In this document: positions 1 to 34,168 of the stretch, one piece after another
Position numbering within the stretch: the first letter of the stretch is position 1
How the letters are laid out: each line of letters opens with the position of its first letter
From: a virus
Direction: 5' to 3' (one strand)
DNA length: 34,168 bases
Virus record (IMG/VR): IMGVR_UViG_3300025168_000307
Span: 1 to 34,168 of that record
Notes under the pieces: generated by a model
The model's input: the letters and a program-made list of their open reading frames with translations, nothing else
Told to the model about the DNA's origin: nothing
Databases searched by the model: none
Made by a program: the position numbers and the translations under genes

Positions 1-20
1 CAATGGTGTATGTCATTTGA
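1..20 (+). CDS. 3' end of an upstream gene (partial)
   Basis: An open frame enters from the left edge and stops at TGA 18-20, sharing its last base with the ATG of the next gene (TGATG). This stop-start overlap is the same as at other junctions in this cluster, so it is probably the tail of a real gene. Too little is present to say anything about its product. Confidence 0.3.
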
Positions 21-211
21 TGGCTAATAAAAGTAAAGTATCAAGTGTTAAACAATATAAACCTGAGTTGACCGCGCTTGATATTAATTCTCAAATTGCT
101 GAGTTCTTTAAATCAGGAGGTGAAGTAGAAGAGGTTACTTCAGAGACTAGAAGTATACCTGAGTGGACTTGGTGGCAAGATACTTATCCAAAAAATTATA
201 ACAGGAGATAA
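20..211 (+). CDS. Small early protein with 'FFKSGGEVEE' motif
   Basis: 63 aa. I prefer the ATG at 20, which overlaps the upstream stop, over a TTG at 17 in the same frame. No clear Shine-Dalgarno is seen, so translation may be coupled to the upstream gene. The protein is hydrophilic; the middle holds IAEFFKSGGEVEEV and the end is W- and Y-rich (EWTWWQDTYPKNY). The core 'I-x-x-[FL]-[FL]-x-SGG-[EK]-[VI]' recurs in the 59-aa protein at 4045-4224, so the two may be distant paralogues. I recall similar 'GG' motifs in small marine-phage proteins, function unknown. Probably an early host-directed or regulatory factor, but that rests on position only. Confidence 0.6.
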   Translation: MANKSKVSSVKQYKPELTALDINSQIAEFFKSGGEVEEVTSETRSIPEWTWWQDTYPKNYNRR

Positions 212-213
212 CT

Positions 214-426
214 ATGGAAGATTCTAATGTAATTGAGAAAACAATCTTAGTTAAGAAAGTTTATTGGAATAATAGACTAGATAAGTTTAAACCTGTCAAC
301 ATGTATGCTCATCGGATACTTAAAATATTAGGTGACAATAGAACTCATTTTACTATTGAGAATGTTCAGAAATTACAAGCGACAGATTTTAAAGTAGACT
401 TTATTAAGGAAGGATTATATGACTAA
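214..426 (+). CDS. Hypothetical early protein (70 aa)
   Basis: 70 aa, not recognised. A good Shine-Dalgarno (AGGAG) lies 8 bases before the ATG, inside the end of the preceding gene, and the last codons overlap the next gene by 8 bases. The protein is mixed-charge with no membrane segment. The second half, with RILKILGDNRTHFTIENVQ, looks alpha/beta. Its place in a run of tightly overlapping small genes supports real coding. Confidence 0.65.
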   Translation: MEDSNVIEKTILVKKVYWNNRLDKFKPVNMYAHRILKILGDNRTHFTIENVQKLQATDFKVDFIKEGLYD

Positions 427-739
427 AATTATAGACAATCTTACATTCAAAGAACATAAAGAACAATTAACTGCGCCCAAGATAGGAGATACATTCTGCA
501 TAGATATTAATATTAATGGACATCGTTTTTATAATGTTCATGTAGGTAGAAAGTGGATGTATTTCAGAGACTTATATGCTTGTGGAGTTATAAAGAAAAC
601 AGTAACAGAAGGCAAAAGACTTTTAAATAATAAGTACTGGCAGTGTGCTAAATGGGATGCCTTTAGTAAATACTGTACTTTAAAAGCAGGTGATAAAAGA
701 AAGAAAAACTTACCTAAAAACTGGAAAAGAGAATACTAA
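419..739 (+). CDS. Hypothetical basic early protein (106 aa)
   Basis: 106 aa, not recognised. It starts within the end of the preceding gene, with AAGGA about 6 bases upstream of its ATG. The N-terminal half is beta-rich (IGDTFCIDININGHRFYNVHVG). The C-terminus is strongly basic (KRKKNLPKNWKREY), which would suit nucleic-acid contact. Three cysteines (CIDI, YACG, WQCA) do not form a clear zinc pattern. Function unknown. Confidence 0.65.
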   Translation: MTKIIDNLTFKEHKEQLTAPKIGDTFCIDININGHRFYNVHVGRKWMYFRDLYACGVIKKTVTEGKRLLNNKYWQCAKWDAFSKYCTLKAGDKRKKNLPKNWKREY

Positions 740-740
740 T

Positions 741-791
741 ATGGAAAATATAGATCACGAAACTTTAATTAAACTAATGGAGGAAATGTAA
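741..791 (+). CDS. Possible 16-aa leader peptide
   Basis: A complete short frame, MENIDHETLIKLMEEM, fills the gap between two genes and ends one base before the next ATG. Its GGAGGAAATG segment (779-788) also supplies the Shine-Dalgarno of the following gene. It may be a translated coupling peptide or just a spacer carrying that ribosome site. There is no independent support. Confidence 0.25.
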   Translation: MENIDHETLIKLMEEM

Positions 792-792
792 T

Positions 793-999
793 ATGTTAAT
801 ATTTGATTACCCAAGTAAGAAAGAATTAAAAACGATGATCGGAGAACGCTTAAACTACAAAGAAACTTCTTTGTTTGGTGAGGAATATAGACCTACAGGT
901 AAGTTAGTAGGTTGTAATAGACCTCACTTAACAGGGCATAAGAGAGAATTTTTTGCTGAAGTAACACTGTATGATGGCTTTATAACTGCAGTTAATTAA
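793..999 (+). CDS. Conserved small phage protein ('ETSLFGEEY' type)
   Basis: 68 aa. The order MLIFDYPSKKELK - G-x-x-L-x-Y-x-ETSLFGEEY - G-x-L - R-x-FFAEVT matches a small protein that I recall from many aquatic phages, annotated only as hypothetical. It is beta-rich with no cysteine cluster and no membrane segment. A GGAGG ribosome site sits just upstream at 779-783. Family recognition is from memory of the motif; function unknown. Confidence 0.75.
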   Translation: MLIFDYPSKKELKTMIGERLNYKETSLFGEEYRPTGKLVGCNRPHLTGHKREFFAEVTLYDGFITAVN

Positions 1000-1011
1000 A
1001 GGAGAACGATG

Positions 1012-1296
1012 ATGAGTAATGTTATTGATATAAAAAGTGTTAAGAAAAAAGATGAAGAGTTAACTCCAAAAGATGCTAAAGCAATAGTAGATAAATTTGT
1101 TACTGAAGTAGGTGATAATATAAATATTATATCTGAAGCTTTAGATTCTATTGAGACTCATCAAATGTCTGGTGCAGTAGCTATGCATTTGTTAATAGAA
1201 GAAGCTTGTAAAAGATTAGAAGGCTGTACAAGAGAGCAAATTGAACAAGGTGCAGACTATTATAGAAGAGGGTTAGGAGTTACACAAACACATTAG
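1012..1296 (+). CDS. Hypothetical acidic helical early protein (94 aa)
   Basis: 94 aa from the second of two adjacent ATGs (1009 and 1012). The AGGAG at 1000-1004 is 7 bases from ATG 1012, the better spacing. The sequence is largely helical (DAKAIVDKFVTEVGDNINII, HLLIEEACKRLEG), with no membrane segment. It ends nine bases before the next ATG. Not recognised. Its helical character and length are compatible with a small host-takeover factor, but there is no direct evidence. Confidence 0.65.
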   Translation: MSNVIDIKSVKKKDEELTPKDAKAIVDKFVTEVGDNINIISEALDSIETHQMSGAVAMHLLIEEACKRLEGCTREQIEQGADYYRRGLGVTQTH

Positions 1297-1304
1297 GAGA
1301 TACT

Positions 1305-1532
1305 ATGAAAACTTATATTCATGTTAATCAACATAACATTAGAGCTAATGCTAAAGGTGCAAATAAACCTGTGTTGACCGTGAAAGATTATAAACAAAAT
1401 AGAAAATGTAATGAGGTTAACTTTACTAACGGTAAGATTGTATATAGTCCTGACAAACCATTGTCATGTGGGGCTAAAGTATGGATAGAAACTACGGAAC
1501 CTGTTGAAATTATAGGAGATTGTTATGTCTAA
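1305..1532 (+). CDS. Conserved small phage protein ('IHVNQHNIRAN' type)
   Basis: 75 aa. The N-terminal IHVNQHNIRAN and the C-terminal YSPDKPLSCGAKVWIET are hallmarks of a small protein common in marine and freshwater phages, of unknown function. It is predicted to be all beta. AGGAG lies 7 bases upstream of the ATG. It overlaps the next start by 8 bases. I recognise the motifs but know of no characterised member. Confidence 0.75.
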   Translation: MKTYIHVNQHNIRANAKGANKPVLTVKDYKQNRKCNEVNFTNGKIVYSPDKPLSCGAKVWIETTEPVEIIGDCYV

Positions 1533-1746
1533 AGTCTTATATAAAACTGCAATAAATATAGTACCTCGACCATATAAATATAAAAATATTACAGCAGCTA
1601 ATGCTAGTATTAAATGTCAAGATGATACTTATTATAGTTGTAGAATTGTCACTATGAATGTTGATGATCAAGACATTTATTATATAGATGTAATAGAAAA
1701 ACACACAGGAAACTTTGCAGGTTACTTAGGAGAAGCATATGCCTGA
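1525..1746 (+). CDS. Hypothetical early protein (73 aa)
   Basis: 73 aa, not recognised. Starts inside the preceding gene with TAGGAG upstream, and its end overlaps the next gene by 8 bases. The composition is Y-, I- and D-rich and beta-like (YYSCRIVTMNVDDQDIYYIDV). No catalytic or metal motif is seen. Confidence 0.6.
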   Translation: MSKVLYKTAINIVPRPYKYKNITAANASIKCQDDTYYSCRIVTMNVDDQDIYYIDVIEKHTGNFAGYLGEAYA

Positions 1747-1888
1747 TAATAAATGCCATAAATGTAAGATAACAACAGCAATAGTGACTACTAATGATTA
1801 CAAAATTATGTGGTGTGCTAATTGTTATACTCAATATTTAACAGCTAGTTTAATTAAAGAGAAAACAAGATATGTTCAAAACACATAG
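1739..1888 (+). CDS. Four-cysteine zinc-ribbon-like mini-protein (49 aa)
   Basis: 49 aa. The start ATG lies in the last codons of the upstream gene with AGGAG 7 bases before it, and the stop lies 17 bases inside the next gene. The protein has two CxxC knuckles, C6-H-K-C9 and C26-A-N-C29, separated by a 16-residue beta-like stretch. That is the spacing of a small zinc ribbon. The short basic C-terminus (IKEKTRY) could bind nucleic acid. Zinc binding is inferred from the cysteine pattern. A role as a transcription or host-modulating factor is a guess from size and early position. Confidence 0.7.
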   Translation: MPDNKCHKCKITTAIVTTNDYKIMWCANCYTQYLTASLIKEKTRYVQNT

Positions 1889-2507
1889 CCCAAAAATAAA
1901 AGCATTTGCTCAACGCAATCCAGATAATTTATTTTTAGTTATCATGATGGTTGTGTTAAGCATACAACAGAAGTGGTCTTTAGTAGGTGATATGTTACTA
2001 GACATGGACAAGAATCAAAAAAATTCTAAGTTTATTTGGGGTAACAAAAGATCTACTTATAACTACATGGTAATACATCAACACTTTATCTTTGGACAAA
2101 TGATGGCAGTCTTAAACTCTGTACATTTAACTTCTTATGAAAAAGCTTACTCACTTATGAAGATATTTCTAAGAATAGATGGCTTAGGATTAGCTAAAGC
2201 AGGGTTCGTATGTCAACTTACTGCAGGATTAGTAGGTTGCATGGATGTTCATAATATAAAAACTTATAACATCAAACCTAACTCACTGAAATTAAACAAG
2301 AAGTTAACTAGTGAGAAAGGTATTTTAAATAACAACAATAAAATAAAGCAGTACATTACGATCTGTCAAGATTATGGTACAGAAAATCTGTGGAACTCAT
2401 GGTGTTCAATGATAGCAGCCTCATATCCTAAAGATTTTATTGACGGTAATCATGTATCAGAAGTTCACTACACTTACTTAACTGGAGAGTTTACTAATGA
2501 CCTTTGA
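1872..2507 (+). CDS. Helix-hairpin-helix (HhH-GPD-like?) phage protein
   Basis: 211 aa, helical. Residues about 98-125 carry DGLGLAKAGFVCQL followed by GCMDVHN. This parallels the G-x-G-x-K-x-A helix-hairpin-helix and the following V-D-T-H of HhH-GPD base-excision glycosylases, in which the Lys and the Asp are catalytic. Here a Lys (K of LAKAG) and an Asp (D of MDVHN) sit in equivalent order, with one extra residue in the hairpin. I recall phage proteins with 'G-x-x-KA-x-F-x-x-Q...G-C-x-D-x-H-N' annotated only as hypothetical. The iron-sulphur cysteines of EndoIII are absent. DNA binding is likely if the motif is real; glycosylase activity is speculative. It overlaps its upstream and downstream neighbours. 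Confidence 0.7.
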   Translation: MFKTHSPKIKAFAQRNPDNLFLVIMMVVLSIQQKWSLVGDMLLDMDKNQKNSKFIWGNKRSTYNYMVIHQHFIFGQMMAVLNSVHLTSYEKAYSLMKIFLRIDGLGLAKAGFVCQLTAGLVGCMDVHNIKTYNIKPNSLKLNKKLTSEKGILNNNNKIKQYITICQDYGTENLWNSWCSMIAASYPKDFIDGNHVSEVHYTYLTGEFTNDL

Positions 2508-2511
2508 AACT

Positions 2512-2516
2512 AGGAG
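2512..2516 (+). promoter_or_regulatory. Shine-Dalgarno deciding the DUF932 start
   Basis: AGGAG seven bases upstream of ATG 2524. It favours that start over an in-frame ATG at 2497, which would add nine residues and has no ribosome site. Confidence 0.6.
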
Positions 2517-2523
2517 CAATACT

Positions 2524-3432
2524 ATGGAAAATGTAACAGACATGTTCGCTAACAATCTTAATCATCTTGATTATGGAAGTGCTGACTTTGAGGTAGAAAT
2601 GAAACCTCTAATGTTTACATCTGATACTTCATTTGGTGTTAAATTAAATGAAGTTAAGAAGAGAGCAATAGTACGGACTGATACTGAAGAATGTCTTGGA
2701 GTTGTCGGCCCTCACTATAATCCAGTAACTCACAAAGAAATGGTTAACAATCAACGCGCTATTATTTCTCGGAGTGATCTTAACATTAGAGGTATTGAAG
2801 AAAATATTATTACCAATCCCAACGGTGCTAAGTGTTTTGTTAGACATACCTTACCTAATCAGATTATTCAAACTCCAGATGGTGATACAGCAGCTTTAAC
2901 TTTCTTGAGTACTAATAGTTTTGATGGTTCTTTTAGTTTTATATTATCAGTAGGTGCTAGGCAGTCTGCTTGTATGAACGGTCAGATCTTTACTAATGAT
3001 TCTGCAACACTGTATAAATCTAGACACACTAGAAGCTTAGACATTGAGAAGGGTGCTAGGATTATTACTGCAGGAATGGAGGTAATGACTAAGCAACAAG
3101 AACTTTGGGATGTTTGGTATAACACTCCTGTTGATTATGATATGATTGCAAATATTTTTGCAGCTACTTTAGGTTTAAATATTCTTGATCTAGATACAAC
3201 ACCATACAATAAGAACTGGCAATTCCTCTGGGATATATATAATGATAGATACTCTCCTTCTATGAAGAACAATCTTTGGGCAGTCTATAATGCCTTGACT
3301 CACTGGGCTACTCATGCTCCTTCTCAAAGAAAAACATCTAGTATGATGAATGTTACTAAGGTTAGAACAGCACAGGTAGCTAAAGTTATATCAGATCCTG
3401 AAGTATTCTATCGTGCAAAACTAGTAGCATAG
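2524..3432 (+). CDS. DUF932-type phage/plasmid protein
   Basis: 302 aa from the ATG chosen by the AGGAG site. The pattern matches DUF932 proteins, which are widespread in phages and plasmids: V-x-x-x-Y-x-x-[IV] (here CLGVVGPHYNPVTH), a beta-rich middle (FLSTNSFDGSFSFILSVGARQ) with CMNG, then a RHT segment and a helical C-terminus. The biochemical role of the family is unknown; some members sit near recombination or replication genes. It is the largest of the early genes and lies about 1.1 kb upstream of the SSB. No active-site signature is visible. Assignment is from motif recall. Confidence 0.75.
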   Translation: MENVTDMFANNLNHLDYGSADFEVEMKPLMFTSDTSFGVKLNEVKKRAIVRTDTEECLGVVGPHYNPVTHKEMVNNQRAIISRSDLNIRGIEENIITNPNGAKCFVRHTLPNQIIQTPDGDTAALTFLSTNSFDGSFSFILSVGARQSACMNGQIFTNDSATLYKSRHTRSLDIEKGARIITAGMEVMTKQQELWDVWYNTPVDYDMIANIFAATLGLNILDLDTTPYNKNWQFLWDIYNDRYSPSMKNNLWAVYNALTHWATHAPSQRKTSSMMNVTKVRTAQVAKVISDPEVFYRAKLVA

Positions 3433-3434
3433 TC

Positions 3435-3557
3435 ATGCATAATAACTTCTGGTTCTTTATTTACAGAGTATTCGGGGCTATAGTAATTACTATAGCTTCG
3501 TTTATCTTACTAGGCTTGGTGAATGTTTCACTTGGGTATATAATAACTTGGATGTAG
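3435..3557 (+). CDS. Single-span membrane peptide (40 aa)
   Basis: 40 aa, beginning two bases after the upstream stop. It has a short aromatic N-terminus (NNFWFFIYR) and one long hydrophobic helix from about residue 12 to 39 (AIVITIASFILLGLVNVSLG). Its stop codon lies inside the Shine-Dalgarno of the following gene. No strong ribosome site precedes it, so expression would depend on coupling. Possibly a small inner-membrane modulator of the host. Confidence 0.5.
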   Translation: MHNNFWFFIYRVFGAIVITIASFILLGLVNVSLGYIITWM

Positions 3558-3561
3558 GAGG
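3556..3561 (+). promoter_or_regulatory. Shine-Dalgarno deciding the 3566 start
   Basis: AGGAGG, four bases before ATG 3566 and overlapping the TAG stop of the upstream 40-aa frame. It rules against an in-frame TTG at 3548 and suggests coupling between the two genes. Confidence 0.6.
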
Positions 3562-3565
3562 ACAG

Positions 3566-3736
3566 ATGAGAAAACAATTTATTGTTAAAGTTATAGAAAC
3601 GCATAAGCTATATATAGAAGCTCAAAGCATAGCAGAAGCAAAGCTAATTGCTTGTGATGATTATATTTGGGATGGTAATTTAAATGCACCTGACAAGTAT
3701 ACTGTAGACTTAGATGTTAAGGAGGTAGATTTCTAA
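3566..3736 (+). CDS. DpnD/PcfM-like small protein
   Basis: 56 aa. The beta-alpha-beta pattern 'FIVKVIETHKLYIEAQSIAEAK...DDYIWDG...YTVDLDVKEVDF' matches the short DpnD/PcfM-like fold found in phages and conjugative elements: a strand, then 'E-T' and an A-x-x-x-x-E-A helix, ending in a D/E-rich strand. No enzymatic residues are evident. It follows a strong AGGAGG and shares the A of its TAA with the next ATG (TAATG). Assignment is by pattern only. Confidence 0.55.
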   Translation: MRKQFIVKVIETHKLYIEAQSIAEAKLIACDDYIWDGNLNAPDKYTVDLDVKEVDF

Positions 3737-3882
3737 TGAACCGCGAAAAAGATCCAGTAATAATAGACCTTAACCGTTACCTTATGACTCAAGAGGATGA
3801 CTATGTGTCACCTTTAGAAGCAGAGATAAGGTATCAAGAATACTTAGCCGACAGAGATGAAGGAGAAAGAGATGACAATTAA
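3736..3882 (+). CDS. Acidic hypothetical protein (48 aa)
   Basis: 48 aa. Starts at TAATG, overlapping the upstream stop, and has GGAGG at 3721-3725 in the upstream coding end. It is very acidic (QEDDYVSP, YLADRDEGERDDN), with no hydrophobic segment. An acidic tail on so small a phage protein could mimic nucleic acid, but this is only a thought. It overlaps the next gene by 11 bases. Confidence 0.5.
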   Translation: MNREKDPVIIDLNRYLMTQEDDYVSPLEAEIRYQEYLADRDEGERDDN

Positions 3883-4048
3883 CAGAGCTTTGCATACTAT
3901 ACTAGATGAAGTTGAAATAGATGAGAACTATTCTGATAATAATATAGCGTTTACTAAATCATGGAATTATATTCTTGATAGATTAGGTGTATGTTTTGAT
4001 TCACAAACTGGAAACTTTGTAACTCAAGATACTGGAGATGTAATATGA
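3872..4048 (+). CDS. Hypothetical early protein (58 aa)
   Basis: 58 aa from ATG 3872, which has AAGGAGA about 8 bases upstream; an in-frame ATG at 3857 lacks such a site. The sequence is acidic and helical at first (RALHTILDEVEIDENYSD) and later beta-like (GVCFDSQTGNFVTQDTG). Not recognised. The stop overlaps the next start as ATGA. Confidence 0.55.
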   Translation: MTINRALHTILDEVEIDENYSDNNIAFTKSWNYILDRLGVCFDSQTGNFVTQDTGDVI

Positions 4049-4224
4049 AGACTCAAATGAATAACCAATCTATTGAGGATAAAAATAAACAGAGGTTAGA
4101 GATTAAACAACAGACAATAGATTATTTAAACTCTGGCGGTAAGATAACTGAGTGTCCACCATGCCATTACTCTTTTGTTTGGACAAATAAATTTAATAAA
4201 ACCAATTCAAGGAAACCAAAATGA
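4045..4224 (+). CDS. Small protein with 'YLNSGGKITECPPC' motif (59 aa)
   Basis: 59 aa, starting at the ATGA overlap. A charged helix (EDKNKQRLEIKQQTIDYL) leads to NSGGKITECPPCHY and then a basic tail. C37 and C40 with H41 (CPPCH) could hold a metal but only two cysteines are present; a dimeric site would be needed. The same position in the protein at 20-211 reads KSGGEVEEV, without the cysteines. CPPCH formally resembles a haem-attachment CxxCH, but there is no signal peptide, so haem c is unlikely. Function unknown. Confidence 0.6.
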   Translation: MKTQMNNQSIEDKNKQRLEIKQQTIDYLNSGGKITECPPCHYSFVWTNKFNKTNSRKPK

Positions 4225-4358
4225 TTTATTCATGGGAAATATTTTTTGTTTTAATAGCTATAAACATAGCAATATGGCTATTAATAAGTATACATTTAGA
4301 TGAGAAATGGGTTGAGATAGAGAAGCTAAGTGATTATAAAAAAAGGAATTTAAAATAA
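4221..4358 (+). CDS. Single-span membrane protein (45 aa)
   Basis: 45 aa, starting at ATGA over the preceding stop. One N-terminal hydrophobic helix (IFFVLIAINIAIWLLISI) is followed by a charged cytoplasmic tail (DEKWVEIEKLSDYKKRNLK). Positive charge after the helix suggests N-out/C-in orientation. A phage-encoded membrane modulator is plausible; no family is recognised. Confidence 0.55.
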   Translation: MIYSWEIFFVLIAINIAIWLLISIHLDEKWVEIEKLSDYKKRNLK

Positions 4359-4519
4359 TGCGTAGGAAATCGCCACATGAGTTACGAAATAAAAATAACT
4401 ATGTAGCTAAACACGCTTGTAAGTTCAACAAATCTATGGTATACTCTAACAAATATAAAGAAACTAAAAACGGATATGAGAAACATAAAAAGAATAAATA
4501 TAATAAAGATAATATTTAA
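4358..4519 (+). CDS. Very basic small protein ('VAKHACKFNK' type, 53 aa)
   Basis: 53 aa, starting at TAATG. Strongly basic throughout. The segment N-x-x-VAKHACKFNKS and the ending GYEKHKKNK resemble a family of tiny basic phage proteins that I recall from aquatic phages ('N-x-VAKHAR-x-FNKA...YRKHK'), of unknown role. It is likely to bind nucleic acid by charge alone. It is the last gene before a 39-base gap and the replication block. Confidence 0.6.
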   Translation: MRRKSPHELRNKNNYVAKHACKFNKSMVYSNKYKETKNGYEKHKKNKYNKDNI

Positions 4520-4545
4520 TACCAGTTCAACAACAACATACCTAT

Positions 4546-4551
4546 GGAGGT
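4546..4551 (+). promoter_or_regulatory. Strong Shine-Dalgarno of the SSB gene
   Basis: GGAGGT seven bases before ATG 4559. It overrides an in-frame ATG at 4544 that would add five residues. The strength of the site fits a protein needed in high copy. Confidence 0.7.
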
Positions 4552-4558
4552 ATACACA

Positions 4559-4990
4559 ATGGCAGTACTTAAAAATCGTCCACTAGTTTGGGCTTCAATC
4601 ACTGTACCTAACACTACTTATGAGCCAGTATATTCGGTGAATGTTATAGTAGATGACGCTACAGCACAGGACTTTGAATCCAGAGGCTTTAAGATAAAGC
4701 AGATGGAAGAGGGGCCAGCAGTTGTAGTTAAGCGTAAGGTCAATGGTCCTAATGGGTTGATCAGACCTGCACCAAAACTATTTGATAAGTCTAAGCAAGA
4801 GATAGATGTATCAGTTGGTAATGGTTCGGTTGGCAATGTTCAATACAAGGAGTGGGAAGTTACACGACAGGGCCAGACTTACAAGGGTCTTGATTTACAG
4901 GCTGTTCAGATACTTGATCTAGTCACATACAATCAAGCAGGAGATGAGTTTAGTGTAGAAGAATCACTTGAGGAGGAAGATGAACTATGA
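4559..4990 (+). CDS. Single-stranded DNA-binding protein (T7 gp2.5-like)
   Basis: 143 aa. Coats single-stranded DNA at the fork and recruits the polymerase and primase-helicase. It has an OB-like beta-rich body with aromatic residues (VYSVNVIVDD, QYKEWEVTRQGQTYKGLDLQ). It ends in a strongly acidic tail (EESLEEEDEL), the hallmark through which gp2.5 and bacterial SSBs contact partners. Marine podovirus SSBs commonly start 'M-x-x-L-x-N-x-P-L-x-W-A-x-[IV]', as here. It opens the replication block and overlaps the next gene by four bases. Identification is by tail, length and position rather than by any catalytic motif. Confidence 0.8.
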   Translation: MAVLKNRPLVWASITVPNTTYEPVYSVNVIVDDATAQDFESRGFKIKQMEEGPAVVVKRKVNGPNGLIRPAPKLFDKSKQEIDVSVGNGSVGNVQYKEWEVTRQGQTYKGLDLQAVQILDLVTYNQAGDEFSVEESLEEEDEL

Positions 4991-5292
4991 GTAAATATCC
5001 TGATGGAATATTCAGGAGTGACGAGGGAGACTTTAATGTCTCCCTTTTCACTTCCGAAGGTAAATTAAAATTTAGGTTAGCACAGAAAGCTTTGAGAGAA
5101 CTGGGTGATCTTAGTGATAGGGTAATGATTCAGCGAGAAGCCTTACAAGCTTTGAGAACTGACATCATGGACTTAGAATGTAATCTAGATACTAAGATTA
5201 TAGCTGAGAGAGCGAGGACTGAGGACGGTAAGTTTATTGCTGATGATCCTGATACACCAGATGTAAACGAAGCCTATGTTAAAATTGAATAA
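4987..5292 (+). CDS. Hypothetical protein between SSB and primase (101 aa)
   Basis: 101 aa, start overlapping the SSB stop (ATGA). The N-terminus is 'YPDGIFRSDEGDFNVSLF'; the middle is a long helix, possibly coiled coil (LRELGDLSDRVMIQREALQAL); the tail is acidic. Not recognised. Co-translation with SSB and adjacency to the primase-helicase suggest a replication accessory role, which is inference. Confidence 0.6.
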   Translation: MSKYPDGIFRSDEGDFNVSLFTSEGKLKFRLAQKALRELGDLSDRVMIQREALQALRTDIMDLECNLDTKIIAERARTEDGKFIADDPDTPDVNEAYVKIE

Positions 5293-5304
5293 GAGGAATA
5301 GCCA

Positions 5305-6966
5305 ATGGCATTTGCCAAATATCATTTGCCCTGTCCTGAATGTGGAGGCAGTGATCCTGTCTCTATTAATGAAGATGGATCGGGGCATTGCTTTAGTTGT
5401 AACAAACATTTCAGAGACTATGAAGGAGCTTGTAATGGTGAAACACCAACAATCCCACCACCTGTGGATATAAAACAATATAGGAACAATGCTATGAACC
5501 ATGCAGAAGGAGAGTTTATAGCCCTAACAGATCGTGGTATATCTTTAGAGTCTGCCAAAGCCTTTGGGGTTAAGGCAGTAAAAGATTATAAAGGTAATAT
5601 AATAAAGCATCTCTATCCTTACTATGTAGCCAATGAAATTGTAGGTTACAAAGTAAGAGAACAAAACAAGATGTTCACATGGAAGGGTAGTGGACAGGAC
5701 AGCGGTTTATTTGGGGAGCAACTATGGCCTTCTGGCGGTAAGTTTATCACTCTTGTTGAAGGTGAGTGTGATGCAATGGCAGCTTATGAATTGCTTGGTT
5801 CCAAATGGCCTGTAGTTTCTATTAAGAATGGGGCTTCCGCTGCAGTTAAAGATGTTAGACAATCACTAGAATTTCTAGAGCAGTATGATAATGTAGTTAT
5901 AAACTTTGATAATGACAAGGCAGGTAAAGAAGCTGCTAAGAAAGTAGCTACATTATTAACTCCGGGGAAAGCTAAGATAGTCAACTTACCTGACGAGTTT
6001 AAAGATGCTAATGATATGTTACACAAAGGGCAGAGGTCTGCTCATGCTTATACATCAGCTTGGTGGAACGCAAAGATATATACTCCAAGTGGTGTACTCA
6101 ATGCTAAAGATCTTAAAGATAAATACTTTAACAGAGAGACTAAAGAGTCTGTGCCTTATCCGTGGGAGGGGCTAAACAAAAAGCTTTATGGTCTTAGAGC
6201 AGGAGAGCTTATTACTTTAACAGGTGGTACTGGTCTAGGTAAATCTAGTATTACTAGAGAACTAGAGCATTGGTTAATCACAAACACTGAGGACAACGTA
6301 GGTATCGTAGCCTTAGAAGAGCATGACATGAGGACACTTGATTGTCTGATGTCTATAGAAGCTAATGATAGGCTATATGTAGACCATGTTAGAGAAGCCC
6401 ATGACCCACAATATCTCAAGGATATATACAATAGGATATATGATAATGGCAGGGTCTGGATTCATGCTCACTTCGGGGCCAATGATATAGATGCTATCTT
6501 TAGTAAGATTAGATTTATGATCATAGGCTGTGGCTGTAAGTGGGTAGTGGTTGATCATCTACATATGCTTGTATCCTCATCAACTGAGGGGGATGAACGC
6601 AGAACTATTGATAGTATTATGACTAGGCTTCGATCCATTGTGGAAGAAACAGGGGCAGGGATGATACTAGTTTCTCATTTGCGTAGAGTAGAAGGCAACA
6701 GGGGGCATGAGAATGGAGTTACTGTAGGGCTTAATCACTTGCGAGGCTCTCAGTCTATTGCTCAGTTGTCTGATTGTGTTATAGCTTTAGAACGTAACCA
6801 ACAATCGGATGATCCTATAGAAGCTCAGACAACTCATCTGCGTGTACTTAAATCTAGATATACTGGTGATGTAGGAATGGCTACCCATTTGCTATACAAT
6901 CAGGATACTGGTAGGCTTTCAGAAGTAGATGCTCAAGATTATGTAGATGATGGAGAAGAGTTATGA
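5305..6966 (+). CDS. Bifunctional DNA primase-helicase (T7 gp4-like)
   Basis: 553 aa, close to T7 gp4 (566). Makes RNA primers and unwinds the fork as a ring helicase. In order: an N-terminal zinc ribbon C10-C13...C29-C32 with the same spacing as T7; a TOPRIM primase core with E152-G-E-x-D156 (VEGECDAMAA) and D202-N-D204 (NFDNDKAGKEAA); and a DnaB-type RecA helicase with Walker A G-G-T-G-L-G-K313-S, Walker B ending in VVVDHLHML, and the later VSHLRR and RGSQSIAQLSD motifs. GAGG 7 bases upstream supports this start. Its stop overlaps the DNA polymerase start (ATGA), so the two should be made together. Confidence 0.97.
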   Translation: MAFAKYHLPCPECGGSDPVSINEDGSGHCFSCNKHFRDYEGACNGETPTIPPPVDIKQYRNNAMNHAEGEFIALTDRGISLESAKAFGVKAVKDYKGNIIKHLYPYYVANEIVGYKVREQNKMFTWKGSGQDSGLFGEQLWPSGGKFITLVEGECDAMAAYELLGSKWPVVSIKNGASAAVKDVRQSLEFLEQYDNVVINFDNDKAGKEAAKKVATLLTPGKAKIVNLPDEFKDANDMLHKGQRSAHAYTSAWWNAKIYTPSGVLNAKDLKDKYFNRETKESVPYPWEGLNKKLYGLRAGELITLTGGTGLGKSSITRELEHWLITNTEDNVGIVALEEHDMRTLDCLMSIEANDRLYVDHVREAHDPQYLKDIYNRIYDNGRVWIHAHFGANDIDAIFSKIRFMIIGCGCKWVVVDHLHMLVSSSTEGDERRTIDSIMTRLRSIVEETGAGMILVSHLRRVEGNRGHENGVTVGLNHLRGSQSIAQLSDCVIALERNQQSDDPIEAQTTHLRVLKSRYTGDVGMATHLLYNQDTGRLSEVDAQDYVDDGEEL

Positions 6967-8711
6967 GTTCCTTAGTATTTGACGTAGAGACTGATGGCCT
7001 AGATGCCACAAAGATTTGGTGTCTAAGTACCTGCGATACTAACACAGAGGAGTTGAACTCTTACTATGGTAATACACTACAAGAAGGACTTAGTAAGTTA
7101 CAGGAGGCTGATAAACTTATTGGTCATAACATTATCGGTTTTGATATTCCTGTTATTCATAGGCTTACTGGCATTGATCTATCTACTAAACCATTAGTAG
7201 ATACTTTAGTGTTGTCTCGTTTATTCAATCCAGTTCGGGAAGGCAATCATGGCCTAGAATCATGGGGCTTTAGACTAAAGTTTCCTAAGATTGAGTTTGA
7301 CGATTATGGACACTTTTCTCAGGAGATGGTGACATATTGTGAGAGGGATGTACTCTTAAACAAAAGAGTGTACGATGCTCTTAGCAAAGAGAAGCAGGGG
7401 TTCTCTAGAGATTCTATAAACTTAGAACAGAACATTGCTGGTATCTTAAACAAGCAAAGAGAGAAGGGCTTTCTACTTGATGTTAGACATGCCTGTCTAT
7501 TACTTGCTACATTAAAAGATAAGCTTGATGCTACTGTTGTAGAAGTACACAAGGAATTTAAACCTGAAGAACATACCTTGATATTATATCCTGTTAAAAC
7601 TGGTGCAGGTAAACTATCTAAGATGGCTGTGGATTCTAAAGGAGTTAAGTATAGACTAAATTCTGATGAGTACGATGCCCTGAATGAGCAAGATGAAATA
7701 AAAAGGATAAGCCGTACAGAGTTTAACTTGGGTTCACGTAAACAGATTGGTGAGTACTTAAAGAAGTTTGGTTGGAAGCCAACTAAGTTTACACCTACTG
7801 GTCAACCTATTGTAGATGAGGGTACTCTTAAAAGAATAAAGAATATACCTCAAGCTACACTCATTGCTGACTATCTTATGTATCAGAAAAGAATAGCACA
7901 GATAAAATCTTGGATAGATAATGTAGATAGTATAGATAGGGTACATGGTTTTGTGAATCCCAATGGTACGATCACAGGAAGGATGACTCACAGAGAACCT
8001 AATCTTGCTCAAGTACCTAACTCTAATGCTCCTTATGGGACAGAGTGTCGTGCTTGTTGGACAGTTCCTAAAGATTATAATCTAGTAGGGATTGATGCCT
8101 CTGGATTAGAACTAAGAATGCTTGCTCACTATATGGACGATGAGGACTTTACTAATGAAATATTACACGGAGACATACACACCGCTAATCAAAACCTTGC
8201 AGGACTTGAATCAAGAAATCAGGCTAAAACTTTCATCTATGCCTTTATCTACGGAGCAGGAAATGAAAAACTTGGAACAGTGGTTGGGGGAGGTAAGCAA
8301 GATGGTCAAAGACTTAAACAACGTTTCCTCGATAATCTCCCATCACTTAGGCATCTTAAAGATAGAGTTACAAGAGCATCAGCAAAAGGCTACATCAAAG
8401 GGTTAGATGGTAGGAAGATATACATTAGGTCAGCACACTCAGCCCTCAATGCTTTACTGCAGGGCGGTGGCAGTATCGTAATGAAGAAAGCATTAGAGCT
8501 ACTTAACAGTTACATTATAGATAATAATTTAGATGCTCACTTTGTAGCTAACATACATGATGAATGGCAGATAGAAGTTATAAAGAAAGATGCTAAACTT
8601 GTAGGTGAGCTAGGTATAAAGGCAATACAAAACGCAGGACTTGCTTTCAATATGAAGTGTCCTTTAGATGGTGAATATAATATAGGAGATAACTGGAGTG
8701 AAACACATTAA
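6963..8711 (+). CDS. polA: Family A DNA polymerase with 3'-5' exonuclease
   Basis: 582 aa, shorter than T7 gp5 (704). Exonuclease motifs: D7-V-E9 (FDVETDG), GHNIIGFDIP, and Y125-C-E-R-D129. Polymerase motif A holds D378 (GIDASGLELRML). Motif B is R418-N-Q-A-K422-T-F-I-Y426-A-F-I-Y430-G. Motif C is H-D533-E (NIHDEWQIEV). All catalytic residues are present, so it should be an active proofreading replicase. Tyr426 aligns with E. coli Pol I Phe762 and T7 Tyr526, a variant linked to fast, virulent phages. No 5'-3' exonuclease domain is present. It overlaps the primase-helicase upstream and a GTG-start gene downstream. Confidence 0.97.
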   Translation: MSSLVFDVETDGLDATKIWCLSTCDTNTEELNSYYGNTLQEGLSKLQEADKLIGHNIIGFDIPVIHRLTGIDLSTKPLVDTLVLSRLFNPVREGNHGLESWGFRLKFPKIEFDDYGHFSQEMVTYCERDVLLNKRVYDALSKEKQGFSRDSINLEQNIAGILNKQREKGFLLDVRHACLLLATLKDKLDATVVEVHKEFKPEEHTLILYPVKTGAGKLSKMAVDSKGVKYRLNSDEYDALNEQDEIKRISRTEFNLGSRKQIGEYLKKFGWKPTKFTPTGQPIVDEGTLKRIKNIPQATLIADYLMYQKRIAQIKSWIDNVDSIDRVHGFVNPNGTITGRMTHREPNLAQVPNSNAPYGTECRACWTVPKDYNLVGIDASGLELRMLAHYMDDEDFTNEILHGDIHTANQNLAGLESRNQAKTFIYAFIYGAGNEKLGTVVGGGKQDGQRLKQRFLDNLPSLRHLKDRVTRASAKGYIKGLDGRKIYIRSAHSALNALLQGGGSIVMKKALELLNSYIIDNNLDAHFVANIHDEWQIEVIKKDAKLVGELGIKAIQNAGLAFNMKCPLDGEYNIGDNWSETH

Positions 8712-9000
8712 ATTAAGTAATCAAAAAAAGTTTGAAATATTTCATAAAAACAACGGCCATGTTTTATCTGAGTTAATTAAACTTTGTGAACACGCTGTAC
8801 AATTTGGAAGAAGAAAATTAAGTATGAGTCAAATGTTTGAAGTTCTCCGTTGGGACTATAGTTTTAAAACAGATGCTCAAGATTTTAAATTATGTAATAG
8901 TTACAGAGCTTATTATACTAGATTAATAAGAAAAGTACGTCCCGAACTTGGTAATCTAATAACTTCTAAAAAATCTGAGGCTGATTTAAATGAAAATTAA
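8698..9000 (+). CDS. Conserved phage protein, 'FHKNNGHV' type (100 aa)
   Basis: 100 aa with a GTG start inside the end of the polymerase gene (ATAGGAG about 5 bases upstream). Pattern: 'KKFEIFHKNNGHVLSEL - GRRKLSMSQMFEVLRWDY - FKLCNSYRAYYTRLIRK - RPEL'. I recall a widespread small phage family with F-H-x-x-N-x-x-V, then G-R-x-x-x-S, R-W, and N-x-x-x-x-Y-Y-A-R-x. It is helical and basic, perhaps a winged-helix-like DNA-contacting protein. No function is established to my knowledge. Context is replication and recombination. Confidence 0.75.
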   Translation: MKHIKLSNQKKFEIFHKNNGHVLSELIKLCEHAVQFGRRKLSMSQMFEVLRWDYSFKTDAQDFKLCNSYRAYYTRLIRKVRPELGNLITSKKSEADLNEN

Positions 9001-9274
9001 ACATGATCCAAATAGAGTAGGTGATCTAGCAGAACATTATGCTATTACATGGTTGTGGGATAATGGCTATCATGTTTTTAAAAACTGTGGCTGTACTGGG
9101 CCAGTGGATATTGTAGCTATGTGTCCTAAAGGAGAAATAAAATTGATTGATGTTAAGTCATATAAAGATGGTAGGCTGTCAGCAAAAACTCCATTACAAA
9201 AAGAGTTGAAGGTACAGTACTTACATTACAATTCAGAGAGTCGCAAATGTAGATTTGTGAATCATAGAATATGA
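8990..9274 (+). CDS. Small PD-(D/E)XK nuclease
   Basis: 94 aa, overlapping both neighbours. Fold markers in order: GDLAEHYAITWLWDNGYHVF with E15; then GPVD40IVAM; then KLID54VK56S. This is the E...PD...(D/E)xK core of restriction-endonuclease-like nucleases, with Asp in place of the usual Glu before the K. The size equals a bare nuclease core. It resembles the small archaeal-resolvase or intron-endonuclease-like nucleases that many marine phages carry. Likely cleaves branched or host DNA; the substrate cannot be read from the sequence. Confidence 0.8.
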   Translation: MKIKHDPNRVGDLAEHYAITWLWDNGYHVFKNCGCTGPVDIVAMCPKGEIKLIDVKSYKDGRLSAKTPLQKELKVQYLHYNSESRKCRFVNHRI

Positions 9275-10170
9275 GCACTGCAACTTTAGTTGAAGACATA
9301 TATAAAACCTTAGAGCCTTTATCAGATGGTAAGCCTCTGGATATATCTGAACAACAGATAGAAGACTTTGGTGAGGCTATGAAAGATGTAATGCGCTCTT
9401 GGTCTAACCCAACTAAAAGAGATTCTAACTTTTCTATACGGATGTCTAATGTAGGCAAACCTGCTAGGCGTTTGTGGTTTGATAGCCAAGCTACAGACAA
9501 AGAATCTTTTAAAACTAATTCTCCTACACAGATTAAGTTTCTCTATGGTCATATGCTAGAAGAACTAGTTAAACTTTTTGTTGTTATATCTGGGCATGAT
9601 ATAACTGGAGAACAAAAACAAGTTGTGGTTGACAACATAACTGGACACATAGACTGCATCATAGATGATGAAGTTGTTGATATAAAAACTGCGTCTGGTT
9701 TTGCATTCAATAAATTTAAGAACGGAACACTAAGAGATGATGATCCCTTCGGATACTTAGGACAGCTTGCAGGGTACGAAGAATCAGAAGGTACTAGTAA
9801 TGGAGGACTACTAGTTATCAATAAAGAAAATGGTGAGCTATGTTTCTATCAGCCCGAAGATTTAGACAAGCCTAATATAAAAAATAAAATAAAGAATTTA
9901 AAGACTGCTCTTGCAAAGAAGACACCACCTGTAGATTACTGTTATGATACTGTACCTGATGGAGCAAAAGGTAATGAGAAAATACATAAGAACTGTGGTT
10001 GGTGTCCTCACAAGTTTAAATGCTATGAGGATTCTAATAATGGAAAAGGCTTGAGAGTATTTCAATATTCAAAAGGATTTTCTTTTCTAACAAAAGTTGT
10101 AGTCGAGCCTAAAGTACAGGAGGTAGATCATGAATTCCAAACTTTGCAAGAAGATACGGAAACAATCTAA
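9271..10170 (+). CDS. Cas4/RecB-like exonuclease (PD-(D/E)XK)
   Basis: 299 aa, starting at the ATGA overlap. Nuclease core: H94 in GHMLEEL; GHID128CIID; VVD137IK139T; and Q165-L-A-G-Y169 (motif IV of RecB/Cas4 nucleases). Four cysteines follow the Cas4 logic: C224, then C242-G-W-C245 and C251, able to bind an iron-sulphur cluster. The first cysteine is downstream of the nuclease motifs, unlike canonical Cas4, which has it near the N-terminus. In podoviruses such genes stand where T7 keeps its gp6 exonuclease, and they probably degrade host DNA and process recombination ends. Activity is inferred from the intact motif set. Confidence 0.88.
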   Translation: MSTATLVEDIYKTLEPLSDGKPLDISEQQIEDFGEAMKDVMRSWSNPTKRDSNFSIRMSNVGKPARRLWFDSQATDKESFKTNSPTQIKFLYGHMLEELVKLFVVISGHDITGEQKQVVVDNITGHIDCIIDDEVVDIKTASGFAFNKFKNGTLRDDDPFGYLGQLAGYEESEGTSNGGLLVINKENGELCFYQPEDLDKPNIKNKIKNLKTALAKKTPPVDYCYDTVPDGAKGNEKIHKNCGWCPHKFKCYEDSNNGKGLRVFQYSKGFSFLTKVVVEPKVQEVDHEFQTLQEDTETI

Positions 10171-10408
10171 AGTTATTTTAGTTGAATGGTTTAAAGGTTT
10201 AGTGTCTAAAGATGAATCAAAGAACATTAATGAAAGTAATATACTTTCTTATTTGTCTCCACAAACACACCTCTTTGCTAACAATCAATTTAAACTTAGT
10301 GCATATTCTTTTAAGTGGACTGTTAAAAAAATAAAAGACTTAGCACGTAAGACTGATATAGACGTTACTACAGTGGGGTTAAAAGACATTGAAAAAAACA
10401 ATTCGTAA
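10130..10408 (+). CDS. Basic hypothetical protein, 'MNSKLCKKIRK' type (92 aa)
   Basis: 92 aa, overlapping the end of the exonuclease gene by 41 bases with ACAGGAGG upstream of its ATG, a strong ribosome site. Starts MNSKLCKKIRKQSKVILVEW, basic and helical. The C-terminal half has SAYSFKWTVKKIKDLARKT. I recall similar starts in pelagic phage proteins, function unknown. It probably contacts nucleic acid. Confidence 0.65.
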   Translation: MNSKLCKKIRKQSKVILVEWFKGLVSKDESKNINESNILSYLSPQTHLFANNQFKLSAYSFKWTVKKIKDLARKTDIDVTTVGLKDIEKNNS

Positions 10409-10877
10409 GGGCTTTAGAAAACCTAGAGTTAAACGTCCTCAAGAAAAGAATGTTCCTCCTAGTTATGATTCTAATTGGGAACATGATCTACATAAAGGCT
10501 TATTAAAAGAATGGGATCATCATACTAAAGAAGTAGCTTACATAATAGAACATGTATATGAACCTGACTTCGTTAGGATAATGGGCAATCAAATAATTCT
10601 TTTAGAAGCTAAAGGTAGGTTCTGGGATTTTGCTGAGTACAGTAAATACATATGGATTAACAAAGCATTACCGCCTAACACACAGCTAGTCTTTTTGTTT
10701 GCCAACCCATCTGCTCCAATGCCACAGGCTAAACGCAGAAAGGATGGTACTAAAAGAAGTCATGGTGAGTGGGCTTCTGCTAATAACTTTACATGGTATA
10801 GTGAAGACTCTTTACCTAGTGAGTGGGTTGATATAAATTATCGTAAAGATAATACTTTAAATATTGAAAGTGAATAG
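10389..10877 (+). CDS. Endonuclease I, Holliday-junction resolvase (T7 gp3-like)
   Basis: 162 aa (T7 gp3 is 149). Cleaves four-way junctions and branched DNA, helping degrade host DNA and resolve replication concatemers. The active site matches the T7 E20/D55/E65/K67 set as E31 (SNWEHDLHKGL), D60 (YEPDFV), E73 and K75 (LLEAKGRF), with three extra residues between the Asp and Glu strands. A basic N-terminus (KKTIRKGFRKPRVKR) suits DNA binding. The start must be TTG 10389: there is an in-frame stop at 10380 and no ATG before the conserved core. It overlaps the previous gene by 20 bases. Confidence 0.93.
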   Translation: MKKTIRKGFRKPRVKRPQEKNVPPSYDSNWEHDLHKGLLKEWDHHTKEVAYIIEHVYEPDFVRIMGNQIILLEAKGRFWDFAEYSKYIWINKALPPNTQLVFLFANPSAPMPQAKRRKDGTKRSHGEWASANNFTWYSEDSLPSEWVDINYRKDNTLNIESE

Positions 10878-10885
10878 GAGATACT

Positions 10886-11212
10886 ATGAGCATTGATGAT
10901 GTAACACCTGAAGAATGGAATAGAGTAGCTAATGGTTCTATGTTAGGAACAGGCTTTGATAAAAATAAACCTTTAACTTTAAAAAAAGATGACGTTAATC
11001 ATCCAGTACATTATAATAATGGCAAAGTAGAATGTATTGAAGCTATAGAAGCAGCCTCAACTGAGGAAGAGTATGAAGGTTACTTACGTGGTAACGTAAT
11101 AAAATATGTGTGGCGGTACAGATATAAAGATAAAGTAAAAGATCTAAAGAAAGCTCAGTGGTATCTTCAGAAACTTATACAAGAAATAGGAAAGAATATT
11201 AATGACAGATAA
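10886..11212 (+). CDS. DUF3310 protein (putative nucleotide-kinase-like)
   Basis: 108 aa. The DUF3310 signature is clear: VNHPVHYNNGKVECIEAIEA, then GYLRGNVIKYVWRYRYKDK, then DLKKAQWYLQKLI. The family is very common in phages and is sometimes labelled nucleotide kinase, without solid biochemistry. The helical bundle resembles MazG/dUTPase-type nucleotide-handling folds (inference). AGGAG is 7 bases upstream. The stop lies 11 bases inside nrdA, so it sits with the nucleotide-supply genes. Confidence 0.9.
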   Translation: MSIDDVTPEEWNRVANGSMLGTGFDKNKPLTLKKDDVNHPVHYNNGKVECIEAIEAASTEEEYEGYLRGNVIKYVWRYRYKDKVKDLKKAQWYLQKLIQEIGKNINDR

Positions 11213-13031
11213 AATTGGAGTGCAACCATACTTAGGTATTCATATTGATTACGATAAGGATATAACATTAAATAATTTTAGTAAGCAAACTATTATAGAC
11301 AGATATTTGTGGGAAGGAGAAACCCATGCTCAACAAGCTTTTGCAAGGGCCAGTATTTTTGGCTCTACTTATAAGGGACATATTGATTTCGATCTTGGAC
11401 AGAGACTTTACAACTACGCTAGTCAGCACTGGTTTAGCTTCAGTACTCCTATACTTTCTAACGGGGGAACCTCTCGCGGTTTACCTATCAGCTGCTTTCT
11501 CAATTACGTACCTGATTCTAGGGATGGTTTATCTAGCCATTATGATGAGAACATATGGCTTGCAAGTGGAGGTGGAGGCATTGGTGGATATTGGGGTAGT
11601 GTTCGTAGCAATGGCGTGGATACTTCTAACGGTAGTAGGTCTACTGGATCTATCCCTTTCATGCACGTAGTAGATTCCCAGATGTTAGCTTTTAATCAAG
11701 GCATTACTAGGCGCGGTAGCTACGCAGCATACTTAGATATATCTCATCCAGAAGTAGAAGAATTTATAAACATGCGTAAGACTACAGGAGGTGACTTAAA
11801 TAGAAAATGTTTAAACCTTCACAACGGAATCAACATAACTAATGAGTTTTTAAAAGCTGTAGAAGAGAATCTAGAATGGAGACTTATAGATCCTAAGACT
11901 AATACCGCAGTGAAGATAGTACAAGCCAGAGATTTATGGTTCCAAATAATTCAAACTAGAATGGAAACTGGAGAGCCTTACATAGTAAACATTGATACTT
12001 GTAATGCTGCGCTACCTGCTGAACAAAAGAAATTAGGTTTAGAAATAAAGCAGAGTAATCTTTGCTCTGAAATAACTTTGCCTACTAATGAAGATAGAAC
12101 AGCTGTCTGCTGCTTATCTAGTGTGAACTTAGAGTACTATGATGATTGGTCGCAAGATGAAAACTTTATTAATGATCTTGTAACAATGCTAGATAATGTA
12201 TTAGAAAACTTTATTGACTCAGTAGCAGGTCAAGAAGGTTATAAAAGAGCAGCCTACTCAGCTATGAGAGAACGGTCTATAGGTTTAGGAGCTATGGGTT
12301 TTCATAGTTATCTGCAGAAAAATAACATTGCTTTTGAAAGTATGTATGCTTCTTCTTTTAATAATAAATCTTTTTCTTTAATTAAAGATAGGGCAGAGTT
12401 AGCGTCTAAGCGACTAGCAGAAGAGAGAGGTGAAGCCCCCGACATGAAGGGTAGTAATAAACGCAATGCTCACTTACTTGCTGTGGCTCCTAACGCTTCT
12501 AGTTCTATTATATGTGGGGGTACAAGCCCCTCTATAGAACCTAACAGGGCTAATGTATATACACACAAAACATTGACCGGAAGTTTTAAAGTTAAGAATA
12601 AATATCTAGATGATTTATTATTTGAGCTTCTGCCTACTCAGAAAAAACGTGATGAGATATGGAAGGACATCGCAGCACATGAAGGTTCAGTGCAGCACTT
12701 AGATATATTGACTGATGATCAAAAAGAAATATTTAAAACTGCACCGGAGATAAATCAGATATGGATTATAGAACATGCTTCTATGCGTCAGAAATATATT
12801 TGTCAGAGTCAAAGTGTAAATTTATTTTTCAAACCTCCTCCCATAGAATCAGATCAAGATACACATAATGATTTCTTACAGTACTTAAATGATGTACACT
12901 GGGCAGGTATGCACAAACTAAAGTCTCTTTATTATTTAAGATCTGATGCAGCACGTAACACTGAGAATGTTAATATAAAGATACCTAAGATTAACTTAGA
13001 AGATGAAGGATGCATAAGTTGTGAGGGATAA
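11202..13031 (+). CDS. nrdA: Ribonucleotide reductase class I, alpha subunit
   Basis: 609 aa. Reduces ribonucleotides to deoxyribonucleotides for phage DNA synthesis, with NrdB as radical source. Active-site residues: C98 (LPISCFL) and C303 (TAVCCLS) as the reducing pair, N286-L-C288-S-E290 as the radical/thiyl triad, the Y-Y pair in KSLYYLRSD for radical transfer, and the C-terminal C604-I-S-C607 relay to thioredoxin or glutaredoxin. SIICGGTSPSIEP is the phosphate-binding loop. The N-terminus begins directly at the ten-stranded barrel region: the regulatory ATP-cone of E. coli NrdA (761 aa) is missing, so dATP feedback should be lost. It overlaps its neighbours on both sides. Confidence 0.97.
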   Translation: MTDKIGVQPYLGIHIDYDKDITLNNFSKQTIIDRYLWEGETHAQQAFARASIFGSTYKGHIDFDLGQRLYNYASQHWFSFSTPILSNGGTSRGLPISCFLNYVPDSRDGLSSHYDENIWLASGGGGIGGYWGSVRSNGVDTSNGSRSTGSIPFMHVVDSQMLAFNQGITRRGSYAAYLDISHPEVEEFINMRKTTGGDLNRKCLNLHNGINITNEFLKAVEENLEWRLIDPKTNTAVKIVQARDLWFQIIQTRMETGEPYIVNIDTCNAALPAEQKKLGLEIKQSNLCSEITLPTNEDRTAVCCLSSVNLEYYDDWSQDENFINDLVTMLDNVLENFIDSVAGQEGYKRAAYSAMRERSIGLGAMGFHSYLQKNNIAFESMYASSFNNKSFSLIKDRAELASKRLAEERGEAPDMKGSNKRNAHLLAVAPNASSSIICGGTSPSIEPNRANVYTHKTLTGSFKVKNKYLDDLLFELLPTQKKRDEIWKDIAAHEGSVQHLDILTDDQKEIFKTAPEINQIWIIEHASMRQKYICQSQSVNLFFKPPPIESDQDTHNDFLQYLNDVHWAGMHKLKSLYYLRSDAARNTENVNIKIPKINLEDEGCISCEG

Positions 13032-13287
13032 GGTTGTAGAAATAAAATGGGGAGATGCTTGGGTGGACACTGAAGATATACTTATCAGTGAAGCCAAGAA
13101 GTCTAAACCTATTATGCGTTCTACAGTAGGCTATTTAGTAGCTGATAATGAAGATGAAGTTATTCTTTCAACAGATATATTTCATAGTGAAAAATATAAA
13201 GAGTATGTAAATTCTATTATGGTCGTACCAAAGGGGATGATCGTAGAGTACTGGGAGTACGAAATAACCAAGGAGAAAGAACAATGA
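13021..13287 (+). CDS. Small protein between nrdA and nrdB (88 aa)
   Basis: 88 aa, GTG start inside the nrdA end with AAGGA upstream, and overlapping nrdB by four bases. The pattern 'VVEIKWGDAWVDTEDI...PIMRSTVGYLVADNEDEVILSTDI...MVVPKGMIVEYWEYE' matches a small phage family that I recall as V-x-W-x-D-A...S-V-G-[YW]-L...IPKG, of unknown function. All beta, no cysteines, so it is not a glutaredoxin or NrdI. Its place suggests co-expression with the reductase, not necessarily a role in it. Confidence 0.7.
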   Translation: MRDKVVEIKWGDAWVDTEDILISEAKKSKPIMRSTVGYLVADNEDEVILSTDIFHSEKYKEYVNSIMVVPKGMIVEYWEYEITKEKEQ

Positions 13288-14264
13288 GTTTGTTAGGAAC
13301 TAGAGATTATTATAAGCCTTTTGATTATCCGTGGATGTTTGATTACTATGTACAACAGAATCAAATGATATGGCTACCAGAAGATGTACCTTTACATAAT
13401 GATGTAAAAGATTGGCAAGAAATGAGCGACTCAGAAAAGAATATGTTGACTCAGATTTTTAGATTGTTTACTCAATCGGATGTTGATGTAGCTTCCGGTT
13501 ACATAGACAAGTACATGCGTGTATTTAAAAAGCCAGAGTCTAGGATGATGATGTCTTCATTCGCTAACATGGAGTCTATCCATCAACACGCTTATAGTTT
13601 GTTGCTTGATACAGTAGGTATGCCCGACATAGAATACAAGGCGTTTTCTGAGTACGAAGCTATGGCAGAGAAGCATGAGTACATAACTAATGTCCCTCTT
13701 AAACTTAGTGACAAAGAATCTATTGCTAAAAATCTAGCTGTATACTCTGCTTTTACTGAGGGGCTGCAACTCTTCAGTAGCTTTGTAATTCTTTTAAACT
13801 TCCCTCGCTTTGGTAAGATGAAAGGCATGGGACAGATAGTTACTTATAGTATACGTGATGAGTCTATGCACGTTGAGGCAATGACAAAGCTGTTTAGAGA
13901 ATTTATAAAAGAAAACTTACACCTATGGACAGATGAGTTTAAGAAAGAAATCTATCAAGTCTGTAGAGAGATGGTAAAACTAGAAGATAAGTTTTTAGAT
14001 TTAGTATTTGAGATGGGTGATATACAAGGCTTATCTAAACATGAGATGAAACAATATATAAGATATATAGCTGACAGGCGTTTACTACAGCTAGGTTTAA
14101 AACCTAACTTTGGAGTAAAAGATAATCCTCTTAATTGGTTAGACGATGTACTGGGCGTAGAGCATCAAAACTTCTTTGAAGGCAGGGCTACTACTTATAT
14201 GAAGGGGGGTATAAAGGGCAACCTAGATAGTGTCCAATTTAAAAGTCTGGGAGTTGAGGACTAA
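13284..14264 (+). CDS. nrdB: Ribonucleotide reductase class I, beta subunit
   Basis: 326 aa. Ferritin-like diiron (or Mn-Fe) protein that makes the tyrosyl radical for NrdA. Metal ligands D66, E97, H100, E159, E193 and H196 keep the same pairwise spacings as E. coli D84/E115/H118 and E204/E238/H241. The radical tyrosine is Y104, equivalent to Tyr122 (MESIHQHAYSLL). The C-terminal end (FKSLGVED) would dock on NrdA. Starts at the ATGA overlap with the small gene upstream, with AAGGAG nearby. Complete and expected to be functional. Confidence 0.97.
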   Translation: MSLLGTRDYYKPFDYPWMFDYYVQQNQMIWLPEDVPLHNDVKDWQEMSDSEKNMLTQIFRLFTQSDVDVASGYIDKYMRVFKKPESRMMMSSFANMESIHQHAYSLLLDTVGMPDIEYKAFSEYEAMAEKHEYITNVPLKLSDKESIAKNLAVYSAFTEGLQLFSSFVILLNFPRFGKMKGMGQIVTYSIRDESMHVEAMTKLFREFIKENLHLWTDEFKKEIYQVCREMVKLEDKFLDLVFEMGDIQGLSKHEMKQYIRYIADRRLLQLGLKPNFGVKDNPLNWLDDVLGVEHQNFFEGRATTYMKGGIKGNLDSVQFKSLGVED

Positions 14265-14273
14265 GGAGGCAGT

Positions 14274-14495
14274 ATGGACAACAGAGAAGAAGGTAACTTA
14301 ATTTCATTCAGGGTGTTCTTAGCAAGAGATGGTAATATTATATCTGAGTATTCGCACTTACCGTTTGAAAATATAGAAAAGATATTTTCAACAGATGAAA
14401 TACCAATTATAAAAAAGGTTGTTAAGGAAGGCTCTCTAAAACTAGAGGGCTTACACAACTTATTAGAAAAAGAAGTTCAAAGTATTATTTACTAG
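14274..14495 (+). CDS. Hypothetical protein ending the plus-strand unit (73 aa)
   Basis: 73 aa behind an excellent Shine-Dalgarno (AAGGAGG at 14264-14270). Not recognised; alpha/beta with a leucine-rich C-terminal helix (SLKLEGLHNLLEKEV). It is the last rightward gene. Its stop lies 11 bases beyond the stop of the oppositely oriented gene at 14485-14811, so the two transcription units overlap tail to tail. Confidence 0.6.
   Translation: MDNREEGNLISFRVFLARDGNIISEYSHLPFENIEKIFSTDEIPIIKKVVKEGSLKLEGLHNLLEKEVQSIIY
14428..14452 (+). terminator. Candidate hairpin near the convergent junction
   Basis: AAGGCTCTCT - AAAACT - AGAGGGCTT can fold as a 6-bp stem (one G-U pair) with a one-base bulge and a 3-bp extension around a six-base loop. 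It lies in the end of the last rightward gene and has no U-run after it. It may slow or end transcription at the junction, but support is weak. Confidence 0.25.
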
Positions 14496-14811
14496 GCTTG
14501 TGCATGAAAGCTGTCGCGCCCATGTAAGTACCAACAATACCACACAATGAAAAATAAAATAGACCTAATAAATCAGATAGTGCATTAACTCTACTGTCTG
14601 GTATTAACGGAGTAAACAGTACAATAGTTGTTACTGTCATCACAATTATAGCTAACCACGCCATTAACTTTTGAGCCTCTGATTTTTCTTCTCTTAACTC
14701 TAAGTCGATCATTTCTTTAGCGCGGTCTATCTCATCATCAGTTACAGTCCCATCTTTATTAAGATCAAACTGTTCATACTTAGATTGCAGTTCTAATTTC
14801 TTAGCGTTCAT
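14485..14811 (-). CDS. EF-hand membrane protein (108 aa)
   Basis: 108 aa. Residues about 16-27 form a textbook 12-residue calcium loop, D-L-N-K-D-G-T-V-T-D-D-E, flanked by helices. Two transmembrane helices follow (about 50-71, MAWLAIIVMTVTTIVLFTPL, and about 80-103, LLGLFYFSLCGIVGTYMGA). I recall similar EF-hand plus two-span proteins in marine phages, role unknown. The loop would probably face the cytoplasm or periplasm next to the membrane. A holin-like or calcium-responsive membrane role is possible. It is the last gene of the leftward unit. Confidence 0.75.
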   Translation of the reverse strand: MNAKKLELQSKYEQFDLNKDGTVTDDEIDRAKEMIDLELREEKSEAQKLMAWLAIIVMTVTTIVLFTPLIPDSRVNALSDLLGLFYFSLCGIVGTYMGATAFMHKPSK

Positions 14812-14813
14812 TG

Positions 14814-14993
14814 TTAATGAGTAGTTCCTTCTCCATTAAATATTTCATCTGCTTTAGCCATCGCCATAAACTGATGCTCAAATATATCTCTAAAGGTTTC
14901 GTAGTCTACTGCATCCATTTCGTGAGAAGCATGTATACGAACATATATTTGAAATGCTGCTGTTAGTTGATCTTCAGTATAAAGAGCTATCAT
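14814..14993 (-). CDS. Hypothetical helical protein (59 aa)
   Basis: 59 aa; ATG at 14993-14991 with AGAGGT about 8 bases before it, stop two bases before the EF-hand gene. Acidic and helical (LYTEDQLTAAFQIYVRIHAS, YETFRDIFEHQFMAMAKADE), no membrane segment. Not recognised. The tight packing between two real genes in the same direction supports it. Confidence 0.6.
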   Translation of the reverse strand: MIALYTEDQLTAAFQIYVRIHASHEMDAVDYETFRDIFEHQFMAMAKADEIFNGEGTTH

Positions 14994-15008
14994 AAGTTGT
15001 ACCTCTAG

Positions 15009-15473
15009 TTAAAATATAGAATATAATAAAAAAGCTATTATACCCACCCCTGTTGCAATAATAGTAACTATCAAACATGTATCAATTATAAATTTCTTTC
15101 TTGCTGCTAACTTCCTAGCTACTTCTAATCTTCTATTACGCTCTGTCTGTCTAGCCCTCATCATTGTTTTGTATACATCTCCTTGTCCTGAATAAACAAA
15201 GAGTTCTCTTAATTGTTTTTCTAAATCTTTAGCTTTGTGTTCTGCTAGTGCTACTTCTAATGCGTATGCCTCCACAGATTGTGCAGCAAATACTTTTTTA
15301 CCTATCGGAGCATTTTCCGATTCTGTCTTTGCGGTATCAATCTTGTCTTTAGCATCAAAGAATTGTGCGAATTGAGTGCTTAGTTCTGAGGTATCCTTAC
15401 CTACTTGTATACCCTTTTTAATAAGCGAAACAGCACGACTAGCAGCAGCTATGGCTACTGTCACTTCTATCAT
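15009..15473 (-). CDS. Tail-anchored membrane protein with coiled coil (154 aa)
   Basis: 154 aa. An N-terminal hydrophobic stretch with AIAAASRAVSLIKKGIQVGKD precedes a long charged helix (residues about 65-125, ALAEHKAKDLEKQLRELFVY and RARQTERNRRLEVARKL). A C-terminal transmembrane helix follows (about 130-152). The pattern 'A...A-x-x-x-I-K-K-G...D-L...D-I-D-x-A...P-x-x-K-K-x-F-A-x-x-S-V-E-x-x-A' matches a phage family I recall from marine phages, of unknown role. It may be a spanin-like or structural membrane protein. It is 13 bases downstream of the copper enzyme genes, in the same direction. Confidence 0.7.
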   Translation of the reverse strand: MIEVTVAIAAASRAVSLIKKGIQVGKDTSELSTQFAQFFDAKDKIDTAKTESENAPIGKKVFAAQSVEAYALEVALAEHKAKDLEKQLRELFVYSGQGDVYKTMMRARQTERNRRLEVARKLAARKKFIIDTCLIVTIIATGVGIIAFLLYSIF

Positions 15474-15486
15474 TGCTGTCTCCTAG

Positions 15487-16725
15487 TTATAAATTTTTCC
15501 AAGTAAATGCCCCGAAGAACATTTCATCCTCTGACATCTGTCCCCAAGGCACTTCTCTACTAGGATCAGGGTTCATTTTATTTTCAGTTGAGTTATCAAA
15601 AGCTCCCTCTACAAATAGTCTAGTTCCTTTAGGTATATACTTAGGCTCTTTCCATGTGTATGAAAGCTGCCACGCATATTCATACTTAGGAATGTCAATT
15701 AATTCTTCCCAAGTCCCATCAGGATAGTAAGCTGTAGCTTTCATACTCTTGCCACGGAAGTGCATGTGAGGTAAGAACGTATGAAGATTTACATCTTGTT
15801 GAAGTTGTATTTCTGCTGTCTGTACAAAGTTAGGATCAAAAGGAGGTATCGGTGTCCAAGTATCAGGGAATATACAAGCACACCCCCCTGCCATTCTTTC
15901 TTCAGGCACTACACCTTCATCATGGAAATAAAGACCTATCCTTGCTTGGTCTGTTCTAGCTGTACCATCAGGCGTGTAATGTAATTGTAAGTTAACAACT
16001 GAACCTGCACGTAGTAGACCGCCAGTGTTTTCATCATAAAAATCAGGAGTACCTCCGGGGACATAGGCACTAACACTAGCGTAGTTTAAATCTTCTTGAC
16101 TCTCACCTGCTGCTCCAAGAAGGTTTGTTCTCTCGCCTTGTATAGAAACTGTGTTTAACATATGATGCATTACAGTTGGCTCACTTGGGAGAAACTCTGA
16201 GCCACGTAACCACTTATCTTCTGTTAAACCTAAATCTACTTTTGTGTATCTGTAAGGGATAGCATTAGGTCCAAGAGTTCCAACTGCAGGAATTTCTTGA
16301 GGCGGTACTTCAATAATCATATCAGGCTCACCATGTGCCCATGCTGAAGGAGAGTAAACAGTTTTTGTTAAAGGATCACTGTCCCCCTCTACTGGTGTAC
16401 CTGCATCAATCCATGCTATAAGTGTTTCTATTTCTGTATGACTTAGAGTTCTATGATTTATAATATCATCACGATATATAGGATTAATTTGGCCCGGAGG
16501 CATACGTTTAGATTCAATCGCTTCTTTTATAGCAGGTGCAAAGCCCTGTACTATTTGGTAGTTACTCATTGCCCACGGTGCTATGCCATTTTCTCGATGG
16601 CACATTTGACATTGTTCTATAAGAATAGGTGCTACACTAGTGGCATAATCTATATTAACATCCTCATGTGCTGCAGCTGCTGTTGCAAATAATGCGCTGC
16701 TAATCGTCACCGCTAACTTTTTCAT
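15487..16725 (-). CDS. Secreted cytochrome c-fused type II copper monooxygenase (copy A)
   Basis: 412 aa. Residues 1-19 are a Sec signal peptide (MKKLAVTISSALFATAAAA). Next is a cytochrome c-like domain with C39-Q-M-C42-H43 for haem attachment and M75 (RMPP) as probable axial ligand. The rest fits the two-domain PHM/DBH copper fold. CuA ligands are H187-H188 (TVMHHML) and H249 (LQLHYTPDG); CuB ligands are H320-M-H322 (LPHMHFRGKSM) and M402 (SEDEMFFGAF). All six copper ligands are present, so it should be active: hydroxylation with O2 and electrons delivered by its own haem instead of ascorbate is my inference. Such fusions occur in bacterial genomes; substrate unknown. Its start overlaps the upstream copy B by 26 bases, with GGAG as ribosome site inside it. 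A phage location is unusual. Confidence 0.9.
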   Translation of the reverse strand: MKKLAVTISSALFATAAAAHEDVNIDYATSVAPILIEQCQMCHRENGIAPWAMSNYQIVQGFAPAIKEAIESKRMPPGQINPIYRDDIINHRTLSHTEIETLIAWIDAGTPVEGDSDPLTKTVYSPSAWAHGEPDMIIEVPPQEIPAVGTLGPNAIPYRYTKVDLGLTEDKWLRGSEFLPSEPTVMHHMLNTVSIQGERTNLLGAAGESQEDLNYASVSAYVPGGTPDFYDENTGGLLRAGSVVNLQLHYTPDGTARTDQARIGLYFHDEGVVPEERMAGGCACIFPDTWTPIPPFDPNFVQTAEIQLQQDVNLHTFLPHMHFRGKSMKATAYYPDGTWEELIDIPKYEYAWQLSYTWKEPKYIPKGTRLFVEGAFDNSTENKMNPDPSREVPWGQMSEDEMFFGAFTWKNL

Positions 16726-17983
16726 TTCTTTTCTCCACTAATTGATTATAACCTTCATTATCTAAATGAGTTACTGCTATCCAAGCGTGTGTCATTTCAT
16801 CACCTGTCCTGCTACCACCAACAACCCACATGTCAGAGTCGGGATTGTTTGGATTTTCTTTGGTGTTGTCATACCATTGCTTTAATACTAAGACTGCTCC
16901 TGTTGGAAGAAGCGGTGCAAAGTCTGGCTCATATATGTGGCTGTGATGCCACGTTGCACTCCAGTTAGATACCTGACTGACTTGTTCTGTACGTCCAGTT
17001 TCAGGATAGAATATTTCAAAGGAAGCTGCATTCATTCTAAGATGACCGTGAGGCTGCCAAGAATCTATCCGTACAGGATGATCAAAAGAATGAAAGCCTT
17101 GTGTCATTAAGTATCCATTAGGGGGAATAACTATATCGTCTTGGTCGCTTATTCTGTACAGCTTTAAGTCTTGTTTGTATTTAAGTTCTTCAGATTCCTC
17201 TGGAGAATATAACCACATGCCTATATCTACGATGTTATTCTCAATAACAGATTCTGGAGCCATTGCTCCAAGACCTCCGGGGAACATATGAATGTCCCAT
17301 GCTATCTCTGCATTTGCAGGTATAGTACGACACACGCCCTCCGGTACTACCTCACCCCACTTACCCATAGCATACTCTGTGAGCATACCAAATCTTTCAC
17401 CATTTAAAATAACACTACTATTAGCATGGTGTACTACACTCTTAGCCTCGCCTCTTGGCTTAACTTGAATAGCTTTAATGCATCTGTCCTCTGCTAAACC
17501 ACTTGGCACATTATGTTTATGCCACAAATCATTTCCACTAGCAGGTATATCTATAGGCGTAGAGGGGATGACCACTGTAGGCTCTCCTAAATCCGCATAG
17601 AAGTTCCACTGACTAGGATCTGGTAGTACCAAAGGTGCTAGAGCTACATCCCTATTGCCGTACTCTGAGCCAGTATTAACCCACTCTACTATTGTATCTA
17701 TTTCTTCTTGTTCTAATCTCCAATCGCCATGCAGTTCTTGTATACCTATTTCTTTATCATAAGCATAGGGAGGCATCTCACGATTGGCTACTTTAATCTG
17801 TATCAAAGGACTCCACGGACGCACCTGCTCATATGTTTCAAACTGCATCGGGCCTATGCCACCCTGACGATGACACACAACACAGTTATTATTTATAATA
17901 TCTGCTACGTCATCTACATAAGTAACATCAGCTTGAGATACTGGTGCTATTGATATACAAATAGCTAATAAAGTCTTTTTCAT
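16700..17983 (-). CDS. Secreted cytochrome c-fused type II copper monooxygenase (copy B)
   Basis: 427 aa, translated first. Signal peptide at 1-18 (MKKTLLAICISIAPVSQA). Haem site C34-V-V-C37-H38 with M70 (EMPP). CuA ligands H185-H186 (VVHHANSS) and H232 (WDIHMFPGG); CuB ligands H312-G-H314 (WQPHGHLRM) and M397 (TGDEMTHAW). Like copy A, it keeps all six copper ligands and the haem motif. Copies A and B share domain order and landmarks but differ in most residues, so they are old paralogues that may work as a pair. B has an extra W-H-H-S-H run (345-349) and a charged C-terminal tail. AGGAT precedes the ATG. It sits 59 bases downstream of the 1,798-aa virion protein gene, within the late unit. 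Confidence 0.9.
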   Translation of the reverse strand: MKKTLLAICISIAPVSQADVTYVDDVADIINNNCVVCHRQGGIGPMQFETYEQVRPWSPLIQIKVANREMPPYAYDKEIGIQELHGDWRLEQEEIDTIVEWVNTGSEYGNRDVALAPLVLPDPSQWNFYADLGEPTVVIPSTPIDIPASGNDLWHKHNVPSGLAEDRCIKAIQVKPRGEAKSVVHHANSSVILNGERFGMLTEYAMGKWGEVVPEGVCRTIPANAEIAWDIHMFPGGLGAMAPESVIENNIVDIGMWLYSPEESEELKYKQDLKLYRISDQDDIVIPPNGYLMTQGFHSFDHPVRIDSWQPHGHLRMNAASFEIFYPETGRTEQVSQVSNWSATWHHSHIYEPDFAPLLPTGAVLVLKQWYDNTKENPNNPDSDMWVVGGSRTGDEMTHAWIAVTHLDNEGYNQLVEKRNEKVSGDD

Positions 17984-18042
17984 TAGGTTATCCTATGGGT
18001 AAATTGTTTAATTTTTTACTTATGAATTATATTAATGAGTAA

Positions 18043-21000
18043 TTATAGCCCTGTTCTACCATACTTAGTATCCATTAAACTTCTAGTTCTAACTAACTTA
18101 GTTTCTTTAGGATTGTAAAGAGGATCAACACCATACATTAAAGGCTTTCCTGCTTTTAATTTTTCTTGAGTAATATCATAATCTTTAATCATTATTCTTT
18201 GAGCATCCAGATCATCTTTTGCAATATTTTGCAGCCCAAATCCATAAGCATTATTAACCATGTCTGTTGCCTCAGTTCTTGGATCAGGTCTAAAAGGCAT
18301 TTGAATTTGTTCTTTTAATTGTAATAAAAATTTATTACCTGCGCCCTTACCATGTTTATAAGATAAGTAAGCATGATTCATAACATTCCAAACTTCGTCA
18401 TTAAAAGGTTTTCTAAAATCTCCAAACCCTGCCTCATCTGTTGGGACTTTAAATTGTTTTGGAATCTCTCCTCTTTCAATAGCTGCATTTAAAAAAGTAA
18501 CTACTTCTTTTTCATGGTTACGCAGGTCTTCTTTAGTAACACCCATTCTGGCTGAACCTGCATACATAATTTTATCAAGTACTTTTTTTACTTTACCGCC
18601 TATACCAAACTCTTTACGAGGTGTATCATCTTTAGTTGTTTTATTAATAATTTTTAATACACTGTCATCAAAAAAAGAATATTCTTCATTACCTCCTAAA
18701 CTTAATCCTTCTAAAGAAGTCCCTCTTAAATCTCTTTTTGCAGCTTTAATTCCGTAGTCTTTAAAAATATTTTCTGGTTTTAAATTTTTATCTTCTAATT
18801 TTCTTTTTAAAATATAAAATATTCTTTTATTATTTTTATCTTCATTAGATAATGTAATATTAAAATCTCTAGCTATAGATTCTATTTTAGTTTGTACAGT
18901 GCTTAGTTGATCTATAAATCTTGTACCTGTTTTAATTATTTCATTATCATTTATACGCGCTTCTAATTCATACAAAGTAGGAGCAGAAGAACCCCTAGAA
19001 GTTCTTTCTTCTAAAAGAGCTTTTTCTGATAAGCCTACAGAACGATTAGGTGTTGCACTAAGATATGCTTCAGCTGCTTTTTTATCTGTTGTCACAGCTA
19101 CACCCCTACCTAATTGAAGTGAAGTAGAATCAATAGCTTTATCAGCTTTTAAAGTAGAAACATTATGTGGTGAACCATGATACAAACCTTTTATAATATT
19201 AGTTCCTGCTTTACTAAGTAATTTAGATATACCTCCTACACTTTTAAAGACGCGATCTTCTTCATCTATAAAAGCTTCTCCTGCTTGTATGTCATAAGCT
19301 AAACCTGTCATCTTATCTATACGTTCATCAGGTTCTATAGGTACTTGCATTACATTGTAGACTTCACCGCCTTTTCTAAAGTTTCTTTTAGGCGTAGCTT
19401 TTTGATCAGGTATAGTTTCATCTATAATATTTTTATCTAACTCTCTTAGAAAATCTCTATATTGATCGGGGAAATCTTCAGTGCTTTCAAAGGAACCAAA
19501 GACTGCATTAAAGGCTCCATATAAAGGAACTTTTTGTCCTACAACAGAGAAAATATCACCAGTTGTTATGACCTTATAAGTATCTCCCCACACTGGTCCT
19601 AGTCCTGTCATGTAAGCTGAAGGATTCTGATAAATCTCAGCTGCTGTGCGTCCACGTACAAACATATCAGCAGGTAAACCATTACCTCCCCATCTTAAAA
19701 ATGCATTACCTATTACTTCTTCAGGATCTCCCTCTAAAGATTCTCCTTGTGTTCTTACAGCATTAGTAAAGGCTGCTACTCCTGTCATAATTGCAGCAGC
19801 AGGAAGGTGCTGAGTAAGTATAGTTTCAGGATTTCTAGTTCCTTCTCTAATAACATTCTTCATTATAGTATTTGTAAATGCAGCAGGGTATCCAAGCAGT
19901 TGTCCCAATATAGCTGTCTTAGGATTAGACATATACATAGGTTTAATACCTGATTGTGCGCTAGGGTTTAAGATAACTTCATTAGTATAAACACCTGCCC
20001 CTTCTTTTAACTTTGTATAAAAGTTATCTCCTGTCTTAGCTCCTTGCTGTAGCCACTCTACCCCTTCGTTGTAGTTTATTCCAAGATCAGCTAGTTCATC
20101 TATTTGCCGTTGGACTCTTCTAGATGTTTTACCTGCTTGTATTAGTGGCATGTGTGATGCAATGCTTTCTAAATTTTCTGCTATTAATCTTTTACCAGTG
20201 ATATACGAAGCTGTTTGAACTCCTCGCGTCCATTGATCTAGTAATGTAAGCCTAAAAAATTTATTACTAACACCTCTCATAACAGGACTAGCTAAAGCAT
20301 CGCCTCCTAGTCTGTCAGCATAGTCAGCAAATGCCTGATCAAGAGCAATGCCCATGTAGTTAAGCTCTTCCATTGCTTCTTTTCTAGTCATGTTAAAAGA
20401 TTTTTCTAAACCATTTAACGAGTCATCGTACATTTTTTTAGAGCCACTAAATACAGCATCGCGCATACCTGCAAAAGCTGTCTTTGGTCCTGCCTTTGAA
20501 ATGTTTATAAATATTTCTGTAAGACTTGATAGAGTACTAAGTGGTAACAAAGCCATTCTATTTGCTAACATATAAGTATCAGCAGCCAGTTGTGTTTTAG
20601 CACCAAACCTATCTAAATCTTCACCAGTAATACTTTGATATACAGAAAGCATATCGTTTCTTGCACTTTGAATACTAGCTGAATCAGCCCCATTTTCACG
20701 CATTTCTTTTTCTATTGCAGGAAACCATGTGCTTTTAAACTCTTCTATATTTCTTACATTGAATACATCATCTTTAGCAAAGCTTTTAGCAGCTGACCTG
20801 TAATAACTTATCATTACATTATTTAAATCATTATCTAAATATTTATTAAAAGCAGTTTCATCTTTTAAAACTAATGCTCTTTTAGCAAAGAAACTATTCA
20901 TGCCTGTGCCTGAGTCATTACCAAATTGATATTTAATATCTAGTAATTCGTCGTATAACTCTTTAGCACCTTCTCTTGCATTGCCTGAGAAACTAACATT

Positions 21001-23439
21001 TTTTTCTAAAAGATTAATAAAGTTATCTTCATCTGCTTCTATTTCTGAACGCTTCCAAAGTCTAGGTAAGTAGTTGTCTACTAAATTATTTACAAAACCT
21101 CTACCTTGTAACTCTGTACCTAATTCATTTAATTGAGTCCTGCTAAAAGTTACTATGTCTAATAAACTTTTTCTTACTTCTTTATCTAAGTGACTAGTAG
21201 CTTCGCCTAGTTCTTTTGTACTACCAGTTCTAATAGCATTAGATAGTAAAGTATCTATATTATCTCTTAACTCTCCTTTAGCTAACTTTAATACAGGCTC
21301 ATAGATAGCTTTAAAAGGTTGTCCTAGTCTGCCAAACTCTCTATCAAAAACAGTACCATAATCATTTGTGTTTCTTACAATGCCCTCTCCTCTGTTCCAC
21401 GAATTAGAAAGAGAAGATGTAACGCGCTTTTGTAATGCTCCTATAACATTAGGAGCTTGTCTTACATAAGGATCAAGAACACCTGCTACTTTACCTGTAA
21501 GAAACTTAGCATTAAATTTAGAAGCTTGGTTTAAAGCCCTACTTAAAATAGTTTTTTCTCTAGCACTATTACTTATACCTTGAGTTGCATTTGATTCTGC
21601 TATAGCGTCTGCTAAAACATCTGAAGTTCTTTGGCCTCCACCTACATTATTAGATAATCCTCTAGCAAGAACACTAATATCTTCATCAGTTAAATCTAAT
21701 CTTTGAGATACTTTAACTTTTTGTCCAGATTCTAAAACTCCTGTTGCAGTTTTTTCTCCGTCTTTTAAATAAGTGTTCCTTACTTCTCTTATAGCAATAT
21801 CAATTTCAGATTCAGTTAATCCATACTCTTTAAATTTTGCTAAGACATCGGGGTTAACATCATTGACTTCCATTATTCTAGATTTTGTAGCTATGTCTAA
21901 CCCTCTAGATTTTTGTTGTGGAGTTAGTCTTTTAAAAATAGTATCTTTTATACCTAAAATAATACTGCCTACTCTAGTATCATCGTATTTATTATTTAAA
22001 CTTTTACCTAATTTATTTAATAAATTTGTATCTACTTCAGGATTTAGATTTCTATCAAAATATTCTTGGCCTCTTCTAGTAGTAGATGTAGTAATACCGT
22101 CAAAGAAATTACTAACTGTATCTTTTACTTTTTGATGTGCGTTTGTAAGTATCTCTGGAAGAACATTAGTTTCTCTTGCAATCTTTAATTGTTCTAATGC
22201 TCTTTCATTAGCTCTGTTTTCAAAAAGAGCTTTCTTCATTACTTGAGGTTTAGGATTAACAACATGATCTAGTTCATGTAGTAAATTAAACATAACCCAT
22301 TCATCTTCTGTTTGAATGTCATCAGCTTTTAATGGCGACACACCTTGTACTCTACTTGTTGTCCACGGTTTGTTTTTAAAACTTTCTCTTATAGCCTTAT
22401 CATCAAGTACTACAGATTGTATCTCACCTTTGCGAGTTTTAGTTGTTGCATACACAGGCGTTCCATTTGCTCTTGTTTTACCTGTAGGTTCAAAAATAAC
22501 TTCAGTTTGTTTTGTAACAGTAGTAGGAGTACCATCAATATTTTGTAATCTGTTATAATTAATTACAAGAGGCTGTGAAGTATCTATATTACTAAAGTCT
22601 AATTTTTCTATAGGAGATGCTTCATCAACTAGTGGGGTAGGCTTAGTAGTAGAAGGCGGTGTCTCTGCAACACTAGGCGTTCTTCTAGAGAACAATTTAG
22701 TAGCACCATATCCTAAAGCACCACCAAATGCAGCACCTGTGCCTACTGCTAAACCAAATTGTCCTTTACTAAAAGCATCCTGTACGCCAGTAGCTATGTT
22801 TATATCTTGTCGATTTGCATTCTCTACGCCTGTCCATGCTGCTCCTTCAAAAGCTGTAGCTGCTCCTACTTTAGAAGCTGAGATATTATTTAAAGTTCTT
22901 TTAACACTTTGCTTACCTGCTTCGCTAGTGAGGGCTTTATTCAACGCACCTGCAGATGCTTTTGTTGCAGTACTTCCAACTCCGGGAGCCACTAAAGCTA
23001 GTGCTAAGTTAATCGGGTCAGCAAACAAATCTACTCCTCTATCAAAAAGAGCCTTGCCTACTTCTCCAAAACTTCCGGGCTTAGAGTTTTCAAACTCATT
23101 TCTTAGATAAGCATAAGTTTGTTTTATATCTTCGGGGGCATCTTTTAAAACTCTAGCTCTGTCTGCTACTGTAAGCAAACGTCCTTCCTCGTCCCTAAGA
23201 GTTTCAAATATATCATTAGATATTAAACCACCAGTTATAGCCTCTGCTGCCCCCTCTTGCTCTGATAAGTAATTAAGTAACTTTTCAGACTCATCTTGAA
23301 ACTTTGGGTCACGCCTAAGATCGCCATGAGTTCTAGACACATACGATTGACGTAATCCAAATGTTTTTACTTCGGGAGTACTTATGTCTGAAGCTTTTAA
23401 ATTATCCCACGGACTAGAAGTTTTTCTAACTTTCCCCAT
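18043..23439 (-). CDS. Giant polyvalent virion protein (zinc-protease and ART-like motifs)
   Basis: 1,798 aa. Probably an ejected internal protein, like the large core proteins of T7-type phages. Features in order: N-terminal helical region with Ala/Gly-rich hydrophobic segments at about 142-160 and 225-250; a proline/threonine linker near 260; a zinc-metalloprotease motif H388-E-L-D-H392 with a following acidic helix (FENRANERA) that can give the third ligand; a very long helical middle (about 480-1320); a 'RKGGEVYNVMQVP...EPDERIDKMTGLAYD' segment seen in other marine-phage structural proteins; a fragment resembling ADP-ribosyltransferase cores of polyvalent proteins, L-Y1420-H1421-G-S-P-H-N ... 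LGRGVAVTTD ... AAEAYL; and a C-terminal domain repeating the FGIGGKVKK-type linker. Starts at TAATG with the lysozyme gene. Activities are inferred. Confidence 0.82.
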   Translation of the reverse strand: MGKVRKTSSPWDNLKASDISTPEVKTFGLRQSYVSRTHGDLRRDPKFQDESEKLLNYLSEQEGAAEAITGGLISNDIFETLRDEEGRLLTVADRARVLKDAPEDIKQTYAYLRNEFENSKPGSFGEVGKALFDRGVDLFADPINLALALVAPGVGSTATKASAGALNKALTSEAGKQSVKRTLNNISASKVGAATAFEGAAWTGVENANRQDINIATGVQDAFSKGQFGLAVGTGAAFGGALGYGATKLFSRRTPSVAETPPSTTKPTPLVDEASPIEKLDFSNIDTSQPLVINYNRLQNIDGTPTTVTKQTEVIFEPTGKTRANGTPVYATTKTRKGEIQSVVLDDKAIRESFKNKPWTTSRVQGVSPLKADDIQTEDEWVMFNLLHELDHVVNPKPQVMKKALFENRANERALEQLKIARETNVLPEILTNAHQKVKDTVSNFFDGITTSTTRRGQEYFDRNLNPEVDTNLLNKLGKSLNNKYDDTRVGSIILGIKDTIFKRLTPQQKSRGLDIATKSRIMEVNDVNPDVLAKFKEYGLTESEIDIAIREVRNTYLKDGEKTATGVLESGQKVKVSQRLDLTDEDISVLARGLSNNVGGGQRTSDVLADAIAESNATQGISNSAREKTILSRALNQASKFNAKFLTGKVAGVLDPYVRQAPNVIGALQKRVTSSLSNSWNRGEGIVRNTNDYGTVFDREFGRLGQPFKAIYEPVLKLAKGELRDNIDTLLSNAIRTGSTKELGEATSHLDKEVRKSLLDIVTFSRTQLNELGTELQGRGFVNNLVDNYLPRLWKRSEIEADEDNFINLLEKNVSFSGNAREGAKELYDELLDIKYQFGNDSGTGMNSFFAKRALVLKDETAFNKYLDNDLNNVMISYYRSAAKSFAKDDVFNVRNIEEFKSTWFPAIEKEMRENGADSASIQSARNDMLSVYQSITGEDLDRFGAKTQLAADTYMLANRMALLPLSTLSSLTEIFINISKAGPKTAFAGMRDAVFSGSKKMYDDSLNGLEKSFNMTRKEAMEELNYMGIALDQAFADYADRLGGDALASPVMRGVSNKFFRLTLLDQWTRGVQTASYITGKRLIAENLESIASHMPLIQAGKTSRRVQRQIDELADLGINYNEGVEWLQQGAKTGDNFYTKLKEGAGVYTNEVILNPSAQSGIKPMYMSNPKTAILGQLLGYPAAFTNTIMKNVIREGTRNPETILTQHLPAAAIMTGVAAFTNAVRTQGESLEGDPEEVIGNAFLRWGGNGLPADMFVRGRTAAEIYQNPSAYMTGLGPVWGDTYKVITTGDIFSVVGQKVPLYGAFNAVFGSFESTEDFPDQYRDFLRELDKNIIDETIPDQKATPKRNFRKGGEVYNVMQVPIEPDERIDKMTGLAYDIQAGEAFIDEEDRVFKSVGGISKLLSKAGTNIIKGLYHGSPHNVSTLKADKAIDSTSLQLGRGVAVTTDKKAAEAYLSATPNRSVGLSEKALLEERTSRGSSAPTLYELEARINDNEIIKTGTRFIDQLSTVQTKIESIARDFNITLSNEDKNNKRIFYILKRKLEDKNLKPENIFKDYGIKAAKRDLRGTSLEGLSLGGNEEYSFFDDSVLKIINKTTKDDTPRKEFGIGGKVKKVLDKIMYAGSARMGVTKEDLRNHEKEVVTFLNAAIERGEIPKQFKVPTDEAGFGDFRKPFNDEVWNVMNHAYLSYKHGKGAGNKFLLQLKEQIQMPFRPDPRTEATDMVNNAYGFGLQNIAKDDLDAQRIMIKDYDITQEKLKAGKPLMYGVDPLYNPKETKLVRTRSLMDTKYGRTGL

Positions 23440-23939
23440 TAATCAGCACCATCTATAATAGATTTTCCTGTAAATATATCATGCTCATCTTGTCTGCGAT
23501 TAACTAAACCTTGTAGTTTTTTTCCACCTGCTGTGTAATACTTTAGCATCATAGTAGCTATTTCATCTTTAGAGCGTGTGCCTTCAGCAGTGACTTGCTT
23601 TAAAGCTCCTCGGCCTAAATTAAATATAAAAGAACTTAAAGCAGCTACTTCATTATCTGTAAAATTATAATCATTATCTTTACCATAAGATCTAATGTAT
23701 TCAGAATCTCTATTTATTCTAGCTAATAATCTATTCTGAGCTTCCATTAATGTAATTTCTTCATTAGCACTAGTAGCCTCTGTACCAAAGCCATTAGTAT
23801 TTTGTCTTACATCAAAACTAGCTTTAGGTAAAAAGTTTTCAAATCTTTTAATTAATAAAGATGTAGGAGTATCAGAAGGTAAACTTATTTCTTTTAATCG
23901 TTCTTCAGAAATATTTCCACCACTAAAAACATTAGCCAT
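23439..23939 (-). CDS. GH24-type lysozyme (virion or lysis)
   Basis: 166 aa. Cuts the glycan strands of peptidoglycan. The family core is visible: E34 (KRFENFLPKASFD), D43 and T48 in D-V-R-Q-N-T-N-G-F-G, equivalent to T4 lysozyme E11/D20/T26 but one residue shorter between Asp and Thr. Then ALSSFIFNLGRGAL and the C-terminal NRRQDEHDIFTG match the conserved 'F-N-x-G-x-G' and 'R-R-x-x-E...F-x-G' of the family. About 25 extra N-terminal residues have no signal peptide. Its position between two virion proteins suggests it travels in the particle to open the wall during DNA entry, rather than, or as well as, acting as the endolysin. No other lysozyme is seen in the window. Confidence 0.85.
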   Translation of the reverse strand: MANVFSGGNISEERLKEISLPSDTPTSLLIKRFENFLPKASFDVRQNTNGFGTEATSANEEITLMEAQNRLLARINRDSEYIRSYGKDNDYNFTDNEVAALSSFIFNLGRGALKQVTAEGTRSKDEIATMMLKYYTAGGKKLQGLVNRRQDEHDIFTGKSIIDGAD

Positions 23940-23963
23940 AACTTCACCTTCTTGTTGATCAGC

Positions 23964-23991
23964 GGAAACTTCAGGGGATTCTAAAGTTTCC
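23964..23991 (-). other. Strong RNA hairpin between virion genes
   Basis: In the leftward transcript GGAAACTTTAG - AATCCC - CTGAAGTTTCC forms an 11-bp stem (one G-U pair) closed by a six-base loop. On the opposite strand the same position is a C-A mismatch, so the stem is better in the transcribed direction. It fills the 56-base gap upstream of the lysozyme ribosome site (GAAGGTG). No U-run follows, so it is more likely an RNase processing or mRNA-stability element, or a translation control, than a terminator. Confidence 0.6.
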
Positions 23992-23995
23992 TTAG

Positions 23996-26191
23996 TTACT
24001 TTGGGAGTACTATGTTTTCTCCCATTGAGTCTACCATAGCTTTAGCATATCTACTGGCTTCTGGACCTGATAAATCTTGACTTCTTCCTTCTGCTGTATA
24101 TGCAACTATAGCATCTCGGTATTTTTTACTTCTTGCTTCACCAGACTTTACAGCATCTATAACAGGAGCTACTACATTTATTGGTTCAGGACGAGTAGCC
24201 TGTCCTTTGAAGTCTTCTGGAAGAATAGGGCGTGGGTCTTCAGACGGTGTTGGTATTATACCTTCTTGTTCTTCTAGCCTATCAAAATGTTCTAGTATAT
24301 GGAAAACTCTAACTTCTCCAGTTTCAGATATAATTTCACTTGTATTATGCGTTAATGCTAATTGATCTATTATTTCAGGTTTGTAAGCAAGATTAACAGT
24401 GCTATCAGAAGCCATAAAAGAATTTTTTAATTTTTGTCTTGCTTCTTTTTTATTAGTAGCATTTATATCTGATCCTGATAAAGGTTTAATTTCATTTATA
24501 GCATTATAAACCATTGTATTATAAGCTGTCTCTGGTATTTCTAAAGCAGCCCCCGGTCTTTCTTCTTGTATACGAGCATCAGCAAGTAGCATTAAAGAAT
24601 TATTAAATTTATCTACACTTAAAAATTTATTATCTTCTAAATAATTTTCAAATGCATCGTCCATTCCTGAAACAACACTTTCGCCTAATGCACCCGATTG
24701 TAATTTATAGCTAAGATCAATATCTATATTTAACTCTTTACTTAAATTTTCTGAAGATACAGCTGCTTCTTGATATAAAGGTTTAATCATTGTATCTAAA
24801 ACTTCATCTCTATTATTATCTATTAAATCTTCTACTGTATCTATATTATTACCCATAGCTACAGCAAATACTTCTTTTGTTAAACCACTAGTTTTACCAC
24901 CAAACATAGTTACATCTGTTACTAAATTTGAAAAATAATTATTTACTTCTCCTGCTGCTTTCTGTACTGCTGTATCAGGTATTCTTTCTCTTTGTTGAGT
25001 TAAAGTTAAATCTTCAGTAAATACAACTTCACCTTTAGATATACTTACTACATCGCCAAAAAAATTCCTACCTGTTATATCAACTCGCAGGGCATTTCTT
25101 TGATAAGGTCCAACTTTTACTTCTTTAGGATTCTCTTGTGTAAACTCAATACTTTGATTAAAAGATTGTATTTGTGAATCAGATAGATTAATATCATTAG
25201 GGAAAGATCTTCCAGTTTGATATGCCTTATAATATAAATAATCTTTTGCTGCTTCAGGACTTAAAATTTTATTACCTTCTGAATCTTTTTTGTATTCTCC
25301 TGTTTTTGGATCTATATCATAATTAGCAGTAGTGCTTTCTATTGTAGCTCCATCTGGTGTTTCAGTGAGTGTTTGCAGTAGTATAACATTTCTATTCTCA
25401 CCAAAAGCACTAATTGTCCTTTCAATTTCTTTTACAGATTTTATTTTAGCTGTTTCTTTTTCTAGTTGATCTTTAACATCAGATGCTAATCTTTGAGATT
25501 TTTTTAGAGAATAACCTTGATCCATTGCACTTTTAGCAGCTTTAACAGCTTTAGCATTTTCACCAAACCTACTATTTAATACAGCATCTACTATTTGTTT
25601 ATCTGTATCTTCTGGAGTCTGTTCATTAATATTACGCAAAACAGAATTGACTAAAAAGTTACCAACATTAGTAGCCTTCTTACCTCTAGTTTGAGTAGCT
25701 ACAAAAGCATCGTAGTCATTTAGTTCAGGCATATTCAATGCTGCTTTGTAAGCTGTTTCAAATTGAGGTTGATACGCTTTAGCTGCTTCTCTTGCTTTTA
25801 CTAAAGCTAATTTTTCTATAGAGTCTGCTGTATATAATTTATCATCGACATTTAAAGTAATACCCTGTGTTGTATCAGGTAAAAATTTAGATGTTAAATA
25901 TTCTTCCATGCCTCCTGCATAAGCTTGTCCTGCAGCATAGTCATCTAGTATAGCTTGTCTGTCGCCTAGAGCAGATTTATAAAGAACTCTTTGACCTATC
26001 AAATCTTCATTTTGATTAACGAAAGTATCAGCCCGATTCTTCAAAGCAGAATTAACTAGCTGTACTCCTTTAGAAGCTAAAGCAAGAGCAGCTTGATTTC
26101 GCACATTCCTGCGTAATCTTTTATCTGTTCTATCTACATTGGCTCTTTGTCTATTTAAAAGAGAACTACCTAGTTCATCTATTTCGCTCAT
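23996..26191 (-). CDS. Internal virion (ejection) protein (731 aa)
   Basis: 731 aa, almost wholly helical and hydrophilic, with no catalytic signature. The N-terminus is a charged helix (DELGSSLLNRQRANVDRTDKRLRRNV) and long regions look like coiled coil. The position (K-rich membrane protein, 195-aa protein, this, lysozyme, giant protein) parallels the internal core block of T7-like phages (gp14, gp15, gp16). I call it the gp15-like member on context and length (T7 gp15 is 747 aa), not on sequence similarity. It starts one base after the upstream stop. Confidence 0.7.
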   Translation of the reverse strand: MSEIDELGSSLLNRQRANVDRTDKRLRRNVRNQAALALASKGVQLVNSALKNRADTFVNQNEDLIGQRVLYKSALGDRQAILDDYAAGQAYAGGMEEYLTSKFLPDTTQGITLNVDDKLYTADSIEKLALVKAREAAKAYQPQFETAYKAALNMPELNDYDAFVATQTRGKKATNVGNFLVNSVLRNINEQTPEDTDKQIVDAVLNSRFGENAKAVKAAKSAMDQGYSLKKSQRLASDVKDQLEKETAKIKSVKEIERTISAFGENRNVILLQTLTETPDGATIESTTANYDIDPKTGEYKKDSEGNKILSPEAAKDYLYYKAYQTGRSFPNDINLSDSQIQSFNQSIEFTQENPKEVKVGPYQRNALRVDITGRNFFGDVVSISKGEVVFTEDLTLTQQRERIPDTAVQKAAGEVNNYFSNLVTDVTMFGGKTSGLTKEVFAVAMGNNIDTVEDLIDNNRDEVLDTMIKPLYQEAAVSSENLSKELNIDIDLSYKLQSGALGESVVSGMDDAFENYLEDNKFLSVDKFNNSLMLLADARIQEERPGAALEIPETAYNTMVYNAINEIKPLSGSDINATNKKEARQKLKNSFMASDSTVNLAYKPEIIDQLALTHNTSEIISETGEVRVFHILEHFDRLEEQEGIIPTPSEDPRPILPEDFKGQATRPEPINVVAPVIDAVKSGEARSKKYRDAIVAYTAEGRSQDLSGPEASRYAKAMVDSMGENIVLPK

Positions 26192-26192
26192 G

Positions 26193-26780
26193 CTATACTC
26201 CTTGCTGCGCTAAAAGACTTTCATTAGCTGTATCTAATTCTTTTGGTTTTCCTAGTAAGCTTTCTTCTACTATAGGTACTTCTTCTATAAGCTGTGATAT
26301 TTCTGGGGGCAAAGAAACATTAGGCTTCATTGACTTCTGTGTTCCTTCTAGCCTCTTTTTCATATCTGTTGTATTTAGTTTGCTAGTCTGCTGTGCTTCA
26401 TCTTCATCATCATCGCCATTAATAACATACTCAATGCCTTGCCTCTCAGCTAAAGCTATTAAGATGTAAGCCAATGGCTCTGCTAGTAACATCATTAGAT
26501 CAGGATTCCACTTACCCTCAGTGAACCCTTTAAATAACATTACTTGAGTTAACTCCATTATTGGTACGCTGCTATTTATTGCAGTTAAAATATCTGCATA
26601 CCTATCTTCATCTGTAATAAGACTAAACAAATATTCTAAAGCTTCACGCTGCACCGTAAATTCTGGCTTGCCTTCAAATGGATAAGGATTATCGGGGTCA
26701 TTAGATAATGCCTCCCCCGGAGTAGACCTTTGCATTTTGCCAGTGTATTCTGCAAAATCAGGAGTTATTTCTCTTAACAT
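26193..26780 (-). CDS. Putative virion structural protein (195 aa)
   Basis: 195 aa. The order 'PGEALSNDPDNPYPFEGKPEFT - EALEYLFSLI - SSVPIMELTQVMLFKGFTEGKWNPDLMMLL - EPLAYILIALAERQGIEYVI' matches a structural protein I recall from marine phages (including T4-like cyanophages), annotated as virion protein of unknown position. The C-terminal third is acidic and probably disordered (GDDDEDEAQQ). It lies within the block of internal proteins. Confidence 0.7.
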   Translation of the reverse strand: MLREITPDFAEYTGKMQRSTPGEALSNDPDNPYPFEGKPEFTVQREALEYLFSLITDEDRYADILTAINSSVPIMELTQVMLFKGFTEGKWNPDLMMLLAEPLAYILIALAERQGIEYVINGDDDEDEAQQTSKLNTTDMKKRLEGTQKSMKPNVSLPPEISQLIEEVPIVEESLLGKPKELDTANESLLAQQGV

Positions 26781-26791
26781 AATTATTACCT

Positions 26792-28027
26792 TTATGAGAA
26801 TCTAGATGATAAATCTCTAGACCAAGTGGATACAGGGTTCATTAAAATTGTATCATATATTCTAGAGGTAGAACCATATTGGCCCATGTTTGCATAAGCA
26901 CTAAAGTTCCTATTGCCTGTAGGTATTGCAGATACTTCCATATCACTTACTCCTGCGCCTACATACATTGCAGGGCTGTAGCCACTGCTTCCATATATAT
27001 CTTCTGGAACTTGAGGATCAATTATTTGTGAAGCTGTTCCTATATCTTGTACTGCTTTTAAACTAGAAGATATAGGTGCGTCAGTAAAATTATACCTATC
27101 AGTTACTTCTTTCTTAATACCTTCAATTATGTTTGATCCAAAAGAATCCGGTGGTTTAATATTACCCTTAACTGGTTTAGAGTTTATCCATTCTTGATAC
27201 CTATTAGCTACTTGTGCTTCTCTAGCAGTCATAGTAGATATATCTTTAGGAGCTAACAAACTTTCTGCTGTGGCTTGTCCAGATGTATCAAGCTCAACAG
27301 TATTCATAAAATCTTGAGGTGAGCCACCACTTTCTATTGCTGCTTTCCTAAAATTTGCTGTGACATCAGCATTAGTATTTACTGTAGAAACTGCATCTAA
27401 ACTACCTGCATCAAAATTTATTTTATCTCCGACTTTAAGATTATCTAAATCTAAATCTACATTCATACTTTGAATTCTTTCTTTAGAAACACCAGTGCTA
27501 TTTATAACTTCTTTTAAATCCATACCTTGTTTTATATCAACAGTACTTCTAAATGGGTTAACTATATTTCCTGCATTTTTAACTATATCTTGTTGTACAG
27601 TTTCCCAAGCTCCTCCTTTACCAAAGAAATTTGTTGAGGCACTTTTAATATTAACTCCGGGGATTTTATTCAAAGCAGTTTTAGAAAACTCTCCTATAAA
27701 CTTAGTAACCCCTTGAGTTACAGTATTAAAGGCATTCTTTCCAACAGTTACAAATTTATGTGCTGCACTAACTACATGCCCTGCTCCTCTGACTATAGCA
27801 CCGCCAATGCTCCCTAAAGTATTAGTAACCATACTAGAGGCTATACCGCCTATGCCATTCATTAAAGCATTGCCTATTCCCGGAAGTATAAAGGCCATAG
27901 CAATCTGACCTACTATTCCGATCTTATTCATAAACTTGCCAATTTTACCGACAGTCTTTTTTATTCCTCTGCCAATTTTTTTAAAGACTTTGCCAACGCC
28001 CTTAAATACTTTTTTAAAGAATCCCAT
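26792..28027 (-). CDS. Membrane-active virion protein with K-rich amphipathic N-terminus
   Basis: 411 aa. Residues 1-36 are a repeating cationic amphipathic stretch (MGFFKKVFKGVGKVFKKIG...KKTVGKIGKF), followed by a Gly/Ala-rich hydrophobic region to about 85 (IAMAFILPGIGNALMNGIGG). The remainder is mixed, with a Ser/Gly/Tyr-rich tail. This N-terminus is a common marker in marine-phage structural proteins and suits membrane insertion or pore formation during DNA ejection, akin in role to T7 gp14. Role is inferred from chemistry and neighbours. Confidence 0.72.
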   Translation of the reverse strand: MGFFKKVFKGVGKVFKKIGRGIKKTVGKIGKFMNKIGIVGQIAMAFILPGIGNALMNGIGGIASSMVTNTLGSIGGAIVRGAGHVVSAAHKFVTVGKNAFNTVTQGVTKFIGEFSKTALNKIPGVNIKSASTNFFGKGGAWETVQQDIVKNAGNIVNPFRSTVDIKQGMDLKEVINSTGVSKERIQSMNVDLDLDNLKVGDKINFDAGSLDAVSTVNTNADVTANFRKAAIESGGSPQDFMNTVELDTSGQATAESLLAPKDISTMTAREAQVANRYQEWINSKPVKGNIKPPDSFGSNIIEGIKKEVTDRYNFTDAPISSSLKAVQDIGTASQIIDPQVPEDIYGSSGYSPAMYVGAGVSDMEVSAIPTGNRNFSAYANMGQYGSTSRIYDTILMNPVSTWSRDLSSRFS

Positions 28028-28036
28028 TTAAAACTC

Positions 28037-31000
28037 CTATCCGAATATTTCTTCAATTAAATCTTTAACGCCATTAGCAACACCAGTATTATTTATTGCT
28101 GTATTACTTTCATTATTCATAGCAGTAATATACATATTTGTTTTTTGTGCAGCTGTATCTAGTTCTTGTTTTCTTAAAAATGTAGCTTCATCTCTTAAAG
28201 TATTCCAAAGAAAATCTAACTCTTGTGTAGATATACCATAAGCATTCTGTACATTCTGTGCATTAGCAGCATTAATAGCAGCTGTGTTAGCTGTATTAGA
28301 TTGTCTACGCCAATTAGTATTAGCCTGTTCTATTGCTTGTGCATTAGAAGCATTCCAAATATCTCTTTGATTATCTATATTATTATTAAATTGTGCTACT
28401 TGTAATTCTACTTGAGCGTTAAACTTAGAAACATCTACAGCATTGTTAGCGTCTAAAGCAGCTAGTCTGTTACTTTCAGAAGCATTAAACTGCGACATTG
28501 CATTTGATTGACTAGCATTGAACTGCTCCATAGCATTTTCTTGTGTAGTAAGAAATGTATTAATTTGATTTTCAGATGTAGAACTAAATTGTCTAGCTGC
28601 ATTTTCAGCAGCTTGATTAGATAGTAATTGTTGTTGCGACATTTGAGTATCTAATATAACAGCTTGTTGAGCATTGTTTAGATTAGCCACATCTATTTGT
28701 AAAAAGTTTCTAGCATTTTCTACTGCTAGTTTTGTCCTTGAGTCAGCTGTACTTAAATCTAAGGAAGCCATAGCTGTAGCATTTTGCATAGCTGATTGTT
28801 GTCTAGCATTCATATTCGTTAGTGTAGTATTTTGCATAAACTGACTATTAGCTAACTCTACTTGTTGAGCAGCTGAGAACTTGGTCAAATCAATTTTTGC
28901 TTGTGTTGTAGCATTAGTAACTGCTCTTTGTTGATCTACACTTAATTGAGCAACATTCATTTGAGCAGCTATATTTGCACTAGTAATATTAGTCTGCATC
29001 TTAGCATTGAGATTTGTTAACTCTGTTTGCTGTGCATTAGACAGGGTTTCTGAAGCAGCTTGGTTTTGTGCAGTCAGATTAGCGAGTCTCATTTGTTGAT
29101 CGGAACTTAAATTAGCAAGCTCCATTTGTTGCTTAAACCCTGCATTCTTAGATAAGAAATCAGCAGCCACTTGCATTTCTGCAAGACGCTCTTGATTCTG
29201 AGCAGTCATATTTTGCTGTTCAGCTTGATTCTTTATTTCTAATTCAGCTAACTCTATCTGCTGTGCATTCCCTAGTTCTTGAGAATTTGTTTGCTGTTGA
29301 TTCTGTGCCGTTAACTCTGCAGATCTTTGACGGTTCTGTAAATTTTGTACTCTTACTTGTTGCTGTTGTTGAGCAGAAAGCAAAGCAGCTTCTTGGCCTT
29401 GTTGACTTTGGAGAACTTTTAAGTTCTGTGCAAACTGTGCTGTCTGTGAAGCAGCTGTTTGTTGATTAGATAAATTACTTAAACGTCTTGTAGAATTTAA
29501 ACGTGCTTCTTCTAAGTTAGCTGTTTGTTGATTTGTTAAGTTCTGTGCTGCATTATTTTGCAATGCCTGTGCATTACTTTGTGCTATAGGTAATGCTGTT
29601 TGTATAATTGAATTAAACAAAGCATCCCTGCCTACTGTAGAAACTCCTAAACCTCTGGAGGCTAATCCTTGTTCAACTGCAGCTACAGCAGGTTTAGCCC
29701 ACATAGGTATAGTGCCTGACTCCATACCGCCTAATAGAGTTTCCATCTGAGCAGAGACTAATGCTTCAGGAGGTAAGGCAGCTATGGCTGCTTGTACTTC
29801 TATAGGCTGAGTATCTACCATAGCAGTTACAGATGCAGGGTCTTCAACAACAGCTGCAGCAACATCTGAGGGTATATTACCTGTAACAGCAATTACATTT
29901 GCAGCAGCACCTTTAGCTGCTTCTCCAGTTATTGCTGCTCTTTGTCGGGCTGTGTAACCTACTTGTTCTATAATCTTAGCTTCTTCGCCAGTAGCTGTTT
30001 TACCAGTAATAGCTGCCCTGCTTGTAGCTTCTGCTTGAGGACTGTCAGATAAAGTAGCAGTTGCACCAGTAACATCAGGTACAAAAGCTTTAGAGTCTAT
30101 TGTGTAATCGGCTACTGATGCTTGACTTGCTCCTGCTTCTGTAGCACTAATTTGAGCAGCTTGTGCAGGAGATGTTAACGCTCTTAATTCTGCCATTACT
30201 GCGGAACTAGGCGCACCTGCAAATGCAGGAATAGTTTTTGATAGTTCTCCTGTTAAAGCAGCCTCATAGTCAGAAGCTTTTATTGTGCCATCGGCTATGC
30301 CTTTTTCAACTGTACCACTAGCTGCGGTAATCGCTGTTGAAGTAGCATCATCTATACCAGTAATACCAGAAAAAGCTTTAAGGTTTTGTATAGCAGAATC
30401 AGGAGTTATTGTACCTGTTGTATCAATAGCTGTTGCTTGTTGTTTTGCAATAGCAGTATCTATATTAACAGGCTTATAATTTTTTAAATAACTTCCGGGG
30501 ACATAAGCCGTCTTACCTGCTGCATCTTTAAAAGATACATCTTCAATAGTTTTAGAAACAGCTTGACCTCTTGCAATATTTGGTAAACCACCTACAAAGG
30601 GATCAGGAATAGAAGTAGCTCCTGCATCTGATACTTGGTTTATTCTATTAAATTCTGCTTGTACTTGTGAGGGATCAACACCAAATTGTGCAGCAGCATC
30701 TTCTACAGTTAATGTTTTATTCTCAATAGCATTAAATACAGCATTAGTTTCTGCAGGTGTATAAGCACCATCAGCAGGAATAGCTGCTATAGCTGCAGGT
30801 ATAGTAGTAGTTGGAGCAGGTGCAGGATCAGGATCAGGATCAGGCGTAGGTGCAGGTGCATTTTGAGCATTAATAGTTGCTAGATTTTGATTAACATAAT
30901 CCGTAGATACGCCATACTCTTCTGCAAGATCAGCAGCTGTGCGTGTTTTTGCATTAAGATCGGCTACAGCTTGATCTACATCTGCTTGAGTAAATGCTTT

Positions 31001-31117
31001 ATTAGGTTTTTCTTCTTGAGGTGCTTGCACATCTGCAACTATACTACCTAACTGATAAGTAACCCTACCACCCTTACGATAGTCTGCTCTTTTTTTGTAT
31101 GCTCTTTTCCTAGCCAT
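28037..31117 (-). CDS. Q/N/A-rich rod-like virion protein (1,026 aa)
   Basis: 1,026 aa. The basic N-terminus ARKRAYKKRADYRKGGRV resembles starts of other marine-phage structural proteins. Two copies of a short helical module follow: 'AFTQADVDQAVADL...YGVSTDYVNQNLATINAQ' at about 41-86 and 'AYTPAETNAVFNAI...FGVDPSQVQAEFNRINQ' at about 117-161. They are joined by an Asp-Pro/Ala-Pro linker. An Ala/Thr-rich region runs to about 510. Then comes a long Gln/Asn/Ala-rich helical rod (about 511-952) with repeating 'L-x-N-x-x-x-Q-Q-x' units and no cysteines. Probably a long fibrous component of the tail or core. No enzymatic motif. Starts with AGAGAGAAAT upstream. Confidence 0.72.
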   Translation of the reverse strand: MARKRAYKKRADYRKGGRVTYQLGSIVADVQAPQEEKPNKAFTQADVDQAVADLNAKTRTAADLAEEYGVSTDYVNQNLATINAQNAPAPTPDPDPDPAPAPTTTIPAAIAAIPADGAYTPAETNAVFNAIENKTLTVEDAAAQFGVDPSQVQAEFNRINQVSDAGATSIPDPFVGGLPNIARGQAVSKTIEDVSFKDAAGKTAYVPGSYLKNYKPVNIDTAIAKQQATAIDTTGTITPDSAIQNLKAFSGITGIDDATSTAITAASGTVEKGIADGTIKASDYEAALTGELSKTIPAFAGAPSSAVMAELRALTSPAQAAQISATEAGASQASVADYTIDSKAFVPDVTGATATLSDSPQAEATSRAAITGKTATGEEAKIIEQVGYTARQRAAITGEAAKGAAANVIAVTGNIPSDVAAAVVEDPASVTAMVDTQPIEVQAAIAALPPEALVSAQMETLLGGMESGTIPMWAKPAVAAVEQGLASRGLGVSTVGRDALFNSIIQTALPIAQSNAQALQNNAAQNLTNQQTANLEEARLNSTRRLSNLSNQQTAASQTAQFAQNLKVLQSQQGQEAALLSAQQQQQVRVQNLQNRQRSAELTAQNQQQTNSQELGNAQQIELAELEIKNQAEQQNMTAQNQERLAEMQVAADFLSKNAGFKQQMELANLSSDQQMRLANLTAQNQAASETLSNAQQTELTNLNAKMQTNITSANIAAQMNVAQLSVDQQRAVTNATTQAKIDLTKFSAAQQVELANSQFMQNTTLTNMNARQQSAMQNATAMASLDLSTADSRTKLAVENARNFLQIDVANLNNAQQAVILDTQMSQQQLLSNQAAENAARQFSSTSENQINTFLTTQENAMEQFNASQSNAMSQFNASESNRLAALDANNAVDVSKFNAQVELQVAQFNNNIDNQRDIWNASNAQAIEQANTNWRRQSNTANTAAINAANAQNVQNAYGISTQELDFLWNTLRDEATFLRKQELDTAAQKTNMYITAMNNESNTAINNTGVANGVKDLIEEIFG
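28260..29585 (-). repeat. Degenerate Q/N-rich coding repeat
   Basis: Segment of the 1,026-aa protein made of many imperfect units of about 11-15 residues such as NLSSDQQMRLANLTAQNQ, TLSNAQQTELTNLNAKMQ and QLSVDQQRAVTNATTQAK. Hydrophobic positions recur with Q-Q pairs, giving a predicted continuous helix or coiled coil. Boundaries are approximate. Confidence 0.6.
30825..30842 (-). repeat. Three GGATCA hexamers (Asp-Pro repeat)
   Basis: On the plus strand GGATCA is repeated three times without a break. On the coding strand it gives the D-P-D-P-D-P linker between the two helical modules of the 1,026-aa protein. Slippage-prone and perhaps variable in length. Confidence 0.7.
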
Positions 31118-31119
31118 AA

Positions 31120-31527
31120 TTATTTCTCTCTTTGAACACCTTTAAGTTTTTCTACAGTTCGCATACCGCCTAACCCAAGCATACCTAAAAGCACTGGCAT
31201 CATAGTTTGTAAATCAATTAAGGGTACAACTATATCCTTTTCAGCTAATGCTAATCCAAAGTTAGCAAAAGGAATAATAAGAAAATTACCTACCATTCCT
31301 AAACAACAAGCCCATCCAATACTGGGCCTCCATCCTGCTACAAATAAACTAGAATGGGCAGCTTCAGTTTTATTAATTTCTAGTTGGGCTGTTATAGTTT
31401 CTTGAGCATGACGTTCACTCATAGTAGCTATCTCATGTGCCAACATAGCTCGTTGATCTTTATCTTCTACAAACTTGTCTAAGATAGTTGACACAGGGCC
31501 AATTAATTTATCTACTAATCCCATCAT
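31120..31527 (-). CDS. Holin, GTA-type with three membrane segments
   Basis: 135 aa. The sequence 'VEDKDQRAMLAHEIATM' helix, then 'SLFVAGWRPSIGWACCLGM' and further hydrophobic segments (about 80-100 and 108-125) match the 'holin of 3 TMs, for gene-transfer release' family, in which F-x-A-G-W-R-P-x-I-G-W is diagnostic. It would permeabilise the inner membrane at the end of infection and let muralytic enzyme out. Two adjacent ATGs at the start (31527 and 31524) could give two forms, as in dual-start holins, with AAGGGAT upstream; no charge difference separates them. Confidence 0.88.
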   Translation of the reverse strand: MMGLVDKLIGPVSTILDKFVEDKDQRAMLAHEIATMSERHAQETITAQLEINKTEAAHSSLFVAGWRPSIGWACCLGMVGNFLIIPFANFGLALAEKDIVVPLIDLQTMMPVLLGMLGLGGMRTVEKLKGVQREK

Positions 31528-31541
31528 AATTTATATCCCTT

Positions 31542-31697
31542 TTAAATTGCTATTGCTATAACAAGTACTATAGCAGTCACAACCCCTGCATAAACTAAAA
31601 CTCTATTATTTAAAGTAGAGCGTTCATCTAATTTATTTTTAATACGTGTTAAAAAGTTTTGAAATCTTTCTAGCAATGCATTTAATGCAGTCAACAT
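31542..31697 (-). CDS. 51-aa single-span membrane protein
   Basis: 51 aa; ATG at 31697-31695 follows a G-run ribosome site (GGGGGGAA) in the end of the upstream gene. An amphipathic, charged N-terminus (LERFQNFLTRIKNKLDERS) is followed by a C-terminal transmembrane helix (VLVYAGVVTAIVLVIAIAI) ending at the stop. The topology is tail-anchored. Sitting between the DUF6127-like protein and the holin, it may be an antiholin or accessory lysis protein; that is inference from place and shape. Confidence 0.65.
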   Translation of the reverse strand: MLTALNALLERFQNFLTRIKNKLDERSTLNNRVLVYAGVVTAIVLVIAIAI

Positions 31698-31699
31698 AT

Positions 31700-31945
31700 T
31701 TATTCCCCCCATCCCATGTAAATCCCAACTGCTAATGCAGTCAGTAATGCTGTAGTAATTGTTCTAGTTATTGTTTGGCCTACTGTAGTCTTGGTAATCT
31801 TCCAAGTCTCTAGTAAACTTCGTAACTCTTTAACGTCATCATAAGCTTCTTGGTCTGATAACCCTACTTCTCTTAGAGCTTCTTTAGCTCCTGCTTGGGC
31901 TGCTTTTTGTATAACTAATTCTAATTCTATTTCAGTCATGTTCAT
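31700..31945 (-). CDS. DUF6127-like small membrane protein
   Basis: 81 aa from the ATG overlapping the upstream stop (TAATG), with GGAAG as ribosome site; an upstream GTG at 31957 is less likely. The pattern 'A-x-x-A-G-A-K-E-A-L-R-E-V-G-L-S-D-Q-E-A-Y-D-D-V-K-E-L-R-S' and the C-terminal membrane helix (TTALLTALAVGIYMGWG) match DUF6127, a small phage and prophage family usually beside lysis genes. Probably part of the holin system. Confidence 0.78.
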   Translation of the reverse strand: MNMTEIELELVIQKAAQAGAKEALREVGLSDQEAYDDVKELRSLLETWKITKTTVGQTITRTITTALLTALAVGIYMGWGE

Positions 31946-32238
31946 TAACACTTCCACCGTTTTCTTGCTTGACGCAGCCTAGAGTTAGGGTCTTTAGCTG
32001 CTTTTGGAAATTTTTTCATCTGACCTGCAGAACGAGCGCAGTACGACTTACGCCTCTTTGCATCCTTGCTGCCCTTCTTCACTTCACCTGTAACAGCTGT
32101 CTTGAGTTTAGAGCCGGGGTTGTCTTTACGATATTTAGCCACACCCTTCTTGGTCATACCTGCACCAGATTTAGTCGGACGCTTATGACCACCTTTAATA
32201 GTGTGGCCTTTCATAGTTCCCTTTTTTTTAGTAGCCAC
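31945..32238 (-). CDS. DUF6321-type highly basic protein
   Basis: 97 aa with a GTG start (32238-32236) preceded by GAGG at a good distance. Rich in K/R/G. The signature GMTKKGVAKYRKDNPGSKLKTAVT, then KKGSKDAKRRKSYCARSAGQ, then AAKDPNSRLRQARKRWKC is the DUF6321 pattern, common in marine T4-like and podo-like phages. Its charge suggests binding to packaged DNA or RNA. Function unknown. Its stop shares a base with the next start. Confidence 0.85.
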   Translation of the reverse strand: MATKKKGTMKGHTIKGGHKRPTKSGAGMTKKGVAKYRKDNPGSKLKTAVTGEVKKGSKDAKRRKSYCARSAGQMKKFPKAAKDPNSRLRQARKRWKC

Positions 32239-32239
32239 G

Positions 32240-32437
32240 TTAGATGTCCTCTACATTGGCATGTTCAATAGTCATGTTATGCTTATAAATTTCTAAAAGA
32301 CCTATTAAAGCTTCCATAGGTAAACCTTTTTCTACATACTTAATAAGACAGTTTCCAATTTCTTCTGATGCTTCATTCATAACTACATCTATAGAAATAG
32401 TTTTATTTGCATCTAAATAAATTACATTTTCATCCAT
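32240..32437 (-). CDS. Hypothetical protein (65 aa)
   Basis: 65 aa, tightly packed between two same-direction genes. Acidic and helical (DVVMNEASEEIGNCLIKYVE, ALIGLLEIYKHNMTIEHANV), no membrane span. I have a faint impression of similar small proteins beside tail genes in marine phages, but no family name. Function unknown. Confidence 0.6.
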   Translation of the reverse strand: MDENVIYLDANKTISIDVVMNEASEEIGNCLIKYVEKGLPMEALIGLLEIYKHNMTIEHANVEDI

Positions 32438-32438
32438 G

Positions 32439-32936
32439 TTAAGAAAGCTCAGGCCAATCGTCAGAATCTAAGTTTGGAAAATTAGAATGAGTGGGCAGAT
32501 CTCTCAGTGCCTGTCTATATGTAGCCATTGAAGAACTCATAGTAACATCTGACATGCCTGTCCAATCTGTATCTGCTAAATATTTATCTCTTTGCGTTCT
32601 TACCGCAGCAGCAGCATTAGCGTCTAGTCGTGCTTGGTAGGCTGTTTCATGCTCGGCCTTAGTTGTCGTTACGTCATCAACTGTGGTGTCAGCAAACATA
32701 TCTGTTTCTTGCCAAGCATAAACCCAATTATTATTTGAATCTTGAACAGCCCCATTACGCAAAACTTGTTTATAATTTGCGCTAGGTGCAGGAGCAGGAG
32801 CCTCTAATACAGGGTCTATTCCTAAAGTTGTAAAAGTATCAGTGTTCCAAACTTTAGGTAAAGAAACATTTGCATTTAATTCACGGATTTCACTTTGCGA
32901 TTTAATTGATCCGTCTGATTTTAATCGGTATTCCAT
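32439..32936 (-). CDS. Tail-assembly-chaperone-like protein (Phage_tail_APC)
   Basis: 165 aa. The C-terminal part 'VRTQRDKYLADTDWTGMSD...TYRQALRDLP' ending 'FP...DDWPEL' matches the phage tail assembly chaperone family, usually found just after a tail-fibre gene, as here. The N-terminal half holds a short Pro/Ala linker (EAPAPAPSANYKQ) and 'NWVYAWQETDMF'. It likely helps fold or trimerise the fibre or ends up at its tip; that role is known only by family context. Confidence 0.85.
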   Translation of the reverse strand: MEYRLKSDGSIKSQSEIRELNANVSLPKVWNTDTFTTLGIDPVLEAPAPAPSANYKQVLRNGAVQDSNNNWVYAWQETDMFADTTVDDVTTTKAEHETAYQARLDANAAAAVRTQRDKYLADTDWTGMSDVTMSSSMATYRQALRDLPTHSNFPNLDSDDWPELS

Positions 32937-32947
32937 AGTTTCTTATC

Positions 32948-34168
32948 CTATGCTATTGCTAAAAATATGTAAGTGCCATCAGTAAAGTCATCACTTAAAG
33001 TAAAGCCTGAACTAAGAGGATCAATAAGGTCTGTATTAGTTACTTCTGCTGACGTAGAATTTGAAAGTAAGTAAGGATCATTACCTGCAATAATACCTCT
33101 TGCGCTATCCCACCAATACCAATCACCTGCAGAATCAATGCGTTTCGCCATCACAAACCTTGCACCATTAGAGAATCCACAATCAACATTAGTTGTTCCA
33201 GAATGCACAACAGATCCGACTTTACTAACCCCTGCTAGTGTGGCGAAGAGATAGGCTATGTAGTTTTGGCTAGAAGCATTAGTATCGTTTCCATTACCTG
33301 TGCCTAATGTAAATACTGTTGAAGTTGGCTCTGTATCATTCCAATATGCCGAAAAAGCTCCTTGTGCGTTAGTGCTATCTAAGTACAAATAGTCAGTAGC
33401 TGTACCAGTTTTATCGTAAACAACCCAATAAGATCCATTTTGATCTCTACACTTTACCCATATCATTTCGGGAGTAACTTTAAGATTATGGTTTATTGTT
33501 CTAACAGAACCATTTCCTACATAATGAACTATATCAAAAAATTTAGAAGCGCGTTTGAATTGCCAAATTATACTAGTTTGATTATTAGCGTTGTATTGAC
33601 TATCTAAATTAGTTCCGTTACTGCGAATACCATCTTGTCTGTCAAACTGACATTCTACAGATGCATTAGAGTATTCTGCGTTTCGTGTTTGTAATTGAAG
33701 TGTTTCTTTTGGCCCTCGCAATCTATCTCTAAAATTAAAATATACAGTGTTAGTTCTTTTAGCAGGTATAGCAAGATCGACAGGAAACCCTGAACTTATA
33801 TTTACTGCTGATCCATTTCCTGTAAAAGCAGTAGGTGAATAAACCTCAGTCCCTGCTTCGGGTACTTTCATAGGTCTACGGATAGCCATGTAGATGTAGG
33901 TTGTTCCGCTTGCGTTGTTTGACCCTGAGCTACCGTTTTGAACAAAACCTGTAGAAGTAAGATTACAAAAAGTACCTCCTGACGTAGCTTCTGTGTCGGA
34001 AGTATTTGGCTCTAAACGATTAACAACTCCATCAGCAGTCCATCCACGCATACTGTCTACTATTTGCCAATCTCCAGTACCGCTAGAAGGTTTCCACATT
34101 AACCACTGTGGTTCAAATCCTAAAGTAATTGTGTTTCCATTTGAGCCAGTACCAGTATAAGTACCCAT
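32948..34168 (-). CDS. Tail fibre / receptor-binding protein, truncated at window edge
   Basis: At least 406 aa, the C-terminal part of a longer gene. The ATG at the very edge is probably an internal Met, as the sequence there is already inside a repeat unit. It contains three related beta-sandwich-like units: 'YTGTGSNGNTITLGFEPQWLM' with 'GDWQIVDSMRG' (about 3-100); 'YVGNGSVRTINHNLKVTPEMI' with 'GSYWVVYDKTG' (about 216-315); 'VHSGTTNVDCGFSNGARFVM' with 'GDWYWWDSARG' (about 320-406). Each ends in a 'T-Y-I-F-L-A-I-A'-like strand. This arrangement is typical of marine-phage fibres with DUF7483-type domains. It should bind the host surface. The APC-like gene follows directly. Confidence 0.82.
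   Translation of the reverse strand: MGTYTGTGSNGNTITLGFEPQWLMWKPSSGTGDWQIVDSMRGWTADGVVNRLEPNTSDTEATSGGTFCNLTSTGFVQNGSSGSNNASGTTYIYMAIRRPMKVPEAGTEVYSPTAFTGNGSAVNISSGFPVDLAIPAKRTNTVYFNFRDRLRGPKETLQLQTRNAEYSNASVECQFDRQDGIRSNGTNLDSQYNANNQTSIIWQFKRASKFFDIVHYVGNGSVRTINHNLKVTPEMIWVKCRDQNGSYWVVYDKTGTATDYLYLDSTNAQGAFSAYWNDTEPTSTVFTLGTGNGNDTNASSQNYIAYLFATLAGVSKVGSVVHSGTTNVDCGFSNGARFVMAKRIDSAGDWYWWDSARGIIAGNDPYLLSNSTSAEVTNTDLIDPLSSGFTLSDDFTDGTYIFLAIA

What the first reader, a model, noticed from the sequence alone, without database searches (positions are those of the whole stretch)
18043..23439. One virion protein with both a zinc-protease and an ADP-ribosyltransferase-like motif
The 1,798-aa protein holds HELDH (388-392) with a downstream acidic helix, and LYHGSPHNV...GRGVAVTTD (from about 1418). 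Polyvalent proteins with such effector domains are thought to be injected with the DNA to disarm hosts. Here the usual aromatic in the G-x-G-x-[YF]-x-T strand of the ART core is replaced by Ala (GVAVTTD), so the transferase may be inactive or altered.
Basis: partly seen in the sequence, partly recalled or inferred. Interest (0 to 1): 0.7.

Follow-up and report, generated by a model that had tools for sequence, protein, structure and literature searches.

The report
Phage ejection protein with swappable enzyme cargo
A marine virus of bacteria makes one giant particle protein that most likely enters the cell with the viral DNA; its end is a swappable slot that here holds a protein-modifying enzyme of an unusual type, and a probable protein-cutting domain sits near its start.

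Summary
In detail: a 1,798-aa ORF (window 18043-23439, MINUS strand) with HELDH at 388-392 and LYHGSPHNV/GRGVAVTTD at 1419-1452. The ART is real. Relatives about 30% identical to it match Pfam ART-PolyVal, one above its cut-off. The AlphaFold model's best PDB match is the cyanophage A4 pre-ejectosome protein (9k3a_B), followed by tankyrase/PARP ART domains. The zincin is supported by conserved HExxH plus a downstream Glu motif in relatives, but its low-confidence model found no fold match. The Ala is not a lesion of this gene: all 11 aligned sequences carry Ala or Ser there, while the strand-1 His, the strand-5 Glu and a PARP-like second Tyr are invariant and the domain is under purifying selection. 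"Altered" fits better than "inactive".

The larger finding is modularity. The ~815-aa scaffold is homologous to LUZ24-type virion structural proteins. A phage 92-99% identical on one side and 97% on the other carries an unrelated module instead of the ART. Relatives carry zero to three cargo modules after a conserved ~45-aa linker, which also occurs on other scaffolds and on stand-alone cargo genes. A new variant of the known polyvalent (zincin + ART) proteins. Packaging, injection and catalysis are inferred.

The parts
18043..23439 (-). 1,798-aa putative ejection (internal virion) protein carrying zincin and ART
   Evidence: PHROG virion structural/endolysin families over the core
22660..23439 (-). 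N-terminal domain, aa 1-260, shared by most relatives
   Evidence: HMM hits across relatives; 99% identical in L006
22099..22509 (-). Zincin-like domain, aa 311-447; absent from close relatives such as L004, L025, L029
   Evidence: HExxH + E(N/D)xxN conserved; model helices fit; no PDB fold match
22264..22278 (-). HELDH motif, aa 388-392; candidate third zinc ligand E407 (nt 22219-22221)
19255..21699 (-). Core scaffold, aa 581-1395
   Evidence: phrog_7348 5.5e-136, phrog_6958 1.6e-20; LUZ24-like structural proteins, tblastn 4e-11 to 8e-6
19249..19377 (-). Conserved linker, aa 1355-1397 (KGGEV...EPDERIDKMTG...QAGEAFIDEEDR)
18625..19200 (-). ART domain, aa 1414-1605 (cargo slot)
19177..19179 (-). 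H1421, strand-1 ART histidine
   Evidence: Invariant in 11 sequences
19084..19110 (-). GRGVAVTTD, aa 1444-1452; A1448 in the place of the usual aromatic
   Evidence: Ala or Ser in all 11 sequences; Tyr/Phe in the A-4L, Pf-WMP3 and RPP1 ARTs
18682..18684 (-). E1586, strand-5 Glu of EYSFFD (PARP1-like end motif)
   Evidence: Invariant in 11 sequences
18046..18618 (-). Conserved C-terminal domain, aa 1608-1798, closing the slot
   Evidence: 97% identical in L006 and L005 although the cargo differs
23439..23939 (-). Phage lysozyme gene, its stop overlapping the start of the ejection gene
   Evidence: Pfam Phage_lysozyme 4e-15
23996..31117 (-). Upstream late genes (731, 195, 411 and 1,026 aa) that keep company with the scaffold in relatives
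   Evidence: Homologues in 32, 57, 51 and 50 fetched loci, overlapping loci counted

Best explanation
The ORF is an internal (ejection) protein of a marine LUZ24/P22-like podovirus. Its N-terminal domain and core form part of the ejection apparatus. The C-terminus, between a conserved ~45-aa linker and a conserved terminal domain, is a cargo slot whose content is exchanged by recombination. Here the slot holds a PARP/ART-PolyVal-type ADP-ribosyltransferase with an H-(A/S)-E active site, and a second optional position holds a zincin-like metallopeptidase. The whole chain is packaged and enters the cell with the DNA; the zincin may cut the chain or a host protein, and the ART modifies a host or defence target with ADP-ribose early in infection. 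SHOWN by computation: domain boundaries, ART fold, conservation of the catalytic His and Glu, replacement of the slot between near-identical phages. INFERRED: packaging, injection, catalysis, targets, and what the zincin cuts.
For: ART: alignment of 11 sequences with invariant H1421, G1444, G1446, T1450, Y1459, E1586; Pfam ART-PolyVal on relatives L037 (2.1e-7), L106 (31.7 bits, cut-off 31.2) and L107; model pLDDT 72.8, pTM 0.70; Foldseek: 9k3a_B E 3.8e-5 prob 1.00, then tankyrase/PARP; 40 viral hits E<1e-3, several named ART-PolyVal-like; dN/dS 0.39-0.46. Virion context: 9k3a_B is A-4L gp27 over its full 1,717 aa and gp27 has SLYHGT...GSGTYFS at aa 1425; core matches virion structural proteins. 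Zincin; the zincin+ART pair recurs in L106, core 36% identical. Exchange: L006 and L005 versus window.
Against: No Pfam model hits the window's own ART or zincin. The zincin model (pLDDT 63) has no significant PDB match. TM-scores to PARPs are modest (0.3-0.4) and the glycine-loop region is poorly modelled. No proteomic or biochemical data exist. The usual second-motif aromatic is absent.
Confidence: 0.66

Rival explanations
1. The ART-like domain is catalytically dead and serves as a structural or NAD/nucleotide-binding module of the ejectosome.
For: The aromatic of the second motif is Ala or Ser in the whole clade. A similar fold is part of a solved pre-ejectosome.
Against: His, Glu and the second Tyr are invariant at 28-32% identity. 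The domain is absent or replaced in near-identical phages, so it is not needed to build the particle. It also exists as a stand-alone 199-aa gene between portal and head genes in L107.
Confidence: 0.2
2. The ART acts in the producing cell late in infection (on host or virion proteins during assembly), and packaging is incidental.
For: It is a late-region gene; the stand-alone form in L107 lies among head genes.
Against: Fusion to an ejection-type scaffold, and a similar fold inside a packaged pre-ejectosome, point to delivery.
Confidence: 0.1
3. The HELDH region is not a peptidase but an unrelated helical domain with a chance HExxH.
For: No Pfam hit and no fold match.
Against: HExxH plus downstream E(N/D)xxN are conserved in relatives that are only 25-37% identical (HELDH, HELNH, HERVH, HEIMH, HELMH), with a strand-helix-helix layout as described for polyvalent zincins.
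Confidence: 0.15

Closest known systems
Polyvalent proteins (Iyer et al. 2017, PMC5512222)
   Same: Large phage protein of the virion-gene region combining a zincin-like metallopeptidase and an ART; proposed to be packaged and injected.
   Different: Cargo is attached through one conserved linker to a LUZ24-type ejection scaffold and exchanged between near-identical phages; the ART is H-(A/S)-E rather than the H-Y-D described there.
ART-PolyVal (Pfam PF18760) / Tox-ART-HYD2 clade
   Same: Distant members of the clade match the model; same strand-1 His motif and ART strand order.
   Different: Second-motif Tyr/Phe is Ala or Ser; strand-5 residue is Glu in a PARP-like EYxxYD; the window's own domain is below detection by the model.
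Anabaena phage A-4L gp27 (PDB 9k3a_B, cyanophage A4 pre-ejectosome)
   Same: Large protein of a solved pre-ejectosome that is the best fold match of the ART model and has a YHGT...GSGTYFS motif near its C-terminus.
   Different: No detectable sequence homology of scaffold or linker; its ART keeps the Tyr.
LUZ24-like (Bruynoghevirus) virion structural protein, e.g. NC_019813 orf18
   Same: Homologous core, 24% identity over aa 729-1198.
   Different: 1,056 aa, without zincin, ART, linker or cargo slot.
T4 Alt
   Same: Packaged ART that enters with the DNA (as described in PMC5512222); the model of action borrowed here.
   Different: R-S-E clade, separate protein; a functional analogy only.

Membership tests
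ADP-ribosyltransferase fold (PARP/ART-PolyVal side) | ART fold | tested here: met
   Foldseek to 9k3a_B prob 1.00, tankyrase-2 prob up to 0.97; 40 viral hits E<1e-3
ADP-ribosyltransferase fold (PARP/ART-PolyVal side) | Strand-1 histidine | tested here: met
   H1421 invariant in 11
ART-PolyVal / HYD clade | Aromatic (Tyr/Phe) in the second motif | tested here: not met
   Ala/Ser in 11 of 11; Tyr/Phe in A-4L, Pf-WMP3, RPP1
ART-PolyVal / HYD clade | Asp in strand 5 | tested here: not met
   Glu (E1586) in the EY(S/T)x(Y/F)D motif, judged by sequence alignment
ART-PolyVal (PF18760) | Pfam gathering score | tested here: inconclusive
   Window domain: no hit; relative L106 31.7 bits vs 31.2; L037 2.1e-7
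ART-PolyVal (PF18760) | ADP-ribosyl transfer | not testable with these tools
   Needs biochemistry
Zincin-like metallopeptidase of polyvalent proteins | HExxH | tested here: met
   Conserved in all relatives
Zincin-like metallopeptidase of polyvalent proteins | Third ligand Glu in the following helix | tested here: met
   E407, invariant; helix 136-157 of the model
Zincin-like metallopeptidase of polyvalent proteins | Zincin fold | tested here: inconclusive
   pLDDT 63, no PDB match with E below 0.6
Polyvalent proteins | Several unrelated enzymatic domains in one phage polypeptide beside virion genes | tested here: met
Polyvalent proteins | Packaged and injected | not testable with these tools
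   Indirect support only
LUZ24-type virion structural protein | Homologous core | tested here: met
   Profile E 8e-21; tblastn at about 24% identity

The most novel reading that the evidence does not exclude
The conserved ~45-aa linker is a cargo-docking or loading signal of the ejectosome: a general coupling by which marine podoviruses attach interchangeable enzymes to different ejection scaffolds, working in cis (fusions) and in trans (linker at the start of separate cargo genes, or at the end of cargo-less scaffolds).
Probability: 0.25. Interest if true: 0.75.

Novelty: new variant of a known kind. Interest (0 to 1): 0.5.

Why it matters
If true, these phages carry an exchangeable enzyme payload on their DNA-ejection machine. 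It could reveal which host defences or pathways must be met in the first minutes of infection, and the linker could be a natural tag for sending proteins through an ejectosome. The H-(A/S)-E active site is a conserved natural variant for testing what the aromatic residue of ARTs does.

Tried and rejected
Pfam, NCBIfam and PHROG scans of the window's own ART and zincin: no meaningful hit. tblastn of both domains in 50,697 phage records: no match. PDB sequence searches with window proteins and profiles: nothing significant. Zincin fold search: no significant match. Idea that zincin and ART depend on each other: rejected, they segregate (zincin without ART in L002, L003, L006, L137; ART without zincin in L025, L037). 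Idea that the zincin cuts at the recurring GG joints: not supported, the joints persist in zincin-less proteins; no enrichment test was made. Idea of a recent inactivating mutation: rejected. Idea of an assembly chimera: unlikely, each slot content occurs in two records (window and L001; L006 and L005), though window and L001 may come from related samples. Genome-collection search for the linker: none confirmed in 84,980 species, so no host was found. The A4 pre-ejectosome paper is not held.

Full report
OBSERVATION. The ORF at 18043-23439 is on the minus strand and gives a 1,798-aa protein. HELDH is at 388-392, LYHGSPHNV at 1419-1427, GRGVAVTTD at 1444-1452; an HExxH appears in 0.55% and a YHG[ST]...GxG pair in 0.15% of shuffles. 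The window is an IMG/VR virus record of 34,168 bases with DnaB-like helicase, family-A DNA polymerase and ribonucleotide reductase genes on the plus strand and late genes (tail fibre, holin, lysozyme, this ORF) on the minus strand. The big ORF overlaps the stop of a lysozyme gene.

SCAFFOLD. Residues 571-1358 match phrog_7348 (5.5e-136) and 959-1198 match phrog_6958, virion structural protein. In annotated phages only the core is recognised, in LUZ24-like Pseudomonas phages and a Pseudoalteromonas phage at about 24% identity (profile E 8e-21 and 2e-32). The PHROG label 'endolysin' does not apply to this ORF: the lysozyme is the neighbouring gene.

ART. The only sequence relatives found are in uncultured viruses. 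Eleven aligned sequences (the others 28-70% identical to the window's) keep H1421, G1444, G1446, T1450, Y1459, E1586, D1591. A relative with 31% identity hits Pfam ART-PolyVal at 2.1e-7; L106 passes the curated cut-off, and a stand-alone 199-aa copy between portal and head genes in L107 scores 1.2e-5. The AlphaFold model (pLDDT 72.8, pTM 0.70) finds as best PDB match 9k3a_B, cyanophage A4 pre-ejectosome (E 3.8e-5, probability 1.00), followed by tankyrase-2 and PARP1 catalytic domains, and 40 viral predictions at E<1e-3, several called ART-PolyVal-like. The sequence of 9k3a_B is Anabaena phage A-4L gp27 over all 1,717 residues, and gp27 has SLYHGT...GSGTYFS at aa 1425. That the Foldseek match lies on this stretch is inferred; the tool does not print target positions.

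THE MISSING AROMATIC. In the A-4L, Pf-WMP3 and RPP1 ARTs the position is Tyr or Phe; in all 11 members of this clade it is Ala (3) or Ser (8). The last motif is EY(S/T)x(Y/F)D with Glu, which resembles the end motif of PARP1 around its catalytic E988 (from my own knowledge), unlike the His-Tyr-Asp set described for polyvalent ARTs. The spacing from GxG to the invariant Y1459 equals that from the GKGIY motif to the nicotinamide-stacking Tyr907 in PARP1 (own knowledge). dN/dS of the ART is 0.39-0.46 between window, L025 and L033. A conserved, altered active site is better supported than a dead one.

ZINCIN. Eight relatives (25-98% identical) and later L137 keep HExxH and a downstream E(N/D)xxN; the model has strands, then a helix with HExxH, then a helix with the Glu, as described for polyvalent zincins. 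Confidence is low (pLDDT 63 overall, about 80-90 for the central part) and no PDB match is significant. The family assignment thus rests on motifs and layout.

MODULARITY. Between window and L006 residues 1-1405 are 92-99% identical and 1608-1798 are 97% identical, but the piece between is an ART here and an unrelated ~510-aa module there; L001 repeats the window's version and L005 that of L006. The zincin is likewise present or absent (L004, L025, L029 lack it). Cargo after the linker is nothing, ART1, QSD, ART3, VGF, or combinations such as QSD+ART1+ART2 (ART2, ART3, QSD, VGF are my working names, and ART2/ART3 were judged ART-like only by eye). The zincin+ART pair recurs in L106, whose core is 36% identical.

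LINKER. KGGEV..VPQ.PEEPDERIDKMTGLPYD.QAGEAFIDEEDR is 63-81% identical to the window's in eight divergent proteins. Among non-redundant, uncut ORFs it lies inside 24 proteins with this core and 20 without it, at the C-terminus of 11 scaffolds and at the N-terminus of 3 separate cargo genes. Three of four other scaffolds checked match phrog_22602, virion structural protein; the fourth, L010, has no scaffold match. In L011 and L091 the cargo gene starts at the stop of the scaffold gene; in L007, L041 and L042 the next ORF overlaps the scaffold's end and carries an ART3 module. In IMG/VR 276 stretches encode it; in 84,980 prokaryote genomes none was confirmed. Its retention in split arrangements argues for a role beyond that of a passive hinge, such as docking; this is a hypothesis.

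MECHANISM. Packaging, injection and modification of a host target follow from the scaffold's homology, the pre-ejectosome match and the precedent of T4 Alt and polyvalent proteins, and are not shown for this phage. The zincin may release domains or act in the host; the paper leaves both open.

VERDICT.

Noticed in passing
window 19249-19377 (-); L011, L091, L084, L007: A ~45-aa linker conserved across different scaffolds, at the N-terminus of separate cargo genes and at the C-terminus of cargo-less scaffolds; found in 276 viral stretches and confirmed in no prokaryote genome.
   Followed up: partly
window 15487-16725 and 16700-17983 (-): Two adjacent genes with weak cytochrome c / haem-binding and copper type II monooxygenase (C-terminal domain) matches below Pfam cut-offs; homologues of the longer one lie beside the ejection gene in many related phages (56 fetched loci, overlapping loci counted).
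   Followed up: partly
L025 aa 1792-2240: Two ART-like modules in tandem in one protein, ART1 with Ala and a second (by eye) with Tyr at the aromatic position, after a third unrelated module.
   Followed up: partly
L107 5974-6573 (+): Stand-alone 199-aa ART gene of the same H-Ser-E clade between the portal gene and head genes.
   Followed up: partly
L043, L047, L049, L080 (minus-strand ORFs of about 412-429 aa): Metallopeptidase-like protein with HEIGHSVGLAHGP encoded near the ejection genes of related phages.
   Followed up: no
window 18043-23439 and 28037-31117; L009, L025: Recurrent (F/Y)xxGG-(K/E/I)-(V/I) joints between modules and near the N-terminus of the 1,026-aa protein; possible hinge or processing sites.
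   Followed up: no
window 18043-23439 (-), PHROG 7348 match: The PHROG label 'endolysin' is misleading for the core of this protein; the lysozyme is a separate overlapping gene here.
   Followed up: yes
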